From an uncultured Colwellia sp. (GTDB lineage: Bacteria; Pseudomonadota; Gammaproteobacteria; Enterobacterales; Alteromonadaceae), in assembly GCA_913058395.1 (NCBI GenBank), contig CAJXQI010000015.1:1-64000 (forward strand): a stretch of 64,000 nt of DNA, in the 5' to 3' direction. Both the position numbers and the translations under genes were made by a program. Positions 1 through 64,000 of this stretch are shown here, piece by piece (positions within the stretch are counted from its first letter, which is position 1; each line of letters opens with the position of its first letter). The notes under the pieces were generated by a model. The model had not been told where the DNA came from. It was given only the letters and a program-made list of their open reading frames with translations, and ran no database searches.

Positions 1-180
1 AAAGTGGCAACGGTTTCTTGCCGAGGAACATCAAGCCGATATCGATTCATCGAAACACTCAGAGCCGACATCAAAGTCACAAGATTATTGACGTTTTTTG
101 ATGTATCTAAAAGTGGTTACTACGATTGGCGTGAACGTCAACCTTGTGCACATACTACTCCCATTCTTCCAATGTATTAA
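1..180 (+). pseudogene. IS3-family transposase remnant (OrfA end / OrfB start)
   Basis: The frame from base 1 reads into YRFIETLRADIKVTRLL and SKSGYYDWRERQ, which is the usual start of an IS3-family OrfB (the region ahead of the DDE integrase core). The +1-shifted frame from base 2 gives KWQRFLAEEHQADID, typical of the end of OrfA, so the programmed-frameshift junction of a two-frame IS3 transposase is visible. The OrfB frame loses similarity after about base 155 and stops at 178-180; no DDE core follows. The window edge cuts the 5' side. This is a dead insertion-sequence fragment. The family is called from motif recognition only. Confidence 0.7.
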
Positions 181-361
181 GAATAGCCCGTCCTGAAAAG
201 TACAGACTTTTTGCAATTTTCAATACCCGTTTAAATTACAATAATAATTGTCTTTCAAGTAATCGACTAAATTCAAAATAAGCGTGTAACTATATAAATA
301 ACAATTATTTAATGATAAGTTTCTTCTCAAGGAAAAACATATTATTAAAGGATTAGTACAC
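181..361. other. Upstream region of the TPR/C39 operon
   Basis: AT-rich spacer between the IS remnant and the first gene. It must carry the promoter of the operon that starts at 362. A purine-rich AAAGGA lies about 8 nt before the TTG start. No clear sigma70 pair, operator or RNA gene was recognised. Confidence 0.4.
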
Positions 362-3300
362 TTGTCAGATCTCATCTCAGCACCCAAATTAACAACTTCC
401 ATCATTGATTCAATCAAAGACCTTTGTAAAGTAGGACTTTACCATGACGCTTTAGCTAAAGCTGAAAGTGAGTGGGGGCCAATAGAAACATGGGATAAAC
501 GTGAAAGTAAGTTAATTGCTATTAGGTTGTATATGAACCTAGGTGGAGACAGAAAGTCAGATGCTTTATTACTAAGACTGTGGCGAGAGGAAAAAAATTG
601 TCCTGATTTACTAATTAGAATGCTTTTCTATAAGTTAAACAAGTTAGGTCCAATCCTAGCAAACGAATTTGTGAAAGAAGCTGAATCGATTATTTTGAGT
701 GTTGATAAGCATAAATCGGATCTACTAGGTTTCAAATCAATTATACAAAGAATATTTAATAACTATTCTAAGGCTGAGTCTTTAATAGATGAGGCAATAG
801 TTATTGAGCCTTCAGATAGTTGGCTCACCTCTTTAAAAATTCAGTTGTTAAATGAACAGAACGAATTAGGTGAAGCTAAAGAGCAAGCTGAAAAGCATTT
901 TGACGCCTACCCATCGCCTTATAATTTAAGATGTTTGTCTAATATTCTTACCAAAGTTGATGGTGTTAGTGCATCTATTGCTTTGTATGAACTACATATA
1001 AATAAATATCAATCCGCTAATGTTTGGTTGGAATACGCTCAATTGCTTGCAGGGAATCATGACTGGCCTAAATGTAAACATGCTATCGAACAGTTTGAAA
1101 AAACTCGTATTATAAAAGATAAATGTGACGAGCAATTTTTATTAGCTTGGAAAGGGCAGATTGCGATTAACGAGCAAGAAATTGATAAAGCAATAGAGAT
1201 TCTGTCCGCGCATAAAAGCACTTATTGGAAAATCGTTACTGAAAACCTTAAAAATTCAAAAGGTGTTCTCAATAGGAAGGTACTAGATGTTCCTTTTCTC
1301 AAACAAGAGCATATGACATGTGCTCCTACTACACTGGCAGCGCTTTGTAGTTATTGGGGGCAAACGTTCGACTCAAAGGATATTGCAGATGCTATATGTT
1401 TTGATGGAACACCTGCAACAAAAGAGCGACAGTGGTTGCGGGACAACAACTTTAGCTTTTTAGAGTTTGAGCTAGAAAGCGAGCTTGCTTATGAATTAAT
1501 TGAAAATGATATTCCTTTTGCGTTAGTAACTACCAATGGATTCTCTGCACATATTCAGGCCGTTATTGGTTTTAACAAGCAAGTGGGAACTTTGTATGTT
1601 ATGGACCCATCACAGCCAATAATGCAAGAGATGCTGACTAAGGAAACCATAGCAAGTGAAGGTTATAGTGGTGCACGTTGTATTGTCTTTGTTCCATCTG
1701 AAAAATCAAACTTATTGTCAAAGTTTAGTTTTCCAGCCTCTGATCTTTATCCGCTATGGGACAGTTATAGTGTAGCGGAGGAAAAAAATGACTATTTAGC
1801 GGCGAAAGCTGCATTAGCCAAGCTTAAAGCAATAGCGCCTGAGCATAGAATAACGCTGCGAGTTGATAGAAGCTTTGCTGCTTGGAATAATGATACGACA
1901 AATATTCTTGAGTTAAACAATAAACTATTAAGTAAATATAAAAGTGAGACGTTATTACTTAATTCAAAGTATTTTTGCTTAAGAGATCTCGGTAAGCGTG
2001 AGGAAGGCTTAACAATGCTGAGCGACTACTTGGAGAGTAATGTAGATTTAGACTTGCTTGGAACACTTTTCGACCAAGTTTATGACACTAATGAGCAAAG
2101 TAAATTAACAAACCAATCATTGTATCAATTGAAAGAATTAGGTAGTTATTCTGCTTACTCTCATTGGTCAATTGCAAACTACTATTGGTCTCAGCAATCT
2201 TTTGAACTTGCAACTGAACATTACCTTTACGCATATTGTTTAGATGAAACCAATAGTAATTACATTGAAAGCTACTTCAAAGCATCGCGATATTTAAAAA
2301 GAGAGCAAGCATCAATAGACTTTCTAAAAGAGCGATTTAATAAATATAAAGTTCGCTCTGCTGCGCCTGCAATATCTCTTTTTAAAGCTTATGAATTGCT
2401 AGAACAAGAACACGTTGGAATAGATTATCTATTTGAAGCATTGGCACTTCATCCTGACGATAACAATCTCATTAATTATCTTTCAAATAAGTTAATAGAT
2501 AGAGGGCTAATTGAACGCTTTGAGAGTATCGAAAATCAAATTAAACCCCATATAGCAATTAAAGATTTTAACGAAATTGTTGCAAGAAAAGATGAAAGGT
2601 TAGGGAATATAGGTGCAGCACTGGACTTTTTCCAAGCTTGTTTCAATGAAAACCCTTTTATTTATAAATATGCTAATAGCTACTTTAGACTGCTGTTTAA
2701 AAGGGGCGATACAGCCCAAATAGACTCTATTCTTGAAGAGCTATATGGCAGAAACTCTCAAAATACCCAAATACTTGACTATATTGCCGATTGGCATAGT
2801 GACCCTGTTTTTCAAGAAAAAGTACTAACTACTTTTGTCAAGTTAAGACCAGATTATGGCGTAATCAGAAGGCAACTGATTGATGTTAGATTAAAGCTGG
2901 GGCTGTTCGAACAAGCACTATCTCAAGCTAAAGACACTTGTAAACATATTGTTGGAGAGCATATTAATCAAAGTTATTTGGCAAAATGCTATTTAAAATT
3001 AGGGAATTTTGAAGAAGCTAGAGAATTAACAAAACAGGTGTTATCACGCGCTGTTGATAATGATTTAGCTTTTTTTACCTTAATGAAAGCGAGTATCAGT
3101 AAAGAAGAAAAAGAAGCATCTTTAGCGTATGTTTTTTCACAAATGCAAGTACAAGTTATTTTTGGTGACTCTGCGTGGAACTATTGGTTTGAAGCAAAAT
3201 CAATTTTGAGCCAAGCAAAACTAAAAGAATTCATTGACTATTTGTTGAACCAACATGGTCACCTTTGGTACACATACAGTTTGGCTGCTAGTTATTTTAA

Positions 3301-5344
3301 GCAATATGGTGATCTGGTAAAAGCAAAAGAATTGCTGCGAGAAGGCCAAAATAAATTTCCTTTAACGCCTAGAATATATAGTGATTTAGGACAGTTGCAT
3401 GAACTTGAAGGGAACATTGAACAATCTATAGAAGCAAATTCACAAGCACTGATTATGAACCCTGCTTGGGCTGATGTAACGAAAAGGCAATGTGAGCTTC
3501 TTGAAAAGCATGAAGATGTACAAGCAGCAATTGAAGTTTTAAATAATGGGATTAAGCACGACCCAAATGACGGCGTACTATATGGTTTTTTGGCTGATTT
3601 GCTTATCAAACTTGGTAAAAAGGCAGAAGCCATAGAGCCACTTAAAAATGCTGTAAGAAATAATACTGATTATCGATGGGCTTGGGAACATTTAATAAGC
3701 ATTTCAGATGAACAAGGCACAAGCGAATTGCCGTTTGAACTTGCGAAAGAATTGTCACAACAATCTCCATATTTACCCCATGTATGGCGTGATTTGGCTT
3801 ACGTAACTAAAGATTATGAAGAGAAATTTGCGTTGTATGAAAAGTCATTAAATTGTGATTTATACTTTATTCCTTCATATCAAGACAAAGTTCAATTCTA
3901 TGTTGATAAAGGGGAATACAAAAAAGCCTTAGGTATTCTTGAAAGTACGCCTTGGAAAGATGAATTACCCATTGAATTAACAATGCAAAAAGTTGATTTG
4001 TTAATAGACATTGGCCAGAAGAAGTTGGCCATAGAAAGCTTGAAAAAAATATTGTTCAGTGTTCATGGCTATGCCTATTTGTGGAAAAAGCTTTTTGATT
4101 TGTTAGAGCAAGTAAAAAGCAAACAAGATTATATAGACTGTTGCCATAAGAGTGTAGAACAAAACAGACATGATCCTGATGTACTTTGTTATGCCGGCGA
4201 AAACTTGCTCAAACATGGCAGTAATAATGAAAAAGAAATAGCTCAAAAATATTTGCGTAAAGCTTTTGAATTATCGCCTAATGAGCAATACATTGTTATG
4301 ACTTATGTTGATTGCTTAATAGAAAATGAAAAGTTTGAAGAAGCACTAGCAGCTATAAATGTCTTTGAAGAACAAAGAACTGTAAGTTACGCAACCACTC
4401 GTAAAATAGGTGTTTTGTGTAAATTAGACCGTGCGAATGAAGCGTTTGAGTCATTTAAACAATCACTTGTTGCTAAGGAATCAGATTATTGGTGTTTAAA
4501 TCAATCGTTCATCTCCCTAAATGAGAAATTTAGTTTTGAAAAATTAACCCGTCTATTTAGAGAAAAAATAAATGACTTAACAAGAGAACAGTCATATTTC
4601 TATGCAGATAAGTGTTTAAATCGAGAAGATAACAATAAATACAAACATGTATTAAAAGATATTCAAAGTTATGCAAACGGTGAACATTGGATAGGGGCGT
4701 TTTTGGCATTGTTAGAGTTTTGGAATGACAAAGGAATAACACCGCCAGACGAAGTGATTGATATGTTTTTTGAACGAATTATTGAAGCACCTACTTTAGT
4801 GGCGCAGTTAGGCAATGGTTATGTCAATGCTGGTCTCTACCATAGCTTGATTAAACTCTTTGAAAGAACTAAGGAAAAAAGTGAGCTTCCTGCTTTTGTT
4901 TTTTATCATTATCGGTTAGCGCTTCAAATGCTAGGGCGATGGGATGATGCTACGGCAGCAATTCACCAAGGCATTCAGCAACAACCTGATAATACGGTTC
5001 ATAATATGCGTTTATGGTATGCCTATGAGCTTATTAGAACGGGTCAGGAATTAACTTATGAAGATATCGAAGTAATAGATTACGAAGAGCTTATAGAAAA
5101 CGAAAAATATGTTTATTCAACACTGCTAGTTGTTTTAGAGTTGGGTAGTAACGCACTTGAAAATAAGTTAGAAGAATTGACTCCATTATTGAGAAATTGC
5201 CAGCAAGACTACCAGCAAGCGGCAGGGCAAGAATTAGCAATACATGCACGTAAAACGCTCAAAAGTCGATTAAAAAAAGCCATTGTTACGGAAAAGTTCT
5301 TCAAAAAAATAAAGTTAGCTTGGTGGATAAGTAATAGGTTTTAA
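362..5344 (+). CDS. Giant TPR protein with embedded C39-like cysteine peptidase domain
   Basis: A 1660-residue protein with no evident signal peptide. Residues ~1-290 and ~455-1600 are helical tetratricopeptide repeats, with recurring patterns of the type YKKALGILES and ALIMNPAWADV. Residues ~305-445 are a papain-fold peptidase C39-like domain: Cys320 in MTCAPTTLAALCSYW, His397 in FSAHIQAVIGF and Asp415 in YVMDPSQP are spaced as a Cys-His-Asp triad. The start is TTG at 362, supported by an AAAGGA ribosome site. It is the first gene of a tight four-gene operon. C39 domains normally cleave double-glycine leaders at ABC exporters; no exporter or precursor peptide is visible here, so the substrate is unknown. 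The domain calls are firm; the role is not. Confidence 0.85.
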   Translation: MSDLISAPKLTTSIIDSIKDLCKVGLYHDALAKAESEWGPIETWDKRESKLIAIRLYMNLGGDRKSDALLLRLWREEKNCPDLLIRMLFYKLNKLGPILANEFVKEAESIILSVDKHKSDLLGFKSIIQRIFNNYSKAESLIDEAIVIEPSDSWLTSLKIQLLNEQNELGEAKEQAEKHFDAYPSPYNLRCLSNILTKVDGVSASIALYELHINKYQSANVWLEYAQLLAGNHDWPKCKHAIEQFEKTRIIKDKCDEQFLLAWKGQIAINEQEIDKAIEILSAHKSTYWKIVTENLKNSKGVLNRKVLDVPFLKQEHMTCAPTTLAALCSYWGQTFDSKDIADAICFDGTPATKERQWLRDNNFSFLEFELESELAYELIENDIPFALVTTNGFSAHIQAVIGFNKQVGTLYVMDPSQPIMQEMLTKETIASEGYSGARCIVFVPSEKSNLLSKFSFPASDLYPLWDSYSVAEEKNDYLAAKAALAKLKAIAPEHRITLRVDRSFAAWNNDTTNILELNNKLLSKYKSETLLLNSKYFCLRDLGKREEGLTMLSDYLESNVDLDLLGTLFDQVYDTNEQSKLTNQSLYQLKELGSYSAYSHWSIANYYWSQQSFELATEHYLYAYCLDETNSNYIESYFKASRYLKREQASIDFLKERFNKYKVRSAAPAISLFKAYELLEQEHVGIDYLFEALALHPDDNNLINYLSNKLIDRGLIERFESIENQIKPHIAIKDFNEIVARKDERLGNIGAALDFFQACFNENPFIYKYANSYFRLLFKRGDTAQIDSILEELYGRNSQNTQILDYIADWHSDPVFQEKVLTTFVKLRPDYGVIRRQLIDVRLKLGLFEQALSQAKDTCKHIVGEHINQSYLAKCYLKLGNFEEARELTKQVLSRAVDNDLAFFTLMKASISKEEKEASLAYVFSQMQVQVIFGDSAWNYWFEAKSILSQAKLKEFIDYLLNQHGHLWYTYSLAASYFKQYGDLVKAKELLREGQNKFPLTPRIYSDLGQLHELEGNIEQSIEANSQALIMNPAWADVTKRQCELLEKHEDVQAAIEVLNNGIKHDPNDGVLYGFLADLLIKLGKKAEAIEPLKNAVRNNTDYRWAWEHLISISDEQGTSELPFELAKELSQQSPYLPHVWRDLAYVTKDYEEKFALYEKSLNCDLYFIPSYQDKVQFYVDKGEYKKALGILESTPWKDELPIELTMQKVDLLIDIGQKKLAIESLKKILFSVHGYAYLWKKLFDLLEQVKSKQDYIDCCHKSVEQNRHDPDVLCYAGENLLKHGSNNEKEIAQKYLRKAFELSPNEQYIVMTYVDCLIENEKFEEALAAINVFEEQRTVSYATTRKIGVLCKLDRANEAFESFKQSLVAKESDYWCLNQSFISLNEKFSFEKLTRLFREKINDLTREQSYFYADKCLNREDNNKYKHVLKDIQSYANGEHWIGAFLALLEFWNDKGITPPDEVIDMFFERIIEAPTLVAQLGNGYVNAGLYHSLIKLFERTKEKSELPAFVFYHYRLALQMLGRWDDATAAIHQGIQQQPDNTVHNMRLWYAYELIRTGQELTYEDIEVIDYEELIENEKYVYSTLLVVLELGSNALENKLEELTPLLRNCQQDYQQAAGQELAIHARKTLKSRLKKAIVTEKFFKKIKLAWWISNRF

Positions 5345-5388
5345 CTTGATATTGCTTACTTAGAAGGATATTAGTTATTGCTAAATTA

Positions 5389-6075
5389 GTGTTGTTGCCT
5401 GGCATGGATGGAACTGGAGAATTATTTGCAGAGTTTCTGTCGTATTATGATGGAGACCATTTAGTTCTTTCTTTGCCTCAATTTGGCCCTCAAGAATATG
5501 CTGATTTAGCTGGCATTATAAATAAGCAATTACCAACAGAAGGTTATATATTATTAGCTGAATCGTTTGCTGGCGGTATTGTTCCTGAGTTGCTTAAGCT
5601 AAACTCTTCAAATATGAAAGGTGTGATCTTCGTTGCTAGTTTTCTTAGTTCACCTAATAAATATTTACTACAAATAGCAAAACGTTTACCCATTAAAGCT
5701 TTGGCCTCAGCACCATTGTCAAATATTGTTTATAAGGCTATTTTTCTTGGGCAAGGAGCTTCAAAAGAGCTTTTATCTAAATTTGTAAAAGTGATTAAAT
5801 CTATTCCTGAACATGTGCTAAAAAGTAGGTTAGAGGTTATGACCCATCAACGGCTTCCAGAGATGACTTTTGGCATTCCAGCAATTTATATTCGAGCACT
5901 TTCTGATAGGTTGATATCATCACAGAAAGGCCGAGAGTTTAACAAAGTATTCATCGATATTGAGTACATAACGATTGAAGGACCTCATTTTATCTTACAA
6001 GCAAAACCAAAAGAATGTTCCCGATTAATCACAGAGGCTATATCTTCACTCCTTACAAAAGGTAGGCATTCATAA
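5389..6075 (+). CDS. Alpha/beta hydrolase
   Basis: A 228-residue alpha/beta-hydrolase-fold protein without a signal peptide. The oxyanion segment LLPGMDGTGELF is followed by the nucleophile elbow AESFAGG (Ser59), with Asp173 (ALSDR) and His200 (EGPHF) in the expected order for a triad. The GTG at 5389 is the first conventional start, but the only good ribosome site (AGAAGG, 5362-5367) suits an in-frame ATT at 5377, which would give IAKLVLLPGMDG, a more family-like N-terminus. The ORF overlaps the next start (6075), so the two are translationally coupled. The substrate is unknown; a small-molecule esterase or lipase-like role is inferred from the fold. Confidence 0.8.
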   Translation: MLLPGMDGTGELFAEFLSYYDGDHLVLSLPQFGPQEYADLAGIINKQLPTEGYILLAESFAGGIVPELLKLNSSNMKGVIFVASFLSSPNKYLLQIAKRLPIKALASAPLSNIVYKAIFLGQGASKELLSKFVKVIKSIPEHVLKSRLEVMTHQRLPEMTFGIPAIYIRALSDRLISSQKGREFNKVFIDIEYITIEGPHFILQAKPKECSRLITEAISSLLTKGRHS

Positions 6076-6599
6076 TGCCCTTTACGCCAATACACATGGG
6101 ACCTGGTATTCTCTTTAAATCTATATTACAAGGTAGCTTTAGTTTGATGGTTTTTGGCTGGACTCAAATTGTAATGGATGTTCAACCGCTAATTGTGATG
6201 ATAAGTGGAGAAGGGCACCTTCATGGCTTTACTCATACCTATATTGGTGCAGTAATCATTGCAATATTTGCAGCTTTGTCTGGTAAATATTTATCTGAAC
6301 TTGGCTTGAAGCTACTTGGGGTTTCTAAAAAAATTAACCCTATATCAATAACATGGTGGGTTGTGTTTCTTAGTGCTTTTATTGGCAGTTTTAGCCATGT
6401 GTTGCTCGACAGTATTATGCACTCTGATGTTGAACCCTTCTTTCCATTCATGATGGATAATCAACTTTTAGGTTTGATTACAGTGCCGATGCTACACAAA
6501 GTATGCTTGTATAGTGGCCTATTTGGCGCGGCAATTTATTTTGGATTCAATTTAAAGGTAAAGCGTGAAAGTAAAGCTGATAATAAAAGGAAGCTATGA
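6075..6599 (+). CDS. Membrane-bound metal-dependent hydrolase (YdjM/DUF457-like)
   Basis: A 174-residue polytopic inner-membrane protein. The start MPFTPIHMGPG, the HGFTHTYIGA segment and SHVLLDSIMHSDVEPFFPF match the conserved His/Asp pattern of the YdjM-type membrane metal-dependent hydrolases (MPFTP.H.GP at the N-terminus, H..LD..MH.d..P..P further on). About four membrane segments are visible, and the C-terminus is basic and cytoplasmic (KRESKADNKRKL). Its ATG overlaps the stop of the hydrolase gene, and its own stop overlaps the next start (TATGA at 6596), so it is the middle of a coupled operon. The family's substrate is poorly known; a phospholipid or lipid-linked target is only inference. 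Confidence 0.72.
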   Translation: MPFTPIHMGPGILFKSILQGSFSLMVFGWTQIVMDVQPLIVMISGEGHLHGFTHTYIGAVIIAIFAALSGKYLSELGLKLLGVSKKINPISITWWVVFLSAFIGSFSHVLLDSIMHSDVEPFFPFMMDNQLLGLITVPMLHKVCLYSGLFGAAIYFGFNLKVKRESKADNKRKL

Positions 6600-7276
6600 A
6601 AATATTGAAACTCATTAGCTTAGTTTTTTGTTTGTTTTCTCACACTCTTTTAGCTGAGGAAAGTACCTGTTATGGAACCACATCAAAAGGGCGTTTGGAA
6701 AAAGGTATAGAACTACCAAGCTCCGGTGAAAATTTTGTTGCTTATAGTACTGTGGCTCGGTTAGCGGGTAGGGTTTATGTACATTCTCAAGTAAACAGCA
6801 TCATAGTAAACGCCTATAAATCTTTAGAAGCAGAACAGCCTAATAAGGTTTTTAAATATGCTGAAACGGGCTTCAAAGAAGGTGGACAGTTCAAACCTCA
6901 TAAAACTCACCGTAATGGTTTATCAGTAGACTTTATGACACCGGTACTAGCAGAGTCGGGTCAATCAGTACATTTGCCAACACATCCTTTAAACAAATTT
7001 GGTTACGATATTGAATTTGATAGTAAAGGCCAATATGAAGAGTACGAAATAGACTATGTTGCTTTAGCTGCTCATATTGTTGCCTTGCATAAAGAAGCAG
7101 TGGCTCAAGGTGTAGATTTGTGGCGAGTTATATTTGATCCTAAATTACAGCCTGAGCTATTTAAAACATCATACGGAACATATCTTAAAAAACACATTCA
7201 GTTTTCTGAAAAGCGTTCATGGGTAAGACATGATGAGCACTATCATGTGGACTTTGATATTTCATGTAAGGATTAA
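6596..7276 (+). CDS. Secreted murein endopeptidase-like LAS metallopeptidase
   Basis: 226 residues with a clear signal peptide (hydrophobic residues 3-19, cleavage near LLAEE). Zinc-site motifs are PHKTHRNGLSVDFM (His102/His105, Asp112) and HDEHYHVDF (His215/His217), the arrangement of LAS-type peptidases such as penicillin-insensitive murein endopeptidase MepA (M74) and M15 carboxypeptidases. It should cut peptidoglycan cross-links or stems in the periplasm. It overlaps the upstream membrane-hydrolase gene by 4 nt, so it belongs to the TPR/C39 operon. It is shorter than E. coli MepA, and overall resemblance is mostly confined to the zinc motifs, so the exact bond cut is uncertain. Confidence 0.7.
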   Translation: MKILKLISLVFCLFSHTLLAEESTCYGTTSKGRLEKGIELPSSGENFVAYSTVARLAGRVYVHSQVNSIIVNAYKSLEAEQPNKVFKYAETGFKEGGQFKPHKTHRNGLSVDFMTPVLAESGQSVHLPTHPLNKFGYDIEFDSKGQYEEYEIDYVALAAHIVALHKEAVAQGVDLWRVIFDPKLQPELFKTSYGTYLKKHIQFSEKRSWVRHDEHYHVDFDISCKD

Positions 7277-7292
7277 GTAAGGAAATAACCCA

Positions 7293-7400
7293 GTGAATGG
7301 AAGAATGAAAAAAATAGTGGTTCTAGGTGGTTATGGGAATTTTGGGAAAAGAATTGTTGAAAACTTAGCTGGTATTGAGATATTTTGTATTTGTTTTTAA
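7293..7400 (+). pseudogene. 5' stump of a saccharopine dehydrogenase-family gene
   Basis: An open frame from GTG 7293 (or ATG 7305) gives MKKIVVLGGYGNFGKRI, the Rossmann nucleotide-binding start of saccharopine dehydrogenase-family proteins (GGYGNFG glycine motif), then departs from the family and stops at 7398-7400 after about 30-35 codons. A normal protein of this family has 350 or more residues. A good ribosome site (AAGGA) precedes it by about 9 nt, 16 nt after the murein-endopeptidase stop, so it was the next gene of the same operon before being cut. Whether the residual peptide is made is unknown. Confidence 0.6.
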
Positions 7401-7454
7401 ATCATATTTATAGTGCTTATGTAGCGTTCACTCGCACTTATGTTTAGGGAAGGG

Positions 7455-7500
7455 TAGCATCGAGACGAAGTAATGTACTTTATCTCGTCGCTATTCTATT
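7455..7500. terminator. Imperfect hairpin between convergent units
   Basis: TAGC..CGAGA..AAGTA pairs with TACTT..TCTCG..GCTA (7455-7493) around a 3-nt loop with two small internal mismatches, followed by a T-rich stretch. It lies between the plus-strand operon and the minus-strand DHH gene and could end either. Confidence 0.4.
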
Positions 7501-7542
7501 TTTAAATAATGGTATTATTTTGACGTGTTTGCTTTGATGAAA

Positions 7543-8475
7543 TTAACCATCTGCGTTAATTGTCGCTATTAGATCAGCAAGACACGCTTGGTTATTCTCA
7601 TGTGGAACCTGACAAGTCCCCGCTGCATGGTGACCGCCACCATTATATTTCAACATTAATTCGCCAACATTTGTTTTTGAACTGCGATCAAATATTGATT
7701 TACCTGTAGCAAAAACAGTGTTTTGCTTTTTAAGTCCCCACATAACGTGAATTGAAATATTACATTGTGGGAATAAGGCATAAATAACGAAGCGGTTACC
7801 TGAATAAATCACTTCTTCTTCTCTTAAATCCAGCACAACTAAATTGCCGTGTACCGTTGCACAACGCTTAATTTGTTCTTTGAATTTTTCTTCATGCTCG
7901 AAGTAAAGATCAGTTCTTTCTTTTACATCAGGTAGGGCCAGCAATTCGTCAATGTTGTGGTCTTTACCAAAGTCGATTAAGTCCATCATAAGTTCATAAT
8001 TCGAGATGCGAAAATCTCTAAAACGACCTAAGCCTGTACGAGAGTCCATGATGAAGTTAAGGAGTTCCCAGCGCTTAGCGTGTAAAACTTCTTCCATGTT
8101 AAACTGCGCAGAATCTCCTTTATCTACCGCTTCCATCATGCTTACCCAGCTTGCCGGAAATGTTTTTGAACCACCGTAGTAATCATAAACAACACGAGCG
8201 GCTGAGGGCGCATCAGCGTCAATAATATGGTTGTCTCTTTTACCATTACGAAGTGTTTCGCTATGATGGTGATCAAAGGCGAGATGAATTCCTTCCGCGA
8301 AAGGTAAATTGGTTGAAATATCATTTGCATCGACTGCGATAGTGCCGTCTTGCATATCTTTTGGGTGAACAAAGAGGATATCGTCAACTAAATTAATATG
8401 CTTAAGTAAAATTGCACAAACTAAACCATCGAAATCACTACGAGTGACCAAACGATATTTTTTATTATCTGACAT
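7543..8475 (-). CDS. DHH-family phosphoesterase
   Basis: A 310-residue cytosolic protein of the DHH superfamily (RecJ / exopolyphosphatase / oligoribonuclease NrnA relatives). The N-terminal metal site shows SDFDGLVCA and the signature FDHHHSE (Asp68-His69-His70); the C-terminal DHHA1-like substrate motif is GGGHHAAG (279-283). It should hydrolyse a phosphodiester or phosphoanhydride with Mn ions; the true substrate is unknown. The start is taken as ATG 8475, 7 nt after GGAG; a TTG two codons earlier overlaps that spacing badly. It stands alone, divergent from the outer-membrane gene at 8779. Confidence 0.8.
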   Translation of the reverse strand: MSDNKKYRLVTRSDFDGLVCAILLKHINLVDDILFVHPKDMQDGTIAVDANDISTNLPFAEGIHLAFDHHHSETLRNGKRDNHIIDADAPSAARVVYDYYGGSKTFPASWVSMMEAVDKGDSAQFNMEEVLHAKRWELLNFIMDSRTGLGRFRDFRISNYELMMDLIDFGKDHNIDELLALPDVKERTDLYFEHEEKFKEQIKRCATVHGNLVVLDLREEEVIYSGNRFVIYALFPQCNISIHVMWGLKKQNTVFATGKSIFDRSSKTNVGELMLKYNGGGHHAAGTCQVPHENNQACLADLIATINADG

Positions 8476-8778
8476 TTCCAATCTCCATTAGATAGTATTT
8501 TTATTATTAAATATTACATTGTTTATTTAAGCATAGTAACAGCTGATTGCTTAGCCGTAGATTAATTTTAGTGTAAAAAATATTCCTTAGTCTATTCCTG
8601 CTTACAACACTTTTACTATTGGTTATAACGTAAAGCTAAAACTACCTAAATTTACTTTTCTTACAGTTTCTCACGTTCATCAACATTTCACCCACAAAGA
8701 CCTTAAAGAAACGAACGTAACAACGACTTATCATGCTCCCATAAATTACTAAAACACTTTATCTAGGGAATACCAATT

Positions 8779-9483
8779 ATGAAAAAATCACTTATTAGCA
8801 TGACATTACTTTTAGCATCATCAGCCGTTTTTGCAGAAACAGAGTATCCGGAGAATCCGGTATTAAGACCACTAACATTAACTGATGGCACTATTGCTGT
8901 TGGCGGAGCTCTAGCGTGGGGTGAAGAGAAAGATGATAGTCGTGCTATGCTCCATTTAAATGCAGCTTATGGTTTAACCGATGACTTGACACTCGGCTTG
9001 GGTGGACTAAATTATCGAGTTTTAGCTCGTCCTGATAACGAAATGGGCTTAGAGTTAGCTGTAGGTTTAGGAGTTAGAGGTTACCAAGAATCAAACATAA
9101 ATGGTGATTCAGTTGGCTATGGCGCCAACCTAAACGGTAAATATGTTTTTGACAAAGACATCGCGATGACTTTTTCAACAGGTTTTGTAAAATGGGATGA
9201 AGAGAAACTGAAAAATAAAGACGAGTACCGCTATTCTATTGGTTTACAAGCTAATGTTGCGAAAGATTGGACCACGAATGTGAATTACACTTACCGTGAT
9301 TTAAAAGATTTTGCCCAAAAGGAAGCACATGAAGCTAGTGTCGGGCTTAATTACGCGTACAGCAAGAGCACTGATGTAGGTGTATTTGCAAGTTATTCAA
9401 GTTTTGATGCACAAGAGAATGGTTATAAGCTTGATAATAGTTTTGATCGTGTGGCTGGTGTTTATGCTGCATATCGCTTTTAA
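8779..9483 (+). CDS. Outer-membrane beta-barrel protein
   Basis: 234 residues with a classic signal peptide (MKKSLISMTLLLASSAVFA, cut after AFA-type site near residue 19). The mature part is alternating amphipathic strands (for example AMLHLNAAYGLTDDLTLGLGG and EASVGLNYAYSKSTDVGVFASY), and the chain ends in YAAYRF, with the C-terminal Phe needed for Bam-dependent insertion. The size fits an 8- to 10-strand barrel. No ligand is suggested by sequence. The gene is monocistronic: divergent upstream neighbour and strong terminator downstream. Confidence 0.75.
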   Translation: MKKSLISMTLLLASSAVFAETEYPENPVLRPLTLTDGTIAVGGALAWGEEKDDSRAMLHLNAAYGLTDDLTLGLGGLNYRVLARPDNEMGLELAVGLGVRGYQESNINGDSVGYGANLNGKYVFDKDIAMTFSTGFVKWDEEKLKNKDEYRYSIGLQANVAKDWTTNVNYTYRDLKDFAQKEAHEASVGLNYAYSKSTDVGVFASYSSFDAQENGYKLDNSFDRVAGVYAAYRF

Positions 9484-9542
9484 ATTTGATAATAGATATG
9501 CATAAGTCATATTGAAGTTAATCAAATAGCCGTTTTTATGTC

Positions 9543-9578
9543 AATAGAGCACAGTGCTTTCACTGTGCTCTATTTCTT
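9543..9578. terminator. Strong 14-bp stem terminator
   Basis: A perfect 14-bp inverted repeat (AATAGAGCACAGTG, 9543-9556, with CACTGTGCTCTATT, 9561-9574) encloses a CTTT loop and is followed by T-rich DNA. It sits between the convergent barrel gene and the DUF5610-like gene. Confidence 0.85.
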
Positions 9579-9620
9579 TAAGGTTTTTTGTAGCGCTGCA
9601 AAGAAGGGGATAACTCATGG

Positions 9621-10205
9621 TTATTCATTTACACCAAGATCGTTTTTGGCTTGTTTTTCAATAAAGCTCGCCATTAATTCTTCTTCAAAGCTTTTAAGGC
9701 CTTGTTGTACAAAGTCATAAGTTAAATCAATATTACTTTCAATATCACCATCTAATACCGATAAACTATCTAAAATATCTTTTGCATCATCAAAGCCAGT
9801 ATCAATACCTGAACGGATAACAGTTAAGAATTCATTTAATGATTCTTCATCACTTAGGTTATTATTTTGATTTTTAAATGCTGTATAAAATGCAGTGGAA
9901 CTTTGTACTATGCGTTGAGCCGTCGCTTCTGGTGATACGTCTAACTCTGATTCATAAGCTGATTGAATGGCGTTGTCACCTAATACTGGCTCTAACTGTT
10001 TGTTTATTTCTTCAATAGCCGTTTTATATAATAGCTGCATTGGATTATTCGCGGCACTATTACTGGCTGCAGCATCTAAAATTGCTACATTTTGCATTTT
10101 TCGGGCTTGTTCATAAATGCTTAATTTAGGTTGCTCTGATGCAGTTGTGGCAGTTTTAGATTGTGCAGGGACAATGGCTTCCTGACCTTTCGATTGAATT
10201 TGCAT
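9621..10205 (-). CDS. DUF5610-like cytosolic protein
   Basis: A 194-residue acidic protein with no signal peptide or membrane segment. The first ~35 residues are Gln/Thr/Ala-rich and probably disordered; residues ~55-180 are helical, with NPMQLLYKTAIEEIN, LDVSPEATAQRIV and GIDTGFDDAKDIL, which I recognise as the DUF5610 pattern found in marine gammaproteobacteria. Function is unknown. It is alone, convergent with the barrel gene across the shared terminator, and separated from gsk by 465 bp. Confidence 0.7.
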   Translation of the reverse strand: MQIQSKGQEAIVPAQSKTATTASEQPKLSIYEQARKMQNVAILDAAASNSAANNPMQLLYKTAIEEINKQLEPVLGDNAIQSAYESELDVSPEATAQRIVQSSTAFYTAFKNQNNNLSDEESLNEFLTVIRSGIDTGFDDAKDILDSLSVLDGDIESNIDLTYDFVQQGLKSFEEELMASFIEKQAKNDLGVNE

Positions 10206-10670
10206 GATTAAACCTTATTTGCTGACGTTATAAGAAAGCTAACTTTATTGTTGATAATTATAGCTACAATACTCAGTAAATTGCAGATAATTGATGCTTA
10301 TTAATTTTAAGCCAGACTGACAATATTGCAATCGTGACAGTGTTTTGTTTTTATTGTGTAATTTATTTTGATTAGTAAATGCACAAGTTTGCTGATAAGT
10401 TCATTCGCTAGCTTCTAGGTCCTTGTTACGGTAATTTAAGAGGGCTTAATAAAAAAATAGATGGCGAGCCCGCAATGAATGCGAATTCAGCGCTATTATA
10501 TGTTCTACTATTTAGGCTTTATATTGAAAAACTTTAAGCTAAAGTGAATAGAATTTAATCTAGAACAATAGAAAACATTACTTGAAGAGGAATTTCTCGT
10601 GATGATGTCTGGTCAAACCAAATCCCATTGCGCTATAATCGCTTTTTTGAAAATAACCGTGTAATACTTC
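10206..10670. other. Intergenic region upstream of gsk
   Basis: 465 bp without a gene. A TATAAT at 10634-10639, with a poor -35 near 10611, is the best promoter candidate for gsk and would give a leader of about 25 nt. No good ribosome site precedes the gsk ATG. No RNA gene or repeat was recognised. Confidence 0.4.
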
Positions 10671-11975
10671 ATGAAGTTCCCCGGACGCCGTCAGCACAAA
10701 CATTATTTCCCTGTAGATCATAAAAATCCATTAACTAACCAAGTCAATCGTGGCCAGCAATCAGTAAAAAACTATATTGTTGGCATTGACCAGGTCTTGG
10801 TTGATATTGAAGCTAAAGTTGATCAAGCGTTTTTAGATGAATTTGATTTACAACGTGGTATGTCGCAAGTTATTTCAGATGAAGTTACTGCCCGTTTATA
10901 TCAACGACTAAAAAATGAGTCATTAATCAACTATGAGTTTGCCGGTGGCACCATCGGGAATACAGTACATAATTATTCTGTGTTAGCTGATGATCGTTCA
11001 GTATTGCTAGGTGTTATGTCAAAAGACATTCATGTTGGCGATTATGCTTATCGTTTTATCAGTAATACCTCTTCTCGCGTTGACCTAAATTACTTACAAC
11101 CTGTAGACGGACCAATTGGTCGTTGTTTTACCTTAATTGATGATACAGGTGAACGTACCTTTGGCATTAATGCTGGTCTTATCAATCGCTTACACCCTGA
11201 TTCCATCGATGAGTCTTTAATTGCTGATGCCTCCGCATTGGTGATCAGCTCTTACTTAATGCGTACTCAAGAAGGCGATACTATGACTCAAGCCGCGATT
11301 AAAGCGGTTGAGTGTGCTAATGCGGCTAATGTACCTGTAGTGTTAACCTTAGGTACAAAATTTTTAATTGAAGAAGAGCCTGAGTTTTGGCGTGAGTTTG
11401 TTAAAAAACACGTGAACGTGTTAACCATGAACGAAGAAGAAGCGTTAGCAATAACGGGCATCTCTGATCCATTAGAAGCGGCTAATAAATGTTTAGATTG
11501 GGTTGATATGGTTATTTGTACTGCCGGTAAAGAAGGTTTGTACATGGCTGGTTATGTTGATGAACAATTTAAACGTGAAAGCGAATACCCGCTTATTTCA
11601 GGCTGTATTAGCGATTTTAATCGTTATGAATACTCGCGCCCAATGCTATTAAAAGAGTGCGAAAATCCAATGCGAATTTATACTCATTCTGCGCCATACA
11701 TGGGTGGGCCTGAAAGTATTAAAAATACAAACGGGGCTGGTGATGCAGCGCTTGCTGCAATATTGCATGATTTAAGTGCCAATGTTTATCATAAAAATAC
11801 CATGGCTAATTCAAGTAAGCATGATCAGCCTGCATTAACGTATTCTTCATTATCACAAATGAGCAAATACGCGAATAGAGCGAGCTACGAAGTATTAGTG
11901 CAGCATTCTCCGCGTTTATCCCGTGGCTTACCTGAGCGAGAAGACAGCTTAGATCAAGCGTATTGGGCTAAGTAA
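10671..11975 (+). CDS. gsk: Inosine-guanosine kinase
   Basis: A 434-residue PfkB/ribokinase-family kinase, the same length as E. coli Gsk and with the same opening (MKFPGRRQHKHYFPV, residues 1-15). It phosphorylates inosine and guanosine with ATP in purine salvage in the cytosol. The catalytic anion-hole motif is NGAGDAA (Gly355-Ala356-Gly357-Asp358), with FAGGTIGNTVHN as the substrate-side glycine motif. The start is fixed by the conserved N-terminus rather than by a ribosome site, which is weak. The gene is monocistronic and closed by a perfect-stem terminator. Confidence 0.95.
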   Translation: MKFPGRRQHKHYFPVDHKNPLTNQVNRGQQSVKNYIVGIDQVLVDIEAKVDQAFLDEFDLQRGMSQVISDEVTARLYQRLKNESLINYEFAGGTIGNTVHNYSVLADDRSVLLGVMSKDIHVGDYAYRFISNTSSRVDLNYLQPVDGPIGRCFTLIDDTGERTFGINAGLINRLHPDSIDESLIADASALVISSYLMRTQEGDTMTQAAIKAVECANAANVPVVLTLGTKFLIEEEPEFWREFVKKHVNVLTMNEEEALAITGISDPLEAANKCLDWVDMVICTAGKEGLYMAGYVDEQFKRESEYPLISGCISDFNRYEYSRPMLLKECENPMRIYTHSAPYMGGPESIKNTNGAGDAALAAILHDLSANVYHKNTMANSSKHDQPALTYSSLSQMSKYANRASYEVLVQHSPRLSRGLPEREDSLDQAYWAK

Positions 11976-11987
11976 CGTCAATCTAAC

Positions 11988-12036
11988 AAAACCTTATTGA
12001 AAAGAGTTTATCTAATAGTTTCAATAAGGTTTTATT
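11988..12036. terminator. Terminator after gsk
   Basis: A perfect 15-bp inverted repeat (AAAACCTTATTGAAA, 11988-12002, with its complement at 12019-12033) around a 16-nt loop, with a T-run in the 3' arm and A-run in the 5' arm, which lets it act in both directions. Confidence 0.8.
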
Positions 12037-12145
12037 GCCTTCACTATGACTGCGCGGCGATAACGACTACAATAGCGCTTTTGTTTCAATGACAAAATAA
12101 ATCGCTTACCCCATTAAATGCTTTAGCAGAGAATATTGACCTCCC

Positions 12146-13036
12146 ATGACAACACTAACCACACATAAATCATCACAACGAAGATTGCTTATCGCATTAG
12201 CTATCACTAGTGTATTTATGTTGATACAAGTTATTGGTGCAACTTATGCTAACTCGTTAGCTGTTTACGCTGATGCCGGGCATTTATTTGTTCACAATAG
12301 CTCGTTGTTTATCGCGCTTATCGCCTCAACACTAGCGATAAAATTTGGTCGTACCTTTAGTGATGGTTATCGTCGGTTAGAGCTTTCTGGCGGGCTGATT
12401 AATGGGTTTTTATACCTAGTTATTAGTTGCTGGATATTACTGCAAGGCGCTGATCGACTGCTAGGCCATGAACATCATGATGAGCATGAAATAAACACTT
12501 TTGTTATGTCAGCGGTTGCCTCATTAGGTTTCTTGTTTCATGCCGCCTCTGCATTCGTGCTATACAAAGGGCGTAAAGACAGTGTTAATGTTTACGCAGT
12601 ATTTTTACATACCTTTTTTGATTTGTTGTCGACTATTGTCACTTTTATCACCAGCATTGTGATTCATGCAACCGGTTGGACAATCTTTGATTCTCTATCT
12701 AGCATTCTTATCTCTATATTCGTACTCTTTACTGGTTCAAAGTTGCTATATAAATGTATTAAGGGACTATTCTTTAATGGCGTAAAACTACCTGCGTTAA
12801 AGAAAATTGAAAAAGCATTACACGATATAGAACATATCGATAACGTACATAATTTGATTGTTAAAAGTGAGAATGGCGCGGTTGTAGTTGGTGCTCATAT
12901 TGTTTTAAAACATAAATGTACCTTAGAAAAGCATGATGAAATTTGCCGCTTTCAAGTTGAAAAAGCATTGAAAGAACAGTTTGATGTTGAAGAAAGCGTG
13001 CTACAAATAGAAACAGGTGGCTGTCAGCATCCGTAA
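12146..13036 (+). CDS. Cation diffusion facilitator (ZitB/CzcD-like)
   Basis: 296 residues, six membrane segments and a C-terminal cytosolic domain (~210-296): a CDF-family metal/proton antiporter that would export Zn2+ or a related divalent ion. A His-rich loop (GHEHHDEHE, ~108-115) lies between TM3 and TM4. The transport site in TM5 is the normal HxxxD (His155, Asp159), but the TM2 site reads DAGHLFVHN, that is His46xxxHis50 instead of the usual HxxxD. The C-terminus CQHP adds possible ligands. The gene stands alone. The altered site may shift metal preference or weaken transport. Confidence 0.85.
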   Translation: MTTLTTHKSSQRRLLIALAITSVFMLIQVIGATYANSLAVYADAGHLFVHNSSLFIALIASTLAIKFGRTFSDGYRRLELSGGLINGFLYLVISCWILLQGADRLLGHEHHDEHEINTFVMSAVASLGFLFHAASAFVLYKGRKDSVNVYAVFLHTFFDLLSTIVTFITSIVIHATGWTIFDSLSSILISIFVLFTGSKLLYKCIKGLFFNGVKLPALKKIEKALHDIEHIDNVHNLIVKSENGAVVVGAHIVLKHKCTLEKHDEICRFQVEKALKEQFDVEESVLQIETGGCQHP

Positions 13037-13091
13037 TGGTTCAGCACCCATATTTAGTTATCATTTTTTGTCAGGGATTTACAAATTGAAG

Positions 13092-13123
13092 CAAGGAGAA
13101 AGTAATGTTCTCCTTGTTAATTT
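13092..13123 (+). terminator. Terminator after the CDF transporter gene
   Basis: CAAGGAGAA (13092-13100) pairs with TTCTCCTTG (13108-13116) around a 7-nt loop, followed by TTAATTTATT. Confidence 0.65.
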
Positions 13124-13216
13124 ATTACCGGCTCTATTCTCTTAAACCTTTCTCCAGCACAACTAATTTACGCTAGTTACTTCTTCATTTAACATCTATG
13201 AACTTACAATAAGTTA

Positions 13217-13260
13217 TTGTCATGTTACTGTCATTTTTCATTCAAATTATTGTCATATAA
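13217..13260 (+). promoter_or_regulatory. Double Pho box (PhoB binding site)
   Basis: Four 11-bp units in exact register start at 13217, 13228, 13239 and 13250: TTGTCAT-GTTA, CTGTCAT-TTTT, CATTCAA-ATTA, TTGTCAT-ATAA. Three carry the PhoB half-site (C/T)TGTCAT and the third is degenerate. This is the same arrangement as the two Pho boxes in front of E. coli pstS. It reads toward the DUF3545 gene, whose ATG lies 39 bp downstream. PhoB~P binding under phosphate starvation is inferred. Confidence 0.75.
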
Positions 13261-13298
13261 TTTTATTAGTTTAAGACAAACACTTTAAATGAGTCTTA

Positions 13299-13478
13299 AT
13301 GATGAAAGATAAATATTGGCAAATTGAAGAATTCGACGAGTTTGATGATCAACTTGAAACTCAGAAAAAGAAAGCAAACAAACAAAACAAGCGAAAATGG
13401 CGAGAAATAGAAGCCTATAAAGACCGCAGACGTGAGCAACGTGAACTTGCCTATTTTGATAGCTTTGCGATCATTTAG
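13299..13478 (+). CDS. DUF3545-family small protein
   Basis: A 59-residue protein, MMKDKYWQIEEFDEFDD at the start and KRKWREIEAYKDRRREQREL in the middle. The basic KRKWREIEA.KD..R..REL block is the hallmark of DUF3545, a family of ~60-residue cytosolic proteins in Vibrio, Shewanella and relatives. The acidic N-terminus followed by a basic helix suggests nucleic-acid or protein binding, but no function is known. ATG 13299 and 13302 are adjacent and either may be used; the ribosome site is weak. It has its own terminator and lies directly behind a Pho box, so phosphate-starvation control is likely. Confidence 0.75.
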   Translation: MMKDKYWQIEEFDEFDDQLETQKKKANKQNKRKWREIEAYKDRRREQRELAYFDSFAII

Positions 13479-13532
13479 CTCGATATTGAGTTATACATCA
13501 ACTATGCAAGCAAGTTTAACGTATTGCAAAAA

Positions 13533-13575
13533 AGCGAAGTGCTAACACAAGTATGCTAGTGCTTCGCTAATTATT
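13533..13575 (+). terminator. Terminator after the DUF3545 gene
   Basis: AGCGAAGTGCTA (13533-13544) pairs with TAGTGCTTCGCT (13557-13568) over 12 bp with two G-T wobbles, preceded by an A-run and followed by AATTATTGTT. Confidence 0.65.
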
Positions 13576-13698
13576 GTTACAGTGAACTATTCTGAGAATA
13601 ACTACTGTGAAATAGAGGGAATGATAGTGAATTTAACTATCACTAAATGTGATAATGTTATATAAAACCTCATAATATCCAAAACTACAATTTTATTT

Positions 13699-14013
13699 AT
13701 GCTTCGTTTAAGTCTTTCTTTTTCATTTTTATTCACTTTCTTTCTCTCGTACGACTCTTTTGCTGGCGATGTCAGTAATATTATTAGTAAAGAAGAATTT
13801 GCCTTGTATAAAGACGTTGGTGAGTTTATTGATAACTCACCAAAAGTAACCATTACAGTTCCAGCAGAACAAAGTGATGTAGAAGAGTACGGAAAAGGCG
13901 TAGTTAAAACATTGACTGGCTCAGATTGTGACCGAGATGGAAAAATGGATGACAACCCGACTTGTAATGCGGTGTTCTATAAACTTTGGTTGAAATATCG
14001 CCTGAATAAATAA
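13699..14013 (+). CDS. Small secreted hypothetical protein
   Basis: 104 residues with a signal peptide (hydrophobic 4-16, likely cleavage after DSFA). The mature ~80-residue chain has two Cys (DCDRDGKMDDNPTC), with an Asp-rich stretch resembling a calcium-loop, and it ends in LWLKYRLNK. I do not recognise the family. It lies 44 bp upstream of the phospholipase A2-like secreted protein on the same strand, so the two are probably co-transcribed. An overlapping minus-strand frame (13602-13955) lacks any protein-like pattern and was rejected. Confidence 0.6.
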   Translation: MLRLSLSFSFLFTFFLSYDSFAGDVSNIISKEEFALYKDVGEFIDNSPKVTITVPAEQSDVEEYGKGVVKTLTGSDCDRDGKMDDNPTCNAVFYKLWLKYRLNK

Positions 14014-14057
14014 TGTTAATTTGTAATGACCAGAGTAATAATGACGGTGATTTTTAA

Positions 14058-14495
14058 ATGAAAACGTTTACCAGCATAATGTTAGCTGCAACGATAATAA
14101 CAACTTTGTTTAGCATCAACGTAGCACATGCTGATACCTTGAAACCTTTTAGTAGCGATGGCTGCAGTGCTTTTCCTGACGGTACTTTTGAACAGAAAGA
14201 ACTTTGGTTGTCTTGCTGTATTCAACATGACTATGATTACTGGCAAGGAGGCACGTATCAACAGCGGCTGACCTCTGATCTTGATTTAAAAATGTGTGTT
14301 GCAACAGTTGGTCAACCTGAAATAGCTGCTTTAATGCTTGCTGGCGTAAGGGTAGGCGGCACACCTTACTTACCAACTAAATTTCGTTGGGGCTATGGTT
14401 GGTCGTATCCGAGGCTTTACGGTGAACTTTCAGACAGTGAGCTCAAACAAGTGCAACAGTTGAAACCTGATTTAAACAGCGTTTCGATAGACTAA
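14058..14495 (+). CDS. Secreted phospholipase A2-like protein
   Basis: 145 residues with a signal peptide (cleavage after AHA, ~residue 25). The motif SCCIQHDYDYWQGG (Cys53, Cys54, His57, Asp58) has the CCxxHD core of the phospholipase A2 active-site helix, preceded by SDGCSAFPDG, and a second-helix Cys (LDLKMCV) could complete disulfides. A calcium-dependent lipase role in the periplasm or medium is inferred from this motif alone; many bacterial proteins with it are untested. It follows a small secreted protein by 44 bp. Confidence 0.6.
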   Translation: MKTFTSIMLAATIITTLFSINVAHADTLKPFSSDGCSAFPDGTFEQKELWLSCCIQHDYDYWQGGTYQQRLTSDLDLKMCVATVGQPEIAALMLAGVRVGGTPYLPTKFRWGYGWSYPRLYGELSDSELKQVQQLKPDLNSVSID

Positions 14496-14659
14496 CTCTG
14501 AGCTACAGCCAGCTTGATTTAACCACTAAAATCACTTCTTACACTAAGTATAAAAACTAAATTTTTTAGTAGCTTATAAATATTTCTTAACATTTGTCGT
14601 TTGTAATTCTTAATGTTTTAGGAGATATTAAGTTACCTTATTTTTTATGATTATATTTG

Positions 14660-16015
14660 ATGCCGCGATTAATTGATTTATCCCTGTCTTCGTTACTAGT
14701 TGTTGCTGCTTTAAGCCTAAGCAGTAATTTAAGTTACGCCAAAAACCTTTCGGTCAGCAAGCTTGATTCAAATGAAGAAAAAATTGTCCAACAAGTTAAC
14801 GCCAGTCTTCCTTTAGCGATGCAAGAGATAGAACAAGCGGTAAATATAAACAGTGGCTCAATGAATTTAGCTGGTGTAGAACAAGTTGGACAACTTGCTG
14901 GCAAACAGCTTTCTGCATTGGGTTTTGACGTACAGTGGCTTGATGGTAGTGCTTTTAATCGAGCAGGGCATATTGTTGCAACACATAAAAGTCAGCAACC
15001 GAATGCGATAAAAATATTAATGATCGGTCATTTAGATACTGTTTTCGCTAAGCATGATGACTTTCAAACCTTCAAGCGCATTAGTCAGACAGAAGCCTCA
15101 GGTCCCGGCGTAGCGGATATGAAAGGCGGCAATACTATTATTATTGCCGCTTTGAGAGCACTTAAAACATTAGGATTACTCGATAACGTTAGTATTCAAG
15201 TAGTATTAACGGGTGATGAAGAAAGTAGTGGTAGACCGCTAAGTTTATCTAAAAAAGCTATTGTTGATGGTGCAATATGGGCTGATATTGCGTTAGGTTT
15301 TGAAAACGGTGATAACAACATAGCAACAGGTATGGCGGCACGTAGAGGCTATGTTGGTTGGACCTTGAATGTATCTGGAAAAGCGGCGCATTCATCACAA
15401 ATATTCAGTGAGCAAGTTGGTTACGGCGCCATTTATGAAGCGGCTCGAATTTTAGAAGCATTTCGCATTCAACTCGCAAGTGAAAAGGATTTAACATTTA
15501 ATCCGGGGTTAATTGTTGGTGGTACAAAAATAGAGCTTGATGGTGCAAAGTCTACAGGTGAAGCCTTTGGAAAAAGTAATGTTATTGCGCAACATGTGAC
15601 GGTAAAAGGGGATTTACGGGCCTTATCAAATGCTCAAGCTGAACATGCTCAACAAGTTATGCAAACTGTTGTTGCTAAAAACTTGAATCAAACCACAGCT
15701 GAATTAGTTTTTGAAGCTGGTTATCCACCAATGGCATTAACCGCGAGTAATAAACGTTTACTGTCGTTATATAGCCAAGTTAGCCAAGACTTAGGGTATA
15801 ACGAAATACGTGTTGCAAACCCTAGAAACGCGGGAGCTGCAGATATTTCTTTTGCCGCTAATCATGTTGTTATGTCTTTAGATGGCTTAGGGCTTATGGG
15901 CCGTGGTGCTCACACAAAGAATGAAGTAGCAGACTTAACGAGCCTGCCTAAGAATATTGAAAAAACAGCGATATTAATTTACCGTTTAGCCAATCGAACA
16001 ATTGCTATTCATTAA
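14660..16015 (+). CDS. M20-family metallopeptidase (glutamate carboxypeptidase-like)
   Basis: A 451-residue secreted M20 peptidase of the carboxypeptidase G2 type. It has a signal peptide (residues ~1-27, ending SYAK). Zinc ligands and catalytic residues are in IGHLDTVF (His, Asp), GVADMKGG (Asp), GDEESSG (Glu pair), and the C-terminal GLGLMGRGAHTKNE (His). The inserted lid/dimerisation domain spans ~residues 220-350 (AARRGYVGWTLNVSGKAAHSSQ). It probably trims C-terminal residues, or hydrolyses amino-acyl amides, in the periplasm. ATG 14660 is preferred over the TTG one codon earlier. The gene is followed 40 bp later by a GNAT gene. Confidence 0.85.
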   Translation: MPRLIDLSLSSLLVVAALSLSSNLSYAKNLSVSKLDSNEEKIVQQVNASLPLAMQEIEQAVNINSGSMNLAGVEQVGQLAGKQLSALGFDVQWLDGSAFNRAGHIVATHKSQQPNAIKILMIGHLDTVFAKHDDFQTFKRISQTEASGPGVADMKGGNTIIIAALRALKTLGLLDNVSIQVVLTGDEESSGRPLSLSKKAIVDGAIWADIALGFENGDNNIATGMAARRGYVGWTLNVSGKAAHSSQIFSEQVGYGAIYEAARILEAFRIQLASEKDLTFNPGLIVGGTKIELDGAKSTGEAFGKSNVIAQHVTVKGDLRALSNAQAEHAQQVMQTVVAKNLNQTTAELVFEAGYPPMALTASNKRLLSLYSQVSQDLGYNEIRVANPRNAGAADISFAANHVVMSLDGLGLMGRGAHTKNEVADLTSLPKNIEKTAILIYRLANRTIAIH

Positions 16016-16054
16016 TTATAAAAGTTTTATGTTGTCATCATATAAGGAAATGAT

Positions 16055-16609
16055 ATGCATTGCAGAGTTATTCAATTTAAAGATGCCACACCAGCTGACC
16101 TAAGCGATATTGCGACGTTACATGCTAAAAGCTGGCAGGAAAACTATCATGAGGTACTTTCAGTTGATTACTTAAAAGATAAAGTATTGACTGAACGAAC
16201 CGCAGTATGGACTGATAGGTTAACATCTCCAAAAAGTAATCAGCACGTTATTATTGCTAAAGTTGATGGTGAGTTTGCTGGTTTTATTAGCATTTTCGGT
16301 GCTAACCACGAAAAGTACGGCACAATTATCGATAACTTGCATGTTCTACCAACATTTAAAAGTTGTGGTATCGGAACTAAATTACTGAAAGCTGCGGCTG
16401 AATGGGCAAATCAATTTGATGCAAGCTTACCATTGTATTTAGAAGTGTTAGCTTGTAACACCAAAGCGATGGGATTTTATTCGTCATTAGGCGCAGAGCA
16501 CATTGCTACATCATATTGGCATACGCCATGCGATAGTCAGGCTAAGGAATACGTTTATAGTTGGCCATCTGCAGAGGCATTAACGTGCCAGCCAATGGTT
16601 CATCGATAG
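16055..16609 (+). CDS. GNAT-family N-acetyltransferase
   Basis: A 184-residue single-domain GNAT enzyme. The acetyl-CoA site is visible as LHVLPTFKSCGIGTKLLKAA (the V.P..rg.GiG..Ll pattern, with Arg replaced by Lys-Ser), and the C-terminal strand reads LYLEVLACNTKAMGFYSSLGAE, the usual N..a..FY...GF. The N-terminal DATPADLSDIATLHAKSW is the acceptor-side helix. The acceptor is unknown. A ribosome site (AAGGAAA) lies ahead of ATG 16055, and the short gap to the M20 peptidase gene suggests co-transcription. Confidence 0.85.
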   Translation: MHCRVIQFKDATPADLSDIATLHAKSWQENYHEVLSVDYLKDKVLTERTAVWTDRLTSPKSNQHVIIAKVDGEFAGFISIFGANHEKYGTIIDNLHVLPTFKSCGIGTKLLKAAAEWANQFDASLPLYLEVLACNTKAMGFYSSLGAEHIATSYWHTPCDSQAKEYVYSWPSAEALTCQPMVHR

Positions 16610-16767
16610 TGATTGCAATCTCCTTATGCTAGTCGAGGACTACCTTTAATGTATTGTAATTCTTTGGCTAAATCGTAATGCCATTAGCCGTCTACACTTA
16701 GCTTAAGTCTTGCGCTTAAAATAGAAAATTTATAACGTTAACTGTTTAGCCATTAAGGAAATAAAAT

Positions 16768-17208
16768 ATGTACTCGATTATTCACCGTGTAGGTATAAAA
16801 GCTTCTGTAGAGGCGATTTATTCAGCACTGACCACAAATGAAGGACTTGCACTGTGGTGGACTAATGACGTTTCTGACGCAGGTGGCGTAGGAACAATAA
16901 TTAAGTTTCGTTTTAATGGTGGTGGACCCGATTTTAAAGTTATAGAGCTAGTCGATAATAAACTCGTTCGCTGGCAGCATGACGGCGACATGCCTGAGGC
17001 ATGGAAAGCAACAGAAATTTGTTTTACGCTTCAAGCGGAAGCTGAACAAGTTTTTGTTAACTTCAGCCATAGTAATTGGCAGCTTTCCTCTGACTTTATG
17101 GCGCATTGCAGTACTAAATGGGCGGTGTTTTTGTTGAGTTTAAAAGATGCTTTAGAAGGCGGTTCCGGCCAAGCGTTTCCTCAAGACGTTCAAATAGATC
17201 ATGGTTAG
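16768..17208 (+). CDS. SRPBCC / AHSA1-like domain protein
   Basis: A 146-residue START-like (SRPBCC) single-domain protein: the opening HRVGIKASVEAIYSALTTNEGLALWWT and the later VRWQHDGDM and VFVNFSHSNW are the typical AHSA1/polyketide-cyclase pattern. Such proteins bind a hydrophobic ligand in a deep cavity; this one has no recognisable catalytic residue and no partner gene. It is monocistronic with its own spacer and a good AAGGAAA ribosome site. Confidence 0.8.
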   Translation: MYSIIHRVGIKASVEAIYSALTTNEGLALWWTNDVSDAGGVGTIIKFRFNGGGPDFKVIELVDNKLVRWQHDGDMPEAWKATEICFTLQAEAEQVFVNFSHSNWQLSSDFMAHCSTKWAVFLLSLKDALEGGSGQAFPQDVQIDHG

Positions 17209-17251
17209 TACTAGCTGCTCAATTCGGCTGTTAATTTTAACGATTAAATAA

Positions 17252-17974
17252 TTAACCGAACGATAAATCTAAGTATTTATTGACCTTTTCGTTGCTTAAA
17301 CGTTGCGGTGAAAGCTGATCAACTATTGTTAGCGTTTGATAAACTTTACTCAAACCTACTTTGTCATCTAGTGGGATTTTTTCAAAGGTTGGTGTCTCAA
17401 TAGTTTCTTTAAGTAATACTAATGTATCTTGCAGTGTCGCTTTAAAGTCTGTTTCACGTTTTGCTTCTTCAACATTTGATATAATGTCTTTTGCTGACTC
17501 TAATGCTTTAATCAATGCTGATAAAGCTTCACTTTCATTACCTTCTGCTGAAGTCGATTCATCAGGATCTTTCTCGCTATCGTCATTTTGCAGTCGTTCA
17601 AGTAGGTTACCTAGAAAATTAGTCAGACTTATCGTTGAGTTTTCATTACTCGGTGAACTATTTTCAACTTCGGCTGTAGAATTGGTTAGCTTAGCGTATT
17701 CATTATGAGAAATTAAGCCAAGTTGATATACCCGTTCTTTTAAAGCTTCAACATCGGTAAAGTCTAAACTGTCGCCGCTAAAAAATTCATTGCTAATGGC
17801 ATTTATTTTCTGTGAACGATTCGACAAGTACAAATTTTCTTGTGTTATTGTTTCACTGCTTTCAACTTTAGGAGATTGCTGTAATTGCTGATCAGCTACT
17901 GCTTCAACGGCTGCATTATTAGAGCTAGTTGTAGGGGAGAATGTCGTATTATATAAATGTAGACTATTGATCAT
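17252..17974 (-). CDS. Hypothetical acidic protein
   Basis: 240 residues, strongly acidic, with no signal peptide or membrane segment. Residues ~1-60 are Asn/Gln/Ser-rich and likely disordered; a helical patch follows (DFTDVEALKERVYQLGLI, with NEYAKLTN), then a Ser/Asp/Glu-rich linker (~115-145), then a helical C-terminus ending in VNKYLDLSFG. Domain style resembles the DUF5610-like gene at 9621, but I cannot assign it to a family. It has 42 bp to the AHSA1 gene (convergent) and is divergent from the SUKH-like gene. Confidence 0.6.
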   Translation of the reverse strand: MINSLHLYNTTFSPTTSSNNAAVEAVADQQLQQSPKVESSETITQENLYLSNRSQKINAISNEFFSGDSLDFTDVEALKERVYQLGLISHNEYAKLTNSTAEVENSSPSNENSTISLTNFLGNLLERLQNDDSEKDPDESTSAEGNESEALSALIKALESAKDIISNVEEAKRETDFKATLQDTLVLLKETIETPTFEKIPLDDKVGLSKVYQTLTIVDQLSPQRLSNEKVNKYLDLSFG

Positions 17975-18196
17975 GTGCAGTTATTCAAAAAATTGACGTA
18001 GCTATTTAAAGCAAAAACTAGACCAATAATCTTTTGGTTTTTGAACCTTAAGTGAGCTTTAGTTTGAGTGTAAATGGATAAATAATTCTGCGCTATTAAC
18101 CTAAGTTACATGTGTTCATGTCATAATGTCGCATCTCAATAAAGCGCTGCTGGTAGTTACAAATTACCGCTCGCTATTTTATATTTTCAGGTAGAT

Positions 18197-18709
18197 ATGA
18201 TTAAAAATAAATTATTCGAAATTTTAAGTACACTTGATAGTAATGAAGTGTTTTTTGGCCCTCAAGGTTTCGTTATCTCAAAAACTTTGGCTGCATTGGA
18301 AGAAGCTCAATATGGTTTTGGTAAAGATGAAACCGGAAACGATTTATCTGGTACTAATGCTGGTGACTGGCAGTCATCTTGGTTGATCATTGCGCGTGAT
18401 ACTGAATTAGGTGATCCGTATTTCATTGACGCAAGTCAGGATGAACTTCCTGTACACACAGCATTTTTAGGTGAATCTGGTTGGGAAGTTGAATTAGTAG
18501 CCACATCTTTGTTGGGCTTTATTAAATGTATGAACCTATTGCATAGTCATGGTGAACAAGCAGAAGCCCAGTTTGTACCAGATGAAAATTCTATTGTTGA
18601 TGAATCTACTTTAGTTAGTTTGCAAAAAATATTAAGTGAACATGCTGATAATCAACCGTTTTGGCAAATGTTCTTTAATTGTTATCAAGATTGGTTGGTG
18701 GAAGAATAG
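18197..18709 (+). CDS. SMI1/KNR4 (SUKH)-like protein
   Basis: A 170-residue acidic cytosolic protein. The central block WLIIARDTELGDPYFIDAS, followed by VHTAFLGESGWEVELVATSL, resembles the SUKH/SMI1-KNR4 core (a G.P...d.. hairpin and W.....a.SL strand). SUKH proteins often act as immunity proteins to contact-dependent toxins, but no toxin gene lies nearby, so a housekeeping role is as likely. The start is ATG 18197. Confidence 0.6.
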   Translation: MIKNKLFEILSTLDSNEVFFGPQGFVISKTLAALEEAQYGFGKDETGNDLSGTNAGDWQSSWLIIARDTELGDPYFIDASQDELPVHTAFLGESGWEVELVATSLLGFIKCMNLLHSHGEQAEAQFVPDENSIVDESTLVSLQKILSEHADNQPFWQMFFNCYQDWLVEE

Positions 18710-18758
18710 CAACAATTATCAAGTTATTTATTTTTTTATTTGTAGAATAGTGCTTTAA

Positions 18759-18926
18759 AGGGCAGTTATTCAGTTTTTGTATTCACAATGGTTAGCGAGT
18801 TCAGGGTTTGAATTAAGAGACTTTCCATTATTTATCGAACGGGTAAGCTTTTATCCTGATGGTAGCGAAGCAGAGACTATTACAGATATCTATTTGCCAG
18901 TGTTGAAAAAGCTGGCAGCTTACTAA
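18759..18926 (+). pseudogene. 3' remnant of a GyrI-like / AraC-type regulator
   Basis: An open frame with no start codon in a sensible place, read from 18759 to the stop at 18924-18926. It encodes YSQWLASSGFELRDFPLF, then TDIYLPV, which is the C-terminal end of a GyrI-like effector-binding domain (pattern WLP.SG.E.rd.P.fE...IYlPi). A full domain has ~150 residues and is often fused to an AraC DNA-binding region; only the last ~55 codons remain. The frame upstream stops at 18756-18758. This is a decayed gene between the SUKH-like gene and the membrane protein. Confidence 0.6.
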
Positions 18927-18975
18927 AGCTAATTTGAATAACGAATTTATAGCGTACTAAAATGAGATAGTTGAA

Positions 18976-19401
18976 ATGAATTTATGGTTAATTTCTGCGG
19001 GTTTGTTAAGTGCATTAGCGGCCATTCTACATCTTGGTTGTATCTATTTTGGTGCCAGTTGGTATCGTTTCTTTGGCGCGGGTGAGCAAATGGCTGTATT
19101 GGCCGAACGTGGTAGCATGCAACCCACCATCATTACTTCAGGTATTGTTACGGTATTAGGTGTTTGGGCGTTGTATGCATTTTCTGCTGCTGGGATCTTA
19201 AGTAATATTTCATTGCCTTTTACTCGTTTAGTTTTGCTGCTAATTTCAGCTATTTATTTACTTCGCGGCATCGTTGGGCTTTTCTTCATTTTTAATCCTT
19301 TGGGGCGCTCGCCTGAGTTTTGGTTTTGGAGTTCTTGTATTTGCTTACTTTTTGCTTTCGTACATTTTATCGGTGTAAAGCAAAGTTGGACTTCGCTTTA
19401 A
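18976..19401 (+). CDS. Four-TM membrane protein, unknown function
   Basis: 141 residues, almost entirely hydrophobic, with four predicted membrane helices (~3-25, 52-75, 83-105, 115-137). A conserved-looking GASWYRFFGAGEQMAVL loop follows TM1 and FNPLGRSPEFWFW precedes TM4. I recognise no named family. It lies 50 bp after the decayed GyrI-like gene and 158 bp before an XRE-type regulator; no operon partner is clear. Confidence 0.6.
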   Translation: MNLWLISAGLLSALAAILHLGCIYFGASWYRFFGAGEQMAVLAERGSMQPTIITSGIVTVLGVWALYAFSAAGILSNISLPFTRLVLLLISAIYLLRGIVGLFFIFNPLGRSPEFWFWSSCICLLFAFVHFIGVKQSWTSL

Positions 19402-19559
19402 TATTAATCAAAAAATACTTTACGCGTTAGCTGAATGTTGATTTTTGTTTGTTTATTGAGCATCTGATGCCAATGTCGGGTGAAAGTCGGCGTGATTTCG
19501 TAACTGACAGGTTATAAATTGATAAATAATCTTGATTAGCAAGTGCAAAGGTAAGCAAC

Positions 19560-20012
19560 ATGATTTTAAAACAACTACGCTTGAGTCGTCATTTATCTCA
19601 AGAGCAATTAGCGGATATGTCTGGGTTAAATGTAAGAACGATACAGCGAATAGAAAGCGGTAAAAATGCCAGCGTAGAGTCATTAAAATGTCTTGCTTCT
19701 GCACTTAATGTTGATATTGCAACTTTAAATCAGGAGAAGTTTAACGTGGATAAAAATTCGAATAATTGGCAGCAATTGCCTTGGCTACTAAAACTTTGGT
19801 TTGTTTTTAATTTTTTACAAACACGCCCAACACGAAAATCTGCAGTAAGAATTGAAATTATCAGTCATAGTAGTGGCTTTTTATTTTGCTGTTTAGGGCT
19901 AGTGAGTGAGCCAGCCTTAGCTGGTGGAGTAATTATGTTGGCAATAGCTTACTTATTTTGGCTATTAAAATACCAAGGTGATAAATATGGCATTTGGTAT
20001 GACGAGATTTAG
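19560..20012 (+). CDS. XRE-type HTH regulator with membrane C-terminus
   Basis: A 150-residue fusion. Residues 1-65 are a Cro/C1-type helix-turn-helix (LRLSRHLSQEQLADMSGLNV, then RTIQRIESGKNASVESLKCLASAL). Residues ~85-145 are a 2TM-type domain, with two membrane helices around ~107-138 and an aromatic end (KYGIWYDEI). Such membrane-tethered XRE proteins occur widely in Alteromonadales; targets are unknown. ATG 19560 follows a GCAAAGGTAAGC ribosome-type stretch. Confidence 0.8.
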   Translation: MILKQLRLSRHLSQEQLADMSGLNVRTIQRIESGKNASVESLKCLASALNVDIATLNQEKFNVDKNSNNWQQLPWLLKLWFVFNFLQTRPTRKSAVRIEIISHSSGFLFCCLGLVSEPALAGGVIMLAIAYLFWLLKYQGDKYGIWYDEI

Positions 20013-20389
20013 TTTTGCTATTAGCCAGTTTATTCTTAAACTGCTTTAATTTTATGTCAGCTGACCATCAATTACATTTTAATAATCATTTTATGCTACC
20101 GATAGTAGTGAGCTATCGGTAAGAAGTACCTTCTTCATTTGTATTCATTTCCATACTAAAAATTATAAAACTGAGCGATAAACACTATCATAAGTTGTCA
20201 ATATGATTATTTTTGCTAATTAATTTAACCTTTTACAATTGATTTATAAGTATTTATTTGTCTTTGTTGCGTTATAGTAACGATAATATCAATTACTGGT
20301 TTGACCACTGGTCGGATGTGTGTGTATACTCGTTATCACTTATGCAGAAATGCAAATAAAATTATTATTAAAAGTGTTAGGAGTTATAC
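20013..20389. other. Control region of the acyl-CoA dehydrogenase gene
   Basis: 377 bp without a gene. It contains two overlapping FadR-like operators (separate entry) roughly 70-95 bp before the start and is otherwise AT-rich. No RNA gene was seen. Confidence 0.5.
20294..20322 (+). promoter_or_regulatory. Two overlapping FadR-like operators
   Basis: Site 1 (20294-20310) reads TACTGGTTTGACCACTG and site 2 (20306-20322) reads CACTGGTCGGATGTGTG. Both fit the FadR pattern ANCTGGTCNGACNNGNT with one or two mismatches. They lie in front of an acyl-CoA dehydrogenase gene, where FadR repression relieved by acyl-CoA is expected. Confidence 0.6.
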
Positions 20390-22210
20390 ATGCTGAGTTA
20401 TAAAGCGCCGGTTGCAGATCTTAAGTTCTTATTTGAAGATGTATTTGATTATTACGGACATTACAAAAAGCATCCTGAATTTGAAGAAGCTACGCCAGAC
20501 TTAGTTGATGCCATTATTGAAGAATGTGCAAAATTCAGTGAAAATGAACTCCTGCCACTTAACCAAAGCGGCGATGAAGAAGGCTGTACCTTTGATAATG
20601 GTAGCGTAACTACGCCAAAAGGTTTTAAAGGTGCGTACCAACAATTTGTTGAAGGCGGCTGGCCAAGTTTATCTCACCCTGTAAAGCATGGTGGTCAAGG
20701 TTTACCGTCATCATTAGGTATGGTTGTTTCTGAGTTAATGGGCACGGCAAACTGGTCGTGGGCAATGTACCCAGGTTTAAGCCATGGTGCGATGAATACC
20801 ATTCACACCCATGGTACAGACGAGCAAAAAGAATTATATCTTACCCGCTTAATTGAAGGTTCATGGACAGGCACCATGTGTTTAACTGAACCTCAATGTG
20901 GTACTGATTTAGGTCAAGTTAAAACTAAAGCTGAGCCAAATGGCGATGGTACTTATAACATCAGTGGTACCAAAATATTTATCTCAGCCGGTGAGCATGA
21001 CTTAACCGATAACATTATTCATATCGTATTAGCGAGATTACCTGGCGCACCTGCAGGCACTAAAGGTATTTCATTGTTTATCGTGCCGAAAATGCAAACG
21101 GATGAGCAAGGTAATATTGGCGAGTTCAATAACGTTTCTTGTGGTTCAATTGAACACAAAATGGGTATTAAGGCATCGGTAACAGCTGTGCTAAATTTTG
21201 ACAACGCGAAAGGCGTGTTAATTGGCCCTGAAAATAAAGGTTTAGAATGTATGTTCACCTTTATGAATACCGCGCGTGTTGGTACTGCATTACAAGGTGT
21301 TTGTGCAGCTGAATTGGCTTATCAAAACTCATTACTTTACGCTAAAGAACGTTTATCAATGCGTTCATTATCAGGTACTAAACATCCTGATAAAGTAGCT
21401 GATCCGATTATTTGTCACCCGGATGTGCGTAAAATGCTAATGACGCAAAAAGCCATTAGTGAAGGTGGTCGTGCCATGATTTACTATACGGCAAAACTGG
21501 TTGATGAAATTGAAAGTGCTAAAACAGACGAAGACCGTAAAAAAGCGGATAATCGTTTAGGCTTTATTACACCAATTTTAAAAGCATTCTTAACTGAATT
21601 AGGTCAAGAAAGTGCTAACCATGGTTTACAGATTTTTGGTGGTCACGGTTTTATTAAAGAATGGGGTATGGAACAAATTGTACGTGATACCCGTATTTCG
21701 ACACTTTATGAAGGTACTACTGGTATTCAAGCGCTTGATTTATTAGGCCGTAAAGTACTGATGACTCGTGGTAAATCACTAAATGCTTTTGCGAAAGAAA
21801 TTCTAATTTTCTGTAAAGACCAAAGCATGCTGTCAAGCAACCCGCATAAACGTCAAATGAATAAGTTTATCTGGCCACTAAGTAAAACTGTGGCTAAGTG
21901 GCAGCAATATACGATTCGTTTAGGTCTTAAAGCGAAGAAAGACCGTGATGTTGTAGGCTCTGCTTCTGTCGACTTCTTGATGTACTCAGGTTATGTAGTA
22001 ATGGCATATTTTTGGGCACAAATGGCACAAGCAGCATATGAAAAGCTTGCAACAGATGTTGAGAACCGCGATTTTTACCGTGCAAAAATTAAAACAGCAG
22101 AGTTTTACTTTGAACGTTTATTACCACGCACAAAATCATTAGCGACAACAATGATGGCTGATCCTAAAACGTTAATGCAGTTAGATGAAGAGTTATTGTC
22201 TTTCTTATAA
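20390..22210 (+). CDS. Acyl-CoA dehydrogenase (DmdC / FadE12-like, 606 aa)
   Basis: A 606-residue cytosolic FAD flavoprotein that oxidises acyl-CoA to trans-2-enoyl-CoA. All acyl-CoA dehydrogenase blocks are present: N-terminal helical domain (~35-160), the middle beta domain with MCLTEPQCGTDLG and ISGTKIFIS, and the C-terminal FAD-binding part with FGGHGFIKEWGMEQIVRD and STLYEGTTGIQALDLLGRK (the catalytic Glu lies in YEGTTG). A ~130-residue C-terminal extension places it in the 600-residue class that includes methylmercaptopropionyl-CoA dehydrogenase DmdC, so the chain specificity cannot be read from sequence. It carries FadR-like operators and a strong terminator. Confidence 0.9.
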   Translation: MLSYKAPVADLKFLFEDVFDYYGHYKKHPEFEEATPDLVDAIIEECAKFSENELLPLNQSGDEEGCTFDNGSVTTPKGFKGAYQQFVEGGWPSLSHPVKHGGQGLPSSLGMVVSELMGTANWSWAMYPGLSHGAMNTIHTHGTDEQKELYLTRLIEGSWTGTMCLTEPQCGTDLGQVKTKAEPNGDGTYNISGTKIFISAGEHDLTDNIIHIVLARLPGAPAGTKGISLFIVPKMQTDEQGNIGEFNNVSCGSIEHKMGIKASVTAVLNFDNAKGVLIGPENKGLECMFTFMNTARVGTALQGVCAAELAYQNSLLYAKERLSMRSLSGTKHPDKVADPIICHPDVRKMLMTQKAISEGGRAMIYYTAKLVDEIESAKTDEDRKKADNRLGFITPILKAFLTELGQESANHGLQIFGGHGFIKEWGMEQIVRDTRISTLYEGTTGIQALDLLGRKVLMTRGKSLNAFAKEILIFCKDQSMLSSNPHKRQMNKFIWPLSKTVAKWQQYTIRLGLKAKKDRDVVGSASVDFLMYSGYVVMAYFWAQMAQAAYEKLATDVENRDFYRAKIKTAEFYFERLLPRTKSLATTMMADPKTLMQLDEELLSFL

Positions 22211-22265
22211 GCTAAATCATTAACTTTATTAGGATTGCATTAGAGCGAACCTTGTTTAAATTTTA

Positions 22266-22298
22266 AGCCGCAGTCATTTGTTGATTGCGGCTTTTTTT
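22266..22298 (+). terminator. Intrinsic terminator after the acyl-CoA dehydrogenase gene
   Basis: AGCCGCAGTCA (22266-22276) pairs with TGATTGCGGCT (22282-22292) with one G-T wobble around a 5-nt loop, followed by a run of seven T. Confidence 0.9.
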
Positions 22299-22528
22299 AT
22301 TGGTTGTTCTGCAAAAACGCATTTTAAGCGAGGCAATAATTAAAACCAGTGTCAGTTCAGCTGCATTTGCTATTATCAATAAAGTTAATATTTTTAAGAG
22401 ATAACTGTTGGCTTTATTAATGAAAAAATGATGATGCATTGAAAGGTAATAGCTAGTAAAGAACAGCAAGGCATAAAAAGTGATAGCAATGGCAAACAAA
22501 CTTTTTGTGAAAATTAGGAACTGATTAT

Positions 22529-22927
22529 ATGACTAAAATTGAGACATTTATTAATGCGATAACCAATGAAACTAAACAAAGCGATTGCCGAGTGTTATTA
22601 GATACTTTAGCTCAAGCATCGGGTTATTCTGCTACGTTACACGGTAGTATTATTGGTTTTGGTCGTTATCATTATAAATATGACAGTGGTCGAGAAGGTG
22701 ATAGTTTTGTCATTGCTTTCTCGCCACGAAAGCAAAATGTAGTGGTTTATATCATGCCTGGCTTTTCAAACTATCAGCCCTTACTCGAAAAGTTGGGTAA
22801 GCATAAATTAGGTAAGTCTTGCTTATATATCAACAAGCTTAGTGATATTGATTTGAATATATTAGCTGAAATAGCGAGGTTATCGGTTAAAGAAATGCAA
22901 AGTAAATATGCTTGTGTTGCAAGTTAA
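22529..22927 (+). CDS. DUF1801-domain protein
   Basis: A 132-residue protein of the DUF1801 (YdhG-like) fold. Recognisable blocks are HGSIIGFGRYHYKYDSGREGD, IAFSPRKQNVVVYIMPGF and LGKHKLGKSCLYINKLSDIDL, a signature conserved over the whole length. It is cytosolic with no catalytic residues known. It stands alone after the acyl-CoA dehydrogenase unit, with an 11-bp tandem repeat just downstream. Confidence 0.85.
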   Translation: MTKIETFINAITNETKQSDCRVLLDTLAQASGYSATLHGSIIGFGRYHYKYDSGREGDSFVIAFSPRKQNVVVYIMPGFSNYQPLLEKLGKHKLGKSCLYINKLSDIDLNILAEIARLSVKEMQSKYACVAS

Positions 22928-22942
22928 AATACTTTGCTTTTG

Positions 22943-22986
22943 CTATTTATTACTTATTTATTACTTATTTATTACTTAATTATTAC
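22943..22986. repeat. 11-bp tandem repeat, four units
   Basis: Units TTATTTATTAC start at 22943, 22954, 22965 and 22976; the first and last carry one mismatch each and the inner two are identical. It lies in the 80-bp gap between convergent genes. It is likely slippage-prone, with no evident role. Confidence 0.85.
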
Positions 22987-23007
22987 ACTAAATAAAGCTG
23001 ATTTTAA

Positions 23008-24060
23008 TTAAAATGGGCTAGGGTATTGTCGTAATACTTGATTTATATCTTCAATAATATCGGAACTGAGCGGCTGTTCAAACGCTGCGATATTTTCGGT
23101 TAATTGCGGCATAGTTGTCGCGCCAATTATGGTTGAGGTGACTCCATTTACTTGATCACACCAAGCCAATGCCAAATGTGCTGGCGAGATATTATGTTGC
23201 TTGGCAATATCCATATAGGCCTTTACGGCTTTATCACTGTGTTGAGTATCACGAAAAAGCCCATGTCGCTGCATTAAAGTAAAGCGACTGCCCGCAGGGC
23301 GCTGTCCATTTACATACTTCCCTGTAAGCAAACCTGTTGCTAATGGTGACCAAGGTAAATAGGCAATATCTTCATGTACACAATTTTCAATTAAATAGGG
23401 CCAGTCTTTTGTGTGTAACAAGCTGAACTCATTTTGAATCGACACCATACGGGGGAGGTTGTGTTCTTTGCTCAAACGTAAGTATTGATTAATACCCCAA
23501 GGTGTATCATCTGACAGTCCACAATAGCGAATTTTTCCGGTTTTTACGCAGCTATCTAACCCTTGTAGAATATCGAGCATTTCTTCATTTTGCTGTTCAG
23601 CATTAACTTGTGTGTAGTTAGTGTTGTTTGGCCAATGATTACCGAAATGTGGTGATTGACGATTAGGCCAATGCAATTGATATAAATCGATGTAGTCGGT
23701 TTGTAAGCGTTTTAACGATGTTTCAACTGCGGCAACGACACTCGCTCCTGAAATTTTGCTACCGTCACGAATATAAGAAAAACCTGGGCCAGCAATTTTT
23801 GACGCTAAAACAATGCTTTTTCTTCGAGACGGATTGGACTTAAGCCAATTACCGATTATTGCCTCAGTTTTGCCATAAGTTTCAGCTGAAGGAGGCACTG
23901 CGTACATTTCAGCTGTATCGATAAAGTTAATACCTTGCATTTGGGCATAATCGAGCTGTGCATCAGCATCAGCTTGGTTGTTTTGTAAGCCCCAAGTCAT
24001 ACTGCCTAAGCAAATACGAGACACATCGAGCGAACTACTGCCTAATCGTTGATATTTCAT
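23008..24060 (-). CDS. Aldo/keto reductase (Tas-like)
   Basis: A 350-residue NADPH-dependent aldo/keto reductase, colinear with E. coli Tas (346 aa). It opens MKYQRLGSSSLDVSRICLGSM and carries FIDTAEMYAVPPSAETYG (catalytic Asp and Tyr), LASKIAGPG (Lys), YQLHWP (His) and the C-terminal cofactor segment TSTIIGATTMPQLTENI. It reduces carbonyls in the cytosol; the physiological substrate is unknown. It follows the aldehyde dehydrogenase gene by 40 bp on the same strand, so an aldehyde-handling operon under the TetR gene upstream is likely. Confidence 0.88.
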   Translation of the reverse strand: MKYQRLGSSSLDVSRICLGSMTWGLQNNQADADAQLDYAQMQGINFIDTAEMYAVPPSAETYGKTEAIIGNWLKSNPSRRKSIVLASKIAGPGFSYIRDGSKISGASVVAAVETSLKRLQTDYIDLYQLHWPNRQSPHFGNHWPNNTNYTQVNAEQQNEEMLDILQGLDSCVKTGKIRYCGLSDDTPWGINQYLRLSKEHNLPRMVSIQNEFSLLHTKDWPYLIENCVHEDIAYLPWSPLATGLLTGKYVNGQRPAGSRFTLMQRHGLFRDTQHSDKAVKAYMDIAKQHNISPAHLALAWCDQVNGVTSTIIGATTMPQLTENIAAFEQPLSSDIIEDINQVLRQYPSPF

Positions 24061-24100
24061 TAGCTAACCTCAGGTTATTTTTGTTCATTTAGCGCTTAAG

Positions 24101-25468
24101 CTAACGTATCCATCTTAGGAGTTTAAATTTCATCTTACTATATGGAGCAAATCTGACAGGTAAATCTTTAACAAACGGACGTGCCAGCACAGACTTCAAG
24201 TGACTAAAATTATCAAAGCCAGCTTTACCACTATATTGCCCCATGCCGCTTGGGCCTATACCGCCAAAAGGCAATTCAGGCACGGCGTTAAACATAATAA
24301 CGTCATTAATACATTGGCTACCTGAGCTTATTTCATTAACCCAAGTTTGGCATTGTTCCTTATTTTTACTAAAAATATAAGAAGATAGAGGCTTATCGCG
24401 CTCTTTGACGAAACGTTTTGCGTCATCAAAGCTATCAATAGTAATCATGGGCAATATTGCACCAAATATTTCATCCGTCATTAAAGCACTATCAAGTGGC
24501 GGGTTAAGCACAATAGTAGGGGCAATGTATTTATTTTCAATATCAACGTCTCCACCTATTTCAACATCAATATCTTTGAGGTATTGAGCAATTCTCTGAG
24601 CATGACGGGTATTAACAATACGGCCGTAACTCTTACTTTGCTTAGGATCTTTACCAAACATTTTTTCAATTTGTTTTTTTAAAGCATCAACAAGTGGTGT
24701 AACCATATCAGCAGTGGTAATAATGTAATCAGGGGCAATACAAGTTTGTCCTGCATTCATCCATTTTCCCCAAGCAATACGTTGTGCTGTTATCGTAATA
24801 TCCGTACTTTTATCAACATAAACTGGACTTTTCCCACCAAGTTCTAAGGTTACAGGTGTTAAATGTTTTGCTGCGGCAGTCATTACAATGCGCGCGACCT
24901 GGCCATTACCTGTATACATAATATGATTGAACGGTAATGATAATAGCGCAGAGGTTTCTTCAACAGCACCTTCAACAACGGAGACGGCCTGAGAATCTAA
25001 ATATTGTGGGATAAGTTTTGCTAGAAGAGTTGATGTTGCAGGTGCAAGTTCTGAAGGTTTGACGATAGCGCAGTTACCCGCAGCGAGAACAGCAACTAGT
25101 GGAGCAAGTATTAGCTGCATTGGATAATTCCATGCACCGATAATTAATACCGTTCCTTGCGGCTCTGGCTGAATATATGAACGACCTGGTTGTGCGACTA
25201 TTGGTGTGGCAACACGACGTTTTTTAGCCCAAGCACTTAAACGCTTGCAAACATGGTCAACATCACTGGTAACATAAGAAACTTCAGTGATCCAAGCTTC
25301 TTGTGCCGGCTTGCCCAAATCACTGGCAAGGGCATCAATAAAAGCTTGTTCATTGTCATTGACCAAACGTTTAATTTGTTGAAGCTGTTGCTTACGCCAT
25401 TCGAGATCGCGAGTGGAATTGCTGTTAAAAAATTGCTGGTGCTTTGGTAGTAGGTCGCTGAAATCCAC
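24101..25468 (-). CDS. Aldehyde dehydrogenase (class 3 / coniferyl-type)
   Basis: 455 residues, NAD(P)-dependent aldehyde dehydrogenase of the class 3 / coniferyl aldehyde dehydrogenase group. It shows LIIGAWNYPMQLILAPLV (cofactor binding), VTLELGGKSPVYV (general-base Glu), NAGQTCIAPDYI (catalytic Cys) and ELPFGGIGPSGMGQYSGKAGFD. The C-terminal tail with basic residues (KMKFKLLRWIR) may contact membrane, as in fatty aldehyde dehydrogenases. The GTG start at 25468 is supported by AAGGA. A FadR-like element lies 21 bp upstream, which fits oxidation of long-chain aldehydes, an inference. Confidence 0.88.
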   Translation of the reverse strand: MDFSDLLPKHQQFFNSNSTRDLEWRKQQLQQIKRLVNDNEQAFIDALASDLGKPAQEAWITEVSYVTSDVDHVCKRLSAWAKKRRVATPIVAQPGRSYIQPEPQGTVLIIGAWNYPMQLILAPLVAVLAAGNCAIVKPSELAPATSTLLAKLIPQYLDSQAVSVVEGAVEETSALLSLPFNHIMYTGNGQVARIVMTAAAKHLTPVTLELGGKSPVYVDKSTDITITAQRIAWGKWMNAGQTCIAPDYIITTADMVTPLVDALKKQIEKMFGKDPKQSKSYGRIVNTRHAQRIAQYLKDIDVEIGGDVDIENKYIAPTIVLNPPLDSALMTDEIFGAILPMITIDSFDDAKRFVKERDKPLSSYIFSKNKEQCQTWVNEISSGSQCINDVIMFNAVPELPFGGIGPSGMGQYSGKAGFDNFSHLKSVLARPFVKDLPVRFAPYSKMKFKLLRWIR

Positions 25469-25488
25469 GAAGTTTCCTTAGCTGGGTT

Positions 25489-25505
25489 AGATGGTCGGAT
25501 GACTT
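25489..25505. promoter_or_regulatory. Possible FadR-like site upstream of the aldehyde dehydrogenase gene
   Basis: AGATGGTCGGATGACTT shares the TGGTCGGATG core with the site at 20306 and differs from the FadR consensus in the third base. It lies between the TetR gene and the aldehyde dehydrogenase start. Confidence 0.35.
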
Positions 25506-25545
25506 AATTTAACCCATTTGCTAAGTTAGTACAAAACTTTAATTA

Positions 25546-26211
25546 TTATGGTTTTACTCTAATAACAATCGCTAAAGCTTGGTTTATTATACTATGTATT
25601 TTCTCGACACTTTGACTGTTATCAGCCAATAATTGACGATAACAAATTTGCTGAATTTGGGTTAATAATATTTCAGCATTTATTTCAAGATTGTCTTGGG
25701 CAAAGTATTGGCATAATTGTAAGCAGGGTTGTAATTGAGCCAAGTGATGTTCTTTTGCAATAGCTCTTAATACTGGTGTCACTTGCACTTCACTAAATAA
25801 TTGTTGCTCAACAATAAGCTGTTGATGATTATCTGTTGTATTAGTTGTTACTAATTCTACTAATAAATTTGCTATTTCAGCTCTTAACGCAACCCTTACA
25901 CTAACACGACGTAAATCAGCTTTACTCTGTTTGTCGACAAGGTCAATCGCGGGTTGCCATAAGTCGTCAACTTCACTAATTATATTGGCAGAATTTAGCT
26001 CGAAAGCTTGCTGAACTAGCTCTTGAATATCTTTAAAGTAATAAGTGGTGAGCGATAATTGAATGTTGGCATGAGAAGCTATTGCTCGATGTGTTGCACC
26101 TTTAATGCCTTGTTTCGCTAGAATTGCAATCGCAGATTCTAAAATAAGGTGTTTTGTTCTTTCGCCTTTACTACGTCTTTTTTTTATAGTTTGTTCGTTA
26201 GTTGTGGACAT
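25546..26211 (-). CDS. TetR-family transcriptional regulator
   Basis: A 221-residue one-component repressor. Residues ~15-65 are the TetR helix-turn-helix (TKHLILESAIAILAKQGIKGATHRAIASHANIQ followed by LTTYYFKDIQELVQQAF). The rest is an all-helical ligand domain without recognisable ligand signature. It is transcribed toward the aldehyde dehydrogenase and aldo/keto reductase genes, 77 bp ahead, so it may be the first gene of that unit and autoregulated. The start is ATG 26211. Confidence 0.85.
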   Translation of the reverse strand: MSTTNEQTIKKRRSKGERTKHLILESAIAILAKQGIKGATHRAIASHANIQLSLTTYYFKDIQELVQQAFELNSANIISEVDDLWQPAIDLVDKQSKADLRRVSVRVALRAEIANLLVELVTTNTTDNHQQLIVEQQLFSEVQVTPVLRAIAKEHHLAQLQPCLQLCQYFAQDNLEINAEILLTQIQQICYRQLLADNSQSVEKIHSIINQALAIVIRVKP

Positions 26212-26423
26212 TTATTCTCTACGCTTGCAGTGTCAAGTTTGTTAACTATTTGTAATGAAAGTAATTTATTGTTTTTATTTAGCAGTTACAATAATCAACA
26301 TACACTGTTTAGTTACAGTTTAGAAACAATCTTAGCAAATCTTTCGAATAAGTATAAGTAGAATTGTATTAACAGATGTAAATAAGAATTGTTCTTTCGC
26401 AATAGAAATAACAAAAAGAAATT

Positions 26424-26467
26424 GTAAAAAAACACCCATATTTTAGAATAAAATAATGAGTGTTTTA
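26424..26467 (-). terminator. Terminator of fadE
   Basis: AAAACAC (26429-26435) pairs with GTGTTTT (26460-26466), with an inner TATTTTA/TAAAATA pairing. On the minus strand the hairpin is followed by a T-run (A-run at 26426-26432), as expected for the end of the fadE transcript. Confidence 0.65.
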
Positions 26468-26495
26468 TTGAAGTATTATAATTTAGCAGTACTAG

Positions 26496-28913
26496 TTAAC
26501 CTGCTTTTAGGTAGTCCGAATCAAAATCATCTACATTAATTGTTATTTTTCTTTTGATTTCAGTGGCAATTAACAAGTCAGCTTCTTCTTGACTAATAAT
26601 ATTTGCTGATAAACCTTTTTCTGCAACAATATCAAGGTTGTAGAATGGCAGCTTTTCACCAAGTTCGCGACAAATCTTATCAAATATAGGCTCACAAGTA
26701 ATGATGTCTTCTAGGGTTTGCTCTAATTGCCCCAATACGTTTTCAGGCTCTCTGGTTAAATACTGACCTTGGCCCAAGCGAGTACGGCTTTCATTATGGT
26801 ATTGCATTAATTTAGCCACTTTATGATCGGTAGCATCCGATGGCTTTTTCAAATTACAACCTAGTGGTAAAATGATTGCTGTTAGCATTTTTGCAACTAT
26901 CTTATTCGGAAAGTTACTAATCAATTCACTGATTGCTTGCTGAATATTATAAAGGCTGTCTTCAAGTGCCCACTGTAAAAAAGGTAAATCAGCACTTTGA
27001 CGACCTTCATCGTTATAGCGCTTTAATGTTGCAGAGGCTAAATATAGGAAGCTTAAAATATCGCCAAGTCGAGCAGAAATACGTTCACGACGCTTTAAAT
27101 CTCCGCCTAGTGTCAACATTGCAATATCTGATAGCATGGCTAAGTTAGAGCTAAAGCGAGTCATTAACTGATAGTAACGTCTTGTTTCATCGTTGTAAGG
27201 TGCACTAAGCGCGTAACTACCGGTGAACGAAAACCAAACGCTGCGACAGATATTACTAATGGCGAAACCGACATGGCCAAACAGAGCATGGTCGAAATCG
27301 TTCAATGCTTGCTGTTCATCTTCATTATTTGCTGCGGCTAACTCAGCTAAAACGTAAGGATGACAACGAATGGCACCTTGGCCGTAAATAATCATACTAC
27401 GGGTAAGAATATTTGCGCCTTCAACGGTTATAGCAACGGGTGCGCCTTGGTAACCACGAGCGATATAGTTACCCGGTCCCATACAAACCCCTTTACCGCC
27501 ATGAATATCCATAGCATCGGCAACACAGTTGCGCATTTTTTCGGTTAAGTGATACTTTGAGATAGCTGATATAACACTTGGTTTTTCGCCTAAATCGATT
27601 GCACCTGTCGACATAGTCGTCACTGCATCCATCAAGTATGCATTACCACCAATTCTTGCTAACGCTTCTTCAACACCTTCCATTTTACCAATTGAAATTT
27701 TAAATTGACGACGAATTCTACTGTATGCACCTGTTGCTAAAGCAAGTGACTTAATACCACCAGCACTGTTTGATGGCAGGGTGATTGCACGACCTACAGA
27801 TAAACATTCAACGAGCATGCGCCAACCTTGACCAGCCATTTCTGGGCCACCAATAATGAAGTCTAATGGCACAAAGACGCCATCACCTTGGGTTGGACCA
27901 TTTTGAAAGGGTACGTTCAGTGGAAAGTGTCGGCGGCCAGTAATTACACCATCAATATCAGTTGGTATTAAGGCACATGTGATACCTAAGTCTTCCTGTT
28001 CACCTAGCAAGTGATCAGGATCTTGCAGTTTAAAGGCTAAGCCTAATACGGTCGCAACAGGTGCTAAGGTAATATAACGCTTATTCCATGTTAGGCGCAT
28101 GCCTAATACTTCTTCTCCGTTAAACTCACCACGACAAACAATGCCGAAATCGGGAATAGCGCCGGCATCTGAACCAGCTTCAGGGCTTGTTAAGGCAAAA
28201 CAGGGAATTTCGTCACCTTTAACTAACCTTGGCAGGTAGTGATCTTGCTGTTCTTTAGTACCATAGTGTTGTAGTAATTCACCAGGGCCCAATGAATTTG
28301 GTACACCAACGGTTGATGACAATACGCTACTAACACTAGAAAGCTTTTGTAAAACACGTGATTGAGCATAGGCACAAAACTCTAATCCGCCATATTGCTT
28401 TTTAATGATCATAGCAAAGAATTTATTATCTTTTAAATACTGCCATACCTCAGGCGATAAATCGGCAAGTTCATGTGTTGTTTGCCAATCATCAGTCATA
28501 CGACATACTACTTCGACAGGGCCGTCTAAGAACGCTTGTTCTTCTGGGCTCAGGCGAGGCTTAGGATAGTTATGCAGCTTTTTCCAATCAGGTGTGCCAC
28601 GAAATAATTCTGCTTCAAACCAAGTGGTGCCAGCGTCAATTGCTTCTTGTTCAGTATTTGACATTTCTGGCATGATACCTTTAAAGATAGTCAGTAATGG
28701 CTTCGTGATATATTGTTTACGAATATCAGCAACATTGAGTGGTATTGCGATAACGGCAAATAGAATCCATGAGAAAAAAGATATTACTTGGAAAAATGTT
28801 CCGACAACCATAAGTATGGTAAATGATACCGTAAATGAAGCGAGCGAGGCTCTTGAATAGGCCATAAACCCGCATAATGCGATGGCAATTAATGCCCAAG
28901 TTAAATAGTCCAC
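26496..28913 (-). CDS. fadE: Acyl-CoA dehydrogenase FadE
   Basis: 805 residues, close to the 814 of E. coli FadE and with the same layout: two N-terminal membrane helices (~4-22 and ~28-60), then the acyl-CoA dehydrogenase core with [18 protein letters not shown], the FAD block [16 protein letters not shown] and [18 protein letters not shown], and a long helical C-terminal DUF1974 region (~520-800). It catalyses the first oxidation of beta-oxidation at the inner membrane. The start is GTG 28913 with AAGGA upstream. A FadR-like operator lies 39-55 bp ahead. In E. coli fadE also neighbours yafJ; here a 4.2-kb island sits between. Confidence 0.96.
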
Positions 28914-28951
28914 AAATTTTCCTTAATGTTGATGTTTAGCGTAAGTTACGC

Positions 28952-28968
28952 TCGAGGTCAGACCAGAT
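28952..28968 (-). promoter_or_regulatory. FadR-like operator of fadE
   Basis: On the minus strand the bases read ATCTGGTCTGACCTCGA, matching ANCTGGTCNGACNNGNT at nearly every fixed position. It sits 39 bp upstream of the fadE GTG, where FadR repression is expected. Confidence 0.7.
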
Positions 28969-29063
28969 TGATTGTTTAAGCTTAATTCGTATTGTGAATA
29001 ATTTCAAATTATTTATTGCCAATCTCTTCCCGCAGTAAAGTGTACTTTGTTTTGGGGCTTAGA

Positions 29064-29086
29064 AAGTGTGTGAATTAATGGCGATG
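29064..29086. repeat. Left direct repeat of the island (copy of the yafJ 5' end)
   Basis: AAGTGTGTGAATTAATGGC (29064-29082) is identical to 33307-33325; after one mismatched base, ATG matches again, giving 22 of 23 identical. The repeat contains a GTG start and the codons for MCELMAM, the N-terminus of YafJ. Here the frame runs on for only ~20 unrelated codons to a stop near 29149. It is interpreted as the left attachment-site copy of the inserted island. Confidence 0.75.
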
Positions 29087-29211
29087 TCAAATATAAATAT
29101 GTCTTCGGCCCACATTTTGTCAAAGTCTAACTCATTACTATCTCTATAAATTTATTTTAGCTCCTCTATCATTTCAGCTTTATGTCCTTATATTTTTTGG
29201 GATATAAGCGG

Positions 29212-29871
29212 TTAAAAATCAATTACATCTTTTAGCTGCTCATTTAGGAATGTATCTTCCAGAACATGCCATTTCCAAAAAACTGCAAACGGATAATCGT
29301 CTTGTATCATTACAGTCAAACGTTCCTTCGCAGCTAACTTCTCGGAAGGGGTATACATTTTCTTTTTTAGGATTAAACGATATTGCTGAAATTCAACGTG
29401 TAAATTAAATATAATATCCATTAGCACTACACGTGTAATACCTCTTAAAGGCGTATTTTTTTCGTTATAGCAAAGATGGATAAGCTCCGCAGTATTTTGT
29501 GATTGAACGTCATCTTGAAGAGCTGTTACCGATATGTCCGCTGTATCAATGATACTTGGTAGTAAACATTTTATTTTTTTAAAGACATCAATATTAACAT
29601 CACAACAATCTAATAAGTTCGTGTGTGCAACACCTTTTATGCTGTTACATCGACTACATGCATAAAATAAATTGCCCCAGTCATATTTTTTCGCGTCATC
29701 ACCCTTGTGTGGATCGAAATGCTCAATTTCAGGATCTAAAAGAGAATCTCTTTCACATAAATAACATTTGCCATGAAACATAGGCTCTAAAATATCAACG
29801 ACTTCTTGAGTGTTGTATTGGTTAGAATTTAGGCAGTCTGGGGCTTTTGCGATTCTATCTACATTAAACAT
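29212..29871 (-). CDS. ptuB: Septu-like HNH endonuclease (PtuB)
   Basis: 219 residues. The HNH zinc-finger nuclease lies at ~30-85: CYLCERDSLLDPEIEHFDPHK supplies the first CxxC pair and the His of the beta-beta-alpha-metal core, and WGNLFYACSRCNSIKG supplies the Asn and second CxxC. The C-terminal ~120 residues are helical. Its start overlaps the stop of the ATPase gene by 1 nt (TAATG), so the two are coupled. An ATPase plus HNH pair of these sizes is the composition of the Septu anti-phage system, in which PtuB is the DNA-cutting effector. The identification is by architecture and motifs. Confidence 0.7.
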   Translation of the reverse strand: MFNVDRIAKAPDCLNSNQYNTQEVVDILEPMFHGKCYLCERDSLLDPEIEHFDPHKGDDAKKYDWGNLFYACSRCNSIKGVAHTNLLDCCDVNIDVFKKIKCLLPSIIDTADISVTALQDDVQSQNTAELIHLCYNEKNTPLRGITRVVLMDIIFNLHVEFQQYRLILKKKMYTPSEKLAAKERLTVMIQDDYPFAVFWKWHVLEDTFLNEQLKDVIDF

Positions 29872-31337
29872 TATTCTTCTTCCATGTCTGCTAGAATGTT
29901 TGCCCCTTGCAAATAGAACGACTTTTCTCGGCTATTTAATTTGTCAAATAAAGGTTCTATAGAGTCGATTAATTCTTGTAGCGAACCATGATTAACATCA
30001 GTTGCATTCATCACATCAGAAAGGTTCTTAAACTTTTCATCTAATATTAGGGAAGTGGGCTTTATGCCTAGTATTCCCTCTAAAACTGCAGAATACGAAT
30101 AAAATGAAAGGTCTTCATCTATTTGAGCGTTCTTCTCAACATCAAAAATAACGGCATCGTTTACCGACATAAGTACAAACGGTGAATGCGTCGAAACAAT
30201 AAATTGTGCATTAGGAAACAAACTTGAAAGAAATGGTAAAACTTTTCGTTGTAATGACGCGTGTAAGTGAACATCAATTTCATCAATAACAACGAAGCCT
30301 GCAATGGTTTGAGGAGTGTATTCTGATACTTCTGTTTGCATTAATAGCTCAACAAATACAGATAGAATTGCGGAGTAACCTGATGATAAATCTCTGAAAG
30401 AAAATCGTTTTTTACCCGTTTGTATAATTTCGTAGTTAAGTGTGTCGTCGTTAAACTCTATTTCTGTTGAATCATCATCCAAAAGAACTTTCAGTGATTC
30501 AACAAATTGTTTTTTCCATATAGCTAAATCTTGTGATACTGAATCATCTTGTTTTTGCGCTCTCAAAGCACTCTTAACTTCCCAGTTAGCTAAAAATTTC
30601 TCGAGTAATGAACCGGCATTTGAATTTCTACCTTGGTGAATTTGCTGTTTTATATTCAGTTTTTCTTGTTCCAATGAGCCAATGTTATGAACTTGTTCAA
30701 ACGATGAATGCCTATTTGCATTGAAGAAAAGACTTAATGTTACCCCTTTCTCTGAATCAACAGCATTGTTATCGTAATTGATATCGATATGTTTAATTGT
30801 TTTCTGAGCAGAATTTATTTCTGATAGGGAACATTGTTGTTGCAAGCTCTCATTATTATGTGATACTTCCTGTTCATAAGCAGCATTTATTGGAGCTAAA
30901 TCGTTTTCCAGCTTATTAGGAGAAATGTCATTTTGAAGTGTTCTAATTCTCCGCTCTATAGCAATTATTTCGCTTTGAATTTCTTCTCTTTCAACTGAAT
31001 TTAAATTAAGTTGGCTCAACATCATATTGTTATTCATTAAGTTTTTATTTTCTGCATATATCATATCCAGCGTATGCAATTTTTGTTGTTCAAACATTTT
31101 AGTAGCGAAAAATATATCTTGTTGTAAACTTTTTTTTCTATGCTCTTCATTATTTTTAATGTTTAGAAATGTAGATCTATAATTATGAGCATTACTCAAT
31201 ATTTCAAATATTGATTCTAAAAGTTGAGTTTTACCACAGCCATTTTTACCTGTAACAATAAGGTCCTTTCCGCTTAAAATAATTTCAATCTTCTTTTCTG
31301 TGTAAGGAATAATTCCATTTATCTTTGCAATGCGCAT
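29871..31337 (-). CDS. ptuA: Septu-like AAA/ABC-type ATPase (PtuA)
   Basis: 488 residues, SMC/RecF-like ATPase. Walker A is VTGKNGCGKTQLLES (~30-45); a coiled coil and insertion span ~90-300 (KNLMNNNMMLSQLNLN.., EREEIQSEIIAIERRIRTL); the signature motif is RDLSSGYSAILSVF, Walker B FVVIDEIDVHLHA, and the H-loop VSTHSPFVL. These features and the partnered HNH gene fit PtuA of Septu, which binds ATP and holds PtuB in a complex until phage infection. ATG 31337 is chosen because AGGA lies 7 nt ahead; the ATG at 31343 is only 1 nt from it. A three-membrane-helix protein gene lies 120 bp upstream on the same strand. Confidence 0.72.
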   Translation of the reverse strand: MRIAKINGIIPYTEKKIEIILSGKDLIVTGKNGCGKTQLLESIFEILSNAHNYRSTFLNIKNNEEHRKKSLQQDIFFATKMFEQQKLHTLDMIYAENKNLMNNNMMLSQLNLNSVEREEIQSEIIAIERRIRTLQNDISPNKLENDLAPINAAYEQEVSHNNESLQQQCSLSEINSAQKTIKHIDINYDNNAVDSEKGVTLSLFFNANRHSSFEQVHNIGSLEQEKLNIKQQIHQGRNSNAGSLLEKFLANWEVKSALRAQKQDDSVSQDLAIWKKQFVESLKVLLDDDSTEIEFNDDTLNYEIIQTGKKRFSFRDLSSGYSAILSVFVELLMQTEVSEYTPQTIAGFVVIDEIDVHLHASLQRKVLPFLSSLFPNAQFIVSTHSPFVLMSVNDAVIFDVEKNAQIDEDLSFYSYSAVLEGILGIKPTSLILDEKFKNLSDVMNATDVNHGSLQELIDSIEPLFDKLNSREKSFYLQGANILADMEEE

Positions 31338-31457
31338 GCTCATTTCCTGATTGGCTTATGAAGGTTTTATAAATATTAAGGGGGCTTCACTGTTTTTATT
31401 TTTTCGTTAGTTTTGTTACCAGTGATATCAATTGTTCATTCATTGTAATACAGCAAC

Positions 31458-32453
31458 TTATTTGAGCTCAACTGCTTGCTTAATAGCAAAATTTTGTAAG
31501 TCTTCTACTACTAACTGCTCGTTTATGGTTCTAAATTTACCACCTACGTCTATATATTTCATTTCTTCAGTTAATTGTAAATTATGACCAATACCAGAAA
31601 AGTCGCATAAATTTATATAATAAGATTTAGCAATTCTATAAGCTGCGACTAACTCATCAGTTGTTGTGCCTATTGTTAATAAAGACTCTGTCTCAGGTTG
31701 CTTTTGCAACTTAACAGGAACCAAAACACCTTTATTAGCTAAATCAATATAGATTTCTTGAATACCTAGCTTTTCAGAAAGACGAAACAACGTACTACAT
31801 GCGCCTAGGTAAGATGATAATGTCATGTCGCTATTTACATCACGTATTACTCTATCGATTGCCCACCTAGCACTTGTTAGTTCTGATTCAATATCATTAA
31901 AAGCTTCCTCTATAGGAGCGGGCAAACCATCTTTAGGCGAGCCTTTGAAAAAATTACGATGTAACCTAGGGTGAATTCGAAACTTAACTTTTACACAATC
32001 TAAGAAATCTGTTTCCCCAATTTGCTCATAATATGCAAATAATTCTTGTCTATGAGAACGGTACGTATCTAAGTTGTTTTTATATGAAACGATCTCTATT
32101 TGCTTAGCTGATTGTTCCGTAGAATGTAGTCGGCTAACTAATACAGATAATGGAATTGCCAATGATAACAATGCCAAAGGTAATACAGATATAGTTATAA
32201 ATTTATTAAAGCCAATAGCTGTAAGATCTATATCAAAACCTTGCCAAGCGAAGTAACCTATGGAGAAAAAATAGTACACTGGGGATAAGATAGCTAACCA
32301 AAGTAAACCTTGTTTGACTAAGCCTAGTTCCGGGTGCAATGTTAAAGAAAACTTAATTTTATCGCATAAATGATTGCCACGTGCGAAGATAATTAACACA
32401 GTAATAAGTGCTAGAATAAAAGGGGCAATAACCAAAATCAATAATTGCATCAT
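31458..32453 (-). CDS. Unknown three-TM membrane protein in the defence island
   Basis: 331 residues. Three hydrophobic segments (~2-24, 48-70, 82-106) anchor a mostly helical cytosolic region (~110-331), with motifs such as FKGSPKDGLPAPIEEAFNDI and RTINEQLVVEDLQNFAI. I recognise no named family. It is on the same strand as ptuA-ptuB, 120 bp upstream of ptuA, and lies inside the same direct-repeat-bounded island, so it may be a third component, a regulator or a separate cargo gene. AGGAG lies 12 nt before ATG 32453. An attC-like hairpin is found 23 bp upstream. Confidence 0.65.
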   Translation of the reverse strand: MMQLLILVIAPFILALITVLIIFARGNHLCDKIKFSLTLHPELGLVKQGLLWLAILSPVYYFFSIGYFAWQGFDIDLTAIGFNKFITISVLPLALLSLAIPLSVLVSRLHSTEQSAKQIEIVSYKNNLDTYRSHRQELFAYYEQIGETDFLDCVKVKFRIHPRLHRNFFKGSPKDGLPAPIEEAFNDIESELTSARWAIDRVIRDVNSDMTLSSYLGACSTLFRLSEKLGIQEIYIDLANKGVLVPVKLQKQPETESLLTIGTTTDELVAAYRIAKSYYINLCDFSGIGHNLQLTEEMKYIDVGGKFRTINEQLVVEDLQNFAIKQAVELK

Positions 32454-33308
32454 ACTTCTGAGTTATCTCCTGCTGCATAACGCCCTGTTAAGGGGAAAAT
32501 TATAGTTGGCTAAAATGTGAAGCGGAGTGGAACCAGCTAACTGTAATTTGTCCCGCTTGAACAGCTTATTATGTAGACGTCTTAGTAATATCCATCTACT
32601 TGACTACGAGATAAAATACTCCAATTTCTTTTAATTTCAAGCTCTTATTGTCCATATTATCGATGTTGTCTATGATGTTCTTCGAGTATTAGTGAGGTTT
32701 CACACTAGTAATATGAAGGCTTTCCTATATAACTTGTTTAAATTCAGGTTCTTATGCGGTATTTTTTCTAAAAGATGTGTGTTGCTGCTAATTCTCAGTA
32801 ATACACAAAACTTTGATTTTAATCATAAAAGAGGAAGGAGTGTTACAGGCTATTAAGCGCTTTTGATTTCAGTCGCGTTTGACGTTGATTGATATCGGCT
32901 TTCGATAACAGGGCGCAGGCCTTTAAGGATGATTTTTCCGTAATCGTCAAACAGCTTTTACTATCACTTTTTGGTGTAAATCAGTTTAAATGACAAAACA
33001 TTAATAATGAGTCACCAACCGTTTTAATAAACTTTTCTTCGTGCTCTGCTTACGCATGTTACTCTGTTCTAATAGATCAAATACTAACATAAGGCATGTC
33101 TGACAAGGAATTTAAATGGTGTTTAATATGCATTAAATAATTAAAATCTAAGATGAATTAATGTAAATACAATAGTAAAATAATTTCATGTAAAGTTAGT
33201 ACAAACAAACAAACAAACAATTAATTTTATTTTCTATTATCGTTACTGACGCTTTGTAGTTTTATTATTATGTTTGTGTAACCTATTAAAAAATCGGGTG
33301 TTTTATAA
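32454..33308. other. Gene-poor right part of the island
   Basis: 855 bp without a convincing gene. It holds the attC-like hairpin (32476-32573), a short minus-strand coding-like remnant at 32853-32957 (KLFDDYGKIILKGLRPV, then a stop), and an ACAA microsatellite at 33201-33220. No integrase, reverse transcriptase or RNA gene was seen. The last ~200 bp must now supply the promoter for yafJ. Confidence 0.5.
32476..32573. other. attC-like imperfect hairpin
   Basis: A 98-nt palindrome: CATAA, CTGTT, AAG, GGG and AAATTATAGTTGGCT on the left pair with TTATG, AACAG, CTT, CCC and AGCTAACTGTAATTT on the right. There are three unpaired G on the right arm (32550, 32555, 32559) and a 4-nt unpaired spacer near the base. 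The left end ATAACGCCCTGTTAAGGGG is what I know from Vibrio-type integron attC sites; the right end (TTATTATG) departs from the expected GCGTTATG. It may be a decayed or divergent cassette recombination site. Confidence 0.4.
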
Positions 33309-33329
33309 GTGTGTGAATTAATGGCCATG
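33307..33329. repeat. Right direct repeat of the island, at the yafJ start
   Basis: This is the second copy of the 23-bp repeat (see 29064), one mismatch. It starts 2 nt before the GTG start of yafJ and covers its first seven codons. The sequence to its right is the intact yafJ gene, so this is the right junction. Confidence 0.75.
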
Positions 33330-34112
33330 AGTGCCAATGTACCAACAGATATTTGTTTTAGTTTTAGTGGTTTAATGCAGCGTGGTGGTAATACTGGGCC
33401 GCATAAAGATGGTTGGGGCATTACTTTCTATGAAGGTAAGGGCTGTCGCAGCTTTAAAGACCCACTACCCAGTGCGCATTCACCTATTGCGAAACTCGTA
33501 ACAGACTATCCCATTAAAAGTGAAACGGTTGTTTGTCATATCCGACAAGCTAACTCAGGTGAAATTTCATTAGTGAACACTCATCCGTTTATTCGTCCAA
33601 TGTGGGGAAAAAACTGGACTTACGCGCATAATGGTCAGTTAGCTGATTTTAAAGATAAATTAAAAATAAGATATCACTTACCTGTCGGCGAAACGGATAG
33701 TGAACATGCTTTTTGTTGGTTATTAGATCAATTATTGTTGAAGTTTGATGGTGAAGAACCAAATACAGAAGTACTGTTTGATTATATTGTTGAGCAATGC
33801 AGAGAAATTAACAAGTTGGGCGTATTTAATTTATTACTAACCGATGGTGACAATTTATTTGTTTATTGCGCTAATAAATTACACTGGTTAACCCGCCGTG
33901 CGCCATTTGGTAAGGCAAGCTTGATTGATGCTGAGATGGTGGTGAATTTTGATCAAGAAACAACCGAGAACGATATTGTTACTGTGATTGCAACGCAACC
34001 GTTAACTGATGATGAAACTTGGAAGAAAATGCAACCAGGAGAAGGGTTATTGTTTAGTAAAGGACAATTGATTTGTGAAAGCCAGCTTGATGAAACTATA
34101 TTTTGTAGGTGA
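33309..34112 (+). CDS. yafJ: Class II glutamine amidotransferase YafJ
   Basis: A 267-residue class II (Ntn-type) glutamine amidotransferase domain protein, colinear with E. coli YafJ. The catalytic Cys2 directly follows the GTG start (MCELMAMSANVPTD), which fixes the start. Other family blocks are QRGGNTGPHKDGWGI, VCHIRQANSGEIS, NWTYAHNGQL and PVGETDSEHAFCW. It lacks a synthase domain, so the acceptor is unknown. The gene is intact, but its first seven codons are one copy of the island's direct repeat, meaning its promoter region now comes from the island. Confidence 0.93.
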   Translation: MCELMAMSANVPTDICFSFSGLMQRGGNTGPHKDGWGITFYEGKGCRSFKDPLPSAHSPIAKLVTDYPIKSETVVCHIRQANSGEISLVNTHPFIRPMWGKNWTYAHNGQLADFKDKLKIRYHLPVGETDSEHAFCWLLDQLLLKFDGEEPNTEVLFDYIVEQCREINKLGVFNLLLTDGDNLFVYCANKLHWLTRRAPFGKASLIDAEMVVNFDQETTENDIVTVIATQPLTDDETWKKMQPGEGLLFSKGQLICESQLDETIFCR

Positions 34113-34114
34113 TG

Positions 34115-34882
34115 CTATTTGCTAGCTGATTCTTTAGTGTCAATAATATCAACAGATTCTAACTGGGCTTCAAATTGTTCAACATCACCTTTGATTTGAT
34201 AAAGCTTTACTAAAAGATAATCAAGCTCAGGAGCAAACCACGCATAAGTAATACGTTTTTTCTCAACCACTTCACGTTTAAATTTAACTGTTTTTACTAA
34301 ACCATATGGCAGCATGATTTCTTCTTCGCCATCATATTGATAGACGTAATTTTTCAGTGAGCCAGATGATTTTATGACAGGATAAACAAATTGCTTTTGT
34401 TCAGGCTTACTTATTAAGTTAAGGCGATGTTGTAGGTGATAGCTTAGTGAGTCTTGAATGTTATCAGGAAAATCTATGGTTTTAGTTTTGTTCTTCTTTT
34501 CATCAGTTGCAGTACCGTTAGCAGTGTCGTAACTCCACTCATAGTACTTATCTCGACCAGTACCTTCGCGCTTGAAAACATAGTTTGTTGGCGTAACTTT
34601 ATTACCGTTAAGCTTAACAGTAGAGGTTTCATCACGAGTATCCGAAAAAATTAGCCACTCAATATCAGTATGGTAGCTATATTTCGCCATGCCATTGTCT
34701 AAATAACTAAGTTTACGTGTGGCTTTACCTACGGATTTAGAGCTGCGTAAAATAGTGTAATTTGCATTAAATGCAGGAACCATTACCTTGCTTGTTTGAT
34801 CTGTTGCCTGAGCAAAAGATGTGGAACTGAACAATGTTAAAGTAGAAGCTAACAATGTGACATAAGGTAATGATTTCAACAT
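34115..34882 (-). CDS. DUF3108-domain periplasmic protein
   Basis: 255 residues with a signal peptide (residues ~1-24, ending SFA). The mature part is beta-rich, with FNANYTILRSSKSVGKATRKLSY, the WLIFSDTRDETST block and PDNIQDSLSYHLQHRLNL, the pattern of DUF3108. This family often follows purN in Alteromonadales, as here (23 bp after purN), though it has no known purine role; envelope function is likely. Its 3' end is 2 bp from the yafJ stop (convergent). Confidence 0.8.
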   Translation of the reverse strand: MLKSLPYVTLLASTLTLFSSTSFAQATDQTSKVMVPAFNANYTILRSSKSVGKATRKLSYLDNGMAKYSYHTDIEWLIFSDTRDETSTVKLNGNKVTPTNYVFKREGTGRDKYYEWSYDTANGTATDEKKNKTKTIDFPDNIQDSLSYHLQHRLNLISKPEQKQFVYPVIKSSGSLKNYVYQYDGEEEIMLPYGLVKTVKFKREVVEKKRITYAWFAPELDYLLVKLYQIKGDVEQFEAQLESVDIIDTKESASK

Positions 34883-34905
34883 ATAAAATTCTCTAAAAAT
34901 AAGGT

Positions 34906-35550
34906 CTATTCTTCGCTAGCATACCCTGAAATTGGTAAAATCACACCATCAAACATTGCATTTTCACCAGTCATGGTGACACGTTTACTACAACACCAAT
35001 TGACCACAAGCGGGTAAATACGGTGCTCTTGTTGGTGAACGCGCTGTGCAAGGTCTTCAGCAGTGTCTTCAGGGAATACAGGCACTTTAGCTTGTAAGAC
35101 CACAGGACCGCCGTCAAGTTCCTCAGTAACAAAATGAACGCTAACACCATGCTCACTATCGCCAGCGTCAATTGCTCGCTGATGAGTATGTAATCCTTGG
35201 TATTTAGGTAGAAGAGAAGGGTGTATATTGATTAAACGACCTTGGTAAGTTTGCACAAACTTAGGTGTTAATATACGCATAAAGCCAGCAAGCACGACAA
35301 GATCAGGTTGATAGTTATTAATCTCAGTGATGAGAGCACTATCGTAATCTTCACGGCTATCGAAGTCTTTATGTGAGAGCACTGCGGTTGCAATATCTGC
35401 GTCTTGTGCTCGTGTTAATCCATATGCGTCAGCTTTATTAGAAACTACGGCGACAACTTCACCGCCATAGTTTTCTTGCTTACAGGCGTCAATAATCGCC
35501 TGTAAGTTTGTGCCGCCGCCGGAAATGAGTACTACAATTCGGCTTCGCAT
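34906..35550 (-). CDS. purN: Phosphoribosylglycinamide formyltransferase
   Basis: A 214-residue GAR transformylase: it moves the formyl group from 10-formyltetrahydrofolate to GAR in step 3 of purine synthesis. It has the GAR-binding start VVLISGGGTNLQAIIDA, LAGFMRILTP, the catalytic NIHPSLLPKYQGLHTH (Asn, His) and HFVTEELDGGPV (Asp). It begins 6 bp after the purM stop, so the two genes form the standard purMN operon, with the DUF3108 gene third. Confidence 0.97.
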   Translation of the reverse strand: MRSRIVVLISGGGTNLQAIIDACKQENYGGEVVAVVSNKADAYGLTRAQDADIATAVLSHKDFDSREDYDSALITEINNYQPDLVVLAGFMRILTPKFVQTYQGRLINIHPSLLPKYQGLHTHQRAIDAGDSEHGVSVHFVTEELDGGPVVLQAKVPVFPEDTAEDLAQRVHQQEHRIYPLVVNWCCSKRVTMTGENAMFDGVILPISGYASEE

Positions 35551-35556
35551 GGTTAA

Positions 35557-36603
35557 TTAACCTTTATTGATAATAACTTGTTCTTGGCCAGCTTGTAGGT
35601 CAGCAATTTCACCAATATGCCAAGCATTTTCACCGTGAGCAGTTAAAATATCAATACTCTGTGCTACAGCATCTGCTGGAACAACGATGATCATACCAAC
35701 ACCACAGTTAAAGGTGCGGTACATTTCATGCTCAGTGATGTTGCCGTTTTCTTTAAGCCAGTTAAAAATTTCTGGCCACTGCCAGCTATTACCGTCAACA
35801 ATTGCTTGAGCGCTTTCTGGCAATACGCGAGGAATGTTTTCCCAAAAGCCACCACCAGTAATATGCGATAATGCATGAACATCAACTTGTTTAAGCAGTT
35901 CTAATACTGATTTAACATATATTTTAGTTGGTTCGATTAAATGGTCACCAATTGATTTGCCATTTAGTAATTCGTTAGTGTCAGTATTGTTAACTTCTAA
36001 TACTTTACGAATTAAAGAGAAACCGTTTGAATGAGCACCTGAAGAAGCTAAGGCAATAAGTTGATCGCCAGCCGCTACTTTTGTTCCGTCAATAACGCGA
36101 GATTTTTCTGCTACACCAACACAAAAACCAGCAATGTCGTAATCGCCTTTGTGATACATACCTGGCATTTCGGCTGTTTCACCACCAACTAAAGCACAAC
36201 CTGAAAGTACACAACCATCGGCAATTCCTGAAACAACTGCAGAAGCTACGTCAACGTCTAGTTTATCTGTTGCGTAGTAATCAAGGAAAAATAAAGGTTC
36301 AGCACCTTGAACAATTAAGTCATTAACACACATTGCTACTAAGTCGATACCAACCGTATCATGCTTTTGTAAATCGATGGCTAAACGTAGTTTTGTACCT
36401 ACGCCATCGGTACCAGCAACAAGTACAGGTTCTTTATAACCCGTTGGAAGTTGGCAGATTGAGCCAAAACCACCTAGCCCCCCCATAACTTCTGGACGAG
36501 TAGTACGTTTTACCGCACCTTTAATATTTTCAACTAGGGCATTACCTGCATCTATATCAACGCCAGCATCTTTATAACTTAAAGACTGTTTTTCTTCGCT
36601 CAC
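35557..36603 (-). CDS. purM: Phosphoribosylformylglycinamidine cyclo-ligase
   Basis: 348 residues, AIR synthetase, step 5 of purine synthesis: ATP-dependent ring closure of FGAM. The usual blocks are present: [66 protein letters not shown] and [18 protein letters not shown]. The GTG start at 36603 has a good GAGG 7 nt upstream. It leads the purM-purN-DUF3108 operon and is divergent from the DUF2066 gene. No PurR operator was obvious in the 143-bp gap. Confidence 0.97.
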
Positions 36604-36746
36604 GGGGAAACCTCAATTATGTTAGTTAAGTAGCTTGTATATTAATGGCGCACATTCTACCAGTGCAAAGACGTGCTGAAAATCTTTAAAAGAAATTATT
36701 TTTTATAAGTGATAAAAATCAGCAACATTATGATAAGATCTTTATT

Positions 36747-37868
36747 ATGAAACACTTGTTAAAGCCATATATGTTCAGAAATTGTCTGATTCTCTTAATT
36801 TTTATACTGTCGTTTAGAATTAACGCTATCGAAGTAGAAAACTTATACAGTGCGAAAGTATTAGTGACGTCGCAATCAGCAGGCGATCGCGATAAAGCGC
36901 TTAAAAAAGCACTTCGTGGTGTCATCATGAAAGTTGGTGGCAAGAAAATTGAACATCCGTTAGTTTCCCAAGCAATAAAAAATCACAACAAGTACGTTAA
37001 TCAGTATCAATATCTTCGTAATAATAATGCTACTTACTTAAATGTTTCTTTCAATGAAGAAAAAATTAACAATTTATTCAAGCAAAGTGATTTAGCCATT
37101 TGGGGACGCTTACGCCCTCAAGTGATGATTTGGGTGGTTGAAGAAAATGGTTTTGAGCGTAAATTGCTTTCTTCAACGTCAAACTCTCTGATACCGCAAT
37201 CGATTGATGAATTTTCACAAAAGCGTGGTTTACCATTAACGATGCCGATTATGGATTTAACCGATTTATCTGCGCTAACCATTACCGATGTTTGGGGACG
37301 CTTTGCTTATCCTGTAGCACAAGCATCTGCACGATATTTAGCAGAAGCAGTGGTGGTTCTTAGAATTTCAGATAATAGCTTAATTGCTCAACAAAATGAA
37401 AACAGCGATTGCCAGCCACTTTGTCAAACAGAGCTATTAGTTTTAGATTGGAGCTTGATGGCCGATGCACAAGACGAACGTTCACAAGTATTTAGTGGGC
37501 AGTATCAAGGTGATGATGTTTTGTTAATGTTGAATGAAGCGCTGGCTGATATCACTGATATTATTTATCAGCAATATGCTTTATCAACGACGAATAGTAA
37601 TGAACTTCAAATTGATGTTGCCAATATTGCTTCTTTGGAAGAGTTAATTGCAGTTTCTGACTTTCTTGCTGAATTATCTGCGGTTGAGTCTGTGCAATTA
37701 GTGAGTGTGCAAGGGACAAATCATCGTTTTAAATTGTCACTACTTGGGTCACAACAATCCTTGCTTGCATCGTTAAAGTTAAGTGAAGAATTAAATCGCT
37801 ATATTGACCCATTGGCCGTTCCGATAGGAAAAGATCAAGTTGCGGTGTTTTATTGGGGAGAAAAATGA
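36747..37868 (+). CDS. DUF2066-domain protein
   Basis: 373 residues with an N-terminal hydrophobic signal segment (~12-27, MFRNCLILLIFILSFRINA region). The body shows LYSAKVLVTSQSAGDRDKALKKALRGVIMKVGG and PQVMIWVVEEN, typical of DUF2066 proteins, which sit between purM and hda in many gammaproteobacteria. The likely location is periplasmic or membrane-anchored; the function is unknown. Its stop overlaps the hda start (ATGA at 37865), so translation is coupled. Confidence 0.85.
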   Translation: MKHLLKPYMFRNCLILLIFILSFRINAIEVENLYSAKVLVTSQSAGDRDKALKKALRGVIMKVGGKKIEHPLVSQAIKNHNKYVNQYQYLRNNNATYLNVSFNEEKINNLFKQSDLAIWGRLRPQVMIWVVEENGFERKLLSSTSNSLIPQSIDEFSQKRGLPLTMPIMDLTDLSALTITDVWGRFAYPVAQASARYLAEAVVVLRISDNSLIAQQNENSDCQPLCQTELLVLDWSLMADAQDERSQVFSGQYQGDDVLLMLNEALADITDIIYQQYALSTTNSNELQIDVANIASLEELIAVSDFLAELSAVESVQLVSVQGTNHRFKLSLLGSQQSLLASLKLSEELNRYIDPLAVPIGKDQVAVFYWGEK

Positions 37869-38590
37869 AAAAAGTATCCCAATTAACTTTGTCAGTGCAA
37901 TTACCTGATGATGAAACCTTTGATAGCTTTCAGAGTGAAAGTAGTCAATTGGTGGTTCAGCAGCTTAAACACTACTTAAAGCACGTTTCTGAGCCTACCC
38001 AAGAACACAATAAGAAAGTACACAGCTTATATTTATTTGGTCTTACTGGTGTCGGTAAAAGTCACCTGTTGCACGCAAGTTGTGTGTACGCTGATACATT
38101 AGGCATGACTAGCCTATGTTTGTCGTTTTCTGAGCTAACTCAACTATCAGTTGATGTGCTTGAAGGGCTAGAGAATATTGATTTAGTTTGTCTTGACGAT
38201 ATTCAGTTGATTGCTGGCAATAAAGAGTGGCAACAAGCAGTTTTTGATTTATATAATCGTATGATTGAGCAAAATAAATGTTTGATTATTACCGGTGACC
38301 AAAGTGTTGCAGAATTAAAAATAACCTTACCAGATTTGGTTTCCCGTTTAAGTTGGGGATTAACTGAGCAACTTAAGCCATTAACAGATAAAGAAAAGTC
38401 TTTTGCTTTACAGTATCGTGCACAGCAACGTGGGTTATTTATCAGTGATGATGTCGCAAGCTTTTTAATTAATAGATTATCACGTGATATGACGAGTTTA
38501 CTTGCAGCATTAGAACAGTTAGATCAGGCCTCAATTAGGGAACAGCGACGCATCACTATTCCCTTTGTAAAAGATATTCTTTTCAATTAA
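37865..38590 (+). CDS. hda: DnaA regulatory inactivator Hda
   Basis: A 241-residue AAA+ protein that, bound to the sliding clamp, stimulates ATP hydrolysis by DnaA to prevent re-initiation (RIDA). The clamp-binding motif QLTLSV is at residues 5-10, Walker A is GLTGVGKSHLL, Walker B VCLDDIQLI, and the arginine finger region is LVSRLSWGL. The start is ATG 37865, which overlaps the DUF2066 stop and has GGGGAG upstream; an upstream TTG would put the clamp motif further inside. Confidence 0.93.
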   Translation: MKKVSQLTLSVQLPDDETFDSFQSESSQLVVQQLKHYLKHVSEPTQEHNKKVHSLYLFGLTGVGKSHLLHASCVYADTLGMTSLCLSFSELTQLSVDVLEGLENIDLVCLDDIQLIAGNKEWQQAVFDLYNRMIEQNKCLIITGDQSVAELKITLPDLVSRLSWGLTEQLKPLTDKEKSFALQYRAQQRGLFISDDVASFLINRLSRDMTSLLAALEQLDQASIREQRRITIPFVKDILFN

Positions 38591-38627
38591 TTTCTATAGA
38601 TGAAGTTAACGTATCATTTACGTTACT

Positions 38628-40571
38628 CTATCTATTAAGCCTTAATGGCATTGGTTTTTCATAAAATACTCCGCCATCAGCATTGACCCGATAATGAATA
38701 GTTTTGTTTAACGGTGATTCGTTAGCGTCTTTATTAATTACTTGGCTGATACTCGGACTAATAGTTAGGTTCTCAGCCCAGGTTTTGCCGATTTGCATAA
38801 CTATTGGTGTTGCTAAGTTATTAACTGTTTCGCTAACCTCGGTAAATTCTGGCAATATCCGACGAGTAACATAATCTACTCGCGGTTTTATATTATTTTC
38901 ACCAATACGTCCGCGTTGTCCCCATGCCACTATATATTCTTCTTCAGCACTTTGTGGCTGGTTAGTAATAGCAATGTCCCTATCTACGCCAAAGCGTACT
39001 TTCATCATAAGCTCGTCAAATAGCATCGCGTAATCTTCACGCCGACTTGAGTAATTATAAAAGTGCGGGGAATGTTCAGGGCTAAAAAATCCTGCCACGT
39101 CATTTGGGCTGTAATTTTGCTCTGTAGTTGTTGCGGTCTCGCCTTGGTAACGCACTTGTGCAAGTCGATACATTTCAGCGCCGTTTAGTGGCAATGCCGT
39201 CGCTAATTTATCTGATTGAATACCACCATCTTTTTCTTGTTGGTCAATAGTGTCAAGAATACGATCGTTTCTATTCAAGCTAGCCCAAACACTTTGTGGA
39301 AAGTAGTCATTGGCATGGGCTAACTCGTGGTACATCAAAGCTGCCAACTGATAAACACCATCAGCCGCATCACGTGTTACTCGCACATCTTCAGGGTAGA
39401 AGTAGTTTGCATAATTATTGTTTTTTACATATCTCCAAGGCATGACAAAATTTAAACTATCACCGAATGAGGCACGATAATCTGGTGCTTGATTAATGGT
39501 GTCGCGTTCTTGTGGAGTTAGCCAAAGATTATTTGGATCAAGATGAATAGCACCGGTTACCGCCCAATAGTAAGAAGGGCGAACATCATATGAGATGACG
39601 ATGGCGGTGGTGGCTCGCAATAAGTTTTTAAAATCACCATGTTGATCGTTATTTTGTAAAAACTCTTTAAATCTTTGTCCCATCCAATCATGTGAAACTA
39701 CGACTCGATCCATAATGTCATCGATACTTGGGGTTGTTGTATCTTGCGCTATTAATGGTAATTCGTTTAATCGACATGTTGCGTTAATACTTATCGTATT
39801 ATCATAAACACACTTTGTCAGTACGTCTGCGTAGGGGGAATCAGCATTGAAAGGAAATACCCGTGCTAAGCGAGTGTCATAAGCAATATTTTCGTCGGTG
39901 CTGATTGTTGCTGCATTTTCAATGAGTAAACCAACGGTATCCTCGAAGCTATTACTGCCATCTGAAGCGCTGACCTTAAATTCGATAAAGCTGTCTGCGC
40001 TTACTTGTGGTGCATTGAAAAATATGGCGGTATCGCCATTGGTTGATTCGCTAAAGGTAATTGTAGGGCCTGATATTTGTTGCCACTTAATACTATCAGT
40101 AGTAAGTGAACTATTTTCTAAACTCACGCGCAACGAGATATCACTACCTTCAAGTGCTGCGTGACCTAAGCGAGCTGCAACTTGGCTGACTTCATTACCA
40201 ACTACCACACTGTGAGTTAGCTGCTCGTTTGTGCCGTTACGTGTGAAGCTTACCTGAAAGCTATATTCACCAGCTACTTCAGGTGTGAAGGCGATACCTT
40301 TGGATTTTCCAGCATGAAAAATAACATTGCTTCCTGCCGTTTGTTGCCAATTAATGTTGCTGAGGTTGTCATCTGGATAATAAAGAAATAAATCAACTGG
40401 CTGAGATATTTTTAATGCTTCATCAAAAGCAATAATGCCAGTTTCTGTGACAGCTGGGGTAAAGTCATTGGGGGTTGAATCCGAGTTAGTGCTGCTTCCG
40501 CCTCCACATGCTTGTAAAAGTAAAATGGTAGATGCAAAAAAAGTGTTGCGAGTAAATAGCATATTATTCAT
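38628..40571 (-). CDS. Large lipoprotein with HExxH metallopeptidase motif
   Basis: 647 residues. The lipobox LLQACGGG makes Cys22 the likely lipidated residue. Residues ~45-225 look like two Ig/REJ-type beta domains (PVDLFLYYPDDNLSNINWQQ, then DSIKWQQISGPTITFSES). The C-terminal ~400 residues are a distinct domain with YHELAHANDYF (His415, Glu416, His419), a zincin-type site; a possible third ligand is Glu/Asp in SSRREDYAMLFDELMM. Most likely it is an outer-membrane or surface zinc peptidase; the substrate is unknown. It is monocistronic, convergent with hda. Confidence 0.7.
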   Translation of the reverse strand: MNNMLFTRNTFFASTILLLQACGGGSSTNSDSTPNDFTPAVTETGIIAFDEALKISQPVDLFLYYPDDNLSNINWQQTAGSNVIFHAGKSKGIAFTPEVAGEYSFQVSFTRNGTNEQLTHSVVVGNEVSQVAARLGHAALEGSDISLRVSLENSSLTTDSIKWQQISGPTITFSESTNGDTAIFFNAPQVSADSFIEFKVSASDGSNSFEDTVGLLIENAATISTDENIAYDTRLARVFPFNADSPYADVLTKCVYDNTISINATCRLNELPLIAQDTTTPSIDDIMDRVVVSHDWMGQRFKEFLQNNDQHGDFKNLLRATTAIVISYDVRPSYYWAVTGAIHLDPNNLWLTPQERDTINQAPDYRASFGDSLNFVMPWRYVKNNNYANYFYPEDVRVTRDAADGVYQLAALMYHELAHANDYFPQSVWASLNRNDRILDTIDQQEKDGGIQSDKLATALPLNGAEMYRLAQVRYQGETATTTEQNYSPNDVAGFFSPEHSPHFYNYSSRREDYAMLFDELMMKVRFGVDRDIAITNQPQSAEEEYIVAWGQRGRIGENNIKPRVDYVTRRILPEFTEVSETVNNLATPIVMQIGKTWAENLTISPSISQVINKDANESPLNKTIHYRVNADGGVFYEKPMPLRLNR

Positions 40572-40873
40572 TTAAGCCTCAAAAGAGTTCCATTCTATAA
40601 ACAGACCTGCATAAGTTGAATTAAGTTCATAAAAAGCTCGAACAGACTTTCATATTAATCTTGATACTTAGTTGTAAACAATTTTATTACGAGAGTAAAG
40701 GAGATTGTATTTGTATTATGAGGTGCTTGAGAATTGATATGTTTTTTTTTGCTTAAATATTATTAACGATTGAATATAAAGCTAAAATTAGCACTAACTT
40801 GGTTATCTACTACTGTTAGTGCTATTTGTTTATAAGATTGATGTACAACCATTAGAATATAAAAATTGCAGAG
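40572..40873. other. Intergenic region with hairpin
   Basis: 302 bp between the lipoprotein gene's 5' end and the 3' end of the DUF2069 gene. A perfect 10-bp stem (TAGCACTAAC, 40789-40798, with GTTAGTGCTA, 40815-40824) is a candidate terminator for the minus-strand bepA-arsC-DUF2069 unit. The rest is AT-rich and must carry the lipoprotein gene's promoter. Confidence 0.5.
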
Positions 40874-41266
40874 TTATTCTTTCTTTTTACGAATACTTAA
40901 ACCTAATTCTTGGCCGCGATATTTTGCATAATAGCTGCCTGCAATAAACATAATTGCGGCAAAGGTAAATTCGAGTAATGCCCAATGTTTTTCATTAGCT
41001 GACACCCATAATGTGGTTAAGCTATGGAGAAAATAAATCATCACAATAAAATTAGACCAAGCGTAAGTATAAGGGTTGCCTTGTACTAAACCTTTTAACG
41101 GGAAAAGTAGTGGTAAGGTAAACATTACTAACGTTAGAGGAATCGATAATGCGCGGTCTTCAGTGATAAAGATTAGCCACACAGGCATAAAAATTAACAG
41201 TGAAAAATAACCAAATAACGTGATTTGTTTCAATTGGGTGGTTGAAAACCGTTGTTTGTTCGTCAT
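40874..41266 (-). CDS. DUF2069 inner-membrane protein
   Basis: 130 residues with four membrane helices (~16-32, 38-60, 68-88, 95-112) and a basic C-terminal tail (KYRGQELGLSIRKKKE). GYFSLLIFMPVWLIF and LFPLKGLVQGNPYTYAWSNFI are DUF2069 hallmarks. Function is unknown. It begins 8 bp after the arsC-like gene and is probably the last gene of the bepA-arsC-DUF2069 operon, an order common in gammaproteobacteria. Confidence 0.85.
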   Translation of the reverse strand: MTNKQRFSTTQLKQITLFGYFSLLIFMPVWLIFITEDRALSIPLTLVMFTLPLLFPLKGLVQGNPYTYAWSNFIVMIYFLHSLTTLWVSANEKHWALLEFTFAAIMFIAGSYYAKYRGQELGLSIRKKKE

Positions 41267-41274
41267 ATTGGTAA

Positions 41275-41622
41275 CTACTTATTGTTGATAAGCGAAAGAA
41301 CATTTTCTGGTGGGCGACCAATAATGGCGTTTTTACCATCTGAAACGATAGGGCGCTCAATAAGCTTTGGCGTTGAAACCATTGCCGCAATTAAGGTGGC
41401 ATCATTAGCTGTAGCTAAGTTTTGTTCGCTATATTCACTTTCTTTTGTACGCATCATTTCTCTTGGAGAAAGCGCTAATAGTGCCAATAATTGTTCAATT
41501 ACTTCTTTAGTAAGCGCTGTTTTTAAATATTCAACAACACTGACTTCTTGATTGTTTTCTTCTATTAATGCCAAGGTTTGACGGCTTTTTGAACAACGAG
41601 GATTGTGATAAATCGTTAACAT
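41275..41622 (-). CDS. ArsC-family (YfgD-like) reductase
   Basis: 115 residues, thioredoxin-fold ArsC family: LTIYHNPRCSKSRQTLALIEE has the catalytic Cys10, and TPKLIERPIVSDGKNAIIGRPPE carries the Arg triad region and cis-Pro. The genomic position beside bepA is that of E. coli YfgD, so an arsenate/glutathione mixed-disulfide reductase activity is probable, though YfgD's role is not settled. It is separated by 88 bp from bepA upstream. Confidence 0.88.
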   Translation of the reverse strand: MLTIYHNPRCSKSRQTLALIEENNQEVSVVEYLKTALTKEVIEQLLALLALSPREMMRTKESEYSEQNLATANDATLIAAMVSTPKLIERPIVSDGKNAIIGRPPENVLSLINNK

Positions 41623-41710
41623 GCTTTTCTCTTAAATTATATATATGTAATGAGGGTTTACCGAACTATTGCAGCATAGTTTACAGTAAACCCTAAAGTT
41701 TTATTAGTAT

Positions 41711-43174
41711 TTATAGTCGTTTTAGTTTTTCTTGCTGTGCTTGTAATTGCAATATTCGGCCTTTCATCCGTTTTTTCAATAACGGGTTTTCTTCGACAAA
41801 ATTATAGCCAGTTTGCAACTCATCTACGGCTTTAGGGTAGGCACCTAATAAGGCAAAAACCTCGGCTTTACTGGCATGCATCAACGCTTTTTTATCTTGC
41901 TTGCGATAAACAGTGGTTAATAAATCATGGGCAATAAAATTTTGCGGATTCAATGTTATAAAATCTTGTAGTACCACTTCTGCTTCACTGAGTTTGGCCG
42001 CTTCTTGCAAGGTGTTAGCGTAATTCAGTGCTACAACTTGGTTGTTCGGCATAAGTAGGTTTAGCTCGGCTAACATACTTATGGCTTTATCAAATGCTTT
42101 TACTGAAATGTAAGCGTCAGTTAATGCATCAACATAAAACAAGTTTTTATCATCTTGTGCAAGCAAGTCACTAAGCTGGGTAATGGCGATTTGATAATCT
42201 TTATTTTCATAATGCGAAAGCGCTAAACCATATTTTGCGGCTTCTTTTACCGCATAACGACTTTTATTCAGAATGCCTTCAAAATAAGCAATGTTTCTCA
42301 GGGCATCATCTTCATACCTAGCCTTAATACGTGCTTTGGCAAGTTCAAATTGTAAATTTGGCGCTAATGGCCTTGGTGACAAGCTCTGTGCCCGTAATCT
42401 TGCGTCAGAAATACGTGATTCTGGCAATGGATGCGTTAATAACATTGCAGGTGGTTTAGACTTATAACGATATTTTTCTGCCATTGTGGCAAAGAAGTCA
42501 GGAGCGCCTTGCGGATTGAAGCCACTATTGGCTAAAAGCATAATGCCGACTCGGTCAGCTTCTTTTTCATTACCACGGGTGTAATTTATACCTGCTTGTT
42601 GGGACGCGGCCATTGTTGTACTTAACGCGGCAATACCGACACTAGGATTTACCAAAGTTAATAGTACACTTGAAATCAACCCCGCCATGGCTAATGGTTG
42701 CGATTTACTTTGTGCCTCTAAACGTCTTGCTAAATGTCGCTGAGTAACGTGAGAAATTTCATGCGCAATTACCGATGCCAATTCACTTTCGGTTTTAGTG
42801 GTGGTTATCAAGCCACTATGAATAGCGATGTGGCCACCAAAAAACGCAAAAGCATTTAGTTCTTGATTTTGTATGACAAAAAATTCGAAGCTGTAATTAA
42901 CATCTTTTGCATTACGCACCATGCGATTACCGAGATCATTAATATACTCGGTTAATACGGGATCGTTTAATACCGGTTGTGATGCACGAATCTGGCGCAT
43001 CATCTCACCGCCTATTTGACGTTCTTTTTCAATTGACAATACACTAAAACCAGCAGAGCCAATTTCAGGCAATTTATTTTTGTCACTGGTTGTTTCTTCT
43101 GCAGCAGCAAAAGCATTCGCTGCCATTAATGTTGATAGAGCACAAGCAAGAACTATAGGTTTCAAATTAAACAA
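41711..43174 (-). CDS. bepA: Periplasmic metalloprotease/chaperone BepA
   Basis: 487 residues, M48-family peptidase with TPR tail that monitors assembly of LptD and other barrels at the Bam complex. It has a signal peptide (cleavage after NAFA), zinc site VIAHEISHVTQRH (His138, Glu139, His142) with the third ligand in NEKEADRVG, then TPR-like helices from ~270 to 480 (KYGLALSHYENKDYQIAI). The first available start is TTG 43174; a TTG at 43165 would give MKPIVLACALS, also a plausible signal peptide. Confidence 0.92.
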   Translation of the reverse strand: MFNLKPIVLACALSTLMAANAFAAAEETTSDKNKLPEIGSAGFSVLSIEKERQIGGEMMRQIRASQPVLNDPVLTEYINDLGNRMVRNAKDVNYSFEFFVIQNQELNAFAFFGGHIAIHSGLITTTKTESELASVIAHEISHVTQRHLARRLEAQSKSQPLAMAGLISSVLLTLVNPSVGIAALSTTMAASQQAGINYTRGNEKEADRVGIMLLANSGFNPQGAPDFFATMAEKYRYKSKPPAMLLTHPLPESRISDARLRAQSLSPRPLAPNLQFELAKARIKARYEDDALRNIAYFEGILNKSRYAVKEAAKYGLALSHYENKDYQIAITQLSDLLAQDDKNLFYVDALTDAYISVKAFDKAISMLAELNLLMPNNQVVALNYANTLQEAAKLSEAEVVLQDFITLNPQNFIAHDLLTTVYRKQDKKALMHASKAEVFALLGAYPKAVDELQTGYNFVEENPLLKKRMKGRILQLQAQQEKLKRL

Positions 43175-43218
43175 AATTAGTTTTCCATATCATCATAATT
43201 AGGACGAGTAGCTGATAG

Positions 43219-43812
43219 TTAAGCGTCTGAATGTTTTTGGTGAATTTCTTTACAAAATTCGGCAATCGAATATCCTTTGATATCAATAATATCAAAGGAT
43301 TGTTCGAGTAAGGAAATTAATTCATCGACACAAGAATGGGCGTAACGCACTAATGCATAATCAGCTTTATCACCTTTTTGAAATGTGTAGACAATAAAAG
43401 GTACTAAGGAGTTCAATCTAAACAGCATTTGCATGGTTTCAGGACTCCATTCTATAAATGGGCATGCAGGGTTATTAATTTGGGTATCGAGTACACGTTC
43501 TTGATTTATTATTGGGTAGCAATGCAATTCGTAGTTTTGCTCGGTAATGTTATGAAAAAGTGATATTTGGGGCTTACTAGAAACGCTTAGTGTGTCACCA
43601 AAGTTTTGCTTAGGTGAGGTAATGTCAGGGTTCCAGTTACTGCGATCAAGTAACTGTTTAAAAGCACTGTCAAATCCGTGAGTTAATATTCCATCAACAT
43701 CACTAATAGAGGTAGCAGCTAAATGATAAATAGCTGGAACATCCCCCCAATTCAATTTTTTTTTGTAGGCGTTAATTTCTTTAAGATTAGGATTATCAGA
43801 AAGTTCGCTCAT
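43219..43812 (-). CDS. Hypothetical protein next to bepA
   Basis: 197 residues, no signal peptide or membrane segment. It opens MSELSDNPNLKEINAYKKKL and contains DISLFH-type and YCYPIINQ-type strands, FIEWSPETMQMLFRLNSLVP, and a C-terminal acidic helix. I do not recognise the family. The start is supported by GAGG 5 nt before ATG 43812. It precedes bepA by 44 bp on the same strand, so it probably leads the bepA operon. It is divergent from the tusA-like gene. Confidence 0.6.
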   Translation of the reverse strand: MSELSDNPNLKEINAYKKKLNWGDVPAIYHLAATSISDVDGILTHGFDSAFKQLLDRSNWNPDITSPKQNFGDTLSVSSKPQISLFHNITEQNYELHCYPIINQERVLDTQINNPACPFIEWSPETMQMLFRLNSLVPFIVYTFQKGDKADYALVRYAHSCVDELISLLEQSFDIIDIKGYSIAEFCKEIHQKHSDA

Positions 43813-43936
43813 TCAACCTCTTTATTTTCTATAAATAGTTTTGCTGCAAAATAGTTTAAAAGAATTTCACTATGCCATTGTAATCAATTGTCGCAAATTA
43901 GATAATTAAACTAAAGAACTGCGCATATTTTTATTT

Positions 43937-44161
43937 ATGTTATACGAATACGATGCCACACAAGATAAATGTCCCGTACCACTAGTGAATTTACGCTTGT
44001 TGTTAAGAAAACTAACACTCGATGATAGTTGTTTGATACGCATTTGCGATATTGGTTCTAAAAAAGATATTCCTAAATTGTTAACGAAACAAGGGTTTTA
44101 TTTTGAACAGCGCAAGGTTAATGAACAAATTGTCGAACTAACGATCAAATTGGAAAAATAA
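43937..44161 (+). CDS. TusA-family sulfur carrier-like protein
   Basis: 74 residues, the TusA/YeeD fold: DKCPVPLVNLRLLLRKL has the single active Cys12 in CPxP, followed by the LTLDDSCLIRICDIGSKKDIPKL strand-helix and a C-terminal beta strand. Such proteins pass persulfide sulfur in tRNA thiolation or other routes. The partners are not encoded here. It lies 5 bp ahead of perM, an arrangement also seen in relatives. Confidence 0.85.
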   Translation: MLYEYDATQDKCPVPLVNLRLLLRKLTLDDSCLIRICDIGSKKDIPKLLTKQGFYFEQRKVNEQIVELTIKLEK

Positions 44162-44166
44162 AAATT

Positions 44167-45240
44167 ATGGTTACACTGTTTAGCGATTGGTATAAAAGAA
44201 ACTTTTCAGATCCCAATGCCGTAACCTTATTGGTTATTCTAATCTCTACTTTCTTGTTTGTGTACTTTTTCAGTAATCTGTTAATGCCAGTGTTTGTTGC
44301 AGTTGCGATAGCTTTTTTACTAGATTTACCGGTGACTAAATTAAACCTATTTGGCTTGTCTCGATCGTTATCGGTGGTGATTGTAGTATCTGCGTTTGTT
44401 GGCTTTTCATTGCTGGGTATTTTGGGATTAATGCCAGTCATTTGGCAGCAAAGCAGTAATTTGTTTCAAGAAGTGCCGCAAATGGTTGGGCAAGGGCATA
44501 CCTATTTACTTGCACTCCCTGAAAAATACCCTGAGATAGTCAGTGCCGAACAAATTGGTGAAGTGATCACGCTCGTCAACGACAAGTTTATTGAATGGGG
44601 ACAACTAGCGCTAAAAGCTTCATTAAATTCCATTTCTGATGTCGTTGCCTTGTTAATATATTTAATTCTTGTACCACTTATGGTGTTTTTCTTCTTAAAA
44701 GATAAAGATGCACTATTTGATAGCTTCCGTCAGTTTTTACCTAATGATCGCCGTATGGCCAAGCAAGTTGGTAATGAGATGAATCAACAAATCATGAATT
44801 ATATTCGCGGAAAGTTGGTAGAAATTACCATTATTGGTACAGCGTCAACGATTGCTTTTATTGCGTTAGGCTTAAATTATCCAGTACTTTTAGGTGTTTT
44901 AGTTGGTTTGTCGGTACTGGTACCTTATGTTGGTGCGACAATTGTCACACTTCCAGTGTTACTCGTAGCGTTATTTCAATTTGGCACAACGGCTGAATTT
45001 GGCTACGTAATGCTAGCCTACGGTATTATTCAAGCCTTGGATGGTAACTTACTTGTACCTTTGTTGTTTTCTGAAGCGGTCAACTTACACCCCGTCACGA
45101 TAATTATTGCGGTAATATTATTTGGTGGTTTATGGGGCTTTTGGGGCGTGTTCTTTGCTATACCATTGGCAACGCTGGTTAAAGCCGTATTAAATGCTTG
45201 GTCAACAACCACTCAACATGAGGCTGTTAAAGAGCTTTAA
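44167..45240 (+). CDS. perM: PerM-type AI-2E family transporter
   Basis: 357 residues, polytopic membrane protein of the AI-2 exporter-like (PF01594) family, like E. coli PerM/YfgO. About seven to eight membrane helices; the family block LNYPVLLGVLVGLSVLVPYVGA and the end segment GGLWGFWGVFFAIPLATLVKAV are clear. The substrate is unsettled. It is immediately downstream of the tusA-like gene and close to bepA, the conserved yfg neighbourhood. Confidence 0.88.
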   Translation: MVTLFSDWYKRNFSDPNAVTLLVILISTFLFVYFFSNLLMPVFVAVAIAFLLDLPVTKLNLFGLSRSLSVVIVVSAFVGFSLLGILGLMPVIWQQSSNLFQEVPQMVGQGHTYLLALPEKYPEIVSAEQIGEVITLVNDKFIEWGQLALKASLNSISDVVALLIYLILVPLMVFFFLKDKDALFDSFRQFLPNDRRMAKQVGNEMNQQIMNYIRGKLVEITIIGTASTIAFIALGLNYPVLLGVLVGLSVLVPYVGATIVTLPVLLVALFQFGTTAEFGYVMLAYGIIQALDGNLLVPLLFSEAVNLHPVTIIIAVILFGGLWGFWGVFFAIPLATLVKAVLNAWSTTTQHEAVKEL

Positions 45241-45921
45241 ACTCGCTGATAAATGTAGATTTACGTTGAACACTAAGTCTACATTTTATTTGGCTCACAT
45301 CATTTCTTTCTTTTTGTTCTAATTTCATTTTTGATTTATAGGTTAATAGCCAAAACTTTTTTGATCATTGCCATCAAATCACTCTTTTTATAGAGCCTCA
45401 TGAATATTCTCATTACAGACTACGTTCTATTAGTATGGTCGATGAATCTCAATAAAATTGACGGCGCTACGTAGCGCTATTAACCAAGTAAAGTTCACAT
45501 ATACGCAAAGGCTTTTCTGCGGTTTTAAATACAACTTAATAATGAATCATTTAATTACTAAAATATAAGCACTTTGCCGTTTCAATATGGATATATATTT
45601 TTATAAAACTTGGTCACGTCGTCAATAAATTTATTCTTAATATAAGAACTGAAATTTACTTGTTCTTACCTGAAAAAATCAGCTTAGCGTACGCCATATA
45701 AGCGTTTTTTGTATTTCAAAACTTGTTTTAGACATTATTGTAATTCATCCCACTGATTATTTTGTTTGCGTTGTTTATCGCTTGTAATTCAAGTTTATTC
45801 CTTTGATTCAAATGCCTATGGTAAAGCTCACATTTTTACATTATGTGATTTAAATCAAAGCAAATTATCACATTTATGCCAATATTATGCTGCAAAAAAG
45901 GTGTTAATAAGGGTAAGAAGC
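45241..45921. other. Long regulatory/intergenic region between perM and the nir genes
   Basis: 681 bp. The first part has a 9-bp stem (45251-45259 with 45278-45286) that may end the perM transcript. A perfect 14-bp palindrome GCGCTACGTAGCGC lies at 45465-45478. The FNR-type box and -10 of the nir operon are at the right end. An in-frame extension of nirC to 45766 exists but has no protein-like pattern and includes the promoter, so it is not coding. Confidence 0.55.
45845..45888 (+). promoter_or_regulatory. FNR/DNR-type box and -10 of the nir operon
   Basis: GTGAT-TTAA-ATCAA (45845-45858) fits the FNR/DNR dyad TTGAT-N4-ATCAA with one mismatch. A TATTAT -10 at 45883-45888 puts the start point about 42 bp from the dyad centre, the class II activator distance. 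Activation under low oxygen and/or by nitric oxide is inferred. Confidence 0.7.
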
Positions 45922-46275
45922 ATGACAATTGTAAAACAAACCTTAATCACAATATTGGGAACTATTTTAGTCATCAATAGTGGTTTTCCTGTAAAGGCTG
46001 CGGAGTTAACTTCCGAGCGGGAAGCGCAGCTTGTTCATATGGTGAAACAAGACTGTGGTTCTTGCCATGGCATGACACTAAAAGGTGGACTCGGCCCAAC
46101 ACTTTTACCTAAAGCGATGAATAAACTCCCCCTAGAAGCTATTAAAAGTACCATATTACATGGTCGTCCAGGCACCGCAATGCCCGAGTGGAAGTCAATT
46201 TTGACAGAGCAAGAAGCAATGTGGATCAGTCAACAATTACAACAAGGTATCGAATCTCATGATCAATCTAAATAA
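45922..46275 (+). CDS. nirC: NirC, cytochrome c55x
   Basis: 117 residues. Signal peptide at 1-27 (ends VKAAE). One c-type heme site, DCGSCHG (Cys45, Cys48, His49), and a probable axial Met87 in GTAMPEW. It is the small periplasmic cytochrome that passes electrons during maturation of heme d1 enzymes. ATG 45922 is chosen because it gives a full signal peptide behind the promoter. Its 3' end overlaps nirF by 17 nt. First gene of the nirCFDLGHJEN block. Confidence 0.85.
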   Translation: MTIVKQTLITILGTILVINSGFPVKAAELTSEREAQLVHMVKQDCGSCHGMTLKGGLGPTLLPKAMNKLPLEAIKSTILHGRPGTAMPEWKSILTEQEAMWISQQLQQGIESHDQSK

Positions 46276-47503
46276 GGTGCTAATGGCAACAGCGTTGTCG
46301 ATATTTGTCAGCGCATGTTCTCAGTCAAGCATTACTGCTCAGCAAAAAGATGAGCAATTGACCACATCACCTTTGAGAGCAACAGGTGATCTTGGCGTTG
46401 TAATTGAAAGGGCAACGTCACAAGTACAAATTGTTAATCATACCCATAACACAATGTTGAGTGAAATAGACGGGCTAGGTGATTTGTCTCATGCTTCGAT
46501 TGTTTATTCTCGAGACGAACGTTACGCCTATGTATTCGGCCGTGACGGTGGTTTAACCAAAATTGATATATTAAAAGACAAAATCGATAAACGTGTAATG
46601 CAATCAGGTAACAGTATTGGTGGTGCAATTAGCCAAGACGGCAAATTAATTGCGGTATCAAATTATACTCCTGGTGGCGTTAAAGTATTCAACAGCGACA
46701 CCTTAGAATTAGTTGCAACAATCGACAGTACAATCTTAACTAATAAAGCCAAAAATGACGATGGCAGCCCTGTACGTTCTAAAGTAGTTGGTTTAGTAGA
46801 TGCCCCTGGACAAAAGTTTGTTTTTAGCCTTTTCGACAGCCATGAAATTTGGATTGCGGACTTTTCGAAGCCCAAAATGGAGTTAACTAAGTTTGAAGAC
46901 ATTGGCTTATTTCCTTATGACGCTTTGATCAGCCCTGATGGTCGTTTCTATATTGCGGGTTTATTTGGTGAAGATGGTTTAGCAAAATTAGATTTATGGC
47001 ATCTTGAAAAGGGTGTTCAACGCATTTTACCTAATTACGGTAAAGGCGATAAAAAATTACCCGTATACAAAATGCCACATTTAGAAGGTTGGGCAATGGC
47101 AGGTGATTATGCCTTCTTACCAGCCGTAGGTAAGCATAGCGTATTAGTTGTTGATACCAATACATGGTTACAAGTTGCTGAAATTCCTGCTCATAGCCAG
47201 CCTATTTTTGTGATGGCGCAGCCTGATAATCGACAAATTTGGGTAAACTTTGCTTTTCCTGACAATAACACCATTCAAGTATTTAATACTGAAACTTTTG
47301 AGTTAGTAAAAACACTTACGCCAGGTCCTGCTGTGCTGCATATGGAATTTACGCCACGTGGTGAAAATGTTTGGATTTCAGTACGAGATAGTAATGAAGT
47401 GCATGTCTATGACACTGCTACGCAAACCCTGATTGATAAGCTGCCAGTGAAAAGTCCAAGTGGCATTTTCTTCACCAATCGTGCGCATCAAATAGGGCTG
47501 TAA
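46259..47503 (+). CDS. nirF: NirF, heme d1 biosynthesis lipoprotein
   Basis: 414 residues, eight-bladed beta-propeller related to the d1 domain of cytochrome cd1. The lipobox FVSACS (Cys20) anchors it on the periplasmic side. Propeller repeats such as ASIVYSRDERYAYVFGRDGGLTKIDI and WAMAGDYAFLPAVGKHSVLVVD are visible throughout. NirF acts on the late d1 precursor in the periplasm and partners with NirN and NirS. It overlaps nirC at 46259 and shares its stop region with the nirD start (TAATG). Confidence 0.9.
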   Translation: MINLNKVLMATALSIFVSACSQSSITAQQKDEQLTTSPLRATGDLGVVIERATSQVQIVNHTHNTMLSEIDGLGDLSHASIVYSRDERYAYVFGRDGGLTKIDILKDKIDKRVMQSGNSIGGAISQDGKLIAVSNYTPGGVKVFNSDTLELVATIDSTILTNKAKNDDGSPVRSKVVGLVDAPGQKFVFSLFDSHEIWIADFSKPKMELTKFEDIGLFPYDALISPDGRFYIAGLFGEDGLAKLDLWHLEKGVQRILPNYGKGDKKLPVYKMPHLEGWAMAGDYAFLPAVGKHSVLVVDTNTWLQVAEIPAHSQPIFVMAQPDNRQIWVNFAFPDNNTIQVFNTETFELVKTLTPGPAVLHMEFTPRGENVWISVRDSNEVHVYDTATQTLIDKLPVKSPSGIFFTNRAHQIGL

Positions 47504-47988
47504 TGATGACGACACTATTAACCCTATTAGAACAAAACATTATTAACCAATATCAAAAAGGTTTTCCGCTTTGTTCGCAGCCTTATAAAGTTATTGCAGA
47601 TGAACTTAATAGCACTGAAGAGGAAGTATTATCGGCTATTTTAAAGTTAGATGACGCCGGTATATTGTCGCGTATTGGGCCAGTATTTAATCACAAAAAA
47701 GCCGGTTCTAGCACTTTGGCAGCATTAGCTGTGCCAGAAGAGTCGCTAGATGAAATTGCTGAAATTGTTAATCAGTTCGAACAAGTTAATCATAACTATG
47801 CCAGGGAGCACAGTTATAATTTATGGTTTGTTGTAACAGCGAGTGATGATGAGGCATTAGCACAAGTGATAGAACAAATTGAACAGCTGACAGGTTATCA
47901 AGTGTTGGTGTTGCCAATGGAAGCTTCGTATCACATTGACTTAGCATTCAATATTAACTTCTCGCAACATCAACTAGGCGGTCATTAA
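47503..47988 (+). CDS. nirD: NirD, siroheme decarboxylase subunit (AsnC-like)
   Basis: 161 residues, AsnC/Lrp-like two-domain protein: N-terminal winged helix (~10-70, FPLCSQPYKVIADELN) and RAM-like domain with AALAVPEESLDEIAEIVNQFEQVNHNY and NLWFVVTASDDE. NirD/L/G/H together decarboxylate siroheme to 12,18-didecarboxysiroheme. Which of the four paralogues bears which letter is assigned by gene order. The start overlaps the nirF stop and nirL follows 1 bp after. Confidence 0.88.
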   Translation: MMTTLLTLLEQNIINQYQKGFPLCSQPYKVIADELNSTEEEVLSAILKLDDAGILSRIGPVFNHKKAGSSTLAALAVPEESLDEIAEIVNQFEQVNHNYAREHSYNLWFVVTASDDEALAQVIEQIEQLTGYQVLVLPMEASYHIDLAFNINFSQHQLGGH

Positions 47989-47989
47989 T

Positions 47990-48568
47990 ATGAGTTCATT
48001 ATCTAGCCAACAACAGCATTTACAAGAAAACCATCGTACTGAAAATATGCAAAATGAGTTCACAGCTGAACTATTATCCGCTAATCAACTGCAAAAATTA
48101 CGAGAGATTTTAGAGTGCGGTTTACCGCATGTTGCTCAGCCTTATTTAGCGATTGCAGAAAAAGTTTCAGCCACAGAAGCGCAAGTGTTAGCACAAATAG
48201 AACATTGGCAAACTGACGGATTAGTAAAGCGCTTTGGTTTAGTCGTTAAGCATCGTCAATTAGGTTACAAAGCCAATGCTATGGTGGTGTGGAATATTGC
48301 TGATGAACATGTTGATCGTGTTGCTGCAATGTTTTCTAGTTGCCCTGAAGTATCGCTATGTTATCGACGCCCACGTCGTTTACCACATTGGCCTTATAAT
48401 TTATTTTGCATGATCCACGGTACTGACCGAAGTATTGTTTTAGCGCAAATTGACGCCATGGTAGAGAAATTTTCATTGCAAGATATCGAAAAAGATATTT
48501 TATTTAGTTTTAAAGCCTATAAACAGCAAGGCGCTCGTTACGGGAAAAAAGGTCTTACTAATGGATAA
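47990..48568 (+). CDS. nirL: NirL, siroheme decarboxylase subunit
   Basis: 192 residues, AsnC-like paralogue with ILECGLPHVAQPYLAIAEKVSATEAQV (winged helix), GLVVKHRQLGYKANAMVVWNI, and CYRRPRRLPHWPYNLFCMIHG, the conserved His/Arg block of the NirH/L-type subunit. A longer variable N-terminus (first ~35 residues) precedes the domain. It overlaps nirG by 8 nt. Confidence 0.86.
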   Translation: MSSLSSQQQHLQENHRTENMQNEFTAELLSANQLQKLREILECGLPHVAQPYLAIAEKVSATEAQVLAQIEHWQTDGLVKRFGLVVKHRQLGYKANAMVVWNIADEHVDRVAAMFSSCPEVSLCYRRPRRLPHWPYNLFCMIHGTDRSIVLAQIDAMVEKFSLQDIEKDILFSFKAYKQQGARYGKKGLTNG

Positions 48569-49046
48569 ATCATCACGTCATTCAACAACAGCATTGGCTG
48601 AGTTAAGTGAATTAGACAGAAAATTAATTAACCTGCTACAGCGCGGCTTACCTATTGCCGAACGACCATTTTTAGAAATTTCTGAGCAATTAAATAGCAG
48701 CGAAGACGAAGTGCTTGAACGCTTAAATCACTTAATGGCTAATAAAGTGCTAACGCGATTTGGTCCAATGTTTGATGCGGTATGTCTAGGTGGCGCATTT
48801 ACACTCGCGGCGCTAGCAGTGCCAGAAGAAAGATTTGAAGAAGTTACTGAACAAGTGAATAGCTTCGACGAAGTTGCGCACAATTATCGTCGAACCCATG
48901 ATTTTAATATGTGGTTTGTTGTCGGTGCAGAATCTGAAGCACAAGTTAATCAAGTGATTAGTAATATTGAGAAAAAAACCTCATTACCTGTTCTTAATAC
49001 GCCAAAATTAGAAGAGTTTTATGTCCAATTATACCTCCCAGCCTAG
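48561..49046 (+). CDS. nirG: NirG, siroheme decarboxylase subunit
   Basis: 161 residues, AsnC-like paralogue most like the NirD type: LLQRGLPIAERPFLEISEQLNSSEDEV, GPMFDAVCLGGAFTLAALAVPEERF, and HNYRRTHDFNMWFVVGAESE. It pairs with NirH as NirD pairs with NirL in the decarboxylase. It overlaps nirL by 8 nt and nirH by 26 nt, so strong coupling. Confidence 0.86.
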   Translation: MDKSSRHSTTALAELSELDRKLINLLQRGLPIAERPFLEISEQLNSSEDEVLERLNHLMANKVLTRFGPMFDAVCLGGAFTLAALAVPEERFEEVTEQVNSFDEVAHNYRRTHDFNMWFVVGAESEAQVNQVISNIEKKTSLPVLNTPKLEEFYVQLYLPA

Positions 49047-49566
49047 TGCTCAGCTTACGCCTTTAGAGCGTCAATATGTATTACTGACACAATCAGGCTT
49101 ACCTATTGTTGCACAGCCATACCAACATATTGCCGAGCAATTGCAACTATCAGTGGCTGAAGTGCTCGCCATGACAACTGACTTGAAAGAGCGCGGTATT
49201 ATTCGTCGCATTGCGGCTGTACCCAATCACTACAAATTAGGCTATCGCTTTAATGGAATGACGGTTTGGGATGTAAAAGATGAATATGTTAGCGAGTTTG
49301 GCAAAGCAGTAGGGCGATTACCTTTTGTGAGTCATTGCTATTTACGACCAAGACATTTACCGCAGTGGAACTACAATTTATTTGCCATGGTGCATGGGAA
49401 AACTGAACAGGAAGTTCAGCAATATAGGACCCAAATCAAAGATTTACTCGAAAATGTATTGGAGGTTAGAAATGATGACGCAGATCAAGCGCACCACTTT
49501 CAAACCAATGATATGTTAACAAGCACAGAGATATTGAAGAAAACAGGCTTGCGACTAAAACGCTAG
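49021..49566 (+). CDS. nirH: NirH, siroheme decarboxylase subunit
   Basis: 181 residues, AsnC-like paralogue of the NirL type: LLTQSGLPIVAQPYQHIAEQLQLSVAEV, RRIAAVPNHYKLGYRFNGMTVWDV, and CYLRPRHLPQWNYNLFAMVHGK. The RPRHLPQWNYN block is the conserved active-site-side motif of the NirL/H subunits. It overlaps nirG and lies 75 bp before the chosen nirJ start. Confidence 0.86.
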   Translation: MSNYTSQPSAQLTPLERQYVLLTQSGLPIVAQPYQHIAEQLQLSVAEVLAMTTDLKERGIIRRIAAVPNHYKLGYRFNGMTVWDVKDEYVSEFGKAVGRLPFVSHCYLRPRHLPQWNYNLFAMVHGKTEQEVQQYRTQIKDLLENVLEVRNDDADQAHHFQTNDMLTSTEILKKTGLRLKR

Positions 49567-49641
49567 CTATAATTAAAAGAATTTAAATTTTAGTTTTTGC
49601 TGCGAATAGCTCGCAATGAGAACTTACGAGGATCAAAGCCG

Positions 49642-50838
49642 ATGTTTAGAATTTCACAGTTATTAAAAACATTTCATGATGATTTACCGGCCAATAAAGC
49701 CCATAAAATGCCAGGACCTGTTGTTATTTGGAATTTGATACGACGTTGTAATTTACGTTGTAAACATTGCTATTCAACGTCACTAGATATGGATTTTAAA
49801 GACGAATTAAATACAGAACAAATCAAAGCAACCATTGATGACTTAAAAGTAGCGCACGTTCCCGTGCTCATTTTATCTGGTGGTGAGCCGTTAATGCGTC
49901 CTGATATATTTGAAATTACGGCGTATGCTAAATCAAAAGGTTTCTATGTTGCGCTGTCAACCAATGGCACGCTTATCGATGAATCCAATATTGAGCAAAT
50001 TAAAGCCGCGGATTATCAGTATGTTGGTATCAGTATTGACGGACTTGAAGAGTTTCATGATGAATTTCGTCAACAAAAAGGTAGCTTTAAACAATCAATG
50101 CATGCACTAAAACTGTGCAAAGCAGCAGGAATTAAAGTGGGTATGCGCTTGTGTTTAACACATGATAACTTTGCTGACTTACCCGCTATGCTTGATTTAA
50201 TGGAAGAATACAAGGTTGATAAATTCTATTTATCTCATTTGAATTACTCTGGGCGTGGTAAGCGCAATGCAGAGAATGATGCTGTATTCAAAATGACTAA
50301 AGACGCGATGGAGATGTTATACGAACGCGCTTGGTCTCATATTTCTCAAGGTATAGATAGCGACTTTGTTACCGGAAATAATGACGCTGATGGGCCATTT
50401 TTATTGCAATGGGTTGAAAAAAGATTTGGTGATAAGTACCCAGAAAGAATCGCTAATTTAAAACAGCGACTCATCAATTGGGGCGGTAACGCTAGTGGCA
50501 TTAATGTTGCTAATATTGACAACACCGGCACCATTCATCCTGACACCTACTGGTGGAATCATCCAATTGGCAACGTGAAAACTGAAAAGTTTTCTGATGT
50601 TTGGCGCGATACACAAGATCCCCTAATGTTAGGCTTTCGACAAAGCCCTAGGCCAGTAAAAGGCCGCTGTGCAAAATGCCAGTACCTTAACATTTGTGGT
50701 GGTAACACACGTACCAGAGCCTTTGCGCAATCAAAAGATGCTTGGGCAGAAGACCCTGGGTGTTATTTAACGGACGCTGAAATTGGCGTGCAAACAAAAT
50801 ATTCAAAAACAACTGAAATACCGTGTGTTGAAGTTTAA
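49642..50838 (+). CDS. nirJ: NirJ, radical SAM heme d1 biosynthesis protein
   Basis: 398 residues, radical SAM/SPASM protein. The N-terminal cluster motif is RRCNLRCKHCYS (Cys36, Cys40, Cys43) followed by the glycine motif LSGGEPLMRPD; the C-terminal auxiliary cluster region is GRCAKCQYLNICGGN with a further Cys in EDPGCYL. It removes the propionate side chains from the didecarboxysiroheme intermediate, leaving the oxo groups of heme d1. ATG 49642 (MFRISQ) is chosen as it matches the known NirJ start; an upstream extension to 49597 shows no similarity. Confidence 0.92.
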   Translation: MFRISQLLKTFHDDLPANKAHKMPGPVVIWNLIRRCNLRCKHCYSTSLDMDFKDELNTEQIKATIDDLKVAHVPVLILSGGEPLMRPDIFEITAYAKSKGFYVALSTNGTLIDESNIEQIKAADYQYVGISIDGLEEFHDEFRQQKGSFKQSMHALKLCKAAGIKVGMRLCLTHDNFADLPAMLDLMEEYKVDKFYLSHLNYSGRGKRNAENDAVFKMTKDAMEMLYERAWSHISQGIDSDFVTGNNDADGPFLLQWVEKRFGDKYPERIANLKQRLINWGGNASGINVANIDNTGTIHPDTYWWNHPIGNVKTEKFSDVWRDTQDPLMLGFRQSPRPVKGRCAKCQYLNICGGNTRTRAFAQSKDAWAEDPGCYLTDAEIGVQTKYSKTTEIPCVEV

Positions 50839-50850
50839 ATAAATATTTGC

Positions 50851-50883
50851 ATTGAGCGTGTTTAAATTAAAGTTACGCTCAAT
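50851..50883 (+). terminator. Weak hairpin between nirJ and nirE
   Basis: ATTGAGCGT (50851-50859) pairs perfectly with ACGCTCAAT (50875-50883) around a 15-nt loop, but no T-run follows, so it may only attenuate read-through. Confidence 0.35.
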
Positions 50884-50980
50884 CACATTTGACTTAGTTT
50901 TATTAATGCTAAGTTATTGAAATATAGTTTTATAAATTTGACGGCTAACATTTTATAATAAAACAGTAGCCAAGAAGGTA

Positions 50981-51877
50981 ATGTATAAAATGACACAGTT
51001 ATCGACTGATAAAGTATCGAGTGAAAAACAAATGAATACAGATGTATTAAGTAAGTTAACTAAAAAATCTTTCTTGCAGGCAGGTGAAGTCGCGTTGGTA
51101 GGCTCAGGTCCTGGTGATGCTGAGCTACTGACTATTCGTGCATTACGTTTTATTGAACAGGCTGACGTTGTTATCTACGATCGTTTAGTTAGCGATGAAA
51201 TTATGGCACTTTTACCTGACGACTGTGAACGTTTTTACGTTGGTAAAGAGCAGGCTAAACACTGTGTTCCACAAGGTAAAATTAATGAGTTATTGGTGCA
51301 GTATGCACAACAAGGTCGCAAAGTATTACGCCTAAAAGGCGGAGATCCATTTATTTTTGGTCGCGGTGGTGAAGAAGCTGAATTTTTATTACAACATGGT
51401 GTTAGTTGCCATGTTTGTCCAGGTATTACTGCAGCCTCTGGTTGTACAACATACGCAGGTATTCCGTTAACACATCGTGGCGTTGCGCAAGGTTGTACAT
51501 TTATTACTGGTCATATGCAAAATGATGGTCAATTAAATTTACCATGGCAAAGTTTAAGTTGTGCGTCACAAACTGTTGTATTTTACATGGGCATTAATAC
51601 CTTACCAAGTATCGCTGAGCAGTTAATTAAACATGGCCGAGCAGCAAATACGCCTGCAGCACTTATTCGCAAGGGAACTCAGCCGGAACAACAAATTTTC
51701 CGCGGCAATATTTCGACATTAGCTGATTTAGTTGAACAGCATAATATTACGCCACCAACCTTGATTGTTATTGGTGATGTTGTTAACCAACTTACCGATA
51801 CTGCTTTAGCAAAACCTGGCTTTTTGGACGCTGAAACTTATCAGGCGCAAATGCAGTTGTCAGAAAAAGCTGGTTAG
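50981..51877 (+). CDS. nirE: NirE, uroporphyrinogen-III C-methyltransferase
   Basis: 298 residues, SUMT family (NirE/CobA type). It makes precorrin-2 from uroporphyrinogen III with two SAM methylations, the first step of heme d1 formation. Blocks: [59 protein letters not shown]. The ~30-residue N-terminus before the domain is variable. ATG 50981 has AGG only 2 nt away; ATG 50990 has it at 11 nt, so the start is uncertain by 3 codons. It stands 142 bp after nirJ, possibly under an internal promoter. Confidence 0.9.
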
Positions 51878-51937
51878 ATTATTTAGTGTTAGGGCTTCTC
51901 TAACCATTTATTTGCAAAGTATTAAGTGTGAAATGTT

Positions 51938-53542
51938 ATGGAAAAGAAATTTAGCGTATTAAGCCAATTACCTAAAATGATAAAAGCGGTGCTTATTTCA
52001 TCACTATTAGCGTTGTCCTTGGTAGTTAGTGCACAACAAAGTGCTGAAGCGCTTTATGAAGAACACTGTCAAACCTGTCATGGTGTTGACAGGTTAGGTG
52101 CTATGGGGCCGGCGTTATTCCCTGAAAACTTATCAAGACTGCGTAAAAATAAAGCGACTAAAGTTATTCAAAATGGTCGTGTGGCAACCCAGATGCCATC
52201 GTTTAGCGAAAAGTTAACTTTGGAGCAAACTCAGCAGTTAGTTGAATACATTTATACTAAGCCGAAAACTGAATTAAAATGGTCAATGGCTGATATTAAA
52301 GCCAGTAATATCCAGCACTTTGATCAAAGTAAATTACCGAATAAGCCACAATTCGACGCTGATTTGATGAATCTGTTTATCGTTGTTGAATTAGGCGACC
52401 ATTCAGCTACTTTGCTGAACGGCGATACGTTTGAACCTATCACACGTTTTAAAACCCGCTTTGCATTACACGGCGGGCCAAAATATTCACCAGATGGTCG
52501 TTATGTTTATTTTGCTTCTCGCGATGGCTGGATAAGTAAATACGATATTTACAACATGAAAGTTGTTGCTGAAGTACGTGCAGGTATTAATACTCGAAAT
52601 ATAGCGATATCGTCAGATGGTCAATATGCCATTATTGGTAACTACCTGCCGCATAACGTTGTTATACTCAACACCAAAGATTTATCACCGGTTAAAGCGA
52701 TTGCAACGGTCGATATTGAAGGTGTTAGCTCTCGTGTTAGTGCAGTTTACAATGCTCCACCACGCCATAGTTTTATCGTAGCTTTAAAAGATGTTAAAGA
52801 AGTATGGGAAATTCCATACAGCGATAAAGGCGGCGTAGAAGTATTTAAAGGCTGGGCACATGACTATCGTAAAGACAGCGGTGAAGGAAAAGTAGAAAAT
52901 TGGAAAGTGACTGAGCCATTTCCGATTCGACGTATTCGCACCACTGATTTCTTAGATGACTTTTTCTTTGACCCAGATTATATAAACTTAATTGGTGCAT
53001 CGCGCGACAGCCACACTGGCCAAGTCATTAATCTTGATGCTAAAAAGAAAGTGGCGACAATTCCTATGGCTGGCATGCCGCATTTGGGCTCAGGTATTAC
53101 TTGGGATTATCAAGGTAAAACAGTTTTCGCATCACCGAATATTAAAGAAGGACTTGTTACCGTTATCGATATGGATAACTGGACAGTGATCAAAGAAATA
53201 GAGACCTTAGGTCCTGGTTTCTTTATGCGTAGCCACAGTAATTCACCTTATGCTTGGGTTGATGTTTTCTTTGGCCCCAATAAAAACAAAGTGCATGTTA
53301 TCGATAAAAGCACTTTGGAAATTGTTAAAACCTTAGCGCCAGTAGAAAATAAAACCGCAGCGCATGTCGAGTTCACAAAAGATGGCAAGTACGTATTACT
53401 GAGTATTTGGGATAAAGATGGCGCAGTAATCATTTACGATGCTAATACTTTAAAAGAAATTAAACGTTTACCAATGAAAAAACCGTCAGGAAAATACAAC
53501 GTATTTAACAAAATTAATTATGAAAAGGGCACTAGCCATTAA
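51938..53542 (+). CDS. nirN: NirN, cytochrome cd1-like dihydro-heme d1 dehydrogenase
   Basis: 534 residues. Signal peptide ~1-32, then a c-type cytochrome domain (~33-110) with HCQTCHG (Cys44, Cys47, His48), then an eight-bladed d1-type propeller (~135-525). Blocks FALHGGPKYSPDGRYVYFASR, TDFLDDFFFDPDYINLIGASR, GMPHLGSGITWDYQG and KKPSGKYNVFNKI place it with NirN, rather than NirS, which it resembles. NirN oxidises dihydro-heme d1 in the last step of cofactor synthesis, in the periplasm with NirF. It is the last gene of the block and ends at a strong terminator. Confidence 0.88.
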   Translation: MEKKFSVLSQLPKMIKAVLISSLLALSLVVSAQQSAEALYEEHCQTCHGVDRLGAMGPALFPENLSRLRKNKATKVIQNGRVATQMPSFSEKLTLEQTQQLVEYIYTKPKTELKWSMADIKASNIQHFDQSKLPNKPQFDADLMNLFIVVELGDHSATLLNGDTFEPITRFKTRFALHGGPKYSPDGRYVYFASRDGWISKYDIYNMKVVAEVRAGINTRNIAISSDGQYAIIGNYLPHNVVILNTKDLSPVKAIATVDIEGVSSRVSAVYNAPPRHSFIVALKDVKEVWEIPYSDKGGVEVFKGWAHDYRKDSGEGKVENWKVTEPFPIRRIRTTDFLDDFFFDPDYINLIGASRDSHTGQVINLDAKKKVATIPMAGMPHLGSGITWDYQGKTVFASPNIKEGLVTVIDMDNWTVIKEIETLGPGFFMRSHSNSPYAWVDVFFGPNKNKVHVIDKSTLEIVKTLAPVENKTAAHVEFTKDGKYVLLSIWDKDGAVIIYDANTLKEIKRLPMKKPSGKYNVFNKINYEKGTSH

Positions 53543-53580
53543 TCGTTGAATACAGCATTATTTTAGTGATAAATGATATG

Positions 53581-53615
53581 AAAGGCTTAACAGTAAAATT
53601 GTTAGGCCTTTTTTA
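53581..53615 (+). terminator. Terminator after nirN
   Basis: AAAGGCTTAACA (53581-53592) pairs with TGTTAGGCCTTT (53600-53611), one G-T wobble, 7-nt loop, then a T-run. Confidence 0.85.
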
Positions 53616-53883
53616 ATGTCTGCATTTTTGGGGCTAGTAAATTGGCAATAAGTTAATTTAATTGTAGGAGCTATTTCTTATTTATTAGGTGTAATAAGCT
53701 TTATAATTTGCAAGCAAACATATATGTAAAAGACATTAATTAGACTATATCTATATATTATTACTATCATTTTTTGAGAACATTATGATAACGTAATTAA
53801 ACCTGTATAATTTGGCTTGTTTATAATCACGTAAGCTTAAGGGATATTCTAAAATTAAAACCTTCACTAGCATCTTTGCATTC
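53616..53883. other. Promoter region of the mshQ-like gene
   Basis: AT-rich gap without genes. TATAAT at 53806-53811 with a weak TTATGA -35 at 53783-53788 (17-bp spacing) is the best promoter candidate and would give an ~65-nt leader. Nothing else was seen. Confidence 0.4.
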
Positions 53884-56800
53884 ATGCGTTTACTTTCCTA
53901 TCTAAAAGTAAAATTTATAGGTTTAGCTACCAGCACCAACAGTAGTTTACCACGCCCGAAAATCGTAAAGTTCTATCTTAGACGGTTAGGTGTTTTTTCA
54001 ATTTTTACTGCGTTCTATCTTAGTGTTTACACAGTGAACTTGGGACCTACTTTAGTGCAATTGTCCAATGACAACTCCTTTACTGGCATAAATTCTTCTG
54101 CCTCATGGATGGCCAATGTACAGGCTGCTAGCAGTTGTTCCATCGAAAATGTTAGTGACAACTTCCCAAGTATTTCTTATAGCCAAAATAGCGGTAGTGT
54201 AAATTGGACTGGAGATTGGGTTGAAGTTGGTGAATCTGACGGCGTCATAGTTGGTAATGCTAAGGTACGTTCAAATGGTTTATGTACTAGCGGAAGTTGC
54301 TTACATTTAGGTGTAGCGTCGGGTAGTGGTGCTGGTCATTATGACAACCGTGGCGTGTATCGAGAAGCTAATTTGACAGGAGCTACCAGTGCTACATTAA
54401 CATTCGACTACAATGGAGAAGGAAAGCAGACCGTTGTACTTTCTATTTCGGATAACGGTGGAAGTAGTTGGGATGAATTAAAAACGTACGAAATTAATGC
54501 CAACAGAACGCTTGCAGGAACTGATTCTTTTGATATTTCAGCTTACACCTCTAACAATATGCAAATACGCTTTGTCGCGTCCGGTAAGAAACAGGCTACC
54601 GGTATGTATATTGATGACATTGATATTAGTTATCAGCCTAATTGTACTACGGCACCTGTCATTGAATATTATTTTGATGAGCTTAGTTGGGATGGCACGC
54701 CCAATGAAATTATTAACAATGTTGGAAATACCAATTACGGCACTGCTGTTGGAGATACAACTACAATAACTGCAGGGCAAGTATGTAGTGCAGGAACGTT
54801 TGACGGTGCAGGAGATTATATTATTGCGACTGACATCGATTCATATTTAAGCACTACCGCGAGCATCTCATTTTGGATGAATAGCAGTCAAAGCGGCAGT
54901 AATACTGCGTGGAATGCACCAGGAATACTTGGTGTTGAACAAAGAGGTGGTGGTTCAGATATTTTTTGGGGATACATTGATGGTTCAGGACGTATTCGAA
55001 TTCAGAAAGGTAATGGCAGCGCTGCGGCCTCTAGCACGGTTGTAAATAACGCTAATTGGCATCACGTAGTGTTAACATGGGACAGTGCTAGTGGTGTTGT
55101 TCAGGTATATGTAAATGGTAATTTGGAAGATACGGCAAACTCTGAAACAGGTGACGTTGGCAGTCCATTTTCTAGTATAGGCCGCATTGAAAACAGTTTT
55201 AGCAGCGTAAACTATACTGGGCAACTCGACGAATTAATGGTTTTCGACTCAATTATTTCTCCAAGCCAAGTTAGTGATATTTACTCTAATCAATTAAATG
55301 GTGACAATTACGATGGTAGTGCACGAGTTTGTCCTGTACCGCCAGTACCGTTAATCCCGATAGTTGATTACCGTTTTGATGAATGTAGCTATGCAGAAGT
55401 TCCTGGAGAAGTTATTGATCAAACGGGGAATTTTAGTGCCAATTCTAATAATGTTCCATCGCCGGTTGATGAAGCTATTATTAATAAATCACTAGATTTA
55501 AGTGCTGATGGCACCGATGACTGGATTCATGTGCCAAGCAATGTGGTTGATGGTTTAGATGATTTTTCGTTAGCGGTATGGTTTAAAACGTCAAGTGATA
55601 AATCACAACAAGAAATATTTCAAGCATTAGGAAGTAGCTCAAGTGATGATGAACTTGAAATATACCTGAAAGACGATGACAAAGTTGTCATTAAAATAAA
55701 AGACGTTAGCCAAGAGTTAAGCAGTAATGTCGAGCTAACAAATAATAACTGGCACCATTTAGTAGTAACTCGGGCGAGTGCTGAAGTTTGTTTATTTATT
55801 GATGGTGTCGAACAAGAATGTGGTAGCTCTGTTACCGGCGTATTATCAGTACCTAACGCTAACGCAATAGTTATCGGGCAAGAACAAGACAGTTTTGGCG
55901 GTAACTTTAGTACCAGTCAAAATTTTATTGGTCTACTAGATGAATTTAAGATTTTCAGCTCAAGAATTTCAGCAGACGATATTGATGATATTTATCAAAA
56001 TGAATTAGCCGGTAATAATTATGATGCCAGTACTCGAGACGCAGTACAGTGTGATAACTTCTGTAGTATTAATAGCGGAACATTAAATGCCGTTGGTATT
56101 AAAATTAATGGCAGTGGCAGTAATCGCCAAATTAATAATACGACTGAAGCATTAACTATTTACAATGCTTGGCTGGCGGCAGGCTCACCTGCGACAGGCT
56201 TAATTAGTGGTGGCACTTACAATGTTTCGGCAAGTGGCACCAGTTCGGTCGACCGTGTTGATTTTGGTGGCTCTGCTAGAGATTTTTCCGGTACATTGCC
56301 ATACCCTGGTGTAGCTAATGGCGTAAATGGCTCTGATTTTTTAGTACATGCATCGGGGAAGCTAAGTTTGCCAGCGGGTGATTACACTATTTTTGTTAAA
56401 AGTGATGATGGCTTTAATTTTGTAATGGACACCGTAAGTGGTGATTCGGTGTCATTTAATAAATTTGGCAGTTCAAGCAGCGGTGCAAGTAATGAGTTGA
56501 GATTTGAACAACCGACAGCAAACTCAAACACCGGTGGCTCGTTTACCTTAACGCAAGATTCAGTTTTTGACATCGCGACTATCTTTTTTGAGCGTGGCGG
56601 TGGTGACTATTTAGAAATTTCTATTGCTAATAACATTCGCACAAACAGCGCACCTTCTGGTTATGAAATTCTTCGACATGGCGCGCTTGGTGGTAAGGTA
56701 AATTTTGGTTGTACCGCAGAGCCACAAATACACCATTACGAAATAGTTCATGATGGTAACGGGCTAACTTGTGCAGCGGAAACAGTTACCCTTAAAGCCT

Positions 56801-58866
56801 GTATTGATGACAGCTGTGCTAACTTAAGCACTGAATCAGTTACACTTGATTTCCTCGTTGATGGCGCACTGGTTAGTGCACCAACTTTTACCGGTAGTAC
56901 CGACATTAGTTTTAACAATACTGATGTTGAAACGGTTACTTTATCTGTTGCTAATGCCACCGTTTCAGCCTCAGACCCGGTAGTATGTGACGATGGCGTA
57001 GGCGCCAGTTGTAATATGGTATTTAGTAATGCTGGCTTTAGGTTTCTATATGGCTCAGATGATACGGGGTCGGTACCTATAGCAAATCAAACATCAGGCT
57101 TGGCTTTTTCTGATACGCTAAGACTTCAAGCATTCAAAGATAACAATGGTGTTTGTGAAGGCTACTTTGACAATGATAATAACCCTAGAGAAATAAAGTT
57201 ATCGCAGGAAAATGTTATTCCAGAAATAGGGGATGTTAATGAGCTTAAGTTTACTGTTGAAGTTAATGATATTGTTCATGAAATTACTAAACATCCAAGC
57301 TTTACAAATACCAGCTTAAATTTTGGTTCTGACAGTATCGCGATTATTCCAACACCGATATACCATGATGCTGGGCAAATTCGCCTGCATGCTAATTATA
57401 ATGTTGGTGGTATTACACTAACAGGTAGTAGTGACCCGTTCTGGGTAAGTCCTGCTGAACTCGTTGTTAGTGCTACGTCGGGGTCAACTGTGCTAAATGG
57501 GGCAAGCTCCTCAGCTGGGCCTACCCATGCGGCGGGAGAAAATTTTACGCTAACGGTTAGTGCAAAAAATAGCCTTGGCGTTGTTACGCCTAATTACTCT
57601 CCCGGGGAAATAGAGCTTAAACTTGAGCGTACAGGCCCTACGCCTACGTTAACCGGCAGCGTTAATGGTGATTTAACTTATGCCGCAGGTGCAACGTTAA
57701 GTGCGAGTGTCGGCTCAACGTTTCAAGATGTCACCTTTACTAATTTTAGTTCAGGTGTATCAACCTTTAACGGCGCACAATACTCAGAAGTGGGTCTGCT
57801 GAATTTAGACGTGCAGGACAGTGATTATGGTCATGTTGGTATTACTATTCCTGCAGAAGCGATAAATATTGGTAGATTTGTTCCTGACCATTTTGAGCAA
57901 ACAATTGTGACTAATGGCTCTTTTCTCGCAACTTGTAATATAGGGACAACTTTCGCTTATAGCGGCCAAACCGATGAAGCGACGGGACTTATTGGCGCAA
58001 TATCATACTTAACTAAACCTGTGCTAGCTATTATCGCGCGTAATAAGCAAGGTGATATAACGCAAAACTACTATGAAGACGGTCAAGGGACTAGTAATGA
58101 TTACATGAAGCTAGCAGCTGCGGGGGTTGGTGTAACCGCGCCTACGTTAGACGAAGTTGCGCGAGGTGTTGATACTACGTTATTACCATTAACAGCGAAT
58201 ATGAACACAGGTACCTTGAGCCAAAATGATTTAACCACGTTAACTCCTGCAGATAACCCGTTACCGCGTGGTGTATTGCATTATCAATTTTCAGAGCTCG
58301 ACAACTTCTTTTATAACCGTTCTGCCAATGCTTTAGTCGCACCTTTTAATTCAGATATAGATTTCTCTATAGCCACCATTATTGACAGCGACAACGTTAA
58401 TGTTGATATTGCAAAAATGGTAGATGCATCGCCAACAGGCGTGGAAATTAGGTTTGGCCGCTTAGTACTTGAAAATAGCTTTGGCCCTGAAATCTCAAGT
58501 TTGCCACAGCCTATGCAAATAGAGCATTTCGATGGGACAAATTACATTGTAAGCGAAAATAATAACTGCGTAACATATGATGCGAGCAATATAATGCTGA
58601 GTAATATTAGTTTAAACCCCGCATTAACAGGTGCTGCTGGCGGCAATGGTAACTTTATAGGTGGTGAAACAAGAGCCGTTGAATTAACTGCCCCCGGTGC
58701 TGGCAATACCGGTGAAATTGGTGTGGTATATAGTACCTTTGAATGGCTGAAATTCGATTGGGGGAATACTGGCTCTTATGACCAAAACCCAAGTGCTATT
58801 GCAACTTTTGGTTTATACCGCGGCAACGATAGAATTATTTCTTGGCGAGAGGTTAATAATGAGTGA
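53884..58866 (+). CDS. MshQ-like LamG/PA14 surface protein
   Basis: 1660 residues. One hydrophobic segment near the N-terminus (~34-55) acts as signal or anchor. Two LamG/concanavalin-like domains span ~258-470 and ~490-705 (VSFWMNS.., WHHVVLTWDSASGVVQVYVNG); a PA14-like lectin domain lies at ~735-940 (SDFLVHASGKLSLPAGDYTIF, FFERGGGDYLEI); the C-terminal ~600 residues are the DUF6701 region of MshQ, ending ATFGLYRGNDRIISWREVNNE. MshQ belongs to the mannose-sensitive haemagglutinin type IV pilus operon, but no other msh gene is here. Likely a secreted or surface adhesin. Same length as the 362 gene by chance. Confidence 0.82.
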   Translation: MRLLSYLKVKFIGLATSTNSSLPRPKIVKFYLRRLGVFSIFTAFYLSVYTVNLGPTLVQLSNDNSFTGINSSASWMANVQAASSCSIENVSDNFPSISYSQNSGSVNWTGDWVEVGESDGVIVGNAKVRSNGLCTSGSCLHLGVASGSGAGHYDNRGVYREANLTGATSATLTFDYNGEGKQTVVLSISDNGGSSWDELKTYEINANRTLAGTDSFDISAYTSNNMQIRFVASGKKQATGMYIDDIDISYQPNCTTAPVIEYYFDELSWDGTPNEIINNVGNTNYGTAVGDTTTITAGQVCSAGTFDGAGDYIIATDIDSYLSTTASISFWMNSSQSGSNTAWNAPGILGVEQRGGGSDIFWGYIDGSGRIRIQKGNGSAAASSTVVNNANWHHVVLTWDSASGVVQVYVNGNLEDTANSETGDVGSPFSSIGRIENSFSSVNYTGQLDELMVFDSIISPSQVSDIYSNQLNGDNYDGSARVCPVPPVPLIPIVDYRFDECSYAEVPGEVIDQTGNFSANSNNVPSPVDEAIINKSLDLSADGTDDWIHVPSNVVDGLDDFSLAVWFKTSSDKSQQEIFQALGSSSSDDELEIYLKDDDKVVIKIKDVSQELSSNVELTNNNWHHLVVTRASAEVCLFIDGVEQECGSSVTGVLSVPNANAIVIGQEQDSFGGNFSTSQNFIGLLDEFKIFSSRISADDIDDIYQNELAGNNYDASTRDAVQCDNFCSINSGTLNAVGIKINGSGSNRQINNTTEALTIYNAWLAAGSPATGLISGGTYNVSASGTSSVDRVDFGGSARDFSGTLPYPGVANGVNGSDFLVHASGKLSLPAGDYTIFVKSDDGFNFVMDTVSGDSVSFNKFGSSSSGASNELRFEQPTANSNTGGSFTLTQDSVFDIATIFFERGGGDYLEISIANNIRTNSAPSGYEILRHGALGGKVNFGCTAEPQIHHYEIVHDGNGLTCAAETVTLKACIDDSCANLSTESVTLDFLVDGALVSAPTFTGSTDISFNNTDVETVTLSVANATVSASDPVVCDDGVGASCNMVFSNAGFRFLYGSDDTGSVPIANQTSGLAFSDTLRLQAFKDNNGVCEGYFDNDNNPREIKLSQENVIPEIGDVNELKFTVEVNDIVHEITKHPSFTNTSLNFGSDSIAIIPTPIYHDAGQIRLHANYNVGGITLTGSSDPFWVSPAELVVSATSGSTVLNGASSSAGPTHAAGENFTLTVSAKNSLGVVTPNYSPGEIELKLERTGPTPTLTGSVNGDLTYAAGATLSASVGSTFQDVTFTNFSSGVSTFNGAQYSEVGLLNLDVQDSDYGHVGITIPAEAINIGRFVPDHFEQTIVTNGSFLATCNIGTTFAYSGQTDEATGLIGAISYLTKPVLAIIARNKQGDITQNYYEDGQGTSNDYMKLAAAGVGVTAPTLDEVARGVDTTLLPLTANMNTGTLSQNDLTTLTPADNPLPRGVLHYQFSELDNFFYNRSANALVAPFNSDIDFSIATIIDSDNVNVDIAKMVDASPTGVEIRFGRLVLENSFGPEISSLPQPMQIEHFDGTNYIVSENNNCVTYDASNIMLSNISLNPALTGAAGGNGNFIGGETRAVELTAPGAGNTGEIGVVYSTFEWLKFDWGNTGSYDQNPSAIATFGLYRGNDRIISWREVNNE

Positions 58867-58899
58867 GGTAACTGATTGTTTAACCGCTTGAGTAAAATA

Positions 58900-58931
58900 A
58901 AAAGTGACTAACCGAAAGGGTAGTCACTTTT
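58900..58931. terminator. Bidirectional terminator between mshQ-like gene and bcp
   Basis: AAAAGTGACTA (58900-58910) pairs perfectly with TAGTCACTTTT (58921-58931), with a GAAA-type loop and A/T runs on both sides. Confidence 0.85.
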
Positions 58932-58965
58932 CTACTTACTATATTATGCTTGTTTTAATACGCTT

Positions 58966-59433
58966 TTAACTTGCGCTATTATTTAACATTTCTAAAACCA
59001 CTTCGTGATGATCTTTGGTTTTAAACTTATTAAAAATGTGTGCTAAATTACCATTTTCATCAACAAGAAATGAAGTTCTTACAACGCCCATATTCTCGCG
59101 TCCCATGAATTTCTTTAGCTGCCAAACATTATAAGCTTCACATGTTGCGTGATCTTCATCTGATAATAAGGTGAAGTTCAGCTCTTGCTTATTGATAAAG
59201 TTAGTCAATTTTTTTGGTGTGTCAGGGCTAATACCTAATACAACAACATTTAGTGCATCAAGCTCTGACTTAGTATCTCTTAATGCGCAAGCTTGTACTG
59301 TACAGCCTGGAGTAGAAGCTCTTGGGTAAAAATAGATGAGCACTTTTTTACCTTTGAATGAGTCAAGTGCTACCGCTGAGCCGTTTTGATCTTGTAACGT
59401 GAACTTAGGTGCAGGTTGGCCGATTTCTAACAT
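58966..59433 (-). CDS. bcp: Thioredoxin-dependent thiol peroxidase Bcp
   Basis: 155 residues, atypical two-Cys peroxiredoxin. Active site YPRASTPGCTVQACALRD with peroxidatic Cys44 and resolving Cys49, as in E. coli Bcp (Cys45/Cys50). It reduces peroxides using thioredoxin in the cytosol. The N-terminal APKFTLQDQNG block and GRENMGVVRTSFLVDENG are typical. It follows gcvR by 90 bp, the order conserved in E. coli. Confidence 0.95.
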   Translation of the reverse strand: MLEIGQPAPKFTLQDQNGSAVALDSFKGKKVLIYFYPRASTPGCTVQACALRDTKSELDALNVVVLGISPDTPKKLTNFINKQELNFTLLSDEDHATCEAYNVWQLKKFMGRENMGVVRTSFLVDENGNLAHIFNKFKTKDHHEVVLEMLNNSAS

Positions 59434-59523
59434 TTCTTACTTTCCTTCTTATCAATTTTAACCCTATTGTAATGAGTTATAGCTAATTTATATTATTTAG
59501 AGTTTTTAGCGTAGGTAATTGAA

Positions 59524-60051
59524 TTAAAATAAATTTGATTGAACACTTTTAATACAACCTTGAACGTCAAATTGTTCACATAGTTCAACAAAGTCGCTTT
59601 CTAATAGTTCTATACTGGTATTTTCACGTAATGCAATTAATACCGCTGCACTCATATGGTTAGTTTCTTGATTAATTTCAGATTTTAAAGAGGATATATC
59701 AATATTACGGGTAGCAAAAAATGCTGTTACGGCTTTTAATATCCCTGGCTGATCAATACCAGCATAACTGGCTTGATAATGATGGATAAAGTCACGTTCA
59801 CTATAGCCAGATGTTCTTTTCATCATGGTGATTAATTCAAGTTCATGCGCTACAGCTGGTAGTTTGCTTTCCAATTGATGAATGGCTTTGTTCGTACCAT
59901 TAAGTAACATGATAAGCGTAAACTCTAAGCCAAAAATAGCCATTCTACTGTCAATAATATTACAGCCGCACTCACTGGCAAGTTTGGTTAATTCACTAAC
60001 ACTTCCGGTGCGGTCTGGCCCCATCGCTGTTAATACTAAATACTCACTCAT
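59524..60051 (-). CDS. gcvR: Glycine cleavage system transcriptional repressor GcvR
   Basis: 175 residues with two ACT domains (~3-75 and ~95-165): LVLTAMGPDRTGSVSELTKLASECGCNI, then ASYAGIDQPGILKAVTAFFATRNIDI. GcvR binds glycine and blocks the activator GcvA of the gcvTHP operon; it has no DNA-binding domain itself. It lies upstream of bcp on the same strand, as in E. coli, and is divergent from bamC. Confidence 0.9.
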   Translation of the reverse strand: MSEYLVLTAMGPDRTGSVSELTKLASECGCNIIDSRMAIFGLEFTLIMLLNGTNKAIHQLESKLPAVAHELELITMMKRTSGYSERDFIHHYQASYAGIDQPGILKAVTAFFATRNIDISSLKSEINQETNHMSAAVLIALRENTSIELLESDFVELCEQFDVQGCIKSVQSNLF

Positions 60052-60419
60052 TTAAAAACCTAGTTACCATAGAAAGGCGTTATTGTAACGCATATTCATT
60101 ATTTAAAAACCCACTAATTTCTTTGATTATTTTTGATAAAAGCGCTTCGCTATCTTGTGTTTGTATTTTCAGGCAAGTACCATGGGGCGCTGATTAATTT
60201 GGTGTATCGCTGTTATTTCCTTTAATTGATTAAATTTTAGGGAACTTAGTTCGGCTTCAGTAATCAAATTCGGCGTTATCGTTTTATTTTCAATTTATAG
60301 TGAATATTTTGACTAGTAAAAGTCAGCGCTAATAAAATGATATTTAATGGCGTTAATCAAAATTATAAAAAAGCAAAATTACATTTAAAAGATTCAGGTT
60401 TGTATCCTCGGGAGTGTTA
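60052..60419. other. Intergenic region gcvR / bamC
   Basis: 368 bp with no gene and no trace of dapA, which occupies this place in E. coli. It carries the bamC promoter candidate listed separately and the divergent gcvR start. Confidence 0.5.
60309..60338 (+). promoter_or_regulatory. Sigma70-type promoter of bamC
   Basis: TTGACT at 60309-60314 and TAAAAT at 60333-60338, 18 bp apart, about 80 bp before the bamC start. Confidence 0.45.
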
Positions 60420-61505
60420 ATGAATCGCAAGATATTTTATTTTTCATTATTAAGTGTTGCAGTAGCAAGTTGCGGTACGCTTAATAATAAGCAAGCGGTA
60501 GGCGATTTTGAGTACGCAAATCAAAAAGAAGCAAAAGTATTAGCAATACCAACTGGATTAGATAAACCATTTCAGGCTGACACATTTGCCATTACAGATA
60601 AAATTAATAAAGATGGCCCAGTTGGCATTAATGTCGATGTTCGTGCACCTTCTTTAGTATTACCTATCGCTGCATCAACGCGAGTAGAAAATAATTCTGC
60701 GCTTGCTAGAGTTTGGTTTGACCAAGTACTTGAAGATAATGACCTACAAGGTTTTATTGTTGAGGCATTAAAAGCACAATTAACCACCGGTAATATTGAA
60801 TTAAAGCAAGTTGATGATGATGGTTTAGTTTATGAGTCTGATTGGTTCCTCACTGAAGTAGAAGAGGGAACTTGGCCGTTTAAATCAATAGCGTCATCTG
60901 AAAGCCTTCGTTATCGCTACCTTATTGAAAGTAAGTCTCATGGGCGTAGTGTTGCGCTGCAAGTTGAACTTATTGACTATATGAAAACTGATAAAAGCGG
61001 TGGCAGTAAAAAAATTGATTTAATAGATCAACAACGTGCTGAAATGAATATGCTTAATGAAGTTATTTCACAGGTTGATTATCAATATCGTTTAAAACAG
61101 CAAGAAAATCGCTTATTACGTGCTAATCAAAAGTTTGTTTCTTTAGGCGAAAATAGTAAATCTGAAGCGGCATACATTGTTGAAATAAGTGCTGATTTAT
61201 TATGGTCTAACTTGCCATTGTTCTTCGAAGACCACGGTTTTAGCATTGAAGATTTAAATGAAACAGATAAAGTTTACTTTGTTGATTACGTACAACCAGA
61301 ATCTAGCCTGTGGGATAGCATTTGGGGTGATGACTTACCTGTTGTCGATTTACCTAACGGTAAATACCAATTTAAACTTGAAAGTTTAGACGAAAAATCA
61401 TCAGTAACTATTTATAATGACCAAGGCACAGCACTACCAGCAAGTACTTTAGAGAATATATTTGAAGTAATTGAACCTGGTTTGTCATTTAAAGACGCAT
61501 TTTAA
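60420..61505 (+). CDS. bamC: BAM complex lipoprotein BamC
   Basis: 361 residues. Lipobox VAVASCGT (Cys18). The N-terminal part includes FEYANQKEAKVLAIPTGLDKP, the BamD-binding lasso segment; two helix-grip domains follow (~95-220 and ~245-355, SEAAYIVEISADLLWSNLPLFF). It is the accessory lipoprotein of the outer-membrane barrel assembly machine. ATG 60420 is chosen because CGGGAG lies 5 nt upstream; the GTG at 60414 overlaps that site. In E. coli it follows dapA; here it is alone and ends in a terminator. Confidence 0.9.
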   Translation: MNRKIFYFSLLSVAVASCGTLNNKQAVGDFEYANQKEAKVLAIPTGLDKPFQADTFAITDKINKDGPVGINVDVRAPSLVLPIAASTRVENNSALARVWFDQVLEDNDLQGFIVEALKAQLTTGNIELKQVDDDGLVYESDWFLTEVEEGTWPFKSIASSESLRYRYLIESKSHGRSVALQVELIDYMKTDKSGGSKKIDLIDQQRAEMNMLNEVISQVDYQYRLKQQENRLLRANQKFVSLGENSKSEAAYIVEISADLLWSNLPLFFEDHGFSIEDLNETDKVYFVDYVQPESSLWDSIWGDDLPVVDLPNGKYQFKLESLDEKSSVTIYNDQGTALPASTLENIFEVIEPGLSFKDAF

Positions 61506-61560
61506 TTTCAAGCGCATAAACTGTTAATAGGCTATGCGCTATTTAATAAATATGTAGATA

Positions 61561-61587
61561 AAAAACTCCGTTAATCGGAGTTTTTTG
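61561..61587. terminator. Intrinsic terminator between bamC and DUF2897 gene
   Basis: AAAAACTCCG (61561-61570) and CGGAGTTTTT (61576-61585) form a perfect 10-bp stem with a 5-nt TTAAT loop and T/A runs on both sides; it can serve both convergent genes. Confidence 0.9.
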
Positions 61588-61801
61588 CTTTATTCACATG
61601 GTGAGATTGTTGAGAAAAGGTGGTCATTTTTGGCGCTGACTTATTTGAGCGTGGTAAGGTTTCTTTTAAATCATTCAAACCTTTTTTACGCAATGGTGTT
61701 TTTGAACTTTTTTGAAAGGTACTTAAGTTACCAATTAAAATCACTAACGCGATAATTATAATGGTTGGAGCTACCCAGCCTTCGTTTAATACACTACCCA
61801 T
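61571..61801 (-). CDS. DUF2897-like small membrane protein
   Basis: 76 residues: one membrane helix (~10-27, VAPTIIIIALVILIGNL) followed by a basic cytosolic tail (KSSKTPLRKKGLNDLKE). The short N-terminus GW.aP..III..ViliGNl and the LRKK tail are the pattern of DUF2897, found in Shewanella and Vibrio. Function is unknown. Its stop lies inside the bamC terminator hairpin. The start is ATG 61801. Confidence 0.65.
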   Translation of the reverse strand: MGSVLNEGWVAPTIIIIALVILIGNLSTFQKSSKTPLRKKGLNDLKETLPRSNKSAPKMTTFSQQSHHVNKAKNSD

Positions 61802-61887
61802 CTAACACTTCTCCAGTTTAACTTTCTGCGCAAATAGCACTTCATTCTATATTTATGATAACAAGTAAGTTGCCAAGCTTAGGGCTA

Positions 61888-62571
61888 TTATGCCTGATAA
61901 CTTGCAACATTGCTGACATAGCGCTGATATAGCTCAGGCAGTAATTGTAATAATTGTATCTTGCCCTGTATATTGCTATTTTCAATAGCACGCACTAATA
62001 GCGCTTCGCTGTGCTGTTTTTGGTAAGGCATTGCAATAGGCTGATATGATAAATGCCAAGGCTCAGCAGCTACACCACCGCGAAATTCGTCGTATGGGAA
62101 GTAGAAGCCAAATTTATTAGCGTTGTCTGTTAACCAAAGTGTTAGCGGGTATAACGGCCCAGAAGCTTGGTATTCCCATGGCTCTAGTTGCAGTGTTTGT
62201 TCCGCGGCTAATAAATTAGGCGCATAAACATCAATATCACAACCCCAATGATGGCGACTTGCGCCAGGTAATGCTGAAAATAGCATAATAGCGTGAATTT
62301 TTTCAGCATCACTAAGAACTGATAAATCGACTGAGTTATCTTGTTGATCTTTAACGACAGCTTTCTCCGCAAACTTATTATTCCAAATCGCTAATTGTCG
62401 TGAGAAATCACGAAAGCCACTGGCAATTTTTAGCTCAATGTTTTCTGATTTTGCTGCTGCTTGCATGCTTTTATAGGCACTAACCATCTCATGATGAATA
62501 CCTACTTTATCGCTTAACCAGTGAATGTGCTGATTGGTTTGTCCGGTTAAAATCAGTTCAAGCTCTGTCAT
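61888..62571 (-). CDS. D-alanyl-D-alanine carboxypeptidase-like (M15/VanY) protein
   Basis: 227 residues without a signal peptide. The LAS metallopeptidase motif SRHHWGCDIDVY (His, Asp) and the catalytic EPWHLSY (Glu, His) are the M15B/VanY signature; SGFRDFSRQLAIWNNK is the family's N-terminal block. It should remove D-Ala or an equivalent residue from peptidoglycan-derived peptides; lack of a signal peptide suggests cytosolic muropeptide recycling. It follows dapE by 18 bp on the same strand, and both act on meso-DAP/peptidoglycan chemistry. Confidence 0.82.
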   Translation of the reverse strand: MTELELILTGQTNQHIHWLSDKVGIHHEMVSAYKSMQAAAKSENIELKIASGFRDFSRQLAIWNNKFAEKAVVKDQQDNSVDLSVLSDAEKIHAIMLFSALPGASRHHWGCDIDVYAPNLLAAEQTLQLEPWEYQASGPLYPLTLWLTDNANKFGFYFPYDEFRGGVAAEPWHLSYQPIAMPYQKQHSEALLVRAIENSNIQGKIQLLQLLPELYQRYVSNVASYQA

Positions 62572-62589
62572 GAGTTCTCGACTACCTTA

Positions 62590-63732
62590 TTAATCAGTTA
62601 AGGCATTGACCAATGTTTGATAATAAACATCAGTTAAGGTGATCAAATGATCGACTGAAACACTTTCGTTTACTTGATGAATGGTAGCATTGCATGGACC
62701 TAATTCAACAACTTGCGCGCCTGTAGGGGCAATAAAACGACCGTCAGACGTACCACCACTGGTGGATAACTGGGTGTTGATACCACTACACTTGGTTATG
62801 GCTTTGGTCACAGAGTCGACTAACGTACCGGGCTCAGTAATAAATGGCTGACCGTTGAAAGTCCAGCTAATGTCAAAATCAAGCTCGTGTCGAGTAAGCA
62901 AGGCTTCAATCTTATCTACAATCATTTGGGCAGTTAATTCAGTGCTATAACGTAAATTAAACCACGCGGTTAAATCGCCAGGTACAACATTTGTTGCGCC
63001 AGTACCTGATTGAATATTTGATAGTTGAAAGCTTGTCGGTGGGAAGTACTCATTGCCATTATCCCAATGTAACTGACTTAGTTCTGCTAATACGGGCATA
63101 GCACTATGAATAGGGTTAATTACATGTTCAGGGTAAGCAACGTGTCCTTGTTTACCATGAATATGAAGCTCGCCAGAAATAGAGCCACGTCGACCATTTT
63201 TTACCACATCGCCAAGCTGTTTAGTGCTCGAAGGCTCACCGACAATACAATAGTCTATTTTTTCGTTACGAGCCTCTAAGGTATCTATTACTCGGGTGGT
63301 ACCATTAATAAATGGCCCTTCCTCATCACTAGTTATTAAAAAAGCAATTGAACCTTTGTGCTCAGGATAGTCAGCAACAAAGCGCTCAGAGGCAACAACC
63401 ATTGCAGCCAAACTACCTTTCATATCGGCAGCACCTCGTCCATAAAGCATGCCGTCAATAATGGTTGCTTGAAAAGGTGGTGTTTGCCATAACTCTAAAT
63501 TACCCGCTGGTACAACGTCAGTATGACCAGCAAAACAAAATACTGGCCCAGAATTACCACGTCGTGCCCATAAATTGGTGGTATCTTCAAACACCATGGT
63601 TTCATTATTAAAGCCATAATTAGCTAGGCGTTCAGCCATCATTTCTTGGCAACCACAATCTTCAGGTGTTACTGAAGGGCGATTAATAAGTGCTTCGGTT
63701 AGTGCGATAGTTTGGTCAGGATGGATTGTCAT
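62590..63732 (-). CDS. dapE: Succinyl-diaminopimelate desuccinylase
   Basis: 380 residues, M20-family di-zinc enzyme that converts N-succinyl-LL-DAP to LL-DAP in lysine and peptidoglycan precursor synthesis. [14 protein letters not shown] (His, Asp), [15 protein letters not shown] (Asp), [12 protein letters not shown] (Glu pair) and the C-terminal [14 protein letters not shown] (His) are all as in E. coli DapE (375 aa); [18 protein letters not shown] lies in the lid domain. It is between the arsC-like gene (34 bp upstream) and the M15 peptidase, the E. coli yffB-dapE order. Confidence 0.96.
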
Positions 63733-63765
63733 TATTGCTATCTTATATTCGAGGTCGAGTTAAGT

Positions 63766-64000
63766 TTACTTAAATATTGCTTGGTAATTGTCAGCTTTAA
63801 AACCAACGGTTAATTTGTCATCTTTGATTAGTACCGGACGTTTGATTAATGTTGGCTGCTCTAACATAGCTTTGAAGATATTTTCTTTTGTAAGATTTGT
63901 TTTAATGCTTTCATCTAAGTTTCTAAAGGTTGTGCTGCGCTTGTTCAGTAATTCATTCCAGTCAATTAATTCAAAAAACTGAGTTAACAAGGTGTCAGAA
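63766..64000 (-). CDS. ArsC-family (YffB-like) reductase, partial
   Basis: The 3' part (78 codons) of a gene that runs out of the window at 64000. FELIDWNELLNKRSTTFRNLDES, then LIKRPVLIKDDKLTVGFKADNY, matches the C-terminal half of E. coli YffB (Spx/ArsC family), including the RP cis-Pro and Arg region. The catalytic Cys lies outside the window. It precedes dapE by 34 bp, as in E. coli. Confidence 0.85.
   Translation of the reverse strand, partial: SDTLLTQFFELIDWNELLNKRSTTFRNLDESIKTNLTKENIFKAMLEQPTLIKRPVLIKDDKLTVGFKADNYQAIFK

Follow-up and report, generated by a model that had tools for sequence, protein, structure and literature searches.

Septu genes and an integron attC site between duplicated yafJ starts in a Colwellia genome, at a probable attachment site of phage integrases

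The window analyzed here comprises the first 64,000 nucleotides of contig CAJXQI010000015.1 from an assembly of an uncultured Colwellia sp. (GCA_913058395.1), and its features between fadE and yafJ are collected in Table 1. A 23-bp direct repeat, AAGTGTGTGAATTAATGGC[G/C]ATG, bounds 4.2 kb of DNA with a ptuA/ptuB pair, whose GC content (0.328) is lower than that of the 64-kb window (0.373). Outside both repeat copies, identity ends abruptly on either side. Both copies, when read in frame, begin M(GTG)-C-E-L-M-A-M, and a full-length yafJ gene (267 aa) follows the right copy only; the repeat, the shared start and the place of the full gene had been noticed earlier from the letters of the window and were confirmed. 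Allowing up to three mismatches, the repeat occurs in only two places in the whole assembly (4.39 Mb, 43 contigs). The left copy has GCG, as does the empty site of a close relative described below (G014), and the right copy has GCC, which places the presumed exchange point to the right of that base. The bases following the repeat also differ (TCA versus AGT). Both differences are expected of one exchange at or beside the ATG.

Table 1. Features of the fadE–yafJ region in the window
Feature	Position	Strand	Evidence
fadE, left chromosomal neighbour	26496..28913	-	NCBIfam FadE_coli, 1483 bits
Ancestral fadE–yafJ intergenic flank	28914..29063	.	28880-29086 87% identical to G014 empty site
Left repeat (attL-like), putative displaced original yafJ start	29064..29086	+	22/23 to right copy; GCG
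ptuB, Septu HNH protein	29212..29871	-	PADLOC PtuB 1.2e-78; Pfam HNH above cut-off; phrog_16204 2.6e-60
ptuA, Septu ATPase	29871..31343	-	PADLOC PtuA 1.1e-104; phrog_9802 1.1e-50
331-aa ORF, first gene after attC	31458..32453	-	Open frame; N-terminal part hydrophobic by eye
Integron attC, reads towards 331-aa gene	32477..32574	-	105.1 bits, E 7.5e-26 (covariance model)
Gene-poor DNA, attC to right repeat	32575..33306	.	First 82 bases 78% identical to L336 (G000:C17)
Right repeat (attR-like), present yafJ start	33307..33329	+	GCC; yafJ continues in frame
yafJ, class II glutamine amidotransferase family	33309..34112	+	Open frame; GATase_4 2.8e-107

The assignment of the two leftmost insert genes to PtuA and PtuB, made in the earlier note without database searches, was borne out by the PADLOC models. 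As in other Septu systems, the ATPase and HNH genes adjoin, overlapping here at position 29871; unlike in Septu, a 331-aa gene precedes them. PtuA matched solved structures of retron Ec83/Ec78 ATPases and PtuA chains (best E value 8.1e-14), and PtuB had no solved-structure match at E 0.01. NCBIfam models for retron PtuA and PtuB matched the pair below their cut-offs only. Both proteins also hit phage families to which no function is assigned (phrog_9802 and phrog_16204), so genes of the ptuA/ptuB type occur in phages; searches found no ptuA relatives in viral contigs and only distant, partial matches in plasmid and phage records. In an E. coli Septu system that has been tested, the ATPase of PtuA is reported to be needed, and so is the HNH motif of PtuB (PMC13096335). 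If the Septu of the window works as the E. coli system does, the island would provide phage defence.

The 331-aa ORF had been described as an unknown membrane gene. No Pfam, PADLOC or NCBIfam family matched its product at E 0.001, in agreement with the first part of this description; the word "membrane" goes back to hydrophobic stretches seen by eye. Residues 41-147 match phrog_17460, a family of unknown function (9.6e-21), distant partial relatives are present in 18 of 294 other family genomes, and no match was found in phage records.

The DNA to the right of this ORF, called gene-poor in the earlier note, indeed has few genes but is not featureless: an attC site, and with it the integron layer of the insert, had been missed. 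The site lies 23 bp before the start of the 331-aa gene. Its R'' box, ACATAAT, deviates from the usual AAC by one change, and its R' box, GTTATGC, ends at 32475. Its hairpin folds with a z-score of -2.8. The covariance model that scores it was trained on 41 rows with the window site among them; the identity of the site to its best copies in other genomes (92.9-95.7%) is support independent of the model. When positions 32454-33306 were used as a query, 222 of 395 family genomes were matched, and nearly all of the matches listed cover one stretch of ~98 bp. We extracted 42 attC sites, 72-100% identical to that of the window and with TAAC...GTTA-type ends, and aligned 41 of them, leaving out one site of L307. 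Pairing holds in 96.0% of cells across the 40 distinct rows, and both partners vary in 15 of the 28 pairs, a level that none of 500 shuffles attained. At locus L310, six attC sites alternate with ORFs, and in G423 an integron integrase (TIGR02249, 474 bits) adjoins such sites. The window's own genome has at least 59 attC matches at E 0.001 (150 of 2,685 candidates were scored). These were seen to cluster on separate contigs (C39, C33, C5, C31, C7, C3, C1 and others); no integron integrase was found in those attC surroundings that were searched, and none was recognised by eye among the ORFs of 24000-38000. The L336 stretch that resembles the start of the gene-poor DNA lies beside another attC of the same genome. 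The insert DNA matched eight plasmid records, mostly in the attC stretch.

A search of 28500-34000 with filters off returned one strong attC, a second match (19.8 bits) being its reverse strand, and neither edge of the insert had an attC. Behind ptuB, a candidate site that looked plausible by eye was rejected by both its fold (z 0.06) and the model, and the model gave no match to a supposed remnant of such a site in the interval from the 331-aa gene to ptuA. As the cargo bears an attC, the Septu genes were probably acquired through an integron cassette array.

The YafJ search matched 81 of 98 genomes. In the closest relative, G014 (97% YafJ identity), fadE is followed by 150 bp and then by GTGTGTGAATTAATGGCGATGAGTGCC. 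When the window flanks were joined (29086|33330) and compared with this region, 414 identities were obtained over 450 aligned bases, with 36 mismatches, 5 gap positions and no gap at the join. On this alignment, G014 has the empty site of the window insert that the earlier note had predicted for relatives, and it is the single close relative to show it. In the tree, the window and G014 form one clade (100/100), whose sister group (99/99) consists of the 14 further genus members included. Relatives that lack the ATPase/HNH genes yet carry two repeat copies, or an ancestral gap of the length and content seen in the window, had been named as observations that would speak against insertion. Exactly one copy was found by pattern in 15 of 16 other same-genus genomes, whose fadE–yafJ gaps measure 150-626 bp versus 4.4 kb in the window; the sixteenth, G007 (66% complete), has zero copies of the yafJ-start pattern. 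The 14 sister species (L005-L018) account for the longer gaps (306-626 bp) and have a conserved promoter-like motif in them; this motif faintly resembles the yafJ start. More widely, fadE lies upstream of yafJ in 25 of 29 relatives and within 270 bp of it in 55 of 71 other family relatives, compared with 150 bp in G014.

A pattern for the YafJ start matched 111 of the 395 family genomes, and the surroundings were read in 110 (all but G021). Four of them lacked yafJ, which left 106 loci, with fadE out of reach in seven. A second yafJ start is present in five: the window, G352, G361, G268 and G421, where the two copies are on separate contigs. Six other gaps exceed 1 kb and have no second start better than shuffles. 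This pattern misses other spellings, such as MCELLGM, and Pseudoalteromonas sp. H105 (G178) was found through its integrase only.

The tyrosine recombinases that had been anticipated next to yafJ in relatives were found at yafJ 5′ ends. In Colwellia, Pseudoalteromonas, IMG/VR proviruses and phage PY3, integrases adjoin a yafJ-like start, in most cases with fadE as a neighbour. In G421, one contig carries fadE, a decoy yafJ start and a tyrosine integrase with an Arm-DNA-bind_3 domain, and on another contig a head-protein homologue (phrog_240) and phage-end DNA precede yafJ. In UViG 3300027845_000432, a series of baseplate, tail and head genes leads up to yafJ, and its end and that of G421, both running into yafJ, are 73% identical over 1,246 bp. 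Contig 3300003691_000008 shows the other side, namely fadE, a decoy start, a full integrase and a tail protein. Both sides are joined in G178, where fadE, decoy and integrase are followed ~34 kb on, on the same contig, by baseplate genes and yafJ. The isolated Pseudoalteromonas phage vB_Psp_PY3 has a yafJ-like start (MCELLGM) in front of an integrase that is 51% identical to that of 3300003691_000008. Decayed sites, with broken integrase pieces between decoy and yafJ, are found in Colwellia psychrerythraea GAB14E (G361), G268 and G352.

The search for integrase relatives in genome contigs found 134, of which 80 were kept; eight of these are at least 50% identical over the best segment, the remainder at most 29%. 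Seven of the eight close loci adjoin fadE and a yafJ start, which is intact by pattern in four and altered in three, and the eighth (L192) has no yafJ start. Viral contigs contributed 28 integrase loci, 16 of them at ≥50% identity. Nine of the 16 begin at the integrase and are uninformative on the site; among the seven with upstream sequence, five show a yafJ start by pattern, L283 begins inside the start, and the upstream sequence of L284, which has the same layout as L283, was left out of the start count. Judged by location, the yafJ 5′ end is thus strongly supported as an attachment site of this putative clade of phage tyrosine integrases. The L192 integrase (Colwellia sp. DT_20) and that of L163 (G040) belong to the same clade, have phage-end-like sequence in front and lack a yafJ start; perhaps they mark another attachment site or a free form.

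Inside the window insert, no such machinery was found, as the earlier note had stated for the integrase: tblastn gave no match to an integrase piece in 29064-33329 at E 10. The three large ORFs contain neither a phage structural gene nor a transposase by the scans used, blastn against phage ends gave short matches at chance level only, and no cos-like sequence was found by pattern. A phage remnant inside the insert was therefore rejected. With the N-terminal part of the yafJ-type integrase as a query, the window's genome had no match at E 0.01, and an alignment-based search of it gave one distant match (29 bits).

Two layers are present in the window: one, an attachment site, is shared with a phage clade, and the other, of integron type, lies within the cargo. 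We consider it likely that a site-specific element entered at the yafJ 5′ end, that cassette-derived Septu genes came with it or later, and that the integrase and phage genes were then lost. The attachment site would be about 20-23 bp at the yafJ 5′ end, with ATGTGTGAaTTanTgGCnATG as its core. Recombination there would displace the old yafJ start codons next to fadE, and the incoming DNA would supply yafJ with a rebuilt start and upstream region. The 4.2-kb insert would then occupy this site, its cargo (the 331-aa gene, ptuA and ptuB) lying directly behind the attC and probably taken from a cassette array. In the most likely order of events, a prophage or satellite entered yafJ, Septu DNA arrived with it or later, and the integrase and phage genes disappeared. 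As the insert has no machinery in place, the site and the repeat are the grounds on which we infer that such an integrase brought it in, and the course of recombination and the sequence of events are reconstructed in the same manner. The earlier proposal of site-specific integration thus holds in that the site behaves like the prfC and dusA sites, and falls short in that the insert bears no integrase or phage trace. Several observations count against the phage-type account: the insert has no integrase pieces, whereas the decayed sites of G361, G268 and G352 keep them, and no cos-like sequence or phage-end similarity above chance; the genome has no close yafJ-type integrase; the L192 integrase lacks a yafJ start; the empty site is seen in a single close relative; and the integron layer offers the cargo a separate route of arrival. 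It is also conceivable, although we think it quite improbable, that an integrase-less Septu satellite squats at the phage site and uses the yafJ integrase of prophages in trans. Such a satellite would move with prophages, occupy their landing site and defend the cell against phages.

The integron layer could also account for the insertion itself, if an integron integrase had put cassettes into the fadE–yafJ gap by recombining attC with a secondary genomic site and the 23-bp repeat were a separate matter. The 105-bit attC, the cassette orientation of the genes, the attC matches (at least 59) on many contigs of the genome and the Septu-like pair that follows an attC array in G007 all fit this explanation. 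However, the repeat coincides with the site that a different integrase clade uses, 28500-34000 has a single strong attC and none at the insert edges, and cassette insertion is not known to copy 23 bp of its target, so we regard this origin as unlikely. A transposon-type insertion with a 23-bp target duplication would likewise leave direct repeats around DNA of lower GC content. It appears highly improbable, since the three large ORFs of the insert include no transposase, the differences between the copies are explained by exchange with incoming DNA, and integrases use the same place elsewhere.

Another explanation starts from an ancestor with two yafJ-like starts, between which Septu entered by whatever means, G014 having shed the intervening DNA through recombination of the two repeats. 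The longer gaps of the 14 sisters and their conserved motif can be read this way: nowhere in the 64-kb window does the motif match better than at the left copy and its tail (17.3 bits; members score 35-52), and the score of the 12-base tail of this copy is reached by only 0.5-0.8% of positions. A profile of the motif also has its best window match at the left copy (E 0.33), followed by the yafJ start itself (0.84). On the other hand, when the first 25 motif columns are taken, the right copy, that is, the yafJ start, scores 16.5, little less than the 17.6 of the left copy, and profiles of the sister tail and right end had no match at the window junctions among the best ~12 hits each. The sister gaps contain no second start clearly better than shuffles (0.05-0.90), and for 55 of the 71 other family relatives the gap is no longer than 270 bp, comparable to the 150 bp of G014. 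The motif matrix, profile searches and shuffles did not support a two-copy ancestor, the motif and tail matches remain, and we hold this history, too, to be unlikely.

Entry at a phage-integrase site, our preferred reading, has parallels among known elements. SXT/R391 elements insert at the prfC 5′ end and restore the gene. The window insert resembles them in both respects; unlike such an ICE, it has no integrase and no transfer or conjugation genes recognised in the ORF list or by family scans. Integron cassettes, and attC clusters without an integrase, are also known kinds, and the insert shares with them the attC, a gene read away from it and the many attC sites in the genome. Unlike cassette arrays, with two or more attC sites and an integron integrase nearby, it has one attC, none behind ptuB and no integron integrase recognised nearby, and its outer ends are the yafJ repeats. 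Islands and prophages that integrate at dusA substitute their own sequence for its 5′ end (Farrugia et al. 2015, PMC4482086). The dusA systems are like the yafJ site in that tyrosine integrases are linked with the 5′ end of a single protein gene, the incoming DNA brings a new 5′ end and upstream region, and prophages and islands share a site with direct repeats of ~21 bp. By this comparison, dusA-type islands are the nearest known kind, the differences being the gene, yafJ, and an insert without an integrase. CIMEs, integrase-less elements flanked by att sites (PMC7563491), are similar in having att-like repeats at both ends and cargo only, with no recombination or transfer genes recognised. 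They are, as defined there, of conjugative or mobilizable origin, of which the insert keeps no remnant, and its relatives at yafJ look like phages. With those relatives the window shares the yafJ 5′ end duplicated around the insert; no integrase was found beside its fadE-proximal copy (tblastn of 29064-33329 at E 10), and no structural genes or conserved right-end sequence were found in the insert.

In the open-access papers searched, yafJ is mentioned for other reasons, and no description of it as an integration site was found, in line with what the earlier note had supposed. The yafJ gene would add another protein-gene 5′ end to the known kinds of integration site, and a putative clade of integrases, an isolated phage and an empty site are at hand for it. 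Integron-type defence cargo inside a phage attachment site may point to an exit route from integrons and to spread with phage-type elements.

Some smaller observations were made along the way. The decayed sites L092 and L102 have two small ORFs in common (~82-100 aa and 169 aa) between the integrase pieces and yafJ, and the 169-aa one is hydrophobic by eye. The G421 contig ends (L078, L079) carry what looks like sequencing adapter sequence. The closest ptuA relative of the window (57%) lies with its ptuB in G189 (L075, 7313-9426), beside glmS as read by eye, a gene next to which Tn7-type elements commonly insert. In the same-genus genome G007, the ptuA/ptuB-like pair (L076, 7691-11422) immediately follows the last attC detected in a cassette array, at a distance of 82 bp, and does not reach the cut-offs of the NCBIfam PtuA and PtuB models. 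No attC was found behind the pair, and no dusA repeat was found around the array (G007:C11:20001-75000). The next gene is dusA, itself a known island site.
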